This document shows positions 1-42,746 of a stretch of DNA of 42,746 nt, one piece after another (the stretch's first letter is position 1; every line of letters begins with the position of its first letter). Source of the stretch: a virus; the IMG/VR virus record IMGVR_UViG_3300043353_000045, positions 1 through 42,746 of that record. The stretch is one strand, 5' to 3'. A model generated the notes under the pieces. It saw only the letters and a list, made by a program, of their open reading frames with translations. It ran no database searches and had not been told where the DNA came from. A program made the position numbers and the translations under genes.

Positions 1-798
1 GTCTTCGACAACGTTGGCCGGCGGAATACCGCACGGGAAGGTGTCGTCGAACAGAACGTAGAACTCCATCTTGGTCCCACAGTTCTTACAACCGCACTCT
101 CCGCATTCTGGCTCGCATTTGCAACAGCTACCCTCTCGAACGCATACTCGCGTGGAACAAGGGAACTCCAAGAGTTTTTGCTTTATCCACGAAAGAGTCG
201 CCCGCGGCTGATAGGCCAACCGCTCTATGTACCGCTTGCGAAATTCCTCACAGGTCTCTGCGTCGGCGCCGCCACAGAACGTGCCACCGCAGATTTGCAC
301 AGCAGCGTCGATCCCGGGGGCAGGAGTCGTCAGAGTCCCAGTCGTTATCGTCCCCGCCGAGTTCATGGCCGGTCCAGGAGTCAAGGCTCTGATCCGGATC
401 ACGATGCTGTTGCTGTCTGGCATCGTCAAGGGGATCGTACCGACGGAGATGTAAGTCCCCTGGCTCGTGCTGATCTCCAGCGACGGCGGAATGGGCGAGC
501 CTGCCGTCCCTGTCAATTTAGCGTAACCCTCAGAGTGCGACGCCGGGTTAGGAAACACCCCATGTTGAGCCGCCATGGCGTAGAGATTATCGCAACAAGC
601 TGTGGCAGGATCAGTTTCCCGCCACATCTGATCTGCGACAGCGTAGAATTGCTCTGCCATCGCGTAGTCATTCGTCAGGACATACCATTCGTTCGACTCC
701 GGTATGATTTTGCCACCACCCAAGACAGTGGAGGAAAACATACTTCGGAGCTGATCAAACAGCGCCTGTGGGTCGGGTCTCAGAATAGTGCATGACAT
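1..798 (-). CDS. Baseplate J-like protein (Mu gp47 type), 3' truncated by window edge
   Basis: The frame is open from an ATG at 798 to the window edge, giving 266 visible codons. The segment around residues 175-205 (EEFRKRYIERLAYQ, then RATLSWIKQKL) is typical of the Mu gp47/baseplate J family, which forms the wedge linking baseplate hub and periphery. It directly follows the gp46-like gene, which is the Mu order gp45-gp46-gp47. It is odd in carrying a dense cysteine cluster after that segment (CCKCEPECGECGCKNCG) and about 16 cysteines overall, far more than usual for a baseplate protein. The ATG was chosen because the ATG at 803 hits a stop after seven codons. No strong ribosome binding site is seen, so coupling to the upstream stop at 812-814 is likely. 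The family call rests on motif and position. Confidence 0.8.
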   Translation of the reverse strand, partial: MSCTILRPDPQALFDQLRSMFSSTVLGGGKIIPESNEWYVLTNDYAMAEQFYAVADQMWRETDPATACCDNLYAMAAQHGVFPNPASHSEGYAKLTGTAGSPIPPSLEISTSQGTYISVGTIPLTMPDSNSIVIRIRALTPGPAMNSAGTITTGTLTTPAPGIDAAVQICGGTFCGGADAETCEEFRKRYIERLAYQPRATLSWIKQKLLEFPCSTRVCVREGSCCKCEPECGECGCKNCGTKMEFYVLFDDTFPCGIPPANVVED

Positions 799-811
799 TT
801 CATGGACCCGC

Positions 812-1354
812 TCAGTGCCAGAACCAGTTACCTGAAGACAGGCTGCCTGACAGATTGAGAGTGTGACTCGCGTTCATCACCGTCGCTGTGATGATGATGT
901 CGACTCGGTTGTGGCTACGATAAACGGTCTCGACGTCGACGCTGTTGGCAAGTCCTTGAGCGACGAGCTTGCTAACATCGGCAGTCACGGCAGCGTTGAT
1001 CGCCTTGACAGCATCAGCCGTTCGGATGTACGGCTTAGTCGCAGCGTTCCACATCTTCGAGCCGATGTACAAACCATCGCCGCGGTAAGACTCAGACCAG
1101 TGGCCGTAGACGGCAGCAGGCGAAGGACACTTGGCGTCGGTTCTGGCCCGGGTGTTGAGAATATTGAGGATCAGGCTCTCCAACCACTCATCGTTCCTGA
1201 TCGTTCGGCCGTCGTCGGCTTCCTCGACATACTGGAGCCCAGGGATAGCACACTGTGTGCCACATACACTGTAGTCGCCGCAAGCGCCCTGCCGCGTCGT
1301 CCAGAAGATCCGCCGGCGGCCGGAGTTCCGGTCGGCGCACGGCTGTTCGATCAT
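812..1354 (-). CDS. Phage GP46-like baseplate protein
   Basis: This 180-residue protein matches the Mu gp46 pattern: an acidic N-terminal part with NDEWLESLILNILNTRART, then a GHWSESYRGDGLYIGSKMW segment corresponding to the family's GWWGD...GSRLW motif, and a C-terminal VDIIITATV strand. Members are small baseplate wedge components. The start overlaps the stop of the upstream gp45-like gene as ATGA (1351-1354), indicating translational coupling. Five cysteines lie in the N-terminal half, in keeping with the cysteine-rich trend of this virion. Assignment is by motif and gene order. Confidence 0.8.
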   Translation of the reverse strand: MIEQPCADRNSGRRRIFWTTRQGACGDYSVCGTQCAIPGLQYVEEADDGRTIRNDEWLESLILNILNTRARTDAKCPSPAAVYGHWSESYRGDGLYIGSKMWNAATKPYIRTADAVKAINAAVTADVSKLVAQGLANSVDVETVYRSHNRVDIIITATVMNASHTLNLSGSLSSGNWFWH

Positions 1355-1944
1355 CGGTCGAGGTCCATCTCGAGCTGGGCCGTCGTCTTCGGCTGGTCAT
1401 CTTTCTCGATCTCGGCTTGCTTGCTGCCTTCGAAGCTGGGCGGCTTCTCGCTGCCCTGAATGACCTGCGGGGTCTTGATCCGCTTGTTGACGACCAGTTC
1501 GCCATCGACGATCAATTTCTTGACCCTAAACACACCTTGGTCACCTTTGACCTCAAATTCGCCCTTTTCCCCCACGGCGAACTTGTTCTTAGTGATGTGG
1601 GCCAGTTTGTCCGAGAAATCCAAGGCAAACTCGCCGTCGGTGGGATGTTGAACCCCACCTGATCCCTCCATCCACCGTCGCTGCTTGTCCTTGGGGATAG
1701 TCAGCAGCGCCATTTTCAGCTGGGTATCCGACGACGAGGACAGGAGCATGACCTCGGTGTTGAACTTTTCCTTGACGTTGAAAGAAACTCCGCCGACCAG
1801 GACCATGGCTTCTTGGTCCTCGCTGTCCGTGCCACGGACTTTGATGATCGAGCCCTTGCCCGTGTATTTTTGCTTGCCCCAGACGTGCCGCTCGATGCCG
1901 TCCTGAACGTCTCGGGTTCTCTCTCGATACCGGGTAAAGCTCAT
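1351..1944 (-). CDS. Baseplate assembly protein V, Mu gp45-like
   Basis: From the ATG at 1944 the product is 197 residues, starting MSFTRYRERTRDVQDGIERH. The Mu gp45/gpV family forms the membrane-piercing spike. The central region has the expected OB-fold and beta-helix flavour (VRGTDSEDQEAMVLVGGVSF, later FAVGEKGEFEVKGDQGVF). Longer upstream reading was rejected because the ATG at 1944 overlaps the gpP-like stop as ATGA (1941-1944) and the upstream residues look non-native. The C-terminus is charged and probably extended beyond the spike. It is followed by gp46-like and gp47-like genes, as in Mu. Confidence 0.78.
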   Translation of the reverse strand: MSFTRYRERTRDVQDGIERHVWGKQKYTGKGSIIKVRGTDSEDQEAMVLVGGVSFNVKEKFNTEVMLLSSSSDTQLKMALLTIPKDKQRRWMEGSGGVQHPTDGEFALDFSDKLAHITKNKFAVGEKGEFEVKGDQGVFRVKKLIVDGELVVNKRIKTPQVIQGSEKPPSFEGSKQAEIEKDDQPKTTAQLEMDLDR

Positions 1945-3272
1945 GACGTTTCCTCCCCAAACCATGGTGGTAAGACCAGCGGCGGCTGCCGTGGTGGCTC
2001 TTCTGTTTCTTCCTTCGGTGGCAGAGCAGCGGCTTCGACCAAGGTCATCAGCGGCAGATCTCCCAACATCGGAGACGACCAAGGAGCCGGAAACTGATCC
2101 GCGACCATGGTTACACCAGACTGATTTCTCCTGGCCTGTCCCATGTTCAGAGGCAGCGAGGAGAGGCCGAAGCCGCCGCCGCTGCCGCCGGAGCCGCCTG
2201 ACGGCGGTGGCGATAGCGTCAGAGTCGTCTTCAATTCCTTTTCAGCGTTGACGTGGTAGGTCAGTTCCGTGCATTCGAAGACGTCAAAGATACCTTCGGG
2301 CGGGACCTCGACGTAATGGGTGTTGCCAATATCCCAGGGCTGGCCGCTAGGAGTCTGAACGTGAAAGACGTCGATCGTGATCTTCTTGCTTTCCGTGCTT
2401 CGCTTGTTCATCTCAAAACGGGCGCGACGTTCCAGAGTTTTATCGTCAGCGTCACCGTAGTGCTGAACGGTCAGCGGCACGAAGTCCTTAACCCAGCTAT
2501 CTTGAACTTCCTTGAACGTCTTGAGCAGGGCTTCCTCGCCCCACTTGTCTTTGTCGCTCCGCTGTCCCTTGACCTTGACTTTGCTCTTGGCTTCATCCTC
2601 TGACTGTTCGGCAGAGAACGTCAGGATGTTCTGGCCGAGGATGAGGGCGTCGCCGCCACCGCTTTCCGATCCGACACCATCCGTGACGCGCAGCTTGCCG
2701 TCACGGGTCTCATACATGAAGTAACAATTTTCCAGCGCAACTCGGTGCAGCTCGTCGACCACTCTTGCCCCGTCACGAAATCGCTGTTTATCAAGCTTGA
2801 TCACCTCGCCTTTCCACTCGACCTGAGTTTTCCACGGCTCGACCAGTTTCTCCACGACCTCTTTAGTCGTGGGCTTCAGCATGTTCGTCGTCGGGTGCTG
2901 GTGGCTCGAGTCGATCAGCCGCTTAGTCTTGCCGCGAGCTGACAGCTTGATGGTGTACTCGTTAGGACCGATGCTGACGCTCATAGAACCACCGTGGTTG
3001 TCCTCGCCGCCTGCCCTGGTCCCTTTCTCCCCCTTCTTAGCACCACTGCCCTGGCGCTTATCTATGCTCCCTGTGAAGGCCAACTGACCGGCGATGTAGA
3101 CCTGGATCTCCGCGCCAGCCTTGGCCTGGCGGATCAAAGGCGACGGTGGCATGGCGCCGGCGAAGATCGACACTGAAAGGGAACCCGTCAGCTCATCTTT
3201 GCTCCGCTGAAGAGTCATCTCCGTCCAGTTCGTCAGTTCGCCGCCGCCAATAGTAATGACAACAGGTTTCAT
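1941..3272 (-). CDS. Baseplate hub protein, Mu gpP-like
   Basis: A 443-residue protein whose N-terminus (ELTNWTEMTLQRSKDELTG, then GAEIQVYIAGQLAFTGSID) is the gpP / phage late-control D fold that forms the central baseplate hub. Mid-protein residues TFSAEQSEDEAKSKVKVKGQ and FHVQTPSGQPWDIGN also fit gpP. The C-terminal 70 or so residues are a Gly/Ser linker followed by a Pro-rich tail, beyond the normal hub domain and probably flexible. It starts four bases after the gpN-like stop and ends in an ATGA overlap with the gp45-like gene. Order gpN-gpP-gp45-gp46-gp47 is that of Mu. Confidence 0.82.
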   Translation of the reverse strand: MKPVVITIGGGELTNWTEMTLQRSKDELTGSLSVSIFAGAMPPSPLIRQAKAGAEIQVYIAGQLAFTGSIDKRQGSGAKKGEKGTRAGGEDNHGGSMSVSIGPNEYTIKLSARGKTKRLIDSSHQHPTTNMLKPTTKEVVEKLVEPWKTQVEWKGEVIKLDKQRFRDGARVVDELHRVALENCYFMYETRDGKLRVTDGVGSESGGGDALILGQNILTFSAEQSEDEAKSKVKVKGQRSDKDKWGEEALLKTFKEVQDSWVKDFVPLTVQHYGDADDKTLERRARFEMNKRSTESKKITIDVFHVQTPSGQPWDIGNTHYVEVPPEGIFDVFECTELTYHVNAEKELKTTLTLSPPPSGGSGGSGGGFGLSSLPLNMGQARRNQSGVTMVADQFPAPWSSPMLGDLPLMTLVEAAALPPKEETEEPPRQPPLVLPPWFGEETS

Positions 3273-3275
3273 GAC

Positions 3276-4466
3276 TTACGTTGGCGCAACACCGACGACC
3301 ACGGGCTGGAAGCGGCCATTAGCATCGACGATGTTTCGCTGCTCCAACTCACGGTGTCGTTTGGCGTCTTTGTAAATCGCGTAAGCAGCGACCAGCGGGT
3401 GGACCCCGCCCATGAAATTCACAGCTACGAGACCTGGCAGGCGATACGCCAGATCATTCATCATCTTGCCGAACTCAGTCGCGTACTTGCGCAACTCCAA
3501 GAACAGAGTGTTGTCACAGTTCTTGTAAGCGACCTGGGCTTCGTCTTCAAGAACAGCCAGGACGGCGTCCATCGCCTGCAGGGCTTCGTCGATGTAAGCG
3601 TATTTCTTACCCATCGCAGCTTCAGCCATGCCGGTAGCCGCTAAGATCCGGTGACGGCTGAGGACAGCTTCTTCGCTCTCGACAGCGATCCCTGCCGGCA
3701 GGTCCGACGAGGTCGTAGCCGCATTGGCCAGTTTCTTCATCACAGTAAAAGCTTTGGCTGGATCGACCACATTAGAAGATATATGGCGAAAACCAGAAAC
3801 CAGAACGCGGTCCACATTAGAAGCCGATGCTGCCAATCCGTCATCGGTGGCTACCTCTTCGATCTTCAGAGCGTCGCGCCAGTCCTGAGCGGGGGCGTCT
3901 GGCGCCATCGTTCGGATAAACGTCTTGCCCACCAGATCAACGAGAAACTGAGCCCGGTCGATGATGTCTTTGCTCCAGGGCTGAGACACCAAAGTAGGCC
4001 GATAGTCCCGCAAGAAAGAATTCTTCGACGCCGTGTTGAGGCCTGACGAGATCAGGCCAAACAGAGAACCAAGGAGCCCGCTGATCGGATTAGCTTCGAC
4101 GAATTCCAGATCCGCCGTCGTCTCACCCGCTTTATCCTCGATGCTATCCTTGAACTTAGCCGACCGGCAGGCCACCATGACGCTGCCGCGGGTCGGGTGA
4201 ACCAGGATGCCAGGACCAGGAGACTCGCAAACGGCAAACAGGGCTTGGCTGTCGCTGACGTGATCGTCTTCTCGGAACGCTGCCGTCAGGTGGTAGACTC
4301 GGATCTTCCGACCTAAGTCGGCGTACGCTGTGTTTTCACCAAACGGAAACTCGCCTTCAGCGCCGCGACGACCGCCTTCGATGTCGGCTTCCGTGCACAA
4401 GAACGACACGCCCTTGAACGAGGCGGGCGCGTAGTCCTTACCAATGGCGCAGTTCGTTCGCGACAT
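3276..4466 (-). CDS. DNA circularization / tail protein, Mu gpN-like
   Basis: The first 120 residues carry the DNA_circ_N pattern: PASFKGVSFLC, then ADLGRKIRVYHLTA, CESPGPGILVHPTRG and ADLEFVEANP. Despite the family name, Mu gpN is a tail baseplate protein and the role here is probably baseplate or tail-tip assembly. The C-terminal half is helical and ends in a membrane-like LPGLVAVNFMGGVHPLVAAYAI region, as commonly seen in the family. The ATG overlaps the tape-measure stop as TAATG (4464-4468). 396 residues is a usual length. Confidence 0.8.
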   Translation of the reverse strand: MSRTNCAIGKDYAPASFKGVSFLCTEADIEGGRRGAEGEFPFGENTAYADLGRKIRVYHLTAAFREDDHVSDSQALFAVCESPGPGILVHPTRGSVMVACRSAKFKDSIEDKAGETTADLEFVEANPISGLLGSLFGLISSGLNTASKNSFLRDYRPTLVSQPWSKDIIDRAQFLVDLVGKTFIRTMAPDAPAQDWRDALKIEEVATDDGLAASASNVDRVLVSGFRHISSNVVDPAKAFTVMKKLANAATTSSDLPAGIAVESEEAVLSRHRILAATGMAEAAMGKKYAYIDEALQAMDAVLAVLEDEAQVAYKNCDNTLFLELRKYATEFGKMMNDLAYRLPGLVAVNFMGGVHPLVAAYAIYKDAKRHRELEQRNIVDANGRFQPVVVGVAPT

Positions 4467-7150
4467 TACTCAGCGGCCTTCTGACTGCCCTTGTCACCGG
4501 ACGCTCCAGCACCAGTGACGTTGGCATTGACGTTGATGCTGATGTTGGACAGGCCGGAACGAATAACGCCAAGCGCCGAGTTGCCAAAGGTCTCTCCAGC
4601 GCCGCCGGCTCCTCCTTGGATGACCCCGATAGCACTGTTGCCGACGTTGGTGCCAGCCTCAGTGCCCTTTTGCGGAAAGGCGTTAAACGTCGTGTTGAAG
4701 TTGCTGTTAGCAGTACTGAGACCTAGTACGGAATTGGCGAGATTTACTGACGAGTCATTGACACCCTTCGCTGCTGCATCGAGAGTGATTCCAATGGAAG
4801 GGTCCAACGGTTTACCAAAACCACCTCCCACCGTTGTATCAGTCTCCGGTGGTGGCTTCGGCAGGTTGCGAATTATGTCATCCAGCCACGTCGGCCGTTC
4901 TGTGGTTGGCGCTGGTACTGGAACTGCACCGGTTGGCTTCTCGAAGTTACCGCCAGGCGGAACCTGAATGAATTTCTTCGGATCAAACCAATCGGGCTTG
5001 ATCATGCCTTCTTGGTAAGCCTTGTTAGTCGCCAGCTGATTTACGACCTTCGTCAACCGAACGACTTCTGCGATGGCGGCGGATCGTTCCTCCGGATAAG
5101 GCGAAATCGTGCCACGGTTCGCCGTTTCCAGATCAGCCAAGGCTAGTTTCAAAGCGGTAGCGGTCTGCTGCTCTGGAGTCTGACTACTGATGGGATTAGA
5201 GGGGGCACTGCCGACGCCAAACCAGTTGGCTAAAGCCGTGGCACCGTCGATCAACAAAGAACCGCCTCGAATCAAACCCTCAGCAGCCGTAGCCAGCGGT
5301 CCCAGTCCTGCTTTGAATATGTCCAGTCCACCAGCAGTTAGAGTTTGAGCTTCCTTGCCTTGCGGATTTTTAATGGCCTCCGTGAGGTACTTCAACTTGT
5401 CAGCGAGCCCCATTTTCTCAAACATGGCGTCGCCCATCTGCGCCCGACGGTTCTCCAATTCAGTCTTTAGATTTGCCCACTGCGCCGTCCAGGACTTGGC
5501 CATGGCGTTTGGCACGTTTTGTTTGAGCGAAAGTCGAGCTTGTTCGACTTGTTGCTGGGCCTGCTTGTTACCAAGGATCATGTCAGCGACGCCCTGCTTG
5601 CCAGCGGCTGACATGTTTTTGAAGTTTCTACCAATCCAAGCTATCGTTTCAGCGTTGGTCGCCTCACCGGCAGCGGCAATTTCGTCCTGTGTCTTACCCG
5701 CCTCTTTAGCAGCTCGCATTCGTTCCTTAGAGGCATTAGTCTTGCCAATGTCTTCCTGCATCTTTGGAACGACGTGTTGCTGATACCACATATAGGGATC
5801 TTCATACAATCCCGCTTCATCGACAGCGTGGCCACTGCCAGGAATAATGGAACCTTTTTTCTTGCTTTTCTTTCCGACTTCCTTACGGTCGAAACCTTCT
5901 AGAAGTTTAAGATTAGCCAGACCTTCGTTCAGTGCCTTGTTGTCGATCGTACCTGTGGCCGACGACATTGCCCGATAAGCTTCGTTGGCGGACCGAACGC
6001 CGCGGTTACCGGCGTTCATCAACGTCTTGGCTATGGCATCGGCGCTAAAGCTGTAGCCGGCGGTCTTCAGGTTCGCCAGCGTAGTCTTGATCATACCGGG
6101 CGTCAGTTCCGGATCGGCCGCTTGGGCGATCTGAATACCCTCTAGAACACGACGACCTTCTTTGGTGATGTTGCCCTTTTCATCGGTAATGTCCGTCGAG
6201 GCCAAGTTCATGGCCTGAACAAGCTTACGAACACCTGCCTTAACATCCTCCGGTGATTTATCTGGACCACCTAAAGCATACTGACGGGGTAGAACTTCCC
6301 GTTCCATGAGATCAGCGATGTTGATAGCGGCCCTAGCTCTAGCCTCGCCCCGTTCTTCCGGCGTCTTGCCCTCGCCTTGGACGTCACCAAGAAGCGAAGT
6401 TACCAGCTGCTTGCGTTCGTCGTCAGTGTAAGGCAGGGGACCACGGTCTTTTGTCTTGTCCGCGTTGTTCGCATCAATGATAGCTTGTTGCGCTGGTGTA
6501 GCTGCCACAGCGGCTTGCAGCTTGGTACGATCACGAGTAGCAGCACTCTCGGTTACGGCCTTCAACGCAGCCGCTGCCGCATAAGCTGCCGCCGTCACCG
6601 CCATGAATGCTGGGTTGATCCCAAGGAAACCCAGGCCACCGCCTAAACCGGCACTGAAACCTCGACCAGCAGCGCCAAGTCCAGCACCGATGAAACCACG
6701 ACCACCACCGCCTCCGCCACCAGCACCGGGGGCTCCAGGACGGCCACCGCCGGGACGGCCGCCCCCAAGGCCAGGCCTACCAGCACCAGCACCGGGTCCG
6801 CCACCAGCATTAACAAAGGGAACATTGATAGGCCGCCGAGCGGCTGACCGTAACGCTGCCAACTGCTGGCGGGCTTGGGAGATCGCGCTAGTGTTGATGT
6901 TGACGCGGGCTGCGGTAGAGGTGTTCTTCAGACCACGGATGTCTCGCGTGAGACCACGAACTGCGTTCTGGGCTTGACGAACCGAACCCGTATTGGCAGT
7001 GATGTTGATGTTCTGTGCGCGCTTGGCGGCGTTGACCTCGTTGCGCAAGGCTCGCAGGGCTCTCGTGGCCTTGTCTACATTGGCGTCGTTGACCTTGATG
7101 TCGATCTTGATCGACTTCAGGGACTTCGCTGTGGTCGCAAGGGTTTTCAA
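4466..7150 (-). CDS. Tape measure protein
   Basis: A long helical protein with repeated NINTSAISQARQQLAALRS-type heptads, a Gly/Arg/Pro-rich linker (about residues 115-160), hydrophobic Ala-rich helices near residues 165-200, and a Gly/Asn-rich C-terminus. Length and its place between chaperone and gpN identify it as tape measure. The only conventional start in frame is TTG at 7150, with no clear ribosome binding site. The frame stays open upstream to 7243 and encodes FVEQATLQVRDQSTAQINKI, which looks like the true tape-measure N-terminus. No ATG, GTG or TTG occurs in that extension; an ATC at 7228 lies five bases after an AGGGGG. The true 5' end is therefore unresolved. Confidence 0.82.
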   Translation of the reverse strand: MKTLATTAKSLKSIKIDIKVNDANVDKATRALRALRNEVNAAKRAQNINITANTGSVRQAQNAVRGLTRDIRGLKNTSTAARVNINTSAISQARQQLAALRSAARRPINVPFVNAGGGPGAGAGRPGLGGGRPGGGRPGAPGAGGGGGGGRGFIGAGLGAAGRGFSAGLGGGLGFLGINPAFMAVTAAAYAAAAALKAVTESAATRDRTKLQAAVAATPAQQAIIDANNADKTKDRGPLPYTDDERKQLVTSLLGDVQGEGKTPEERGEARARAAINIADLMEREVLPRQYALGGPDKSPEDVKAGVRKLVQAMNLASTDITDEKGNITKEGRRVLEGIQIAQAADPELTPGMIKTTLANLKTAGYSFSADAIAKTLMNAGNRGVRSANEAYRAMSSATGTIDNKALNEGLANLKLLEGFDRKEVGKKSKKKGSIIPGSGHAVDEAGLYEDPYMWYQQHVVPKMQEDIGKTNASKERMRAAKEAGKTQDEIAAAGEATNAETIAWIGRNFKNMSAAGKQGVADMILGNKQAQQQVEQARLSLKQNVPNAMAKSWTAQWANLKTELENRRAQMGDAMFEKMGLADKLKYLTEAIKNPQGKEAQTLTAGGLDIFKAGLGPLATAAEGLIRGGSLLIDGATALANWFGVGSAPSNPISSQTPEQQTATALKLALADLETANRGTISPYPEERSAAIAEVVRLTKVVNQLATNKAYQEGMIKPDWFDPKKFIQVPPGGNFEKPTGAVPVPAPTTERPTWLDDIIRNLPKPPPETDTTVGGGFGKPLDPSIGITLDAAAKGVNDSSVNLANSVLGLSTANSNFNTTFNAFPQKGTEAGTNVGNSAIGVIQGGAGGAGETFGNSALGVIRSGLSNISINVNANVTGAGASGDKGSQKAAE

Positions 7151-7243
7151 CGCCGCGTTGATCTTATTGATCTGAGCGGTCGACTGATCTCTTACTTGGA
7201 GGGTAGCTTGCTCGACGAAAGAGGCGATGACGGCCCCCTGTTT

Positions 7244-7474
7244 TTAGCCGTAGTCCCTGAGGAAGAACCCGGTTAACATCATCACGCCGTACAGGATGCC
7301 AGCGTAGATTGCGTACTGCCAATTATAGAACCACCAGTAATACCCGACGCAGAATAAAAAACTTACGAGAAGAAAAACATCGACGATCCGAATTCGCCAG
7401 ATGAGGTCTTTGTTGATCTGGCCTTCAAACCAGTCCCAAGACCGAACGACGAACAAGGGTATCTTAAAATTCAT
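7244..7474 (-). CDS. Small two-helix membrane protein
   Basis: A 76-residue protein with two hydrophobic segments (about residues 32-50 and 55-70: VFLLVSFLFCVGYYWWFY and YAIYAGILYGVMMLTGFFL). Its ATG overlaps the stop of the upstream regulator as ATGA (7471-7474). Its TAA stop lies in the same frame as the start of the tape measure, separated from it only by that stop codon. Function is unknown. A holin-like or host-envelope role is possible but not shown by the sequence. Confidence 0.65.
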   Translation of the reverse strand: MNFKIPLFVVRSWDWFEGQINKDLIWRIRIVDVFLLVSFLFCVGYYWWFYNWQYAIYAGILYGVMMLTGFFLRDYG

Positions 7475-7854
7475 TGGATCTTTTCAGCCCCGTTTTTACC
7501 CAACCAGTCTTGCAACTCCTCGATAGCTTTCTCTCCCATGCCGGGAATTCTAGCTAACCGTTCGAGGGTCGGGAAATGGGTCTTGACGGCCTCAGGCGAG
7601 ATCTCTTCGATCCCCCCGCGGACTAGAGCGTTGTGGGTTCGAACGGACAGGCCGTTGTCGGGAGCTTCCTCGAGGGATTCAAGCTGGATCGCGATGTTGA
7701 TGAGTTGTCGAACGCGCTCTCGCGTGAGCTTGAACCGGTTAGCGATCTGCAGGTAATTTTGACCCTGGCGATGCAGAAACAGGGCTTCCTTAGCGCGCAA
7801 CACGGTAGCCTCGTTCCAGGAAAAACGGAGAAGGGCCGCAGTGACTCGGATCAC
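7471..7854 (-). CDS. Regulator with sigma region-4-like HTH and RNA polymerase alpha-CTD-like domain
   Basis: A 127-residue protein beginning with GTG at 7854 after an AAAGGGGG ribosome binding site. Residues 33-51 (NYLQIANRFKLTRERVRQL) closely match the helix-turn-helix of sigma-70 region 4. Residues 69-118 match the alpha-subunit C-terminal domain: LSVRTHNAL aligns with alpha LTVRSANCL, so R72 and N75 fall on DNA-contacting R265 and N268, and IPGMGEKAIEEL matches the second helix-hairpin-helix half. In host promoters alpha-CTD and sigma region 4 touch each other; here both modules appear on one phage polypeptide. Role as transcription activator or host-polymerase modifier is inferred. It precedes the small membrane protein with an ATGA overlap. 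Confidence 0.7.
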   Translation of the reverse strand: MIRVTAALLRFSWNEATVLRAKEALFLHRQGQNYLQIANRFKLTRERVRQLINIAIQLESLEEAPDNGLSVRTHNALVRGGIEEISPEAVKTHFPTLERLARIPGMGEKAIEELQDWLGKNGAEKIQ

Positions 7855-7870
7855 TACGGCCCCCTTTAGA

Positions 7871-8530
7871 TTACGCCGTCAAAAGCTGACGACGTTTCTT
7901 CCAACCCCAGATGCCGCCAAGCAGAGCGACCAGACCGGGGAAGCCAGCACCGACCACCGGACCAGGGACAGCTGCAGTACCGCTAATGTCGATACCGCCA
8001 TTGAAGCCACCAGGACCATTCGAGGTGATGGTGTAACGCACCTCGGCCGAGAACGGATTAGTCTCCAACCGGGCCACCGTGGCGTTCGCCGAACCCGATA
8101 CCGTGGTGAACACCGGGGTAGAGGACAACAGCGTGCCGTTGATGAAGGTCTGTTCCTGTGCCGTCCAACCCGCCGTCAAGCCACTAACCGAGAACGTCGA
8201 GAGGAAGTTGGTCAGGGCGTTGGTGCCAACGAGCTGCGATGCCGTGATGTCCAACACCAGCGTGTGCGCACCTGCCGCCGTCTGCTGCAAGTTCAGGGAG
8301 TTGGTCGTGAGAATCCCTGGAGCCGGCAGCGTCGTCTGCGAGTTGGCACTAACAGTGTTAAACGAGAACGCTCCAATCGATCCACCGATGATATTAAGCG
8401 TGCCGTTAACGGTGGTGGTGGTCTGGGTTAGACCGCCATCGACCGTTGCCGTGGCCGTAATCGTGTCGGCGAGAGCGGGACTGACCGCCAACGCCGCTAC
8501 TGCTGCAAACGCGTAGAGTAGACTCTTCAT
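7871..8530 (-). CDS. Exported protein with PEP-CTERM-like (VPGP) C-terminal anchor, copy 2
   Basis: A 219-residue protein with an N-terminal signal peptide (MKSLLYAFAAVAALAVSPALA), a Ser/Thr/Asn-rich beta-type body with almost no charged residues, and a C-terminal tripartite tail: AAVPGPVVGAGFPG, a hydrophobic helix, then KKRRQ. This is the architecture of PEP-CTERM proteins, which are exported and processed by exosortase, with Gly replacing the Glu of VPEP. An AAGGAG ribosome binding site lies eight bases before the ATG. It sits in the tail operon next to a second protein of the same design. A role on the host surface (exclusion, exopolysaccharide or envelope change) or as a virion component is inference. 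Confidence 0.75.
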   Translation of the reverse strand: MKSLLYAFAAVAALAVSPALADTITATATVDGGLTQTTTTVNGTLNIIGGSIGAFSFNTVSANSQTTLPAPGILTTNSLNLQQTAAGAHTLVLDITASQLVGTNALTNFLSTFSVSGLTAGWTAQEQTFINGTLLSSTPVFTTVSGSANATVARLETNPFSAEVRYTITSNGPGGFNGGIDISGTAAVPGPVVGAGFPGLVALLGGIWGWKKRRQLLTA

Positions 8531-8596
8531 TTTTTAGTCTCCTTGATCAACATTCCACGCGTCGACGTCTCGGCGCGCGGTCGTCTCCGGAATGGC

Positions 8597-9334
8597 TTAC
8601 GCCAGACCGGCCAATCGCTGCCGTCGACGTTTAGCCAAACCAACCAAGGTCAAACAAGCAGCAATTAGTCCTGGAATACCGGCTCCTGCAATAGGACCCG
8701 GTACGGCGTTGACCGGAGTGATCGTGCAGTCCGGACAAACGCTAGGGTTAGTACCAGCACCAGACTCAGGAAGCCTTTGTCCGTTGAAGGTACCAGTGAT
8801 TTCCTGCCAGCGCATGTCAGCCGAATCGAGCGTGATCGACCCTAGCACACTGGTGAAGTTAAGCGAGAACAGCCCGCTCGTACTTAGACCCTCGTCAACA
8901 CCGTTGCTGGCACCGCCAGGACAGCTTGGGCCAGTCGAGGCACAAAAATCGACGCTGCCAATGCCGACTGGTTCATTTCCGGGCGTTGACACGCTACCAC
9001 CAAACAATCCAGTAGCCGTCGATCCCGTCGGCGCCAGATCGGGCGTGACGTTGAGACCGAAGTTACTGATCGAAGAACCGGTGACGTTGCCGCTGGAAGT
9101 ATTCGTCACGGTGTAAGCAAAATTCCACAACGTGCCGGTTCTGCCAAGGAAAGTCAGTCCTAACGTCCCAGTCAAACCGGGAATGACCGTGTGAGTGTTG
9201 CCGATATCGACCATGCCCTGCACCACGGTGGTGCCAGTCAGACCGATGTCAGCAGCATTGATAGTAACAGCATTAGCTGGCGTCAAGCATGACGCCGTCA
9301 GGAGCAGCGCTGAGGCTGCCAGCAGAGTTCGCAT
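8597..9334 (-). CDS. Exported protein with PEP-CTERM-like (VPGP) C-terminal anchor, copy 1
   Basis: A 245-residue protein with signal peptide (LLAASALLLTASCLTPANA), a beta-rich body resembling host PEP-CTERM proteins (GTLWNFAYTVTNTSSGNV), and the tail NAVPGPIAGAGIPGL, hydrophobic segment, KRRRQR. There are four cysteines (CASTGPSC and CPDC), which could form disulfides after export. The body differs from the neighbouring copy, so the pair shares sorting signals rather than being a recent duplication. The upstream 250 bases hold a 20-bp palindrome and a possible -10 element, suggesting this gene starts its own transcript. A GGGAG lies nine bases before the ATG, inside a GGGAGCTCCC palindrome that could sequester it. 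Confidence 0.75.
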   Translation of the reverse strand: MRTLLAASALLLTASCLTPANAVTINAADIGLTGTTVVQGMVDIGNTHTVIPGLTGTLGLTFLGRTGTLWNFAYTVTNTSSGNVTGSSISNFGLNVTPDLAPTGSTATGLFGGSVSTPGNEPVGIGSVDFCASTGPSCPGGASNGVDEGLSTSGLFSLNFTSVLGSITLDSADMRWQEITGTFNGQRLPESGAGTNPSVCPDCTITPVNAVPGPIAGAGIPGLIAACLTLVGLAKRRRQRLAGLA

Positions 9335-9586
9335 AGGAGGGAGCTCCCGTCGGTTGAAGAGTCAAAGGCCTTTGACTCCCAACCCTTATACCACCACCTT
9401 CCTGCAGAAGTTCCTGCTGTTTTTTGAATTATTTTGGCTTTCCGCCTGCTAAGACAACCCGATTCTTGAATTCTTGCTTGTGGATCGTCTGGAAAGTCAA
9501 AACTCGTAGAGTCAACAAGCGAATGTTGAGCGGTCGTAAGTCGCCTGCCGATGCGGAATAATACCGGTATTCTTCCACCCGCTCAA
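9335..9586 (-). promoter_or_regulatory. Control region upstream of the PEP-CTERM-like genes
   Basis: This 252-base gap separates the tail chaperone stop from the first PEP-CTERM-like gene, in an operon where most genes overlap. On the minus strand it contains a TATAAG (9385-9390) that could be a -10 box, although no good -35 is seen at the right distance. A perfect 20-bp palindrome lies just downstream (9359-9378) and a perfect 12-bp palindrome (AATACCGGTATT, 9560-9571) just after the chaperone stop. Two TTGACT hexamers occur near 9495-9516 without matching -10 boxes. No gene is visible. An independent, repressible promoter for the cargo genes is the simplest reading. Confidence 0.45.
9359..9378. 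repeat. 20-bp perfect palindrome
   Basis: GAGTCAAAGG is followed immediately by its exact reverse complement, giving a gapless two-fold symmetric site. It lies between the possible -10 box at 9385-9390 and the start codon at 9334, where the transcript would begin. It fits an operator for a dimeric repressor, or a 5' stem in the transcript. Confidence 0.6.
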
Positions 9587-10213
9587 TCACTCGGCTGGCG
9601 ACCCTAGAAAAAGCGGTAAGATATCTCGCGATATCGTAACACCGTCAGCAACCGTGATCTGCGTCAGAGCCCAGCTGGGCAACTGAATCAGCGACGTTCC
9701 TAGTGGTTTCGCTACTGTAGAGATCAGCATGGCCGTTTGCGAGATAGCATCAGTGGCAGCCATGACGTCTTCGATGTCGCCGTAGGTCTTGGCCAAGAAC
9801 TCCAGCTCCTTGATGGGCGGCTTTCCTTGGCCCATCGGGATGGGCTTACCCAACTCATAAACGATGGCCTTGTCGATGCCGTCGCCAGGCGTAATGACCT
9901 TGCCAGCAACTTCATCGTCGTCGTCCAGTTTGCCGGCGATCGTTCGCGCCGCCTGGATCGGCATCTTCAGAATGTCTTCCATGCCGACGACAGCGACAGA
10001 ACCATTGGTGTAGTACGTCACCTGCTTGACCATCCGCAACCTTCGAAGTCGCGCATCAAAGGTTTTAGGGCCACGCATGCTCTGGGCTTCTGCGATACAT
10101 TCCGCAAACGTAGAAAACGTCAGCGGTTTGATGACGGCGCCGTCGATGTGCCGATCTCCTAGATCAAAAGTGATCGGGATCTTGGCGCCGTTGAGTTTTG
10201 CAACCTCAACCAT
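9587..10213 (-). CDS. Tail assembly chaperone (Mu gp41-like)
   Basis: A 208-residue mostly helical protein. The N-terminus (ITFDLGDRHIDGAVIKPLTF) and the position directly after the tube gene fit the phage tail assembly chaperone family that coats the tape measure. It starts four bases after the tube stop with no clear ribosome binding site, suggesting re-initiation. I did not identify a programmed frameshift product. Four cargo genes and a control region (about 2.4 kb) separate it from the tape measure, whereas the two are normally adjacent. Confidence 0.65.
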   Translation of the reverse strand: MVEVAKLNGAKIPITFDLGDRHIDGAVIKPLTFSTFAECIAEAQSMRGPKTFDARLRRLRMVKQVTYYTNGSVAVVGMEDILKMPIQAARTIAGKLDDDDEVAGKVITPGDGIDKAIVYELGKPIPMGQGKPPIKELEFLAKTYGDIEDVMAATDAISQTAMLISTVAKPLGTSLIQLPSWALTQITVADGVTISRDILPLFLGSPAE

Positions 10214-10217
10214 AGGA

Positions 10218-10673
10218 TTACGCCGCCAGCGCTGTCGGAGCGAAGGTCGGTGGGATCTCGGCCACGTTCTGGTCGAGGATGCCGTTCGGCAGGAGCTCGT
10301 CGATTTCCCTGAAGGTGATCTTCATGTCAACTTCATGGGTGTTGCTCTTGTCATCGCCGGTGCCTGTTCCTTTAAGGGCCGAGTACACGAGGCCGTTGTA
10401 GTACTCAACCTGAAGACTGACGTCACTACACCCCTGATACATCGACAAGGGAATTCTCAAGTCCCGGATCACGTTGATCTCGACCTCCGGCGAGGCGGGC
10501 TTGCGCGTAACGTAACCGTGCGGCAACGTGTCGTTGTTGTAAGGGCAGAGCCTCCAGGTCGGCAGCGTGTCCGTCGCCAACAGGTGAGAGATCGGCCCAT
10601 AAACTGCGTCCGTGTCGCAGTCCTTGAACGTCAAGAGAATGTTCTTGACGCCTACCTGATTGTCGCAAGTCAT
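10218..10673 (-). CDS. Tail tube protein
   Basis: A 151-residue protein located one gene downstream of the sheath, with the beta-rich make-up and length of contractile tail tube proteins. HEVDMKITFREIDELLPNGI is typical of the C-terminal part of Mu-type tubes. A GGAG lies eight bases before the ATG. Four cysteines are present (TCDN, DCDT, LCPY, GCSD), which is unusual for a tube protein. Assignment relies on position, length and composition. Confidence 0.72.
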   Translation of the reverse strand: MTCDNQVGVKNILLTFKDCDTDAVYGPISHLLATDTLPTWRLCPYNNDTLPHGYVTRKPASPEVEINVIRDLRIPLSMYQGCSDVSLQVEYYNGLVYSALKGTGTGDDKSNTHEVDMKITFREIDELLPNGILDQNVAEIPPTFAPTALAA

Positions 10674-10700
10674 GTCTACGTCTCCTTCGTCAAGATGAAC

Positions 10701-10922
10701 TCACTGAATTCTGTTACGGGGGATCATTTCGACCTCGCCCTCGAGCAAACCAGACTCGATCGACATCAGCAACAGACCCTGAAGTTGCTCGCGGGCGATC
10801 ACGAGCTCACAGATTGCTGAACCGTCGGTCCGTCGGGCAACTAGATGGAGAGAACCGCACTCAGGATCGCCGCACACGCAAGCGTCGAACGAGTAAGCTG
10901 GTTCACCGGTTTTGTCGCTCAT
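10701..10922 (-). CDS. Small protein with an N-terminal CxC-x4-C cluster
   Basis: A 73-residue product with CVCGDPECG near residues 15-23 and a further cysteine in the middle, so it may bind metal or form disulfides. A GAAGG is placed about seven bases before the ATG. It lies between the Pro/Gly-rich repeat protein and the tail tube. I do not recognise the family. Confidence 0.6.
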   Translation of the reverse strand: MSDKTGEPAYSFDACVCGDPECGSLHLVARRTDGSAICELVIAREQLQGLLLMSIESGLLEGEVEMIPRNRIQ

Positions 10923-10940
10923 TTCGAAACCTTCATGAAA

Positions 10941-10964
10941 CGGTGGGGCAGTGAAGCCCCACCG
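10941..10964 (-). terminator. Hairpin, possible terminator between tail genes
   Basis: CGGTGGGGC and its exact complement GCCCCACCG form a 9-bp stem with a six-base loop. On the minus strand the stem is followed only by TTTCATG, a weak U-tract. It sits between the repeat protein stop (10980) and the next start (10922), so partial termination or mRNA 3'-end protection is likely. Confidence 0.5.
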
Positions 10965-10979
10965 CTGACGTTCGACGTC

Positions 10980-11441
10980 TTACTTCTTCGGCTGGGCACC
11001 ACTTGGCTGATTATCCGGACGCGGCGGCTGCCCAGGCACCGGCTGACCGGATGCATGCGGCGGCTGACCGGGCACCGGCTGCGTGGAACCGTGCTCACCG
11101 CCAGGAAGGGGCTGTCCGGATGCATGGCCGGGAGGTCCGCCCGGAAGCTCCTGTCCTGGACGATGGCCACTGCCAACGAGATCGCTGGCCTTGACCCAGC
11201 TGTAGCCATTGCGCGGGCTATAGGCGAGAATCCAGGCTTCATCGGTCGGCAACGTGCTGCCGCTGCCACCCTGACCGGGGAGGCCCTGTGAGGGGCGGCC
11301 GCCACCACCGCCAGGAACCGGCTGACCCGATACATGGCCGCCGCCGGGCAGCGCGTTGGACGGATGCCCGGGCTGACCAGGCAAGCTCTGATCGGGGCTA
11401 CCACCGCCCGGAACGCCGAGCGGGATAATAAGACCTAACAT
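10980..11441 (-). CDS. Pro/Gly-rich repeat protein
   Basis: A 153-residue low-complexity protein made of degenerate repeats around GQPVPG, SQGLPGQ and HASGQ, split by a short non-repetitive segment (about residues 67-90, EAWILAYSPRNGYSWVKASD). It has an AAGGAG eight bases before the ATG, so it is clearly translated. The repeats suggest an extended, flexible, polyproline-like or collagen-like surface element. Proteins of this style occur in rhizobial prophages, from memory. It lies between sheath and tube genes, and a virion-surface or spacer role is inferred. Confidence 0.65.
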   Translation of the reverse strand: MLGLIIPLGVPGGGSPDQSLPGQPGHPSNALPGGGHVSGQPVPGGGGGRPSQGLPGQGGSGSTLPTDEAWILAYSPRNGYSWVKASDLVGSGHRPGQELPGGPPGHASGQPLPGGEHGSTQPVPGQPPHASGQPVPGQPPRPDNQPSGAQPKK

Positions 11442-11480
11442 GATATTCTCCTTGGTTGATCACTTTCCCCGTGATTGGAC

Positions 11481-13001
11481 TTAACAGTTGCTCAGCAGCG
11501 CCGGCTTGGCGTTGATGATGATGTTAGAGATACGGACTGGCGGCCGATAAGTAAAATCGAGCCACAGCTTGCCCGGAATGCCCTGGCACCGAGGAGCTTT
11601 CTCGAAGTCCGTCATGAGCACGATGTCGTTGTCGATGTCATCGAACTCCGAGAACAAGACCCCGATGTTCGACTTCGCCCAAGACCGAACCATCCCGAGG
11701 ATCAGCTTGGGGTTGGTGCCGCGAACGCCACGGGGGATCGCCGTGTTCTTCGTGAACAGTCCCAGACCAAGGACCTGACCCAGCTGGATGGCCATAGCGT
11801 CAGCTGTAGCGGCCGCCAGACGACGAGAGTTGACATTCCACCAGGTGGCGTTCAACTTGCCTTCCTCGTCGTAGCGGTTGTTCGTGATGTCATTCACGAC
11901 CATCGGGCTAGTCATGGACCCGGCGCCACCAGCGAGCGGCACCACGACCACGAACCCCGTGGCCTGCAGGAGCTGCTGCTCTTCGAACGTGAAGCACTGG
12001 AAGCACGACTCCGGCTGCAAGACGCAGGACAGGACACCAAAGTTTGGTCCCTGGATGCTCAGCTCGGGGTTGTTCACCGTCAAGCAACAGGATTGAGCAG
12101 CGTAAGCGGCGACCTCGAGGTAGCCAGCGATCGGATCAGTCGTGCAGTGGGCGATCCGGCTGACCTCTGCCGAGTTCGTGTCCGTGGCCAAGATCTGGCC
12201 GAGGGTACCGCTGTTGTAAGTGTAACCATGGCCGAAGCACTGGGGCTTGTCGCAAGACCAGGCGTCGGCAATGTAAGCGATCATGTAGTCTTGCCATACC
12301 GGGCTGTCGTAAAGCATGCCGATGCAGCAGTAACAGCACTCGCCGAGGGTGGCCGCGTAGTCAGGAGCGGCAAAGGCTCCAGCGTGCAACCCTTGGACTG
12401 ACTGAGCAACGACCACATCCACACCGAGAGGTGCGTAGTCCCGTCGCTGGTGCCAGTTGTAGATGATACCGATGTTGTTGCCAACCGTGCCAGCGTTCTT
12501 AGCTGTCAGCGTGATGACGCCTGCCGTAGCTACTGGATCGAACGGAAAGCCTGCCTCGACTTCCATGTTCGCCGCGACTGCCGCAGCAACCTCATCGGGA
12601 GTCATGCCTTCCGTGATACGAGTCGACGTGTTCCAGCGACCATCGGCGACGAAGAAATCGGCCCGACCGTCAGACGTAGCCGTCCCAGTAAAGGTGATCG
12701 TGTACTTGGCCTTTACCGTTGCACCAACATCCTGATCGTTGCGCGGCAGGGCGTAGAACTCCATGACCTGATCTGGGCAACAAGCGAAGCCCACTTTCAA
12801 GCCATTGGAGATGACGCTGCCTTCGCCGAAGAGAAGATCGACGTCACGCAGCGACGGGATCTTGATCAGGGCGTTTGGTTCTGCCGTGCCCGTGGTAAGC
12901 ATCTGGCCCTCAAGCAAGATGCGGCACTTGTTAGGGTAGGCATTCAAAGAAGGATCGAAGCAAATTCGAATTGCCCCGCTCCGCAGTGAGTCGATGCTCA
13001 T
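11481..13001 (-). CDS. Tail sheath protein (Mu gpL-like)
   Basis: A 506-residue protein in the sheath position, with a GGAG seven bases before the ATG. The C-terminal third (WWNVNSRRLAAATADAMAIQ, later GIPGKLWLDFTYRPPVRIS) and the N-terminal IKIPSLRDVDLLFGEGSVI fit Mu-type contractile sheaths. The middle domain carries LGECCYCCIGMLYD, SCCLTVNN and SCFQCFTF, for about 18 cysteines in total. Sheaths are usually cysteine-poor, so inter-subunit disulfides or metal binding are possible. Confidence 0.85.
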   Translation of the reverse strand: MSIDSLRSGAIRICFDPSLNAYPNKCRILLEGQMLTTGTAEPNALIKIPSLRDVDLLFGEGSVISNGLKVGFACCPDQVMEFYALPRNDQDVGATVKAKYTITFTGTATSDGRADFFVADGRWNTSTRITEGMTPDEVAAAVAANMEVEAGFPFDPVATAGVITLTAKNAGTVGNNIGIIYNWHQRRDYAPLGVDVVVAQSVQGLHAGAFAAPDYAATLGECCYCCIGMLYDSPVWQDYMIAYIADAWSCDKPQCFGHGYTYNSGTLGQILATDTNSAEVSRIAHCTTDPIAGYLEVAAYAAQSCCLTVNNPELSIQGPNFGVLSCVLQPESCFQCFTFEEQQLLQATGFVVVVPLAGGAGSMTSPMVVNDITNNRYDEEGKLNATWWNVNSRRLAAATADAMAIQLGQVLGLGLFTKNTAIPRGVRGTNPKLILGMVRSWAKSNIGVLFSEFDDIDNDIVLMTDFEKAPRCQGIPGKLWLDFTYRPPVRISNIIINAKPALLSNC

Positions 13002-13040
13002 GATGTTTCTCCGTTAAGAACGAGAGCGGGCTCCCGGGTT

Positions 13041-13301
13041 TCAGACTTCCTTCTTCGGTCGATTGTCCGCAGCAGTCTGGGCATCCTGTCTCTGAACTTG
13101 CTCAGGTGCCTGGGGTCGTCGCCCCTGCTGAGATGGCTTGTCGCCGCCGCGGCCACCCTCGACTTCAAGATCGCCGTGATGGTCGATCAGTCGCCGGATG
13201 TACGGCGTGTCAGCGACAGGAATGAACTTGTCCTGAGGGATGACGCGACCCTCGTAGTAAGCGCGACGGTCGGGTTTGGCCTTGACATAAATCATGGACA
13301 T
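13041..13301 (-). CDS. Small DUF2635-like protein preceding the sheath
   Basis: From the ATG at 13301 the product is 86 residues. That start has an AGGAG seven bases upstream; the longer frame from 13349 has none. The N-terminal MSMIYVKAKPDRRAYYEGRV and VADTPYIRRLIDHHGDLEV follow the pattern of DUF2635 proteins, which precede the sheath gene in Mu-like tails. The C-terminal 40 residues are Gln/Arg-rich and probably disordered. Function is unknown. Confidence 0.65.
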   Translation of the reverse strand: MSMIYVKAKPDRRAYYEGRVIPQDKFIPVADTPYIRRLIDHHGDLEVEGGRGGDKPSQQGRRPQAPEQVQRQDAQTAADNRPKKEV

Positions 13302-13330
13302 TGTAGAGCTCCTCTTCGGGGTCCTGAAGC

Positions 13331-13915
13331 CTATGGACAGGGGTGACATTCGTCTTCATTCTCCTCCAGACAAGTCGGAACGCAGGTAATGGCTGGAGCG
13401 CAAAGCCTGCTGCTGATCGTGAAAGGAATACCGAACTCGGTGACGGGTGAGCACCAGCGGAAGCTGGCGATGAAAGCGAACGACAGAGTCACGGCCAACG
13501 GATCAGCGTCGATCGTCAGGCCACGGAAAGCGATCCGTTCGCCGCCGGGGGTTTCCCACTGCGTGATGTTGGCGAGCAGGGTATCGCGGACGGCCTCGTA
13601 GTCATAGTAACTCCAGAACGGCGTCTCTGAACCATTCGCTTTCTTGTACCGCGACGGCTCCATCCAGAACTCGATGATGAAAGCGTCTTGGATCTCGAAC
13701 ATCTCGCTGCGCTGATGAAGCGGCTGTTCTGACGTCGAGCGGGCAAAAGCGACCATAGCAAGCGGCAGGGTTGGGATGTTTTCCTTCGTGACTGAGACCT
13801 CTGACACAGCTAGCGCGCGGCCACCCAGTTCAGGGAACCAGGTGGCCACGGCCTCTGCGAGAGCTGGGAGGAATCGCCGCTCAGGCAGAACTTCCTTCGG
13901 TGTTTGGGCATCCAT
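13331..13915 (-). CDS. Tail terminator / tail completion-like protein
   Basis: A 194-residue protein between the gp10-like neck gene and the sheath module, the usual place of the tail terminator. It shows mixed alpha/beta composition (FIIEFWMEPSRYKK, VTLSFAFIASFRW). The last 45 residues hold six cysteines ending in ECHPCP, an extension beyond the usual fold. No strong ribosome binding site precedes the ATG. The function is inferred from position. Confidence 0.5.
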   Translation of the reverse strand: MDAQTPKEVLPERRFLPALAEAVATWFPELGGRALAVSEVSVTKENIPTLPLAMVAFARSTSEQPLHQRSEMFEIQDAFIIEFWMEPSRYKKANGSETPFWSYYDYEAVRDTLLANITQWETPGGERIAFRGLTIDADPLAVTLSFAFIASFRWCSPVTEFGIPFTISSRLCAPAITCVPTCLEENEDECHPCP

Positions 13916-13919
13916 TTTT

Positions 13920-14009
13920 TCATCGCATGGTCATGATGATTATGATCGACAGCCACGGGACCGCTGCTATCGCTATCAAAAGGAAAAAAGGCCAGAGTTC
14001 GTTAGTCAC
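13920..14009 (-). CDS. 29-residue single-helix membrane peptide
   Basis: A GTG-initiated frame encodes a peptide with a charged N-terminus and one hydrophobic helix (FFLLIAIAAVPWLSIIIIM), ending in an Arg just before the stop. It exactly fills the gap between the gp10-like stop (14013) and the terminator-like start (13915), in an operon with almost no other space. The ribosome binding site is weak (TAGG). It could be spurious, but the composition is that of a real membrane peptide. Confidence 0.35.
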   Translation of the reverse strand: MTNELWPFFLLIAIAAVPWLSIIIIMTMR

Positions 14010-14012
14010 GAC

Positions 14013-14375
14013 CTAAATCCGTGTCCACTCCACCCATTTTTTCAATCGGCCGGCCTTTTCCACGCCTTCCTTAAGAGCGTTGTCGCTCATTTTCCGGCGG
14101 GCCATCTTGTACGTGCCCATCCGCAGGTAGATGCTGTAAGGCATGTTGCTGCCGATGGTCACTGAGTCGCTTGTCGTCGTGAACGAAACAGATCCTTTCA
14201 ATCGGCCTGTTCGAACGGCCGGGTACTCGCCAGGCGACGACGGCGGTGAACCACCCATGCCGCCTGTGAACGCTTGCTTAGACGCCTCGCCGATGCCCCT
14301 CAACCACTTCCTGATCGTGTCAGGTTTCTTCCGAGCTATGAACGGTCGCCAAGGCTGGAACGTGATCTCGATCAT
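14013..14375 (-). CDS. HK97 gp10-like neck/tail-completion protein
   Basis: A 120-residue protein with the family pattern: PSSPGEYPAVRTGRLKGSVS in the middle and IGSNMPYSIYLRMGTYKMARR after it. These small basic proteins act at the head-tail interface. The ATG overlaps the stop of the upstream closure gene as ATGA (14372-14375). Confidence 0.75.
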   Translation of the reverse strand: MIEITFQPWRPFIARKKPDTIRKWLRGIGEASKQAFTGGMGGSPPSSPGEYPAVRTGRLKGSVSFTTTSDSVTIGSNMPYSIYLRMGTYKMARRKMSDNALKEGVEKAGRLKKWVEWTRI

Positions 14376-14782
14376 AGGAGAATATCGCTAGCCTTAGCTA
14401 CGAGATCTCCTGTCGGTGGTTGCGCCAGGTCAGACCGCTCGACGAGATGACAGCTCAAAGCCAGCCAACTGTCTTGTTCTGAGAAACCTATGACCTTGTA
14501 CCAGCGTGGCTCGGAAACCCTGAACTCCTCGTACACCCAGGCAGCGCTCGTGACTGAAAGGCCCAGATGAGCCCGGACCGTAATCACGTGGGTCTCCCGG
14601 TCAAACCCCTCTTTGATGGCGTAGCCCATCCGCGACAAAAACGAGGGTAAGTTAGAGAGAGACTTGATGTGCGCCCAGCAGGTAACGACTTCTCGCCGAG
14701 ACAATTCCATAGCACCGTTCGCCACGACGACGTCGTCGGCCGAGCAAAGCCTGATCCGGTGGCGTAAGTCCGAGATATTCAT
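14372..14782 (-). CDS. Head-tail closure (head completion) protein
   Basis: From the ATG at 14782 the product is 136 residues, starting MNISDLRHRIRLCSADDVVV, the typical opening of SPP1 gp16-like head closure proteins. The start overlaps the gp6-like stop as ATGA (14779-14782), which is why upstream in-frame codons were rejected. A later segment RWYKVIGFSEQDSWLALSCH fits the beta-barrel end of the family. It would plug the connector after packaging. Confidence 0.72.
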   Translation of the reverse strand: MNISDLRHRIRLCSADDVVVANGAMELSRREVVTCWAHIKSLSNLPSFLSRMGYAIKEGFDRETHVITVRAHLGLSVTSAAWVYEEFRVSEPRWYKVIGFSEQDSWLALSCHLVERSDLAQPPTGDLVAKASDILL

Positions 14783-15489
14783 ACCGCTTCCGGGTTGTAC
14801 AAGCGCCAAGACTCGAGGGCGCCGCTGGCCATAGCGATGTTGTTCGTGCCACCAACGCCACCTGTCCTGGCTTGTTCCGTGTTTCTCATCGTCAGCAACT
14901 CGTCGCCCGGATGCTGAACGACCCAAGCAATGAACTGCAGGATGCCAATGATGACGCCCGAGGGAACCTGATCCGGCGAAGTGAACCCAGCCCGATAGGA
15001 CAACTGCATGCCGGCGTTGAGGTGATGCTCAGAGCAGGGATCGCAGCAATTATGGGTGTCGACGTACCCCGTCCGAACTGGGATCTTGATCGTTCGGGTA
15101 CCGACGGGCACCATGAACGTCATGTTGTCTGTGGGCCACGGCGAACCAAAAAGGTAAGCGTACTGATCCGCCGTCGGGTACCGCAGGCGGTGGATGTAGT
15201 GGTAGTGGCCGGGTCGGCGAACCTGAGACGGTCCCTGAACGGGCTCGATTATGTTTTTCTGGCCTGACAGGAGCATGCCCGTGTAGAGTTCAGCCGCCTC
15301 GATCGCCGCTGACCGATACAGCATCAGCTGATCGTCGGTCACTCCAGGCACGTCTTCCGTCTTGGTGTGCTGCCGGATCATCTCGATCGACAATCGAGCA
15401 GACCAATCGAAAGACGTCGGCGGCGGTGGCGGCGGCAGGTCCGTGCTGCTGGGCCGCGGGATCGGTATCAATCCCCGAGGTGTCAGCAC
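14779..15489 (-). CDS. Head-tail connector, HK97 gp6-like
   Basis: A 236-residue protein starting at GTG 15489, which overlaps the upstream stop as GTGCTGA. After a Pro-rich N-terminus, residues 32-80 (IEMIRQHTKTEDVPGVTDDQ, then LYRSAAIEAAELYTGMLLSG) are the helical gp6-like connector core. ILQFIAWVVQHPGDEL is the closing helix. It contains one CCDPC motif. Members form the ring beneath the portal. Confidence 0.8.
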   Translation of the reverse strand: MLTPRGLIPIPRPSSTDLPPPPPPTSFDWSARLSIEMIRQHTKTEDVPGVTDDQLMLYRSAAIEAAELYTGMLLSGQKNIIEPVQGPSQVRRPGHYHYIHRLRYPTADQYAYLFGSPWPTDNMTFMVPVGTRTIKIPVRTGYVDTHNCCDPCSEHHLNAGMQLSYRAGFTSPDQVPSGVIIGILQFIAWVVQHPGDELLTMRNTEQARTGGVGGTNNIAMASGALESWRLYNPEAV

Positions 15490-16175
15490 TTGGCGATCCC
15501 AATGTCGAAGCAGTCGGTGCGGTTGAAGCAGAAACAGGAGCAGTCTAGCGCCGACTGTAAAACAGTCAGGCGCCAGACCTCACAGAGCCCCGCTCCTGGA
15601 GACACTTTCACAGGGAAAGAGATCATGTGGTATCGCTGGTCCACCTGAACTCCCTCGCTGATGATGCTGATGGACGGCGTGGGCGGCGACGCGGCCTGCT
15701 CCACTCCGATCCGAGTCTCGAAGACGAACGTGTTGGTGCCGTCCGAGGCTGATGCGTAGAAACTGTCCGGGCCTTTGTAGTTCGGCACTGGTGTGTAGTC
15801 GAACATCCCCGTCTCGTGCAAGATCAGGGTGCCGTGCTGCGGCCCGTACAACGGCAAGAGCTTGAACGTCGTCGGTGCTGACTCAGGGTCCGCGACTTTG
15901 TCGCCAAGGACGCCTTCTAGCAGAGTATTCATGGGCGTCGTGAACTCGACGGGAGCCACAATGCTTGGCGGCAGGTTGCCCGTCATCGGCACGGGGCAGG
16001 TTTCCATCTGCTCCAGCACGAACTGTGGGTTGCAGTGGAGCTGCCCGATCGGCGCTGCCCACGGCACGTAGCTGACTGTTACCTTGTTCACGGTCCCTGG
16101 CTTCAGGGACAACTTCTCGCAGCAGCAAACCTGACAGCCATCGCTGACGGCTTGATCGACCGTGAAATGGTACAT
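15483..16175 (-). CDS. Cysteine-rich Ig-like/cadherin-like virion protein
   Basis: A 230-residue protein with a central domain of the bacterial Ig/cadherin-like type: YGPQHGTLILHETGMFDYTP followed by NYKGPDSFYASASDGTN. Such domains are common in capsid decoration proteins. Both ends carry cysteine clusters (CQVCCCEK near the start; CSCFCFNRTDC and a final IAKC), about 12 cysteines in all. An AAAGG lies eight bases before the ATG. The likely role is capsid or neck decoration. The cysteine caps suggest disulfide pinning or metal binding. Confidence 0.65.
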   Translation of the reverse strand: MYHFTVDQAVSDGCQVCCCEKLSLKPGTVNKVTVSYVPWAAPIGQLHCNPQFVLEQMETCPVPMTGNLPPSIVAPVEFTTPMNTLLEGVLGDKVADPESAPTTFKLLPLYGPQHGTLILHETGMFDYTPVPNYKGPDSFYASASDGTNTFVFETRIGVEQAASPPTPSISIISEGVQVDQRYHMISFPVKVSPGAGLCEVWRLTVLQSALDCSCFCFNRTDCFDIGIAKC

Positions 16176-16206
16176 GGTCTAGATCCTTTCAGAAGGATTA
16201 GAAGAT

Positions 16207-16234
16207 CTGGAGGAGCGGTTGCAAACCCCTCCAG
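16207..16234 (-). terminator. Hairpin in the gap before the Ig-like gene
   Basis: CTGGAGG pairs with CCTCCAG across a 14-base loop. There is no convincing U-tract. It lies in the 90-base gap after the 27-residue cysteine peptide and may be a weak terminator or RNA stabiliser. Confidence 0.3.
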
Positions 16235-16265
16235 TCTCCCCTTTCGCACACGCAACGAGTCTAGA

Positions 16266-16349
16266 TCACGTGCACGTAAAGCACGGCGGCGGTGCGAGAG
16301 TCGTCGCCGCGTTCTGGGTACAAGCATTGGTGCAGCGTACCTTAATCAT
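16266..16349 (-). CDS. 27-residue cysteine-rich peptide
   Basis: An ATG at 16349 overlaps the end of the upstream gene and is preceded by a near-perfect AAGGAG with a seven-base gap, one of the best ribosome binding sites in the window. It encodes a peptide beginning MIKVRCTNAC and ending PPPCFTCT, with four cysteines in two pairs. It precedes the cysteine-capped Ig-like protein. Function is unknown; a metal- or disulfide-based virion accessory is possible. Confidence 0.6.
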   Translation of the reverse strand: MIKVRCTNACTQNAATTLAPPPCFTCT

Positions 16350-16701
16350 CAGTTTTCTCCTTCTTTGACTTCGACTTCCCCGTGACCTTTTCGGCTTTCT
16401 CAGGCTCAGTCTCGGGCTTCTTCAGCTGCTCGTTGTAAGCAGCAACCTCGTCGGCTGTCATCGGCCGAGCGTAGCCGTTCTTCAGCAGGTAATCTGCCGT
16501 CTCGGCCGGGATCGCCACCGCCATTGTGTCGTGGTCCCAGACCACCCGGATCGCGTCGGCGTAAAAAGTCGGCTTGTAGTCGAACCATCGCACCTCGTCG
16601 TCTTGACCACTAGTGTGAATCATGACGACACCCATCAGGCCCGAGGCCGTCGATGGGGCTTTGTCTGGGGTCTCGATCAGCGGTTCTGCCAGTTCTTCCA
16701 C
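16342..16701 (-). CDS. Hypothetical protein with charged Lys/Glu tail
   Basis: The frame encodes up to 133 residues, but its first start is TTG (16743). I chose the GTG at 16701, which still overlaps the upstream gene by 25 bases; ATG at 16635 is another option. The core has VRWFDYKPTFYADAIRVVWD and IPAETADYLLKNGYARPMTA, resembling small head proteins that precede decoration genes, and the C-terminus is Lys/Glu-rich. I do not recognise the family. Start position is uncertain. Confidence 0.55.
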   Translation of the reverse strand: MEELAEPLIETPDKAPSTASGLMGVVMIHTSGQDDEVRWFDYKPTFYADAIRVVWDHDTMAVAIPAETADYLLKNGYARPMTADEVAAYNEQLKKPETEPEKAEKVTGKSKSKKEKTDD

Positions 16702-17081
16702 GGTACCATCCCGTTGATCAATCGAGCAGCGCGACGCCGCCAATTCAGGTTGCGGTCGATGATCCGCCGCATATTAACATGCGCCAAAGGGTCGCGGAAA
16801 TCGTCCACTTCCTGCATGACGCAGACGTAGCCGTCGATGTCAGACGTGAACGAGACGCGTTTCTCCGGATGAGAGTCGATCAACCGCAGGGACACCGGCG
16901 TCGCCATGCTGGGCTCTTCGAACGACGTCATCCGCGGCACGTAAGGCGAGAAATCCTCGCCGCGGGCTTCCTTGGCGAAGACGTAGAGCCTGCCAAGCTG
17001 GGACTTGGCAGGCAGGCGAGCCCGGATCACGACTTGATCCCCGGGCTCGATCCTCATGGGTTTGTTGTTAGCAACCCTCAC
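16677..17081 (-). CDS. Hypothetical head-region protein
   Basis: A 134-residue protein. GTG at 17081 overlaps the upstream stop as GTGA; an in-frame ATG at 17057 (MRIEPGDQVVIRARLP) is also possible. The N-terminal half is beta-like and the C-terminal half basic (RRIIDRNLNWRRRAARLING). It lies between capsid and neck genes. Function is unknown. Confidence 0.6.
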   Translation of the reverse strand: MRVANNKPMRIEPGDQVVIRARLPAKSQLGRLYVFAKEARGEDFSPYVPRMTSFEEPSMATPVSLRLIDSHPEKRVSFTSDIDGYVCVMQEVDDFRDPLAHVNMRRIIDRNLNWRRRAARLINGMVPWKNWQNR

Positions 17082-17461
17082 ATCGGCCCCGAAAGAATGG
17101 CTACCGCCGTCGCGGTAGCTGGACCGGTGACTTCAACGAAAGCATTGGGCTTGCACGGCAAAGTCGCCGTGCAGAGAGAACCCGCCTTCGTTCCAGCTGG
17201 AAGCGTGACCGTCGAGGCGGCCCCGACTGCGAAGCCGTCGCACTGGACGACTTCAGGCACATCGACGAACGTGCCAGGCACGCAAGGATCTCCGGCTGAC
17301 GCCGGCGCAGCCTTGATCGTGAAGACAGCATCTGCCGCCAGATCCGCGATAGGACGGAACGTGAAGGAGAAGCTGACGTGATGACGCACATCAATCGGAT
17401 GCGCGGCGGTCCCGTCCCAGGCAACGACACCCTGGTGCTGGGAAGCGTGATTAAGGTTCAT
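17078..17461 (-). CDS. Small capsid-associated protein, possible head decoration
   Basis: A 127-residue beta-rich protein with Ala/Val/Thr-rich composition and four cysteines (DPCVPG, VQCDG, LCTATLPCKP), directly downstream of the capsid gene. A GGAG lies nine bases before the ATG. Position and composition suggest a capsid cement or fibre protein, but no domain is recognised. Confidence 0.5.
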   Translation of the reverse strand: MNLNHASQHQGVVAWDGTAAHPIDVRHHVSFSFTFRPIADLAADAVFTIKAAPASAGDPCVPGTFVDVPEVVQCDGFAVGAASTVTLPAGTKAGSLCTATLPCKPNAFVEVTGPATATAVAILSGPM

Positions 17462-17497
17462 GGACTTGGTCTCCAGTGGGGGAAATGCCGACCCAGA

Positions 17498-18922
17498 TCA
17501 AGGGCCAACGATGAGGATGCGGGCTGCTGGGCAGCAGGCCGTGAAGCCGCCGTCCTCGGCACCGAACTGGTACTTGACGCACCAGGCCGAGCTCTGGCCT
17601 TCCCACTGCTCGATCCAGAGGGGACGCTTGTTCACCATGTAGTACGCCTGCTTCCAAGCGCCGGCAGCGAACAAGAAGTCGCCGGTGGTGAACGGGGCGG
17701 CTGCCGAACCCTTCGTCAAGCCATGCGTGGCGTCCGGCAGGCAGTTCGAGATGCGGATGCGCTCCCGCACGTCGTCAGGGCTGTAGGTCATCAGGCCTTC
17801 GCCGAAGATGAACCGGCCGACCGAGTCAGTCATGGCCGCCAGATAGGCGAACATGTTCTGGTGCATCGTCGCCACGACCGGGCCATACTCGACCGGCGCT
17901 GAGGCGAAGAACAGGCGGAAATCCACGTGATTGAACGCCGCCGTTGGGGTCTTGATCTTGGTGAAGCAGTTCGCCGTCAACCAGCCGAGGGGCTCGTTGA
18001 TGCCGTCGCCAGCGATCAAGGCGCGGTTGCGATTGATCCGATAGGACCGCGACGCTGCCCGGTACATGAAGTCGAGCAGATCGTAGTTGGCCTCGGCCAG
18101 GACCTTGCGGACCAGGCAGAAGACGCCACGGAAGTCGCTGACCTTGCCGTTCTTGTACACGATGTTGCCCTCAGGCCCGTACTCGGCGTCGCACTTGGCG
18201 TCGCAGTCGTACTGACCGATGGCGCCGTAGTCGAGCACCTGCGGGTACATGAACGTGGACTTGCCGACGGTGGCATTGCCGTAGAGGTCGAGCAGCTCTG
18301 CGCACAGGATCGTGCAGTCAACCTCGATGCCGAGCATCTCCGGAGAGAACAGGGCCGAGTCAAGCGAAGCTCCGTCGAAAGCCTTGCGCTCGATGTCCGT
18401 GAACGTGCGGACAATCTTGGCCTTCGACTCGATGCCCACATTCATGAGCTTGCGAACCGCCGACCGATACGCCGAAGCATCGACCAGGTTCTCCATGTCC
18501 GGCTTGAACTCGAACTCGTTGCCGCCCTTGAACAGGAACGCGCGGCGCTGCAGCTCGACGGCAGACTTGCGGTCGTTGTCAGCCAGATCCGAACCGCCCT
18601 TGAGGAGCGGGGCGTCCATCTCCTTCTTGATGTTGTCGATGGTCTGCTCAAGCGCCTGCTGCTTGGTGACGAGAGCAGCGTACTCGATGGCATGCTTCTT
18701 GACAGACTCCTTGACCTCATCCGTGTCGGCCTTGACGCCGTTGAAGTGTGTCGTCAGGTCCTTGTAGTGGGTGTCCACTTCTTTCCTGTTAGTTTCCAAG
18801 GCGGTCGTGATGTTGCCAAGCTCGAGAGTCAAAGTCTCCAGGGCCTTCTCGGCGGCCTTGACGTCCGCAGGAGCTTCCTTCGTGAGGTAAGTCCCTCGGA
18901 GGAGTGAGTGACTGGTGTTCAT
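17498..18922 (-). CDS. Major capsid protein, HK97 fold
   Basis: A 474-residue protein with a long coiled coil in the first 105 residues (the delta/scaffold domain), removed by the adjacent protease in this family. The mature part includes RSYRINRNRALIAGDGINEP, a classic HK97-family motif, and a C-terminal RFIFGEGLMTYS and CVKYQFGAEDGGFTACCPA. It has about ten cysteines, including CDAKCDAE in a loop, which is unusual. Its place after protease and portal fits. Confidence 0.88.
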   Translation of the reverse strand: MNTSHSLLRGTYLTKEAPADVKAAEKALETLTLELGNITTALETNRKEVDTHYKDLTTHFNGVKADTDEVKESVKKHAIEYAALVTKQQALEQTIDNIKKEMDAPLLKGGSDLADNDRKSAVELQRRAFLFKGGNEFEFKPDMENLVDASAYRSAVRKLMNVGIESKAKIVRTFTDIERKAFDGASLDSALFSPEMLGIEVDCTILCAELLDLYGNATVGKSTFMYPQVLDYGAIGQYDCDAKCDAEYGPEGNIVYKNGKVSDFRGVFCLVRKVLAEANYDLLDFMYRAASRSYRINRNRALIAGDGINEPLGWLTANCFTKIKTPTAAFNHVDFRLFFASAPVEYGPVVATMHQNMFAYLAAMTDSVGRFIFGEGLMTYSPDDVRERIRISNCLPDATHGLTKGSAAAPFTTGDFLFAAGAWKQAYYMVNKRPLWIEQWEGQSSAWCVKYQFGAEDGGFTACCPAARILIVGP

Positions 18923-18957
18923 GGATGTGTTTCCTGATTGTGGATCGGCGGGTCAAC

Positions 18958-19716
18958 TCACCGGGAGCTGAGCAACGCCCTGGCCTTGATCGCAAGATCG
19001 GTTGCGGCCCTTAGCTTGTGAACATCCAACAAGGGATGGGTCGGTTCAATGACGCGAGCCGCCTCCTGAGGCGTCTTGCCATGAAACAAGTGAACCGACT
19101 TTTTCACGGCCAGCGTGATCCGGTTCGCCTCGTTCCGACTCTTGCAGATGCCCTCGGCGACCAGCGCCTTCTCGAACTCTGCCAGAGTATTCGGGGATTG
19201 CTTGATGAAACTCATCTCAGCTTCGGCGCAGGCAGGGAAGCAGACGATGGAAACTTCCATCAAATCCCCGCTCTTTATGATCAAAAACTCGTTGTCGACG
19301 GCCTTTTCTTGGTCGACAAACTCAAAATCTTCAAGGATAAAGCCGACAGAAAACGACAAACCGTTGTTCTGCTTGGCGACTTCGTACAGATCCTTGACGT
19401 AAGACACGTTCAGATTCATCTGGGCTTCGAGCTGCAACGCCTGACCGACAGTCTCGAGACGGTTGATGACGCCTGCTGGCTTGTGCCAGTCGTGGCCTGC
19501 CAGCAGCTTGATGCCGCGGGGTCCGCTCAGGCCTTTGGTGTTGATCGACTTCGTGAAAGCCCCTGGCAGGACCTTGTGGCCGTAAGCGTCCGTTGCTGGC
19601 GTCGACGCGATGCCCTTGATGAAGCCGTCGGGAATATTTTCGCCGGCCGCCATCGTCGCTGGGTTGAAAGCCAGATCGCACTCGATTCGATCGCCAGCTT
19701 GCCAGGTCTTGGTCAT
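18958..19716 (-). CDS. Prohead maturation protease, S78 family
   Basis: A 252-residue protein with the HK97 protease pattern: GFIKGIASTPATDAYGHKVL and PGAFTKSI, GHDWHKPAG with catalytic His75, and LSFSVGF with the serine near residue 123. It cleaves scaffold domains of the capsid during head maturation. The ATG overlaps the portal stop as ATGA. Residues 180-250 are a helical C-terminal region. Confidence 0.88.
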   Translation of the reverse strand: MTKTWQAGDRIECDLAFNPATMAAGENIPDGFIKGIASTPATDAYGHKVLPGAFTKSINTKGLSGPRGIKLLAGHDWHKPAGVINRLETVGQALQLEAQMNLNVSYVKDLYEVAKQNNGLSFSVGFILEDFEFVDQEKAVDNEFLIIKSGDLMEVSIVCFPACAEAEMSFIKQSPNTLAEFEKALVAEGICKSRNEANRITLAVKKSVHLFHGKTPQEAARVIEPTHPLLDVHKLRAATDLAIKARALLSSR

Positions 19717-21044
19717 TGGAGAGGCCTCCTGTTCGTGACGCCGTCGTCGGGCGCGTAAGCCGAGCCATCAGGCTTGACCGTTGTGTCAGTTGCTGGACTT
19801 TCTTTCGGCGGCCGCGGCGGCAGATTCTCTCCGCCGGCGATCGGCTCGAAGTCCAACGTAGCCCGCTTCTCGTTGTCCGTCATAAAGGGCACAGTGCCGA
19901 GGACTTGGCCCAACTTGGCGCGGCCTTCCCAGAGGGCCGGGATATCGTCGAGGTCAAAACAGATCCGCGCCCCCGCAGGGCACAGAGCTGCTGTCATCCC
20001 AGTCGCGATGGGCCGCAGGTAGCACGGGACGATCGTGTCTTGCCAAAACGACAGACGGCTTTCCGCGTAATTGTTCGCGTACTTAGCCGCGTCGGCGGAC
20101 CCCAGTCCTAGAAGAGCGATCGGGACACCAAAAACGCCAGCGATCTGCCGGGTCATGTCGTCGAGGGGCAGCTTCGAGTGGATGTCGTTGAGGTCATTGT
20201 CGAGCTTGTGGACCGTGATCGACGTGTTGTACAAGAACAGGATGTTGCCGCTGTCCTCGTTGCCCGGAGCGGCTTCTTCCAAGTGCTTCTTCACGGCCTC
20301 TTTCTGCTGGACCGTCAGAGTTTTCTCTGCCGTGATAATGTACTTGACGTTCGGGTGGCCGGACGCGGTATCGAAAGCCCGCTGCATCAAAGCCTGAATG
20401 ATCATGATCGGCAGGGTAATGCTCTCGATCGCTGCGGGCGTCTTGTTGTACTCGACCAACCCCGTGATCGACGGGAAACTGATCTCAGCCGCGTAAGCCA
20501 CGCCACCGCCAGTCTTCTCTGCGGTCCGCCTCGTCGGCAGGATCGACTTGCTTTCCTCGTTCAGGCCATACTCGTATTTCTCGACCGTGCCGCGGTTGTT
20601 CAGGATGCCGCGGATGTACTTAGCGGCCAGCGGGTAGATGCCGTTGGGCAGGCCGGAAGAGCTGACGCCGACCTTGAAGTGGGCGCGGGCGTACAGCAAC
20701 AGGTTCAAAGCGATCCAGTACTGCAAGTTCGTCGCCGTGAAGCTGTCGTTGGGGCTCTTCAAGAGGGAGTTGATCGCCTTGATCGAGCTGGCGCCGGCCT
20801 GTTCCATGGCGACAACGTCGTTGTCGACTTCGCAGTACCAAGGAACCGATTGGATTGCACTGGAGACGAAGTTCGTGATGCGGTACAGCTGCGGCACTTT
20901 ACGGACTGCGATCTCAGCCGTCATCGCTGCTGCAGAGGAAAGGAACCGGACCGGCTGCCCCGCCATGAAGTAGATCGGCGACACCGGCTCATCGCTGGCG
21001 ATCCGTTCAGGAGCTTTCTTGAACAGATAACTAAGCATACCCAT
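19713..21044 (-). CDS. Portal protein, HK97 type
   Basis: A 443-residue protein with the portal pattern: helical crown, LQYWIALNLLLYARAHFKV early in the protein, the GVFGVPIALLGLGSADAAKY ... YAESRLSFWQDTIVPCYL signature and a Pro-rich C-terminal tail. It forms the dodecameric DNA entry ring. It follows a 68-codon gene by nine bases and overlaps the protease start. Confidence 0.88.
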   Translation of the reverse strand: MGMLSYLFKKAPERIASDEPVSPIYFMAGQPVRFLSSAAAMTAEIAVRKVPQLYRITNFVSSAIQSVPWYCEVDNDVVAMEQAGASSIKAINSLLKSPNDSFTATNLQYWIALNLLLYARAHFKVGVSSSGLPNGIYPLAAKYIRGILNNRGTVEKYEYGLNEESKSILPTRRTAEKTGGGVAYAAEISFPSITGLVEYNKTPAAIESITLPIMIIQALMQRAFDTASGHPNVKYIITAEKTLTVQQKEAVKKHLEEAAPGNEDSGNILFLYNTSITVHKLDNDLNDIHSKLPLDDMTRQIAGVFGVPIALLGLGSADAAKYANNYAESRLSFWQDTIVPCYLRPIATGMTAALCPAGARICFDLDDIPALWEGRAKLGQVLGTVPFMTDNEKRATLDFEPIAGGENLPPRPPKESPATDTTVKPDGSAYAPDDGVTNRRPLQ

Positions 21045-21053
21045 GGGATGTTA

Positions 21054-21260
21054 TCAGACCTGTCGGCGGTTAGCAGCCGCAGCGCGGCGCTGCTGCAGGC
21101 TAGCGGACTGGACCACGTTGGTGGGCGCAGATCCTGGCGCATGGGACTGCGACGTCGCCATCCGTGGCGGCTGCGAGATCGGTGCGTGATTCCCCTGCAG
21201 ACGCTTAGGCGGCAAGACAGACCGAGGAGCGTAAGACCGACCACCGCAACCACAACCCAT
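21054..21260 (-). CDS. Small basic protein upstream of the portal gene
   Basis: A 68-residue protein starting MGCGCGGRSYAPR, with a GGAAGGA nine bases before the ATG. The composition is Gln/Ala/Arg-rich and probably disordered apart from the CGCGG start. Nothing identifies its function. Close spacing suggests co-translation with the portal. Confidence 0.6.
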   Translation of the reverse strand: MGCGCGGRSYAPRSVLPPKRLQGNHAPISQPPRMATSQSHAPGSAPTNVVQSASLQQRRAAAANRRQV

Positions 21261-21291
21261 GACAAAAATTCCTTCCGATTACCGTGGAACA

Positions 21292-21399
21292 ACCCCTGTG
21301 GGGTGTGAATTATGCTGGCACCCAGCCCCTCTGGGTGACGCGACCCCTCGACCCGTTGTGTAAGTGCCGCCGTTTCCACACCCCCCGGAACGGCGGCAC
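21292..21399 (-). other. Cluster of three RNA hairpins
   Basis: The 149-base gap between the DUF6582-like gene and the small portal-upstream gene holds three successive inverted repeats: an 11-bp stem (21364-21374 with 21389-21399), a perfect 7-bp stem with five-base loop (21319-21325 with 21331-21337) and a 5-bp ACCCC/GGGGT stem (21292-21304). None is followed by a U-tract on the minus strand. They would form a structured leader for the small gene and portal. Confidence 0.5.
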
Positions 21400-21409
21400 G
21401 ATCACGATT

Positions 21410-21613
21410 TCACTTACAACTTGGCAGACCAGGGTATCGCCGGCAGACAGCTGCGCGGACGACTTTCTTCTGCGACGACGATCCATGCTGGCTCACCCGC
21501 GCCAAGGCATTGGAGGCGTGGGCTCTGTCGTGGATCGGGTACTTTCTCTTGCCAGGGATGGCGAAGGACTTCTTCGGCAATCCCTTCCGCCGGCGGCTCG
21601 TGAGCTTGGCCAT
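21410..21613 (-). CDS. DUF6582-like small protein
   Basis: A 67-residue protein with KKSFAIPGKRKYPIHDRAHA and NALARVSQHGSS, then VRAAVCRRYP, closely following the DUF6582 pattern found alone or fused to phage capsid and protease proteins. A GGAG precedes the ATG by eight bases, and the upstream 58-codon gene stops one base before it. The molecular role is not established. Confidence 0.68.
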   Translation of the reverse strand: MAKLTSRRRKGLPKKSFAIPGKRKYPIHDRAHASNALARVSQHGSSSQKKVVRAAVCRRYPGLPSCK

Positions 21614-21614
21614 G

Positions 21615-21791
21615 TCAGCGGCTCCGGCACCGGCCCCCGCGGCAATGGACGCCCTTGGCGACGCCGCGCTTCAGGACACCGTTGCTGATCCGGGCAGCCT
21701 TTGTCTTGCTCATGCCGCTGCGCTTGAGGGCCTCGTACGTGATGGGATTTTTTATAGATTTACCGTGGGGAAAGCCTGGACTGGCCGGCAT
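21615..21791 (-). CDS. DUF7218-like 58-residue protein
   Basis: An ATG at 21791 with GAGG five bases upstream opens a frame of 58 codons ending one base before the DUF6582-like ATG. The core PITYEALKRSGMSKTKAARI is the motif of DUF7218-type small phage proteins, which from memory often neighbour DUF6582 proteins. The first ten codons overlap the 3' end of the GIY-YIG gene in another frame, so the endonuclease appears to have landed against or slightly into this gene's leader. Confidence 0.6.
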   Translation of the reverse strand: MPASPGFPHGKSIKNPITYEALKRSGMSKTKAARISNGVLKRGVAKGVHCRGGRCRSR

Positions 21792-22437
21792 CACATCCTC
21801 GATTTCTGGCAGCCTTACTGATCTTGGCCCGTACTTCGGGGTCTGCCATTGCCGCTCGTACGGCCTTGCTGATATTGGCGCAGGTTTCAGCTGTTCGTTT
21901 CATTCCAACGTGTGCAGCGCCAATTTTGGCCCGGTGACTAGCAGATTTTTTTAACCCCCTCCCTCCTCTTCCGATAGCTTCTTTGTGTTCCGTCGTAAGG
22001 GTTCGACCCGTCAGAGTTGCCCTCATCTTAGCAACTGCCTCAGGATCTAGGGGTCGTCCTATCAAGGCCGCTCTTACTTTAGATTTTTGCGACTCTGGCT
22101 GTTTGAACCCAAGAGCAGAACCTGCCGTCGGATGCAAATTGTAAAGTTTCCCTTGGATCTTAAACTGGTCCATCCAGTACTGTTCCATCCGAGTGAGCAT
22201 GGAGCGTTCGACTTCCATCAACACCCGAAACTCAAAAGCATCAGAACCATTCTTTAACCATGAACGTTGCAATATAACGTTGCCATGTTTCCCAGCTATC
22301 AGTTGGCTCAAATGGACGGTCAAACGTCTGCCGACGTTGTAACTCTGCCCGATGTAAACGCGACCATTTGGACCCTGTATGAGGTAGATTCCGCTTTTGC
22401 GAGTCGTCTTTCGGATGTTTTCGAACGTCAGTTTCAT
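21760..22437 (-). CDS. GIY-YIG homing endonuclease with NUMOD3 repeats
   Basis: A 225-residue protein. Residues 15-45 hold the GIY-YIG core (SGIYLIQGPNGRVYIGQSYN), then Arg and Glu-containing helices (MLTRMEQYWMDQF). The C-terminal half has several NUMOD3-type DNA-binding motifs (FKQPESQKSKVRAALIGRPL, then ASHRAKIGAAHVGMKRT). Such enzymes cut unmodified alleles and spread into phage genes. It sits as a free-standing gene between terL and the head operon, with no good ribosome binding site. Confidence 0.85.
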   Translation of the reverse strand: MKLTFENIRKTTRKSGIYLIQGPNGRVYIGQSYNVGRRLTVHLSQLIAGKHGNVILQRSWLKNGSDAFEFRVLMEVERSMLTRMEQYWMDQFKIQGKLYNLHPTAGSALGFKQPESQKSKVRAALIGRPLDPEAVAKMRATLTGRTLTTEHKEAIGRGGRGLKKSASHRAKIGAAHVGMKRTAETCANISKAVRAAMADPEVRAKISKAARNRGCDAGQSRLSPR

Positions 22438-22466
22438 TCGCCATTAGTACACCGCAATAAAAATAC

Positions 22467-23696
22467 CTACCACCTCTTCAGTTGCAAAACCCCGCCGTCT
22501 TCGTCCCTGCTACCCGTCTCGGTCTGAGCACTCTCTGTTGCGTATCGAACGCTGTCCCAACCATGGTTGTTCGAGTCGATCGGCACAGACAGCGCCTTGC
22601 CCGTCAGCTTATCCGTCATCCAGGAGTACATGTGGGCTTCCTCCCGCATGGCCTCGCAGTCCGGGTTGATGTAAATCTTGTACCCTTGCAGCCACAAGAT
22701 CCCCGACTTGACAGATCCCGGCCCCTTCTTCGCCGGGTAGATATTGATGCCTTGATTCCCCAGGAACTCGATCGTCCCCGGCTGGCTTGAGTCTGCCTTG
22801 ATCAGGTGGCCCGTGTCGCCGACCACGCTGCGGACCATGGCCGGCAGCTGGACCATGGGCACCCGGCCACTAGCCTCGGCGGCTATGTAAATCTCTTTCC
22901 GCTCTTCGATCACGTACAGCTTGACGACGAAAGACGGATCGCTGCCGAAACCAAAGTCCATGCCGTACAGGGGCGGGCAGTTGTCGGGGACGAAGCAGTG
23001 GCCGATTTCCACGTTCGAGAATACTTTCGTCTCGAACGACAGGTCGTACTCGCCTAGCCAGACGTGCTTGTAGCGGTTGAAGTTGCCCCGCTTAAGGGTC
23101 TCCAGCTCGTGGGGCATCTCCGTCTGCTCGAAGAACGGATTGTCCGTGTGGTCCACGCGAACCACGATCGAGCGAGGCGGCGGATCGCCGTCACGGAAGT
23201 AAGCGTCGACGGGGTCGGTCGGCTTCTCGGGGTTCCAACACCAGATCAGCTCTGATCCTGGTTGCCGAATCGTCGGCAGGAGGATCTCCATGGACTTGGC
23301 TTTGATCGTGCGGGCCTCGTCTACCCAGACGATGTCGGCGCCTTCCAAGGATCTCAGCGACTCGACGTTGCGTTCTAGGCCGACGAACAGGAACGAGCTG
23401 CCTGTCCCCAGATGAATGATCGACCTCTCCGTCGTGGCGTACTGGCGGCTGAGGCCAAGGGCTCGAATGCGTTTCTCCAGCAGTTCCTTCGACGAGTCTC
23501 GGATCGAGTTCTGGAACTGGCGGGCGCAGACGATGCGTTTCTTCTTGCGGGCTGCCGTCGACGTCAGGTACGTGGCGACGGACCAGGACTTGGCGCTGCC
23601 GCGGCCGCCGTAGAAAGCCTTGTGGCGGGCGTCAGTGAACAGGGCGTCGGCAAACTTCTTCCCCATGACGATCGGTGGCGGGGCGGCGATGTTCAT
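22467..23696 (-). CDS. Terminase large subunit, PBSX/Terminase_3 type
   Basis: A 409-residue packaging motor. ATPase motifs: Walker A GGRGSAKS (residues 30-37), Walker B IVWVDEA with D126 and E127, and CWNPEKPTDP as coupling motif. Nuclease acidic residues: D247 (YGMDFGFGSDP), D302 (IKADSSQP) and D381 (HGWDSVRYA). The ATG overlaps the upstream small gene stop as ATGA. All catalytic residues are present. Confidence 0.92.
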   Translation of the reverse strand: MNIAAPPPIVMGKKFADALFTDARHKAFYGGRGSAKSWSVATYLTSTAARKKKRIVCARQFQNSIRDSSKELLEKRIRALGLSRQYATTERSIIHLGTGSSFLFVGLERNVESLRSLEGADIVWVDEARTIKAKSMEILLPTIRQPGSELIWCWNPEKPTDPVDAYFRDGDPPPRSIVVRVDHTDNPFFEQTEMPHELETLKRGNFNRYKHVWLGEYDLSFETKVFSNVEIGHCFVPDNCPPLYGMDFGFGSDPSFVVKLYVIEERKEIYIAAEASGRVPMVQLPAMVRSVVGDTGHLIKADSSQPGTIEFLGNQGINIYPAKKGPGSVKSGILWLQGYKIYINPDCEAMREEAHMYSWMTDKLTGKALSVPIDSNNHGWDSVRYATESAQTETGSRDEDGGVLQLKRW

Positions 23697-23977
23697 GTTA
23701 TGAGACTAATCATGGCAAATATCGCTACAGAGATCAGGGCCATTCCAGCGGCGCCGATCGTGATGCCACGGAAGATCATGCAGCAGGGACAGGTCGTGAA
23801 CAGCGAATTGGCGAACCGCGCGGTCCAGTGCTGCTCGTTCTGGCACCAGGTCGGCACGAACACTGTCGAGGCCCAGGCTAGGGCGTTCGACAGTTTGTTA
23901 TCTTCCCACTCGGCCGTCTTGCCATCGTGATCGACGTCAGACTCAGGTCCAGGCCGAAACGTCAGAGGGTTGGCCAT
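23693..23977 (-). CDS. Small membrane protein between terminase subunits
   Basis: A 94-residue protein with a polar N-terminal half and a C-terminal hydrophobic helix (ITIGAAGMALISVAIFAMIS), preceded by TTCPCCMIF. The ATG overlaps the terS stop (TGATG) and its stop overlaps the terL start. Position between terminase genes is unusual for a membrane protein. Lysis or envelope function is possible but unproven. Confidence 0.65.
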   Translation of the reverse strand: MANPLTFRPGPESDVDHDGKTAEWEDNKLSNALAWASTVFVPTWCQNEQHWTARFANSLFTTCPCCMIFRGITIGAAGMALISVAIFAMISLIT

Positions 23978-24483
23978 CAGGCGGCATCGTCAGCCGGCGT
24001 CAGGGCTTCGATTTCTTCGGGCGTCAAGTACCGGCCTGACGGGACGGCGAGGATGTTGATCGTGTTGACCGTCATGGTGTTAGTGTCGCCTGAGATCGGC
24101 GAGATCCCCGTCGGCAGGACGAAGCCGCGGTCCTTGCACATGACAGTCAGGTAGAAGACGATCGCCTTGTACTCGCCTTTCTCGATCAGCTCGTACAATT
24201 TCTTCTCGGCCAAGTCGCCGAGGGCCTCCCGATTCTCTTTCAGGATCTTGGCGCACTTGTCGTGGTTGACGATGAACGCCTTGACCTTGGCCCGGGTCGT
24301 CCCGAGCTTCTCGGCGATGCGGGAGATCAGGCCCCGTTCTTCGACGATGACCTTGCAGACTTCGTTGACGTTGAGCTTTGCCTGTTTTTTCTTAGGCTTG
24401 GGCCTAGGCATCGGGACCGACGTGAAGACTTCGCGGACAATGTTGTCGCGCAGTCGTTTACCCTCATCGTCATTGTCTGTCAT
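23977..24483 (-). CDS. Terminase small subunit-like protein
   Basis: A 168-residue protein with a Lys/Pro-rich segment then a helix-turn-helix (LISRIAEKLGTTRAKVKAFI) and helical oligomerisation region (LGDLAEKKLYELIEKGEYKA). Position directly before terL and this architecture fit the subunit that recognises the packaging site. The C-terminal 45 residues are likely disordered. Confidence 0.7.
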   Translation of the reverse strand: MTDNDDEGKRLRDNIVREVFTSVPMPRPKPKKKQAKLNVNEVCKVIVEERGLISRIAEKLGTTRAKVKAFIVNHDKCAKILKENREALGDLAEKKLYELIEKGEYKAIVFYLTVMCKDRGFVLPTGISPISGDTNTMTVNTINILAVPSGRYLTPEEIEALTPADDAA

Positions 24484-24587
24484 GGCGTGTCAGCATAGCC
24501 TTTAATTCCGGCCCGGAGAGCATCCGTCCAGCAGCGCCCCCTGCGATGGCCTCCAGCTAACCGCCGATTAGCCTGGAACCTGGCCAT
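24480..24587 (-). CDS. Possible 35-residue basic peptide coupled to terS
   Basis: A short frame (MARFQANRRLAGGHRRGR at its start) ends in an ATGA overlap with the terS start. It has no ribosome binding site and could be chance. The 150-base gap it occupies, between the NusG-like gene and terS, may also hold the packaging site. Confidence 0.25.
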   Translation of the reverse strand: MARFQANRRLAGGHRRGRCWTDALRAGIKGYADTP

Positions 24588-24634
24588 GGCAACGTTGGGG
24601 GCGCAAGATAAGGCCGTTTTTTCGATTTGTCCAA

Positions 24635-25138
24635 TCAGGCCTTGACCAGGCTCTCGGTCGAGGCCACCCCGCGGCAGCCGCCGAACAGCGGCAGGAACAG
24701 CTCCGCCGTGCCCGCGGCCGCCCGGTCGAAGAACATGTCGACCCCCGACAAAGGCCCCTTTGACCGGAGGTGCACACGGTCCCCGGCGGCTAAGCCTTCG
24801 TCGAAAACCCCTTGGTGCTCCATCTGCGCCAGGTCGAAGATGACGTCCCCGGGCGCTAGCCACGGCCGGCCCTCGGCATCGGCCAAGATCGGCTTGGGCC
24901 GCCGCAGACCCCGAGCATAGTGAACCCCCGGCACCCGTGCCTCAGGCAACGGCAGGAACAGATACCGGGGGAACAAGGGATTAGCCCGAACCAAGGGCTT
25001 CGTCGCCTTCTGAGGCAGCCAAGATCGACGGAATTGCGGCAGATAGGGATGAAGACCGAGGCGAAGCAGCTCGACTTGGGCGGTGTATTCCGCCGCTGGT
25101 TCTGTGGATACTGCTACCCAACTGTCCGACCGAGACAT
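24635..25138 (-). CDS. NusG/RfaH-like transcription elongation factor
   Basis: A 167-residue protein with an N-terminal NGN-type domain (WVAVSTEPAAEYTAQVELLR, LGLHPYLPQFRR, NPLFPRYLFLPL, VHYARGLRRPKPILA) and a C-terminal KOW-like region (AAGDRVHLRSKGPLSG, then CRGVASTESLVKA). NusG paralogues bind RNA polymerase and suppress pausing or termination. Lying just upstream of the terminase and head-tail genes, it could act as late-operon antiterminator, like RfaH. That role is inferred; the fold assignment is fairly strong. Confidence 0.72.
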   Translation of the reverse strand: MSRSDSWVAVSTEPAAEYTAQVELLRLGLHPYLPQFRRSWLPQKATKPLVRANPLFPRYLFLPLPEARVPGVHYARGLRRPKPILADAEGRPWLAPGDVIFDLAQMEHQGVFDEGLAAGDRVHLRSKGPLSGVDMFFDRAAAGTAELFLPLFGGCRGVASTESLVKA

Positions 25139-25156
25139 TCAAAACGAGCCCCTCTC

Positions 25157-25309
25157 TTAAATCGACGAATCGGGTCCTACCACAGGGCAAGACGAAACGC
25201 CATGGGGGATCGTTTTCACCTTAGGAGGCGGATCTTTCCGATCAAGGCTCTCCAAAGCCCGCTCGGCTTTTTGCGACGACGGTGTTACGCCGTACTTGTA
25301 GATGCTCAT
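25157..25309 (-). CDS. 50-residue hypothetical protein
   Basis: An ATG at 25309 overlaps the stop of the secreted protein gene as ATGA and opens a 50-codon frame starting MSIYKYGVTPSSQKAERALE. The composition is polar and plausible for a real protein. It fills the gap before the NusG-like gene. No family is recognised. Confidence 0.5.
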   Translation of the reverse strand: MSIYKYGVTPSSQKAERALESLDRKDPPPKVKTIPHGVSSCPVVGPDSSI

Positions 25310-25527
25310 TTTACCCGGCAGGCGGCTGACAGGGGCGCGTCATGGGGCAACAGCACAAAGAACGGGGTCTTGTCGTTGGCCTCGACGAACAGCGCGTCGT
25401 AACCCGGCCGGCCTGAAGCCATCCGTTCTATCAACGTGACCTGCTTGCCCCAGACGCATATCTTAGCTTCTTCGCCGTGAGCCGGCAAGGTTCCTAACAG
25501 GGCGAGGGCGATCAGTAATCGTTTCAT
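25306..25527 (-). CDS. Small secreted protein
   Basis: A 73-residue precursor with a signal peptide (MKRLLIALALLGTLPAHGEE, cleavage probably after AHG). The mature part holds two cysteines (ICVWGK and AACRVK) that could form one disulfide. Upstream 80 bases contain a possible TATATG -10 box, and GGAAA precedes the ATG. Function is unknown; a periplasmic lysis or exclusion factor is possible. Confidence 0.6.
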   Translation of the reverse strand: MKRLLIALALLGTLPAHGEEAKICVWGKQVTLIERMASGRPGYDALFVEANDKTPFFVLLPHDAPLSAACRVK

Positions 25528-25606
25528 GAGAGGGTTTCCTGTGTTTCAGTGTCGTGAGCATATATCCTTACCCGTAAGAAGTAAACCATTCATCTGCAAA
25601 ATATTG

Positions 25607-26005
25607 CTACACCCCCGTCAGCACCCGCTGGATCTGGCTCCAGTCCCAGGGCAACTCAGGCAGCCACAGAACCGGCACCACGGCCTTAAGGCCTGAGGCC
25701 CCCAGGACGTCAGCCTTAGCGCCGTCGATCAACGAAAGCTCGTGGCCCTGCCGAACCACAGCCACGAAGCACCGGCCGCCCAGTCGTGAGCGTCGGAGCA
25801 GCCAGCCGATCTGCTCAGGCCTTAACCGGACTGCCCAAGCGTTTGTAGATTTGAATTCCACCCAGCCCTGATGGCCGCCGGGGAACACGTACTCGTGGTC
25901 TGGCACGCCCTGAGAGGTCGCTCCTGTTTCGATGGCGGTCCATTGGGCTTGCCTGAGATTCTGGCGGAACATCCTCGGCAGGCCGCCATCGCGTGGTGCA
26001 TTCAC
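25607..26005 (-). CDS. VRR-NUC / Holliday-junction resolvase-like nuclease
   Basis: A 132-residue protein of PD-(D/E)xK type: GVPDHEYVFPGGHQGWVEFK gives D, E and K of the active site, followed by LRPEQIGWLLRRSRLGGRCF with the helix and strand seen in VRR-NUC domains. The start is GTG at 26005, overlapping the TSCPD stop as GTGA. Likely a structure-specific nuclease for phage recombination or debranching before packaging. Confidence 0.72.
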   Translation of the reverse strand: MNAPRDGGLPRMFRQNLRQAQWTAIETGATSQGVPDHEYVFPGGHQGWVEFKSTNAWAVRLRPEQIGWLLRRSRLGGRCFVAVVRQGHELSLIDGAKADVLGASGLKAVVPVLWLPELPWDWSQIQRVLTGV

Positions 26006-26307
26006 AACTTGTCTACAACGGCCCCGACGATCGACGTCGGCGACCCTGAGGAATCGCGCGTGATCGCGCTCTTGATCGTGTCGAGCGTAGCGCCATGCTG
26101 AAGGGCGATCGACAGAAGGATCGCGCCGTCTCTGGCAATGGCCTCGACCATTTCCCCCGTCTTGCCGCTGGTGATAAACACTTCGCCTAACCGGCCGTCG
26201 GAGTAATAGCCGATCGTTATCTTGTGTGGCGTCAAGAAGCCGCCGAATGGCAATTCAAAGCTTTCACTACGGCGCCTAGCCGGCATGATCTCTCTCGCTT
26301 TCATCAT
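26002..26307 (-). CDS. Stand-alone TSCPD-domain protein
   Basis: A 101-residue protein: ITIGYYSDGRLGEVFITSGK, then AIARDGAILLSIALQHGATL and SSGSPTSIVGAVVDKL. This is the pattern of TSCPD domains found at the C-terminus of B12-dependent ribonucleotide reductases and as stand-alone proteins in Rhizobiales and their phages. No reductase is in this window. AGGAGG lies five bases before the ATG. It is the first gene after the candidate origin, so its transcript may start there. Confidence 0.7.
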   Translation of the reverse strand: MMKAREIMPARRRSESFELPFGGFLTPHKITIGYYSDGRLGEVFITSGKTGEMVEAIARDGAILLSIALQHGATLDTIKSAITRDSSGSPTSIVGAVVDKL

Positions 26308-26330
26308 CTGCTCCTCCTAGAATCGTTGGG

Positions 26331-26375
26331 AGTTGGGAGAGTTAGCGACGATCCGTGGTGGCAACTCTCCCAACT
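26331..26375. repeat. 13-bp inverted repeat
   Basis: AGTTGGGAGAGTT at 26331-26343 pairs with its complement at 26363-26375 across a 19-base spacer. The core GGAGAGTT recurs in the arms of the longer inverted repeat nearby. Confidence 0.7.
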
Positions 26376-26492
26376 TGGTAGGCCTCGATAACATCTTGAA
26401 AGGCATTCAGTGGTCCGTTTGAAAAAAGCTAGTTCCACGGCTTCCGTCTCCCGTCGGTTGGTCTGAGACCCGCAGGACCTGCGGGGCTGTCA

Positions 26493-26668
26493 CGACGGTG
26501 ATAACGGTGATGGTTTGAACTCTCCAGCGAAAACCGGTTTCCTCGGCAGGGGGCACAAACCGTTGTTTTCATTATATGTTCTCACTTTGATCTAAGTAGC
26601 ATGCGGGGGACCGTTATTGGTTTTCACTTTTCGTCGGAGAGTTCAAACCATCACCGTTATCACCGTCG
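26493..26668. repeat. 33-bp perfect inverted repeat
   Basis: Positions 26493-26525 are the exact reverse complement of 26636-26668. After two mismatched bases the match resumes for six more (26528-26533 with 26628-26633). The right arm abuts the primase stop codon. Each arm holds two adjacent CGGTGAT-containing nonamers and one AACTCTCC. Confidence 0.85.
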
Positions 26669-26669
26669 G

Positions 26670-28961
26670 CTAATTGTGCGCTGCCGACCCAGGGCCCGCC
26701 AGCCCCGCAATCGCTGCGGCCCTTTCCTCGCGGGAAAGTTCCTTCTTAGCATAGACGACTACCCCCCGTGACGACCCCGGCAATGGCCAAAGACCATCCG
26801 CCTTGTTGGGGTTTCTCACCCTCGCGTAGCCCGCTGTGTCCATCCTAGAGGGGAATAGCCGGAGGTTCTTTCGGTCCTCCAGCCACACTTGAATGCTTTG
26901 AAAAACGGGGTTCCCGTTCGTAGCTTCTATGATCATGTCCCGTGTCACCACCTTCGGATCGCCGATCTGCATCAACAAACCGGCCAGCTCAGCCCCCTCG
27001 GAAGGCGTCGAATCTTGAACGATTTCCCAGAACGCCTGGGTCTGCGGCGGCGGGATGTAGGGACTGAAGCTGCTCACGTCCAAAGTCTCCAGGTACTCAG
27101 CCACGTCTTCCAATCCACCGGTCCGGTACCATTCCCAGATCCCCTCGAAGTACCCATCCTCGATGTCGCCGCGCATGACGAGCGAGTCCAGGACGTAGTG
27201 CCTGCGGTCGCTGGGTGGCAGCCACAGCGACGCCTTGTCGTTAGTCGTCATCAGGACCAGGCAGCAGTTCAAGACTGACCGATGCGGGATGTACTTTTCA
27301 TTCACGAGGATCGTCGAGGGCGGGGCGGCGATCAGCACCTTAGTCCTTTCGTAGAACTGAGGCCGGTTGATGTCGCCCAGGTCCCGGATCTCGTTGATCA
27401 AGACGACTACGTTCTGGAAGTAGCCGTTGTACGCGGACTGAATGTCGTGCGGCGATATCTCGACGAAGTTCCAGCTGCCGACGGCGTGACGCATGGGCTC
27501 GATCAGGGTATCCTTGCCGATGCCCTGGTCGCCCAGAAACACCAGCGCGTGGTTGACCTTGGCCCCAGGGTTCTGCACCTTGTACGCAAACGTCTGAATA
27601 ATCCTATCAGCCTCGTTAGGGTAAAGCCGATGAACGTGGTCCACCCACCGCTGAGCGCTGCGCCCCTGCCAACTGACGGTTCGCCGCGGCTGGTACATGT
27701 TAAAGGCCCGCTTGTCCTTGGCCTCGACCCAGCCGCCGCTCAGCAGGTGTTTCTCCTGGATGATCATGGGTTCGCCGGGTGCCCACAGAACCTGCTGCAC
27801 GCTGCGGTTGTTGTCCAGCCAGACCGACGCCCGAACCATGATCGGCTCACCCTCGGCGTCCTCGCCAGCCTTGACCTTGCCGAAGTAGTTGTCAACGACC
27901 GTCGCCGAGAAACCCCGGTTGGTCCCGGCGTAGATGTACCGATGGCCCTCGTGGTCAGCCCAGAAATCCGTCAGGGCTAACTTAGCCGGCAGGATCTCAG
28001 CCTGGTCCTCGGGGGCTCCTGGGACTGCGCCAGAGCCCCGTGGGTGCGATGGGTTCCAGCCTGGGCTGTCCTGGTTGGCCAACATGATCAGCGTACCCAC
28101 GGTCACCCTGCTGGGCGGACTGCCCTGCAGCTGCCGCCATTTTTGCTGGGTGGCCTCAGGGTCGTAGCCGTTGGGCTTCTCCCAGCGCTTGGAAAAGTCG
28201 TCGAACAGCCGAAAGCCCAGGTCGCCGCTGTCGGCGGAGTAGATCGCCATCGCGATCTTAGTCCAAGCGTCGCGGCCCAGGTCGGCAGGGTTCTTGATGG
28301 CCTTGACGCAGGCCTCCAGCTTCTCGTCGCTCATGGGCTCGTAGTTGCTGCCGAAGGCAGGACGGCCTGACGACCCCCGCGGCCGCAGCGTGATCAGCTC
28401 CAGCAGCCACGGCGGCACGTCGGCTATCTTCACCCCTAAGTTTTCCCAGGTATAGGCCTTGCCCTTGCGCTTGGTGGGGGCGATCACGATCATGCCGCCG
28501 TCGCCGCGGATGTCGATGCCGTCGACGGGAACGCCTGAGGCATTGATGACCGTGACCCCGGCGGGCCGGTTGAACACCCAGTGCCGGCCGCCTGACGGTG
28601 TCCGTGCCCGTAGCGTGTCAGGCAGCGCGCCGTGTTGCGCCTCCAGGGCTGCCATGGCCTCCGGCCCGCCGCCGCGTACGTGGCCTTCCGCTGTGTCAGC
28701 GTCCACAGTGACCAGGTTGTTCTCCTCCATCGGCAGGCCAATGCCTGCGGTGGGGAACCTGGTCCAGTATTCTCTGACTTTGTCTGGATCGCGGGTGCAG
28801 CCCCAGCGCTCGCCGTTCGATCCCTTGGACAGGTAAGACGCCCGGGTGTTCGGCGGGACAGGGAACACGGCCCATTTTTGTACAGTAGTGTACGAAAGGG
28901 CGGCTTGGCCGTTTGGGCTTAAAGGTTTACTTCCACCCGCGGAATGATTATTGGATGGCAT
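26670..28961 (-). CDS. Bifunctional primase-polymerase / helicase
   Basis: A 763-residue replication protein. The N-terminal archaeo-eukaryotic prim-pol domain (about residues 20-190) has the catalytic VTVDADT (84-90) and SGGRHWVF (123-130). A PriCT-type linker domain follows (about 212-282). The superfamily 3 / D5-like helicase has Walker A GDQGIGKDT (477-485) and Walker B VVVLINEI (519-526). It would prime and unwind at the origin. An AAAGG precedes the ATG. The gene ends directly against the long inverted repeat. Confidence 0.85.
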   Translation of the reverse strand: MPSNNHSAGGSKPLSPNGQAALSYTTVQKWAVFPVPPNTRASYLSKGSNGERWGCTRDPDKVREYWTRFPTAGIGLPMEENNLVTVDADTAEGHVRGGGPEAMAALEAQHGALPDTLRARTPSGGRHWVFNRPAGVTVINASGVPVDGIDIRGDGGMIVIAPTKRKGKAYTWENLGVKIADVPPWLLELITLRPRGSSGRPAFGSNYEPMSDEKLEACVKAIKNPADLGRDAWTKIAMAIYSADSGDLGFRLFDDFSKRWEKPNGYDPEATQQKWRQLQGSPPSRVTVGTLIMLANQDSPGWNPSHPRGSGAVPGAPEDQAEILPAKLALTDFWADHEGHRYIYAGTNRGFSATVVDNYFGKVKAGEDAEGEPIMVRASVWLDNNRSVQQVLWAPGEPMIIQEKHLLSGGWVEAKDKRAFNMYQPRRTVSWQGRSAQRWVDHVHRLYPNEADRIIQTFAYKVQNPGAKVNHALVFLGDQGIGKDTLIEPMRHAVGSWNFVEISPHDIQSAYNGYFQNVVVLINEIRDLGDINRPQFYERTKVLIAAPPSTILVNEKYIPHRSVLNCCLVLMTTNDKASLWLPPSDRRHYVLDSLVMRGDIEDGYFEGIWEWYRTGGLEDVAEYLETLDVSSFSPYIPPPQTQAFWEIVQDSTPSEGAELAGLLMQIGDPKVVTRDMIIEATNGNPVFQSIQVWLEDRKNLRLFPSRMDTAGYARVRNPNKADGLWPLPGSSRGVVVYAKKELSREERAAAIAGLAGPGSAAHN

Positions 28962-29214
28962 AACTGCAACCTTTCTTGTTGTGGGTTGTAGGGACTACAG
29001 CCTTTCCGGTTGTGGTGGTTGAGTAAGGGCTCTCGTTGGTAGGGATGCTGAGGAGAGCCTTCGTGCTGCTGATGATTTAGTCCATAATGAGCCCCCCTCC
29101 AGTGGATTGAACCGTCAGGTTACATTGAAACCCCAGCACCTACGCCGCGGTGCTGGGGTCCTTTTGTACCACGCCTATTTTTTGAAGATGACTGTTTTTT
29201 ACTGTGACACAGTT
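28962..29214. other. Gene-free gap upstream of the primase
   Basis: I see no coding frame on either strand. The primase ribosome binding site is at the left end. A strong hairpin is at 29131-29158. The rest is unstructured, with an imperfect CTCTC-rich stretch near 29025-29065. It probably holds the primase promoter, but I cannot point to convincing -35 and -10 boxes. Confidence 0.5.
29131..29158. terminator. Strong 10-bp hairpin terminator
   Basis: CCCCAGCACC pairs perfectly with GGTGCTGGGG around an eight-base loop. The plus-strand flank is TCCTTTTG and the minus-strand flank TTTC, so it could act in either direction. For the leftward genes it would end the transcript of the gene stopping at 29215. 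Confidence 0.65.
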
Positions 29215-29460
29215 TTATCTAGCCTGCCAGGCTTCGACGCTCTCATACCATTTGCTCCCGTCGTACACCCGGCCGTCAGGGTAACGGATCGTCGTGAGTT
29301 TCTCCATTTGCGGCAATGGATGATAAGTCACAGGGAAAGGACGAAGTAGTGCATCGTCTATGACCGACCAAGCGATGATAGGGAAACGATCACCGTTTTC
29401 TAATATTACTTCGTGTCCTGGCTGAGCGGGGACTATAGTTCGTGCCACGGTTACCTCCAT
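29215..29460 (-). CDS. Hypothetical 81-residue protein
   Basis: The protein begins MEVTVARTIVPAQPGHEVIL and is rich in beta-type residues, with IRYPDGRVYDGSKWYESVEA near the end. A GGGGG precedes the ATG by six bases. I do not recognise it. Its stop codon lies in a 13-base sequence repeated exactly at the stop of the next gene upstream. Confidence 0.55.
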   Translation of the reverse strand: MEVTVARTIVPAQPGHEVILENGDRFPIIAWSVIDDALLRPFPVTYHPLPQMEKLTTIRYPDGRVYDGSKWYESVEAWQAR

Positions 29461-29467
29461 TGAAAAC

Positions 29468-29491
29468 CCCCGCTGCTAGAAGCAGCGAGGG
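29468..29491 (-). terminator. Hairpin between two minus-strand genes
   Basis: CGCTGC and GCAGCG form a six-base stem with loop TAGAA, extended by CCC/GGG past a one-base bulge. On the minus strand the stem is followed by GGGTTTTCA, a short U-tract. It lies between the stop at 29510 and the start at 29460. Confidence 0.5.
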
Positions 29492-29509
29492 TCTGTTTGA
29501 AACACAGTT

Positions 29510-30202
29510 TTATCTGCGGCGGCCCTTCCTCGTCGTCTGCGCGGGCTCGGGCTCGGCGGCGGCTTCCTCGTCTTCAACGACGAACAAGGATTTCTTCTCC
29601 CACCCTACCAGGGTAAGGATCGGCTTCTCGATGCGGCCGAACTCCTTGTTCGAGTGCTTGTACGACTCAGAACCAATCTCGATGATCGGCCACTCGTCTT
29701 CGTGCTGCGCCATCTGGTCGCCGTAGGCCTTCGTGAACTTTCCTACAGCGCTGATGCCGCCCTGACTTGACGTGATGAACGTGAGGGCGACGTCCGTGCT
29801 GTACCGTTTGCCCACAGGCTTCATGAGGAGCCAGTTGTTGAACTGCCAGGGGTCGCGGGGCTTGTCGTTCGTGTCGAGCTCCCACTGCTCCTGGTCCATG
29901 TCGCCCAGCTCGGCGCGCTTAGGCGGTGCCCAGCCTTCCGAGATCTTCCCCCGCCGGTGCTCGACGGGCTTGTTGTCCTTCCAGCACTGGAACCCCGTGA
30001 ACATCTCGTCCATGTTCACGACGAACTTCGTAGCTGCCACCACTTCCTCTTCCTCCGCTCCCTTCAGCCAGTGGCCCTTGCTGAACTTCAGCAACGAGCC
30101 CACGATCGTCTGTTGGCCCGAGACGGCCTCACCGTACTGCTGGAAGTAATTTTTCTGGAGGTTGACGAGATTGTTCTGTTTCGTCTTTGTCAGATCGTCC
30201 AT
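29510..30202 (-). CDS. Conserved phage protein with acidic tail, possible DNA-binding accessory
   Basis: A 230-residue protein including LLKFSKGHWLKGAEEEEV, FVVNMDEMFTGFQCWKDNKP and PRDPWQFNNWLLMKP, then TFITSSQGGISAVGKFTKAY. I recognise this as a protein common in alphaproteobacterial phages and placed next to RecB-like nucleases, without known function. The C-terminus is acidic then Arg-rich. A single-strand binding or recombination-accessory role would suit its neighbour. AAAGG precedes the ATG by eight bases. Confidence 0.6.
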   Translation of the reverse strand: MDDLTKTKQNNLVNLQKNYFQQYGEAVSGQQTIVGSLLKFSKGHWLKGAEEEEVVAATKFVVNMDEMFTGFQCWKDNKPVEHRRGKISEGWAPPKRAELGDMDQEQWELDTNDKPRDPWQFNNWLLMKPVGKRYSTDVALTFITSSQGGISAVGKFTKAYGDQMAQHEDEWPIIEIGSESYKHSNKEFGRIEKPILTLVGWEKKSLFVVEDEEAAAEPEPAQTTRKGRRR

Positions 30203-30256
30203 CGTTATCGTCCTTTGTTCCGCGGAATGCGGTGCGGCAACTGTACCATTGTTTTT

Positions 30257-31363
30257 TCAGATCAGGACTATTTTTTTGTCTATGGTCAGCTGCGACGAGG
30301 GTTCGCCCGTGGACTTGAACTGCTCGATCTTGATTTTCTTTTTCTCCAGGAACTTGACCACTGCGTCCATGTCCCAGCTGGTGCGGCCCTTGACGGGCAC
30401 CCAATTCACGACGCCAGGAACTTTCTTAGTCCCTAACTCCTGCAGACGAGTCTTGATCACGTCTTGCATCTCCCGGTACTTCTCGTCGGCCTCGGCGCGG
30501 GCGTAGTGGTGCTTCAGGGCTTCTCGGCAGAGGTCCAGGATTTCAGCAACTTTCTGCTGGTCCAGCCCCACTTCTTCGGTGGGCACGTTGCCGCGCATGT
30601 TGTTGCACAGGCGGCTCCAGGGACACCAGCCGCATTCCTTGCCGCCGGCGATCCAGCCTTCGGGCTTCTGGTCGTGGGGGTCTCCGGCCAAGATCCTGGC
30701 GGCGCGGCTCTTGGCTTTCTCGAACAGGTCCTCGTCCCAGGCCACGACGAACTCGCTGACTTCCTGCCAGAACGAAGCATCGACGTAGGAGATGATCGCG
30801 TGCAGCGGCTTGTACGGCGTCAGCTCGCGGATCAGGCCCATCTGAACTTGGACTTGATACGCGTGCTGGGCCTTTTCCTCAACCAGGTTCACCCGCGGGT
30901 CTATCGACTTGCACTCGACGACAACATCGGTTTTTTTATTACAAACGATGCCGTGATATTTCAGAAGCTCATTCCCCCGGCCAACGACCACCCCATCCGG
31001 TGTGGCCGAAAGGGCTCCAGACGTCAGGGTTTGCTGCTCAGGCCAGGCCATCTTGAGGTCATCGCCGAACTTTGCCCTCATGGCTGGCGCCCACAGCTGC
31101 TCCTCAATCACGCTGCCGCGGACGTGGGCGCCCCAGTTCTCGGGCAACGCCAGAGATCCTCTCTTGTCCCCTTGCCGCTTGGCCGCTGTCTCGGCCGCGT
31201 CGGTCTGGTATCCCTTCTTCAGGAAGTGCATCCGCCGCGCGCACAGGCCGATCTCGGACGCGCCGATGGTTTTTGTCCGATCGGGGAACGTCTTTCCCAT
31301 CTGGCTGCCGTACGAGTGGATCACTTCTGATATGGTCGTTGATGACTGCTTGCTCAGTGCCAT
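30257..31363 (-). CDS. Cas4/RecB-like PD-(D/E)xK nuclease with Fe-S cysteines
   Basis: A 368-residue protein. Active-site residues: D123 in TPDGVVVG, E150 and K152 in VVECKS, and Q170 in the AQHAYQVQVQ motif. Cysteines: C41 near the N-terminus and C244, C247, C253 in CGWCPWSRLC, the C-x2-C-x5-C spacing of Cas4/AddB iron-sulfur nucleases. Likely an exonuclease for recombination. The extra 110 C-terminal residues are helical, with a charged YARAEADEKYREMQD segment. GGAGG lies four bases before the ATG. Confidence 0.8.
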   Translation of the reverse strand: MALSKQSSTTISEVIHSYGSQMGKTFPDRTKTIGASEIGLCARRMHFLKKGYQTDAAETAAKRQGDKRGSLALPENWGAHVRGSVIEEQLWAPAMRAKFGDDLKMAWPEQQTLTSGALSATPDGVVVGRGNELLKYHGIVCNKKTDVVVECKSIDPRVNLVEEKAQHAYQVQVQMGLIRELTPYKPLHAIISYVDASFWQEVSEFVVAWDEDLFEKAKSRAARILAGDPHDQKPEGWIAGGKECGWCPWSRLCNNMRGNVPTEEVGLDQQKVAEILDLCREALKHHYARAEADEKYREMQDVIKTRLQELGTKKVPGVVNWVPVKGRTSWDMDAVVKFLEKKKIKIEQFKSTGEPSSQLTIDKKIVLI

Positions 31364-31441
31364 TGTCCCTCCACTTGATCCAAGATTGTTGCGGGCCTGC
31401 CGCGAGGATCAAGACTTCTCTACCATAGACAAAGGCAGTTT

Positions 31442-32281
31442 TCACGATTTCAGCAACTCCCGTCTGTCATTTTCGAAAATGTGCAGACTAGTGCAGTGCA
31501 TGGCCAGGCTACCGGGTCGGATTGATAGCCAATCATCTCCGTTGATTTCTCGGCAGCGGTCGATGATCCACAGGAGCAGCCGCACGGCCAGGTAGCAATC
31601 GTCGGCCCAGTGACGGACGAAGTCGCAGGACCGCAAGGGGTACCACATGTGGGCTTCGCCGTCGCGGACCATGACCTGGTATCCTAAGGTGCACGGTTTG
31701 CGGCCGCCGTCGCCGACGCCCGTGTCCTCAGGAAAGAACAGCGGGATGAACCCCTGCCGGGTGTGCGGCTCTTTGGCCAGCATCTCGACCAAATCTTCGA
31801 GGTCGCCCCAGTAATAAGCGACGCCGTACTTAGGCCGCTTGTCGCCGGCAGGGTACTTCCTCAACCGGCCCTTCTCCGGCAGGGTGCCGCCGCCGGACCG
31901 GCGGGCGAACTTAGGCCACAGACGCTCCATGTAAGTGTGGTTGAAGTGGGTCTCCTTGAACCGGGCAGCGCTGCCGGCCCAGGGCCAGTTGGCCCACTCC
32001 CTCCCTGGGTTCAGGGGCTCGCCGCCCACGCGCTCCAGGAAGTGATCATCGGCCCAGGGCAGGTTCGGCTGAATGTCCTGCCGCCAGTGGTCGAGGTCCT
32101 CGAACCCGCCGAGGGATACTTCGAACTCCACGTTCCTCAGCTCGTACGACACGGCGGCAGGGTTCTGGCTGACATCGAGCCCCTGCCACCGTTCAGTGGC
32201 AACGCGCGGCGCTGTCCGAAACGCCCGCCGGAGATCCTGCCGCACGGCTTCAAACGACGGTGTGTCTGTCACGTAGATCAT
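31442..32281 (-). CDS. Thymidylate synthase-family enzyme, probable dCMP hydroxymethylase-like
   Basis: A 279-residue protein whose C-terminal half aligns without gaps to thymidylate synthase: C197 on catalytic Cys146, Q202 on Gln151, the VRDG turn, R217-S218-C219-D220 on R166-S167-C168-D169, and D228 on Asn177. Asn177 reads uracil; T4 dCMP hydroxymethylase has Asp there, so D228 points to a cytosine nucleotide substrate. It is a divergent member (Thr after the catalytic Cys instead of His). It starts in an ATGA overlap with the upstream gene. With dCMP deaminase and a MazG-like enzyme nearby, hydroxymethyl-dCMP synthesis is plausible. Plain dTMP synthesis is the alternative. Confidence 0.68.
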   Translation of the reverse strand: MIYVTDTPSFEAVRQDLRRAFRTAPRVATERWQGLDVSQNPAAVSYELRNVEFEVSLGGFEDLDHWRQDIQPNLPWADDHFLERVGGEPLNPGREWANWPWAGSAARFKETHFNHTYMERLWPKFARRSGGGTLPEKGRLRKYPAGDKRPKYGVAYYWGDLEDLVEMLAKEPHTRQGFIPLFFPEDTGVGDGGRKPCTLGYQVMVRDGEAHMWYPLRSCDFVRHWADDCYLAVRLLLWIIDRCREINGDDWLSIRPGSLAMHCTSLHIFENDRRELLKS

Positions 32282-32658
32282 TTGGGGAACTCGAAAACGT
32301 ACTCATCCCCGTTTTGAACCAGGAATGTGTCTGTGAGTCCGCATTTTTTTAATTCTCCCAACTTAAGTCGGGAGTTGTGGGTGATTCGGCCCTTTTTCTT
32401 CTGCACTTTGTGCTTAGTAAATCCGACCCGCGGTTTAACTACGATCATCCCCCGATCTTTCGTGTGGTAAAGCCACACGGTGTCATAGACTCCTACAAAA
32501 GACGGGACATGGATAGCGATCATCTGACAGTTTCGTTGTTTGCTATATCCAGGGGGGTGGTGGCCTACAGATATACGACAGGGGATTTTCTTCACTGTTT
32601 TCCTCTCCTTTGGTTGGCCGCCCTGGAACTGCGTTCGCCAAATCGGATCTATTTCCAT
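32278..32658 (-). CDS. Hypothetical basic protein
   Basis: From ATG 32658 (GGAGG five bases upstream) the product is 126 residues. It is Lys/Arg-rich with beta-strand-like stretches (IAIHVPSFVGVYDTVWLYHT, RGMIVVKPRVGFT). No family is recognised. It lies between the UDG-like and thymidylate-synthase-like genes and overlaps the latter as ATGA. Confidence 0.55.
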   Translation of the reverse strand: MEIDPIWRTQFQGGQPKERKTVKKIPCRISVGHHPPGYSKQRNCQMIAIHVPSFVGVYDTVWLYHTKDRGMIVVKPRVGFTKHKVQKKKGRITHNSRLKLGELKKCGLTDTFLVQNGDEYVFEFPK

Positions 32659-32660
32659 CA

Positions 32661-33029
32661 CTACCTCCGTGACAGAGACCGCATCAGACGCTGCGTCTTG
32701 CGTCTTACCTGCAGGCTATTGTACATCAGGTTTTTTCCCGACGGGTGGGGAATTAACCAGTATGTAGTTCTATTTTTGACCGTTGAAGTAAACCACGGAT
32801 GACGGGACGGCAGGCGGAGGTGACGCCAGGCGACGCGCCCCAGAACGACGACGGTGTCGCCCCCGCGAAAGACCGGTTCCTCTTCGGTGTTGGTTCTGAA
32901 GAACGTCGCCGTGTATTCGTCTGCGGACAGCCCGCTCAAGGCCAGCAGGCGGCGGCCCGTCCCCTTCGTGTTCGGAGGGAACGCGTCGCCGCGGCCGGTC
33001 GGGTCATCAGTTCCAACAATCCATTTCAC
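32661..33029 (-). CDS. Uracil-DNA glycosylase-superfamily-like protein
   Basis: A 122-residue protein starting at GTG 33029. MKWIVGTDDPTGRGDAFPP could supply the catalytic loop of the superfamily, followed by GTGRRLLALSGL, VVVLGRVAWRHL and WLIPHPSGKNLMYNS; the last fits the HPS motif of uracil-DNA glycosylases. It is short for the family (usually 200 or so residues) and the loop is non-canonical, so it may be a relative with changed activity. In a phage with cytosine deamination enzymes, uracil or modified-base surveillance makes sense. Tentative. Confidence 0.42.
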   Translation of the reverse strand: MKWIVGTDDPTGRGDAFPPNTKGTGRRLLALSGLSADEYTATFFRTNTEEEPVFRGGDTVVVLGRVAWRHLRLPSRHPWFTSTVKNRTTYWLIPHPSGKNLMYNSLQVRRKTQRLMRSLSRR

Positions 33030-33030
33030 G

Positions 33031-33280
33031 CTTTACCTGCTTTGCTTCGACTGGGCCGGGCTGGGCATGGCTTAGCTTGCTCCACTCTGCGCACTGGGCT
33101 TTGCCTGCTTTGCTTCGACTTAACTTCACCGCACTGTGCTCTTCCACGCTTGGCTGTGCTCGGCCTGCTTTGCTTCGACTTTGCTTTGCTGAACTCGACT
33201 TAGCTCCGCCTGCTTCGACTCTGCTAAACATCACTTGTCTGCGCTAAGCTGAACTCGACTTAGCTCCGCCTGTTTCGACT
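33031..33280. repeat. Pentanucleotide-periodic tract 1
   Basis: About 250 bases with 5-bp periodicity, each pentamer mostly NNRCT on the plus strand (AGYNN on the transcribed minus strand). It contains one phase slip near 33085. A 13-18 base motif containing CCTGC...TTCGACT recurs at 33035, 33103, 33163, 33208 and 33268. Positions 33191-33220 and 33251-33280 are a 30-base direct repeat with one mismatch. The tract runs from the UDG-like start to the stop codon of the next gene without other sequence. Confidence 0.85.
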
Positions 33281-33739
33281 TCAGGCCGTCGATCGGTTCT
33301 CCGGCCGGCCGCGACGGTGCCTACGAGGATGACGCTGGCGGACTTGATCAGCGGCTTCCCAGATCTGGACAAGCTCCTGCAGGTGATTGTAGCGGGCCTG
33401 AACCCGCTCCAATTCGTCGAGAGCATCCCCCAGCATGACTTCCCGCAGGTTAGGGACAGAGCCGACGTCTTGAATGTCCCGATAGCCACCGCCCGGTCTC
33501 ACCCGGTCGATAGTCAGGCTTACCATCTGCCGCTCGCCTTCCTCGTTCACGACGTGGACAGCGATCAGCCGGCGGACTTGGTGGCACCGCCACTCGAAGC
33601 CCGCTTTCTCATCGTCCCATTCCAGGGACTTGTGAAGATCCGAAGTCGGGTGGGCTTGCGCCCACTCGACCACCGGCTCGACCCGCAGGATGCCGCCTTG
33701 GGCCTCCCGCAACGCTAGTAACTCTTCCTTGATGCTCAC
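33281..33739 (-). CDS. Conserved phage protein of unknown function
   Basis: A 152-residue protein containing SDLHKSLEWDDEKAGFEWRC, VRRLIAVHVVNEEGERQMVS and LDELERVQARYNHLQELVQI. I recognise this as a protein widespread in alphaproteobacterial prophages, of unknown function. AGGAG precedes the ATG. It is flanked on both sides by pentanucleotide tracts that begin exactly at its stop and end at its ribosome binding site. Confidence 0.65.
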   Translation of the reverse strand: MSIKEELLALREAQGGILRVEPVVEWAQAHPTSDLHKSLEWDDEKAGFEWRCHQVRRLIAVHVVNEEGERQMVSLTIDRVRPGGGYRDIQDVGSVPNLREVMLGDALDELERVQARYNHLQELVQIWEAADQVRQRHPRRHRRGRPENRSTA

Positions 33740-33750
33740 TTTAGTCTCCT

Positions 33751-34020
33751 TTGCCTGCTTTGACTGGGCTATGCTGTGCTAAACTACGCTGATCTCCGCT
33801 TCGCTGCGCTGAGCTAAGCTTCGCCTGCTTCGACTTTGCTACGTTAATCTGTGCTGGACTAAGCTGAACTACGCTCTGCCTAGCTCCGCCTGCTTTGACT
33901 CGGCTAAACTTTGCGGGGCTCTGCTATTCTATGCTCCGATCTGCTAAACTAAGCCTGCTTCGACTGCGCTATACTTGACTAAGCTGGTCTGTGCATTACT
34001 GCGCTATGCTTGGCCTGCTA
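33751..34020. repeat. Pentanucleotide-periodic tract 2
   Basis: 54 consecutive pentamers without phase slip, nearly all of the form NNRCT or a one-base variant. The GCCTGCTT(C/T)GACT-type motif recurs at 33753, 33823, 33888 and 33953, with a truncated copy at 34013; the gaps are 70, 65, 65 and 60. It ends four bases before the stop of the next gene. It is not coding and does not form long hairpins by eye. Confidence 0.88.
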
Positions 34021-34023
34021 GGT

Positions 34024-34665
34024 TCAGGACTCGACGCGGAAAGTACCCCAGCCCATACCTGTGCTCATTTTACTATTGGGCCGTCCAGCGCCGATGCCAA
34101 CTTGACCGCCAACGCGAGCGAGCAAGTTGATGACGTCCTGAGCGTTGAACTGGTCACCGTCCCAACGCAAGGTCGGCTCGCACTCCCACGGCATGAAGAA
34201 TGGCCGTGCCAGGATATCAGTCGAACCGTTCGCCAGCTTCACAGCCATGTCCCGGCGAACCGGAGAACCAACAGTGAGATGCACGAGAGGTTGGCCGTCG
34301 TCGGTGTCGAAACCATCGGCCTCGACGAAGACGCTGAGCTTCGCGATCGTCATCTTGAAACCGACCAGGCGGCAGCCGTCGATCATGCCCGTCCGCAGGG
34401 CTGAAGCCGGAATGCCATACTGGCCCGTTTCGCTGATGTGCATCGCGCCTTTATAGACAGCGTCGAAGTCTTTAGGCGGCCGGGCGGTACCTTTCTTGGT
34501 ACGACTACCGGCCATCATGTCGTCGATCATCTTCTGCCGGTTTGCGCTGGACATTTTGTTCATGACCAGGGGGGCAGTGCCAATGATCTTGACCTTAGCC
34601 AGCTGAAAGTTCGGCGGGCTAATGGTCAAGATCGTCTTCGGCTCTTCTTTTGTCTTCGTCAGCAT
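34024..34665 (-). CDS. Conserved phage protein, possible RAMP/Cas7-like fold
   Basis: From ATG 34665 (GAGGA nine bases upstream; upstream TTG rejected) the product is 213 residues. It includes KVKIIGTAPLVMNKMS, YGIPASALRTGMIDGCRLVG and GQVGIGAGRPNSKMSTGMGW. The Gly-rich end and SALRTGM segment recall RNA-binding RAMP/Cas7-like proteins, but this is impressionistic. Homologues occur in many phages near recombination genes, from memory. Function is unknown. Confidence 0.6.
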   Translation of the reverse strand: MLTKTKEEPKTILTISPPNFQLAKVKIIGTAPLVMNKMSSANRQKMIDDMMAGSRTKKGTARPPKDFDAVYKGAMHISETGQYGIPASALRTGMIDGCRLVGFKMTIAKLSVFVEADGFDTDDGQPLVHLTVGSPVRRDMAVKLANGSTDILARPFFMPWECEPTLRWDGDQFNAQDVINLLARVGGQVGIGAGRPNSKMSTGMGWGTFRVES

Positions 34666-34711
34666 CGTTTTCGTTCCTCTGTTTTCCGGTGATTGCCGGT
34701 ACAACAGATAA

Positions 34712-34736
34712 ACTACAAAACTTCAGCCGTGTATAC
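34712..34736 (-). promoter_or_regulatory. Shared AGTTTTGTAGT / GTATAC intergenic motif
   Basis: The minus strand carries GTATAC (34731-34736) then AGTTTTGTAGT (34712-34722), about 50 bases upstream of a start codon. The same two elements occur in the divergent gap at 38664-38683. A phage promoter or operator is likely. Confidence 0.35.
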
Positions 34737-34741
34737 TAGTA

Positions 34742-35647
34742 TTATTTCTTGAACACACTAATGGTCTGATGCTTCGGCGGCTCGAAGCCATGGCGCTTCA
34801 TGCAGCTATTCAGATGCAGCGTGCCCGGGTGGTGCTTCAGGAACGCTGTGCCGACGAACTTCAGTTTCAGGCTGTCCTCGATCTGCTCGCAGAACATCTT
34901 GTGCAGCAGGAACGGCTCTTTGTTCTTGCTCATGTCCTTGATGCCAAGAACTAAGAAACCACCCTTGACCAAGTGGCCTACACAGGCTTTGTAGATCTCC
35001 ATCATGGTCTGCCAGTACTCCTCGCCCTCTTTCAGGAAAGCGAGATTGGGCAGGGTCTTGTCGTACTTGAACGTGATTTCCTGGTCGCGGTGTTCCTTGC
35101 CGCGGAGCTTCCCCTTTGGGCTGGGCATGGACACGTCGCCCGAGTACGGCGGATTGTTCAGGACCAAGTGGACTGGCGGCACCTTAGCCTTTTCCAGGAA
35201 GGTGGCGATTTCCCTGGCGTCGCCATTGCCGATCTTGACAATCGGCAGGTTGTTGATCTCCTTGGCCTTAGCGATGTTCGCCTTCAGGATGTCACCGTAC
35301 TCCAGCTCCATGCCGGCGGCGTTCCGGCCCTGGGTCACGGCTTCGACGATTGTTGTCCCCGCGCCACAAGTTGGGTCGAGGACCCACTGGTCGGGTTTGG
35401 TGTACTGCTGGATCGCCCAGCGAGAAACGTGAAGAGGAGATTTTGCGATGTGTGAATGCTTCTTACTGCCGTCAGCGTTCTTAGATCCTGACTCAGAAGG
35501 GTCATAGTATTGCCGCCGCTCCAAGCGGCTGTAGTAACTGCCGTCAGGCCGCAAGAGCTCGCCGAGGATCTTCTGGCAGTACTTGCAGCGGCAGTGGTAA
35601 AACTCGGGCACTTGGCCCTTGATCAGGTTGACTCGTTCTCCATACAT
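34742..35647 (-). CDS. DNA methyltransferase, amino (N6-adenine or N4-cytosine) type
   Basis: A 301-residue protein with AdoMet motif VLDPTCGAGTTIVEA (residues 89-103), acidic GMELEYGD, and catalytic NNPPY (164-168). HCRCKYC at residues 19-24 may be a zinc site. The order motif I then NPPY is that of alpha/gamma amino-methyltransferases. No cognate restriction enzyme is visible, so protection of phage DNA or regulation is likely. GAGGA precedes the ATG. Confidence 0.78.
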   Translation of the reverse strand: MYGERVNLIKGQVPEFYHCRCKYCQKILGELLRPDGSYYSRLERRQYYDPSESGSKNADGSKKHSHIAKSPLHVSRWAIQQYTKPDQWVLDPTCGAGTTIVEAVTQGRNAAGMELEYGDILKANIAKAKEINNLPIVKIGNGDAREIATFLEKAKVPPVHLVLNNPPYSGDVSMPSPKGKLRGKEHRDQEITFKYDKTLPNLAFLKEGEEYWQTMMEIYKACVGHLVKGGFLVLGIKDMSKNKEPFLLHKMFCEQIEDSLKLKFVGTAFLKHHPGTLHLNSCMKRHGFEPPKHQTISVFKK

Positions 35648-35649
35648 TT

Positions 35650-37056
35650 CTAGTATTCCTCTATTGTGAGCGGGGGATAAGTTTTATGGGTATCAGGATA
35701 CCCGTGTTTTTTCTTTTTGTTTACAAGGACTTGGGAGGGGGTCCGTGTTTTCTTTGGTTCAGACTTAGAATCCGGAGGGCGTAAGTCCCTAGATGGGACC
35801 GGAGTTACGTCCCCCTCAGGGGGTAAACCGTACTTCCGGGTACGGATCTGACACCGCCGGGCCAGCCAGCACTGGCCGCAGGCCTGCGGCTGGTCGGCAT
35901 AGCCCACGTTCTGGCAATACCACTGCTTGGCTTCGTCTATGTGGGGGTTAGCCGGCAGCAGGCGTACGCCTGACGACGCAAACGGCTTGCCCCCTATGTG
36001 GGCCGCGATCTGCCGGGACACGTACTCGGCGAACTGTATGGGCATTGCCTTGCCCGTCTGCCGGACCATGTGGCTGTTCTCGTCGTGGTTCCACTCGCCT
36101 TTGGCGTTCAGGATCGTGCCATAAAAGATGAAATCGTCGGGGAAGCCCATGATGCGGGCGCGCTCCCGGATGGTATAGGGCTCGCACCGCAAGTGATGGA
36201 GGGTGGCGTTCTGGCCGGTCAGGACATGGCTGGGACCGTCCCAGTGCCCCTTGAGGAAGCCGATCCGGTTGACCAGCCGGCCCTCTTTAGTGGGGTACTG
36301 CAGAGTGTGGCCAGCCCTCTTGTCGGCGAAGTACTTCTTGACGTCGCCCCAGCTGTTCTTTTTTCGGTAACCGCCTAAGTTCAGCGCTCGGAAGCATTCG
36401 GCCGACAGGTCGCACGGGTCCATGTTCGGCATGTTCGATCGCGACCGCGGCTTGCCCAGGTCACCCAGAACGTCGGCCACGGTCAACGCGTGCTCGGCTT
36501 CGCCAGGGCGGAACACCCACCGTTCTTTCTTCAGAGCGCCCAGCATGAACAAGCGCTTGCGGTTCTTCTGGACGTTGCCGTAGCCCCAGTTCGAGACCCA
36601 CTCGGGGTAAAGGTCATACTCAGGCAGACCGTCGGCGTATTCTTTCATAGGATACGCGGTCAGGGACTTCGGTAGATCGTCCATGACGAAGTAGCGGGGC
36701 TTCAGCTTTGCCACCAGTTCCACGAACAAAGGAATGTCAGACTGATCGGTCGCGGCCCGTTCCCTGAAGTTCTTATTCGCCCCGCTGAGGGCGCTGTAAG
36801 CTCCACACTCCGGGTGGCCGAGGGCCAGGTCGGGATTACTAAATCGGCGGAACTCTTCTTCCGTCATCTGCTCGACGGAGTGGGGGAACACGGCCCCTGG
36901 AAAGTTCTCCAGGAAAGTGTTGCGGCCGTCCGAGTCTTTCTCGTGGTAGTACTTCCGCCACTCGACGTTGCCCAGGACCTTGAACCCTGCAGACCGAGCA
37001 CCGATCAGGAGACTACCAATGCCACAGGTGATCCCGATTGAAGTAAGCTGTGCCAT
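35650..37056 (-). CDS. Atypical C5-cytosine methyltransferase homologue with C-terminal Cys4 motif
   Basis: A 468-residue protein. Motif I is ITCGIGSLLIGA, motif IV GHPECGAYS with catalytic Cys84, motif VI position MDDL (125-128), motif VIII QKNRKRL, motif IX YTIRERARIMGFPDDF and motif X TGKAMPIQFAE. Canonical PPCQ and ENV are thus PECG and DDL, altering residues that hold the target cytosine. About 110 residues follow motif X and include C-x11-C-x2-C-x5-C, the last part matching the spacing of the Fe-S nuclease in this window. The ATG has an AAAGG and overlaps the AsnB-like gene by 52 bases. It could modify a modified or different pyrimidine. Ordinary 5mC formation is not excluded. Confidence 0.72.
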   Translation of the reverse strand: MAQLTSIGITCGIGSLLIGARSAGFKVLGNVEWRKYYHEKDSDGRNTFLENFPGAVFPHSVEQMTEEEFRRFSNPDLALGHPECGAYSALSGANKNFRERAATDQSDIPLFVELVAKLKPRYFVMDDLPKSLTAYPMKEYADGLPEYDLYPEWVSNWGYGNVQKNRKRLFMLGALKKERWVFRPGEAEHALTVADVLGDLGKPRSRSNMPNMDPCDLSAECFRALNLGGYRKKNSWGDVKKYFADKRAGHTLQYPTKEGRLVNRIGFLKGHWDGPSHVLTGQNATLHHLRCEPYTIRERARIMGFPDDFIFYGTILNAKGEWNHDENSHMVRQTGKAMPIQFAEYVSRQIAAHIGGKPFASSGVRLLPANPHIDEAKQWYCQNVGYADQPQACGQCWLARRCQIRTRKYGLPPEGDVTPVPSRDLRPPDSKSEPKKTRTPSQVLVNKKKKHGYPDTHKTYPPLTIEEY

Positions 37057-38369
37057 GTTGCGTCCTTTTGTCGAAACAGGCGGACCAGATTTTGAGACCG
37101 CTCTTCACGGTCCTCCTCGATCCGCAGGGGTTTTTTAGGTTGGTCGGCGATCTCCGGCGGCAGGTCGTCGCGGAATAGATCGCGGAGGATTTTCTTGTTG
37201 CGCCGTTCCTCGTAAGGCAGGCCAAGGGCAATCTGAACCACCTGACGAGCCAGGAACGGACTGCGGACTTCGATCCGGTGGCGCATCATCACTCGGTCCA
37301 GGCGAACCAGGTGCCACGCGGGCAGTTCGTGGAACAAGTCTGAGCCCTGGGAGTCGTACCGCATTGCTCGGCCGTAGCCGCCGAAGCCTTCGTCTGCGCC
37401 GTCACCAGTCAGGCACACCGTTTGCTTGTCCCCGATGGCCCGAGCCAGGGCGATTTGAGGGCGCAAAGATCCTAAGTCGATCGGCTCCTGCAGGTACGAC
37501 AGGCAGGTGTCGTCGTCTACGTCCACGGAGCCGTGGACCTCGTTTACTTTTTGCTTGCCCGCGACAGCGGACACCCGGAAGTGCTCCATGGCGTCGCCGT
37601 CGCCGAGGTCCGCGTAGTAAGGGATGACGGTGCCGTGGCGACGCGCTAGGGTGTAAACAATGGAACTGTCCAAACCCCCGCTCAAAAGACAAGCCACGGG
37701 CACATCCGCGGCCAGGACCCGCCGGCGGACTGCCGCCTCGATCTCAGCTTTCAAGTCGCCTTTAACAGGATGAAGTGGATCTATGATTTCCCGGTGGACA
37801 GAACCGAACGGAGTGATGCGGACGTGTTCCCCCGGCAGGACGTGCTTGATCTGGCGGTAGGGAGTTCGCTCGACCTCAGGGCAGTAGCCCCACTTGATCA
37901 CAGCGGCCAGGTACACCTCGTCAGGCTGCGTCGGTGCCAGGATCGTCAGGGCGTTCAGCTCAGACGCGGCGGCCCGCACGTCAGCTCGGTAGTACGTGGG
38001 CTTCTGCGCCAGGTAATCGCACACCACGTGGAGCGTGCCGTTATTCTTCAGAGCCACGATGCTCCAGAAGCCGTCGTGGTCTGTCAGGCCCGTCATCCAG
38101 CGGTCCACGACGATCGGCAGGTCGCACTCGGCTTTTGGATCTTTGTCGCGGAAGTCCAGGATCTCGCCGACGAAGGCGATCGTCCAGTTGCCTTTTTGAA
38201 CGGGCTGGTCGTTTGCCGTGGACAATCCCACGATCGGCAAGCGGACATGGCCCACTGTGCCGTAGCTGTGGCTGATGACTTTCTTTCGAATGCCCCGATG
38301 GTTGAGGCTCTCGAGGGCCTTGTCAAAGGTCTTCGATTTCGGTCCTGCTTGGGCCAACCAACCGCACAC
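37005..38369 (-). CDS. Asparagine synthetase B-like glutamine amidotransferase
   Basis: The GTG at 38369, one base after the upstream stop and nine bases after AAGGA, makes Cys residue 2, the N-terminal nucleophile of class II glutamine amidotransferases; the ATG at 38417 would bury it. The glutaminase half has NHRG and GHVRLPIVG, but the oxyanion NGE is VGE (AFVGEILDF). The ATP-pyrophosphatase half has LLSGGLDSSIV and GDGADEGFGGY, then EVRSPFLARQVV. At 454 residues it is about 100 shorter than E. coli AsnB. The overlap with the C5-methyltransferase-like gene suggests joint action, perhaps amidating a carboxylated base; free asparagine synthesis is the simpler view. Confidence 0.8.
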   Translation of the reverse strand: MCGWLAQAGPKSKTFDKALESLNHRGIRKKVISHSYGTVGHVRLPIVGLSTANDQPVQKGNWTIAFVGEILDFRDKDPKAECDLPIVVDRWMTGLTDHDGFWSIVALKNNGTLHVVCDYLAQKPTYYRADVRAAASELNALTILAPTQPDEVYLAAVIKWGYCPEVERTPYRQIKHVLPGEHVRITPFGSVHREIIDPLHPVKGDLKAEIEAAVRRRVLAADVPVACLLSGGLDSSIVYTLARRHGTVIPYYADLGDGDAMEHFRVSAVAGKQKVNEVHGSVDVDDDTCLSYLQEPIDLGSLRPQIALARAIGDKQTVCLTGDGADEGFGGYGRAMRYDSQGSDLFHELPAWHLVRLDRVMMRHRIEVRSPFLARQVVQIALGLPYEERRNKKILRDLFRDDLPPEIADQPKKPLRIEEDREERSQNLVRLFRQKDATWHSLLQSGSPVALVVS

Positions 38370-38370
38370 G

Positions 38371-38631
38371 TCAGACGATCCTTTTGGATGTGATCGTGGC
38401 GTAGCCGGCAACGTCATCCCAGTGGTCGTGGTGGTTGGGGTTTCCCGAAACGATGCGGGCGGCCTTGTGCATGATCATCTCCAGGCTTTCCTTTTGGACC
38501 GCTGTCAACTCGTTCCAGGACTTGCCCGTTTGGAGCACAGCCTTAAGCTGCTGGCTGACGTCGGCAACATCTGTGAAGTCGCCGTGGACAGTGCCACGCT
38601 GCTTGAGTATCTCGTCGAGCGGACTCGTCAT
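38371..38631 (-). CDS. DUF6378-like protein
   Basis: From ATG 38631 (GGAGG four bases upstream) the product is 86 residues: ILKQRGTVHGDFTDVADVSQ, then LEMIMHKAARIVSGNPNHHD and HWDDVAGYATI. This is the DUF6378 pattern, a small helical phage protein that resembles MazG-type nucleotide pyrophosphatases in its acidic and His residues. Longer upstream frame was rejected. It leads the AsnB-like/methyltransferase operon. Confidence 0.7.
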   Translation of the reverse strand: MTSPLDEILKQRGTVHGDFTDVADVSQQLKAVLQTGKSWNELTAVQKESLEMIMHKAARIVSGNPNHHDHWDDVAGYATITSKRIV

Positions 38632-38725
38632 GTTACCTCCATGATTAAATTCCTGTATCCCATAGTTTTGTAGTATTGTATACTGGTAGATTAAAGACCC
38701 GAGGTTCTTTTCCACGGAGAAAACA
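38632..38725. promoter_or_regulatory. Divergent intergenic promoter region
   Basis: The 94 bases between the leftward DUF6378 gene and rightward helicase must hold both promoters. It contains AGTTTTGTAGT (38664-38674) and GTATAC (38678-38683) with TATACT as a possible rightward -10, and AGTAT-TGT-ATACT symmetry. No clear -35 is seen, so a phage-specific activator may be needed. Confidence 0.5.
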
Positions 38726-40168
38726 GTGACGTTCAAACCTTACGCCCACCAAGTTGAAGCCCTCCAGCGAATGGAAAACAAAGACGCGTTCGCTCTCTTG
38801 ATGACGATGCGGACCGGCAAAACCAAAGTCACGATCGACGATTGGCAAAGATCCCTCGACCGGTCCGGCGGGGTTCTGGTCGTCACTGCACCGGCAGGAG
38901 TTTACCGCGTTTGGGTAACGGAACTGAACAAGCACCTAGAACACGGGGTGCTGGAGCGGTCCATCGTCGCCGTGTGGGACAGCAAGCTGAAGATGAAGTC
39001 CATCGCGCCGCTGTTCCAGATCACGAAGCGGCCTAAGATCCTGATCGCGAACATCGAGGCCTTCAGCGTCGTGCAAGAGGTTCGGGACGCCTGCGCTGCC
39101 CTCCTGCAGATGCACCCCCAGTCCATGTTAGTCATCGACGAGAGCACTACGATCCTGCGGTGGGAGCAAAGCGGCAAGGGATCGCATCGGGCGCAGTCGA
39201 TCCACAACCTGCGGCCCTTAGCCGGCAAGGTCCGCATCCTGTCGGGCTTGCCTACGCCGCGGTCGCCCTTAGACCTGTGGGGTCAATTCGAGTTCCTGAA
39301 ACCAGGTCTCCTGGGGTTCATTTCGTACAAGGCCTTCCAGCAGCGATACGCGATCGTTAAGAACATCATCGTCGGCGGCAAGTTTCACATTCCGCTGGTG
39401 GTTCGGTACACGGACAAGATCGACGAGCTGTGGTCTAAATTAGAACCCTGGTCCTACCGCAAGCGTCTCGAGGACTGCGCTGACGTGCCGCCTAAGCTGT
39501 ACGTGACCCGCGAAGTCGAGATGACGCCCGTTCAGGAACGGCTTTATCGGCAGATGGAAGCCACCGCGACGGCTGAGATCCGCGACGGGGTGTTCATGTC
39601 CTCCCAGCACAGCATCACGACGACTCTACGACTCCACCAGTTGTGCTGTGGCTGGGCTACGGACGACGAAACAAAGACGACTGAGCAGGTCCCTGAGAAC
39701 CGGACTAACGCGCTCCTGGAGCTCCTGGAGGACCACGACGGCAAGGCGATCGTCTGGTGCAGTTACACCCGCGACCTGCAGAAGGTGGCGGCCTCCCTCG
39801 AGCGGCGGTTCGGGGCGCAGTCCACCGTGACGTTCTGGGGACAGAACCGCGACACCCGGGAAGAGTCGAGCAACAGGTTCAAGAACGATCCTGACTGCCG
39901 GTTCATCGTCGCCACGCCGGGATCAGGCGGCCGCGGCCGTGACTGGTCCGAAGCCAACTTAATTGTTTACTACTCGAACACGGATAACTTAGAACACAGA
40001 GACCAATCCGAGGAACGGGCGTCTTCTATTCAGCAAACGGATCGCGTGACGATCGTTGACTTCGTGACCCGCGACACCGTCGAGTGGAAGATTATCTACG
40101 CTATGCGGAAGAAGATTGATCTGGCAACTGTGGTCCTCTCGGACCCCCAAAGGGAGTGGGTTGTGTAA
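38726..40168 (+). CDS. SNF2-type DEAD/DEAH-box helicase
   Basis: A 480-residue superfamily 2 helicase starting at GTG with CGGAG upstream. Q-motif-like YAHQVEALQRM, Walker A MRTGKT (28-33), motif II LVIDEST (135-141) instead of DEAH, motif V region VATPGSGGRGRDWSEAN, and motif VI EERASSIQQTDRV. This is the phage SNF2 family, used in replication or recombination fork processing. It opens a three-gene plus-strand operon. Confidence 0.85.
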   Translation: MTFKPYAHQVEALQRMENKDAFALLMTMRTGKTKVTIDDWQRSLDRSGGVLVVTAPAGVYRVWVTELNKHLEHGVLERSIVAVWDSKLKMKSIAPLFQITKRPKILIANIEAFSVVQEVRDACAALLQMHPQSMLVIDESTTILRWEQSGKGSHRAQSIHNLRPLAGKVRILSGLPTPRSPLDLWGQFEFLKPGLLGFISYKAFQQRYAIVKNIIVGGKFHIPLVVRYTDKIDELWSKLEPWSYRKRLEDCADVPPKLYVTREVEMTPVQERLYRQMEATATAEIRDGVFMSSQHSITTTLRLHQLCCGWATDDETKTTEQVPENRTNALLELLEDHDGKAIVWCSYTRDLQKVAASLERRFGAQSTVTFWGQNRDTREESSNRFKNDPDCRFIVATPGSGGRGRDWSEANLIVYYSNTDNLEHRDQSEERASSIQQTDRVTIVDFVTRDTVEWKIIYAMRKKIDLATVVLSDPQREWVV

Positions 40169-40539
40169 TGACAATGTACGATGATATACGTAAGTTTCAC
40201 GAGAAGTTCGGTCTGGACTACAAAGGACCGCCGCGGGAAATTGCCGGAGCCCTGGAGGATTTTCGGGCTCGGTTCATGCAAGAAGAACTCGACGAGTTCT
40301 GCGACGCCGAAAGCCTGGAAAAGAAACTCGACGCCCTCGTGGATCTCGTCTACGTCGCCCTCGGGACAGCGTACCTTTACGGCTTCGACTTCGACGAGGC
40401 CTGGCGTCGCGTCCACGAAGCCAACATGAAGAAGGTCCGCGCCCAGCCCGACGGTTCAGACTCTGCCCGGCAGTCCATGTACGACGTGGTGAAGCCGGCG
40501 GGCTGGACGGCTCCTGACCTGTCTGATTTAACCCGATGA
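40168..40539 (+). CDS. MazG-like / phosphoribosyl-ATP pyrophosphatase-like NTP pyrophosphohydrolase
   Basis: From the ATG overlapping the helicase stop (TAATG) the product is 123 residues. The all-alpha NTP-PPase signature is FMQEELDEFCDAESLEKKLD followed by ALVDLVYVALGTAYLYGFDF, giving the ExxE...ExxxD-type metal ligands. The fold includes T4 gp56 dCTPase, so hydrolysis of dCTP or dUTP would suit this cluster. Exact nucleotide is not predictable from the sequence. Confidence 0.75.
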   Translation: MTMYDDIRKFHEKFGLDYKGPPREIAGALEDFRARFMQEELDEFCDAESLEKKLDALVDLVYVALGTAYLYGFDFDEAWRRVHEANMKKVRAQPDGSDSARQSMYDVVKPAGWTAPDLSDLTR

Positions 40540-40964
40540 CCAACTGGGACCGCCGCTACTTTGCCTTAGCCCAGCACGTGTCTCAGTGGAGCCGTGACCC
40601 GTCCACTCAGGTGGGGGCTGTCGTCGTCGGCCGTGACCGCAGGCTGATCGCCTTCGGTTACAATGGCTTCCCGCCGGGGGTTAAGGACACGACTGAGAGG
40701 TTGGCTGACAAGCCGACCAAGTACGCCCTGACGCAGCACGCGGAGCGTAATGCCCTGGACTTTGCCCGGTTCGATCTGGAAGGCGCCACGCTGGTGACGA
40801 CGATGTTCCCCTGCCAGGAGTGTGCTAAGTCGATCGTGTCCAGGGGCATCAAGCGGGTGGTTACGCCGCCGCCCCTGGACCGAGAGCCTTGGAAGTCTTC
40901 ATCCGATTGGACGCAGATGATGTTCCAGGAAGTCGGGATTACCGTGGTGATTTTAACCGATTGA
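40536..40964 (+). CDS. Deoxycytidylate deaminase
   Basis: A 142-residue dCMP deaminase. Zinc and catalytic residues: HAERNAL (His, Glu) and MFPCQECAKS (two Cys). VGAVVVGRDRRLIAFGYNGF and PPGVKD are the substrate-binding segments. It converts dCMP to dUMP. The ATG overlaps the MazG-like stop as ATGA. The last 26 bases overlap the end of the convergent minus-strand gene. Confidence 0.88.
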   Translation: MTNWDRRYFALAQHVSQWSRDPSTQVGAVVVGRDRRLIAFGYNGFPPGVKDTTERLADKPTKYALTQHAERNALDFARFDLEGATLVTTMFPCQECAKSIVSRGIKRVVTPPPLDREPWKSSSDWTQMMFQEVGITVVILTD

Positions 40965-41634
40965 TCCCTATCGCGGATAGCTGCTCCTCGACTGACTTGA
41001 CCCTGCCGGCCAAGTCGGTGAGGCGCTGAACGATCGGCTGTGTGATCTTGCTGAACTCCCTGATTTCGTTCAAGAGACCCTGGGCCTCGTTGATTACCTT
41101 GGAGTCTTTCTCGTTGATGTCCGGGCCGAAAGTCTCGTCCCGAACCGTGCTGACGAAAGCCCGCGGTGTCCCTAAGTCTGTGGCGATCCGCTCGTCGCTC
41201 CATCCCATTTCGTAGCCGACCTGTTCCCCGAGCCAGTGTTCGTTGATCTTCATAGTGATCAGGTATCGCTCGTCTCGGGTCATAGCCCGCGGGGCAGTTT
41301 TGCTAGTGAGGGTAGACTGTAGGGCCGTCGTGGATTGCATAGGGATTACCGTTGATTTGTCGTCTTTCATGATGATGATTTCCTTCTTGCTGAGAAAACA
41401 GGTCCCGCAGAGATGCTGGGACTTCGTCTTTCCTATCACCCACCCTAGTTTCTTGAATTTGTGGATGATGATCCGTTCTTCGACTTCGCTTTCGACTGGA
41501 CCTTTCACGGTGTTGATTATCGTTTCTTCTTTCTTGCTGCAGTGGCTGCAGGCCAGGCTAGCGCCCCTCTTGAAGTGACCATTGTCCATCTGGATGGAAC
41601 AGAAATCGACTAACTCGTAGTCTGCTTTCTTCAT
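40939..41634 (-). CDS. Protein with Cys4 zinc site, HTH-like segment and coiled coil
   Basis: From ATG 41634 (ATGA overlap with the upstream stop) the product is 231 residues. CSHCSKKEE and LCGTCFL form a C-x2-C pair twice, likely one zinc site. Residues near 145-165 (GWSDERIATDLGTPRAFVST) look like a helix-turn-helix, followed by a heptad-rich tail (EAQGLLNEIREFSKITQPIV). A DNA-binding regulator is plausible. I do not recognise the family. Confidence 0.6.
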   Translation of the reverse strand: MKKADYELVDFCSIQMDNGHFKRGASLACSHCSKKEETIINTVKGPVESEVEERIIIHKFKKLGWVIGKTKSQHLCGTCFLSKKEIIIMKDDKSTVIPMQSTTALQSTLTSKTAPRAMTRDERYLITMKINEHWLGEQVGYEMGWSDERIATDLGTPRAFVSTVRDETFGPDINEKDSKVINEAQGLLNEIREFSKITQPIVQRLTDLAGRVKSVEEQLSAIGINRLKSPR

Positions 41635-41990
41635 CGGAGATACTCCACTAAGCCGTGCAAGTCCTCGAACTGGACGACCGACGGCAGCCAGCAGAACACG
41701 CACTCCCGACTGCCGACGACGATGAGTTTCTTGTTTTGGGCGTGGGCGTAGCCGGCTTCGAACCAGCGGCCGCCGCCGGGGTTCATCGAACCGATCGGGT
41801 CCGTGAACAGGATCAGGGCCTCAGACTGGTTCAGGTCCTCGATGCATATCCCGGCGGCAACCCTACCTGAGTCATCGTCCTGCCACACCCACCGGGACAC
41901 GACTTCGTGACCGAGTTCCTGGATGACGGGCCGGACGATTTTTTTCATCATGCTCCTTTTGCTGAATTTGCAGCTCAGATAGATCTTCAT
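41631..41990 (-). CDS. Nucleoside 2-deoxyribosyltransferase-like protein
   Basis: A 119-residue protein: MKIYLSCKFSKRSMMKKIV, ELGHEVVSRW, an Asp-containing EDLNQSEALILFTD, and GGRWFEAGYAHAQNKKLIVV, in which the Glu fits the nucleophile of the family. Such enzymes exchange bases on deoxyribonucleosides or hydrolyse nucleotides. The ATG has no good ribosome binding site and lies 119 bases inside the upstream gene, so translation may depend on it. Confidence 0.65.
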   Translation of the reverse strand: MKIYLSCKFSKRSMMKKIVRPVIQELGHEVVSRWVWQDDDSGRVAAGICIEDLNQSEALILFTDPIGSMNPGGGRWFEAGYAHAQNKKLIVVGSRECVFCWLPSVVQFEDLHGLVEYLR

Positions 41991-42159
41991 CGCTGATGAC
42001 TCTTTCGACGGAGTTGTAAGTGTGGGAACCCCGCTTCACCAGGCACTCCCGCTTTCGGACGACGACGTCGCCGACACGGTTAGTGATGATGACGTGGCTG
42101 TCCCGGCCGCAGTCTGGGCAGGGCAAGCTAGCCCCGCCCCGTTTCTTCCTTTTCTTCAT
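41872..42159 (-). CDS. NrdR-like zinc ribbon protein
   Basis: From ATG 42159 (ATGA overlap with the upstream stop; GAGGGTGG just before it) the product is 95 residues. CPDCGRDSHVIITNR and VVRKRECLVKRGSHTYNSVE track the zinc ribbon of NrdR, but only three of four cysteines are present. The ATP-cone domain of NrdR is absent. The last 40 residues are encoded over the start of the deoxyribosyltransferase-like gene. Confidence 0.55.
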   Translation of the reverse strand: MKKRKKRGGASLPCPDCGRDSHVIITNRVGDVVVRKRECLVKRGSHTYNSVERVISDEDLSELQIQQKEHDEKNRPARHPGTRSRSRVPVGVAGR

Positions 42160-42659
42160 TCCACCCTCACGAGGTTGTAGCGGATTAGATTGGAGAGCCA
42201 TTGGCTGGCCGTGCGGCGGGCCTCCGGCGAGAATTTAGAAAGGTACTCGCCGATCGTCGGCTCGCCTTTCATCTTGTCAAGATGCTTCTGACCGTCGCTG
42301 TTGGGCCGCAGAGTCTTGTCGCCCCCTGCCGGGTAGATCTTCATCTGCAGGCGGGAAGTGGTCGTTCGAACGGGCCTAGCCCTGGGAGCCTTCGGGGCGG
42401 GCTGCGGCGCTTTCTCGGCCCACAACCGCTCGCAAGCTTTCACGGCGTCTTGCTTCGTCTGGAACTTAGATTTCCGTTTGGTCAGGGACATGGCGTTGTA
42501 AGCATCTAGTAATTGCTGACCGTTCATCTGCTCGTAGTTTGGTTTTCCTGATATCTCATTCATGATCTGTCTCACTGTTTTCGTTGCTGTTTTCGGTTCC
42601 CTGGAAAGAACCCACCGGGAGGTGCGGGTGTCCCAAACTGTCCCGGTGGGCTGCTTCAT
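42156..42659 (-). CDS. Hypothetical basic protein
   Basis: A 167-residue Lys/Arg-rich protein beginning MKQPTGTVWDTRTSRWVLSR. The segment QLLDAYNAMSLTKRKSKFQT with VKACERLW resembles a small helical motif common in phage proteins and host DNA-binding proteins. GAGGA precedes the ATG. Function is unknown. Confidence 0.55.
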   Translation of the reverse strand: MKQPTGTVWDTRTSRWVLSREPKTATKTVRQIMNEISGKPNYEQMNGQQLLDAYNAMSLTKRKSKFQTKQDAVKACERLWAEKAPQPAPKAPRARPVRTTTSRLQMKIYPAGGDKTLRPNSDGQKHLDKMKGEPTIGEYLSKFSPEARRTASQWLSNLIRYNLVRVE

Positions 42660-42746
42660 CTACTGTCCTCTCAGGGCCGCGAGGACTTCGTCGTAGGTCT
42701 CGCTGACCGGCAGGCCAGCGCCGTTGAGGAAGGCGATCCGGGTTCC
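42660..42746 (-). CDS. C-terminal end of an upstream gene, truncated by window edge
   Basis: A 28-codon open end (RIAFLNGAGLPVSETYDEVL near its end, stop TAG at 42660-42662) runs in from the right edge. It stops one base before the ATG at 42659. Too little is visible to identify it. Confidence 0.5.
   Translation of the reverse strand, partial: GTRIAFLNGAGLPVSETYDEVLAALRGQ

Follow-up and report, generated by a model that had tools for sequence, protein, structure and literature searches.

A co-inherited phage gene module with a probable role in cytosine modification

A C5-methyltransferase (C5-MTase) homologue, a thymidylate synthase (TS)-like protein and an AsnB-like ligase form a co-inherited module in a lineage of phage contigs that includes IMG/VR virus record IMGVR_UViG_3300043353_000045 (positions 1–42,746; this whole stretch of 42,746 nt is referred to as the window, its region of interest being 31442–40964). 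On analysis, the module is probably best read as a dedicated cytosine-modification economy in which the C5-MTase-like and AsnB-like pair acts on DNA. More specifically, a two-stage hypermodification is proposed, by which cytosine would be altered as the free nucleotide and thereafter in the finished DNA, ending perhaps in an amide; the product is a prediction, and the probability of this reading is put at about 0.45.

All gene types named in the first-pass annotation are present in the window as open frames with Pfam or PHROG profile matches. The TS-like protein, a putative dCMP C5-modifying enzyme of the TS superfamily (31442..32281, minus strand), is recognized by PHROG 160 (E 1.1e-21) and by Pfam PF00303 only at E 0.035. 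The short UDG-like frame (32661..33029, minus strand; PF03167, E 0.015) does exist, but its family match of 15.8 bits lies under the cut-off of 24.3 bits and is hence weak. A DNA N4/N6-type methyltransferase (MT2; 34742..35647, minus strand; PF01555, E 6.5e-14, NPPY motif) adjoins the gene of the atypical C5-MTase homologue (35650..37056, minus strand; PF00145, E 2.9e-17), which in turn overlaps by 52 bases with that of the AsnB-like glutamine-dependent amide ligase (37005..38369, minus strand; PF00733, E 4.4e-34, and GATase_6, PF13522, E 2.4e-07). The open frame of the latter spans 37005–38417, and the GTG at 38369 is the better start, since it places the glutaminase Cys at the second residue (MCGW). 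A DUF6378 protein (38371..38631, minus strand; PF19905, E 5.8e-07) was, like MT2, missing from the earlier list. Encoded on the plus strand are a MazG-fold NTP pyrophosphatase of the all-alpha NTP-PPase family (40174..40539, alternative start 40156; PF01503, E 8e-14; PHROG 671, E 6.8e-26) and a dCMP deaminase with HAE and PCxxC motifs (40536..40964; PF00383, E 4.6e-21; PHROG 174, E 1.9e-47).

The lineage was sampled as 51 IMG/VR contigs with the atypical C5-MTase homologue, window phage included; locus counts share descent and are hence not independent events. The TS-like gene accompanies the C5-MTase homologue in 48 contigs, the other three being fragments of 5.2–10.4 kb, and the AsnB-like gene does so in 47. 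Absence of AsnB from the whole records of two lineage contigs, L114 (50.7 kb) and L112 (17.8 kb), counts against the pathway proposed below. The three genes recur together though the C5-MTases are down to 31 % identical pairwise, and TS-like, AsnB and CmoA genes were each found in 0/80 ordinary phage C5-MTase loci (best 80 of at least 499, 56 of them at least 9 kb long). Co-occurrence therefore exceeds chance, and the shared inheritance of the gene set in related phages, suggested earlier as a check, is borne out. In the divergent locus L122 the TS, C5-MTase and AsnB genes are consecutive and few bases apart; in L068 and L069 gene order is shuffled. Mantel correlations (40 loci; near duplicates L086, L119 and L124 excluded) may reflect plain vertical descent.

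Further genes of the region recur less regularly. A dCMP deaminase profile match was obtained in 39/51 lineage loci, a MazG-like (15) or dUTPase_2-like (24) protein likewise in 39/51 and never both together, UDG-like relatives in 10/51, and MT2 in 20/51 versus 9/80 ordinary loci, where dCMP deaminase and DUF6378 were detected in 2/80 each (best 80 of at least 499). Two loci, L090 and L104 (the latter on the L067 contig), encode MT2 and C5-MTase in a single open frame. A family comparison across 27 loci, which looked for other carboxylate-supplying genes and in which L065 was poorly gene-called, revealed as common to at least 8 loci AsnB, C5-MTase with MT2, TS, DNA polymerase, dCMP deaminase, MazG, DUF6378, helicase, dUTPase_2, UDG-like and one unannotated family. 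The only match in genome_contigs was a 75,335-base contig in a Myxococcaceae MAG, of the same size as the phage contig of L065; a cellular origin was rejected, this single match being a weak host hint at best.

The closest precedent is CmoX, a DNA carboxymethyltransferase which, according to the accessible text of PMC12783734, produces natural 5-carboxymethylcytosine (reported in December 2025) in a pathway that includes the carboxy-SAM synthase CmoA, and whose joint production and amidation of this base with CmoY, an AsnB-like ligase, has been proven in another phage; for Synechococcus phage S-B43, 5-carboxymethylcytosine and its glycine amide are described. The CmoX loci compared here form a narrow control (best 80 of 362, sharing 86–97 % identity with the query and averaging 7.6 kb). 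They carry CmoA in 63/80 cases and TS-like in 0/80 (21/22 and 0/22, respectively, among those of at least 9 kb), whereas CmoA was found in 0/51 lineage contigs, each searched whole, many of which are fragments. Positive controls of the CmoA search (S-B43 and two CmoX contigs) matched at E about 1e-34, below the family's curated cut-off, and the TS profile detects T4 gp42 and the RB69 enzyme. This reciprocal distribution suggests that the TS-like enzyme may supply the C5 substituent in place of CmoA and carboxy-SAM.

The atypical homologue retains the C5-MTase fold with nucleophilic Cys (PF00145; Cys in 51/51, Cys84 in the window protein), as does CmoX, and differs from CmoX at several diagnostic positions. 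At the position of CmoX Arg350, all 51 lineage members have Lys (Lys336 in the window protein), while Arg is found in 80/80 CmoX (best 80 of 362) and Asn in 51 of 52 resolved rows of ordinary C5-MTases (one Arg; best 80 of at least 499, 28 of the 80 rows being gapped at this motif X position). Motif IV, HPEC in the window protein, has His at the Ser95 position in 50/51, with Glu (42), Asp (6) or Lys (3) preceding the Cys, in place of the SPPC of CmoX. The ENV Glu is replaced by Asp in 51/51, and the equivalents of Asp69 and Phe25 are kept in only 4/51 and 3/51. Unlike CmoX, 40/51 members possess a C-terminal Cys motif (CX11CX2CX5C in the window protein). The motif I glycines (50/51, one gap) and the ribose-binding Glu (43/51; Asp in seven, one gap) are kept, so that a SAM-type cofactor may still be bound. 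In the tree as built (26 lineage loci, i.e. every second; 12 of the 80 CmoX; 37 ordinary enzymes with clear motif X), the Lys lineage stands apart from ordinary and CmoX enzymes with support 1.0, a value printed ambiguously after re-rooting (1.0 and 0.178). The AF2 model (pLDDT 86) matches 8yf3 (Z 25.1, rmsd 3.7, 293 aligned), which ties with ordinary C5-MTases. Classification as a simple CmoX clone was rejected, as the SPPC motif and Arg350 are lacking and no phage CmoA was found in the 51 contigs.

The AsnB-like proteins show the N-terminal catalytic Cys and PP-loop of glutamine-dependent ligases: a CG dipeptide preceded by M, V or L occurs within the first 140 frame residues in 45/47 loci and SGG in 44/47. 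The lineage shares with the S-B43 CmoA-CmoX-CmoY system the C5-MTase fold, a basic amino acid where the cofactor carboxylate is read, an adjoining AsnB-like ligase and a gene annotated as pyrophosphatase close by. No description of the lineage or of the TS, C5-MTase and AsnB set was found in the literature within reach, to which most subscription papers and bioRxiv preprints did not belong.

The TS-like enzyme had been credited with the residue of dCMP hydroxymethylases, and this part holds: Cys197 and Asp228 align with T4 Cys148 and Asp179, the equivalents of which are present in 51/51 aligned rows (one further fragment row is gapped). The alignment supersedes a regular-expression count of Asp in 42/47, the other five including a fragment and an RACD sequence. 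The equivalents of Tyr96 and Asp171 are kept as well. The T4-like hydroxymethylase label itself, as given, lacks support: Asp145 and Ser94 belong to the hydroxymethylation signature of the T4 enzyme, in which D145N abolishes activity (PMC6400193, as far as accessible), and these positions are Arg in 51/51 and His (31) or Tyr (20), respectively, by which a canonical dCMP hydroxymethylase was rejected. Lack of the water-activating Asp, with the same Arg in five aligned phage relatives that also keep the Asp179 equivalent, counts against the pathway, too. The column of T4 Glu60, the residue that activates methylene-THF, lies in a poorly aligned region and holds Asn in 35/52, with a conserved Glu/Asp-Arg pair 10 residues on. 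The C-terminal tail of TS is absent, the window protein ending 10 residues past SLHIF.

The best PDB profile matches are 9iqu/9iqc, whose titles name dCMP hydroxylase AfhB and a riboflavin-dependent monooxygenase (a literature search on both entries found nothing relevant). With the family profile, the 5-hydroxy-dCMP synthase homologue of RB69 reaches 62 bits and T4 gp42 only 40 bits, which speaks further against a T4-like label and counts against the proposed pathway. The AF2 model (pLDDT 81, poor over residues 116–158) matches TS, MilA and AfhB with near-tied fold Z of 18.1–18.6 and the T4 enzyme with 17.6–17.7. As a source of dTMP the protein was rejected because ThyX coexists in 8 of 38 searched lineage contigs, redundancy being shown for those only; ThyX was not found in G002, a longer contig of the window phage. 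Similar to the TS-like protein are 110 phage records of PHROG 160, all below 60 % identity, annotated "thymidylate synthase" or "pyrimidine hmase" in Desulfofustis, Brevundimonas, Serratia and Gordonia phages and Muddy. This isolated-phage collection yielded no AsnB-like match at E 1e-5 and 53 partial C5-MTase matches only (22–30 % identical for the best among those listed). No C5-MTase or AsnB is annotated in the fetched stretches of the five aligned relatives, and the TS-like enzyme may therefore make a product unrelated to these partners.

What is seen directly is which genes are present, that they are inherited together, that TS-like has replaced CmoA in these loci and that residues have changed; from this we infer all of the chemistry. 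The TS-like enzyme would act on dCMP and modify its C5, most probably with a 5-hydroxymethyl group and possibly with 5-hydroxy or something related instead. A pyrophosphatase of the MazG or dUTPase_2 type would draw down the pool of normal dNTPs, and the altered nucleotide would be incorporated into DNA. There, the C5-MTase-fold enzyme is predicted to flip the 5-substituted cytosine out, with Cys84 attacking C6, and to elaborate the substituent with a carboxylate-bearing group held by Lys336. As a homologue of CmoY, the AsnB-like ligase would adenylate this carboxylate and amidate it with ammonia from glutamine. A tentative version, against which the odds stand, has the C5-MTase-fold enzyme expel the leaving group of 5hmC (or a related TS-like product) via the Cys-C6 adduct and add a lysine-held carboxylate nucleophile for amidation by AsnB. 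It is with the same reserve that this enzyme is envisaged as a natural, non-methylating, Cx-SAM-free counterpart of CmoX, merging the T4 and CmoX routes. The earlier proposal of a T4-like modified-cytosine economy is thus retained as to the economy, for which CmoX/CmoY provides precedent (PMC12783734), and finds no support, as originally put, for its T4-like hydroxymethylase; that the C5-MTase-like and AsnB-like proteins, homologous to CmoX and CmoY, alter the DNA further remains the best reading.

Among the alternatives, a second, independent CmoX is rather unlikely. It would carboxymethylate plain cytosine with carboxy-SAM from host CmoA, AsnB would yield carbamoylmethylcytosine, and the TS-like enzyme would serve a separate modification or nucleotide supply. 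Engineered M.MpeI N374K, with Lys at the carboxylate-reading position, uses carboxy-SAM, and in E. coli the CmoA of the host was enough for CmoX (PMC12783734, accessible text); the lineage Lys fits host-supplied carboxy-SAM equally, which counts against the two-stage pathway. Glutaminase-type AsnB partners also occur with CmoX (39 of 48 AsnB matches in the best 80 of 362 loci), and motif I glycines and ribose Glu are mostly kept. However, CmoA is carried by 63/80 CmoX loci and was found in 0/51 contigs here, the Asp69, Phe25 and ENV Glu positions have diverged, and the near-constant TS-like partner would be left without explanation. That the TS-like enzyme is instead an RB69-type flavin-dependent dCMP hydroxylase, its 5-hydroxycytosine being alkylated or ignored by the C5-MTase-like enzyme, is improbable, although the profile proximity to the RB69 enzyme raises its odds and slightly lowers those of T4-type 5hmC. 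RB69/HY126 5-hydroxy-dCMP synthase (AfhB) shares the TS fold, the Cys and Asp179 equivalents and the dCMP substrate, but in the RB69 homologue the pterin Asp171 is replaced by Asn, and the Asp145 position, which precedes the Cys by three residues, is Glu, where the TS-like family has Asp and Arg, and the fold Z values of TS, MilA, AfhB and the T4 enzyme lie no more than about 1 apart.

A T4-like economy proper, with a true dCMP hydroxymethylase, a MazG dCTPase, and C5-MTase and AsnB acting elsewhere, is quite improbable. The likeness to T4 gp42 and dCTPase comprises a TS-fold enzyme with dCMP-reading Asp and no C-terminal tail, a dNTP pyrophosphatase and a dCMP deaminase; yet the Asp145 and Ser94 replacements argue against it, the recurring partner genes would lack an explanation, and the DNA-level partners here have the C5-MTase and AsnB folds. 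A Pfam scan that covered 16 of the 49 genes called in the window found no glucosyltransferase. Least probable is an ordinary assortment in which C5 methylation to evade restriction, scavenging of nucleotides and an AsnB of metabolism merely share an early-gene region: every fold has a common metabolic relative, but co-occurrence is far over the controls, the C5-MTase active site is altered, and the one genome_contigs match is the MAG-binned contig of phage-contig size.

The published CmoX search, which required SPPC and Arg350 (PMC12783734, accessible text), would miss the Lys lineage. If the two-stage hypermodification is true, phages would have two routes to an amide-bearing cytosine, with ligase and methyltransferase fold in common and a different source of the C5 carbon. 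The lineage would provide a natural counterpart to the in-vitro C5-methyltransferase reaction on 5hmC, in which an engineered enzyme couples thiols to this base (PMC7176277, accessible text), and new DNA-labelling enzymes. It would also open the way to a functional assignment for the TS-like family, which is widespread and labelled thymidylate synthase in most annotations.

A profile search with the atypical C5-methyltransferase (C5-MTase) homologue of the window retrieved 51 distinct loci in viral contigs, here termed the lineage. In flanks of 7 kb, or less where a contig ended sooner, an AsnB-like gene was present at 47 and a thymidylate synthase (TS)-like gene likewise at 47 of these loci, counts that are non-independent since many loci share descent. 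A whole-record search of the exceptions raised TS-like to 48 of 51 contigs (the gain being the contig of locus L100), and the three contigs without it are fragments of 10.4, 10.3 and 5.2 kb. AsnB is absent from four whole records (4.1, 5.9, 17.8 and 50.7 kb), of which at least the 50.7-kb record looks like a real exception. Among the best 80 of at least 499 ordinary phage C5-MTase loci retrieved with the same tool, neither gene was detected (0/80 each); the TS profile matches T4 gp42 and the RB69 enzyme and is thus able to see relatives. Co-occurrence in related phage contigs, named by the first-pass annotation as a check on its proposed cytosine-modification economy, was thereby confirmed. 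A MazG-like or a dUTPase_2-like pyrophosphatase (never both) and a dCMP deaminase-like gene were each found at 39 of the 51 loci. At the divergent locus L122 the TS, C5-MTase and AsnB genes are consecutive with gaps of a few bases, and gene order is altered in L068 and L069; this points to a functional link and not just to proximity. One lineage contig of 75,335 bases (RPRB01000006.1; locus L125), equal in length to the contig of L065, was binned in a Myxococcaceae MAG, which may either hint weakly at the host or reflect misbinning.

The 42,746-base window and IMG/VR contig 3300044492_000149 (G002; 69,614 bases) appear to represent the same phage in circularly permuted form, as judged from a 13,823-base overlap with one mismatch and matches of G002 to 48 of the 49 called window genes at about 100 % identity. 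All six gene types reported as clustered in the window are indeed there, as open frames in the region given. On the minus strand, the order of transcription is DUF6378, AsnB-like ligase, C5-MTase homologue, N4/N6-type DNA methyltransferase, a protein weakly resembling UDG and the TS homologue, interspersed with unassigned open frames; the plus strand encodes an SNF2-type helicase, the MazG-fold protein and the dCMP deaminase. The AsnB and C5-MTase genes overlap by 52 bases, and the AsnB-like protein likely starts at a GTG at 38369, which gives it the N-terminus MCGW and with it a functional glutaminase Cys. Between the UDG-like gene and the next gene upstream, an open frame (33007–33234) harbours the repeats SRSKAGRAQ and SRSKAGKAQ. 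A weakly nucleoside 2-deoxyribosyltransferase-like protein (41631–41990; PF05014, E 0.0051, below cut-off) is maybe part of nucleotide supply. In L066 (12308–14785), a DNA polymerase homologue opens with a family 4 UDG-like stretch, as judged by eye only.

The TS-like alignment comprised 51 rows: five annotated phage relatives and all but one of the 47 sequences from the lineage, the exception being a gapped fragment. Cys148, Asp179, Tyr96 and Asp171 of T4 dCMP hydroxymethylase are conserved in these rows, while the Asp145 position is occupied by Arg in all 51. According to PMC6400193, Asp179 is the dCMP determinant, Asp145 is needed for water activation and forms the hydroxymethylation signature together with Ser94 and Tyr96, and dCMP hydroxymethylase, unlike TS, has no C-terminal tail. 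Since the T4 dCMP determinant is kept, specificity of the TS-like enzyme for cytosine nucleotides is well supported, several products being conceivable; 5-hydroxy-dCMP synthases also belong to the TS superfamily (PMC13390438). The family profile scored the RB69 homologue at 62 bits versus 40 bits for T4 gp42, and the best PDB profile matches (9iqu/9iqc) are related to the RB69 homologue, which, however, has Asn at the pterin Asp and Glu at the Asp145 position, where the TS-like family has Asp and Arg. ThyX accompanies the TS-like gene in 8 of 38 contigs searched, rendering the latter dispensable for dTMP at least in those eight; none was found in G002. In four annotated phages (L002–L005), a protein of 262–279 residues without Pfam match above cut-off precedes the TS-like gene, directly upstream in L003–L005 and separated by two small genes in L002. 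The TS-like gene of L049 (11006–12478) is interrupted in frame by a long insert, perhaps an intein or homing endonuclease, in which AGMIDGEGTI looks LAGLIDADG-like by eye.

The AF2 model of the C5-MTase homologue (pLDDT 86.1) has the C5-MTase fold, matching several C5-MTases including 8yf3 with Z 25–27. All 51 lineage sequences retain the Cys nucleophile and the Arg of motif VIII, and 50/51 retain the motif I glycines (the remaining row being a gap). Motif IV is mostly HPEC, with His in 50/51 and the residue preceding Cys being Glu (42), Asp (6) or Lys (3), and the Glu of ENV is replaced by Asp throughout (51/51). The position of M.HhaI Asn304 is Lys in 51/51 lineage sequences and Arg in 80/80 sequences of the carboxymethyltransferase CmoX (best 80 of 362); of the 80 ordinary enzymes, 28 are gapped here and 51 of the other 52 have Asn. 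In a tree of 75 sequences the Lys lineage branches apart (support 1.0) from the ordinary enzymes and CmoX taken together, suggesting independent origins of Lys and Arg. Beyond the fold, the C-terminal part of the window protein (35650–37056) carries CX11CX2CX5C, and a similar four-cysteine motif occurs in 40 of the 51 lineage proteins; the spacing of the last three Cys resembles that of Fe-S loops. Two distinct contigs, those of L104 (contig of L067; 7989–10253) and L090, have a single open frame encoding both the N4/N6-type methyltransferase and the C5-MTase homologue, which suggests that both act jointly.

The CmoX Arg binds the carboxylate of carboxy-SAM, and an AsnB-like ligase amidates the base after CmoX (PMC12783734). 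Ligase and fold are common to both systems, whereas CmoA, the source of carboxy-SAM, is swapped for the TS-like gene: CmoA was found in 0/51 lineage contigs, each searched whole (5 + 22 + 24), with phage S-B43 and both tested CmoX contigs matching as positive controls. CmoX loci display the reverse pattern (CmoA 63/80, and 21/22 of those of at least 9 kb; TS-like 0/80) in a narrow set of mostly short loci, the best 80 of 362 matches, which share 86–97 % identity with the query. With Lys in place of Arg, an altered motif IV and no CmoA in these contigs, the lineage is not classed as simple CmoX. A Lys-type enzyme could be fed by carboxy-SAM made by the host, as engineered M.MpeI N374K, with Lys at that site, likewise accepts this cofactor (PMC12783734); the distribution of CmoA speaks against this view. 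The CmoA/TS-like exchange is the main ground for our reading of the TS-like enzyme as supplier of the C5 substituent, which the C5-MTase homologue would elaborate on DNA prior to predicted amidation. Among its weakest points are this conceivable host supply of carboxy-SAM and the presence of the TS-like family in phages where neither the C5-MTase-like nor the AsnB-like gene was seen.

Action of a C5-MTase-fold enzyme on 5-substituted cytosine has in-vitro precedents: engineered M.SssI couples thiols, e.g. cysteamine, to 5hmC (PMC7176277), and with M.MpeI the hydroxymethyl group of 5hmC is presumably removed before methylation (PMC11347137). The interpretation offered by the first-pass annotation, a T4-like cytosine economy with DNA-level decorators, was right in kind, yet calling it T4-like oversimplifies, given Arg in place of Asp145 in all 51 aligned rows. 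We read the lineage as a predicted variant of known phage cytosine hypermodification.
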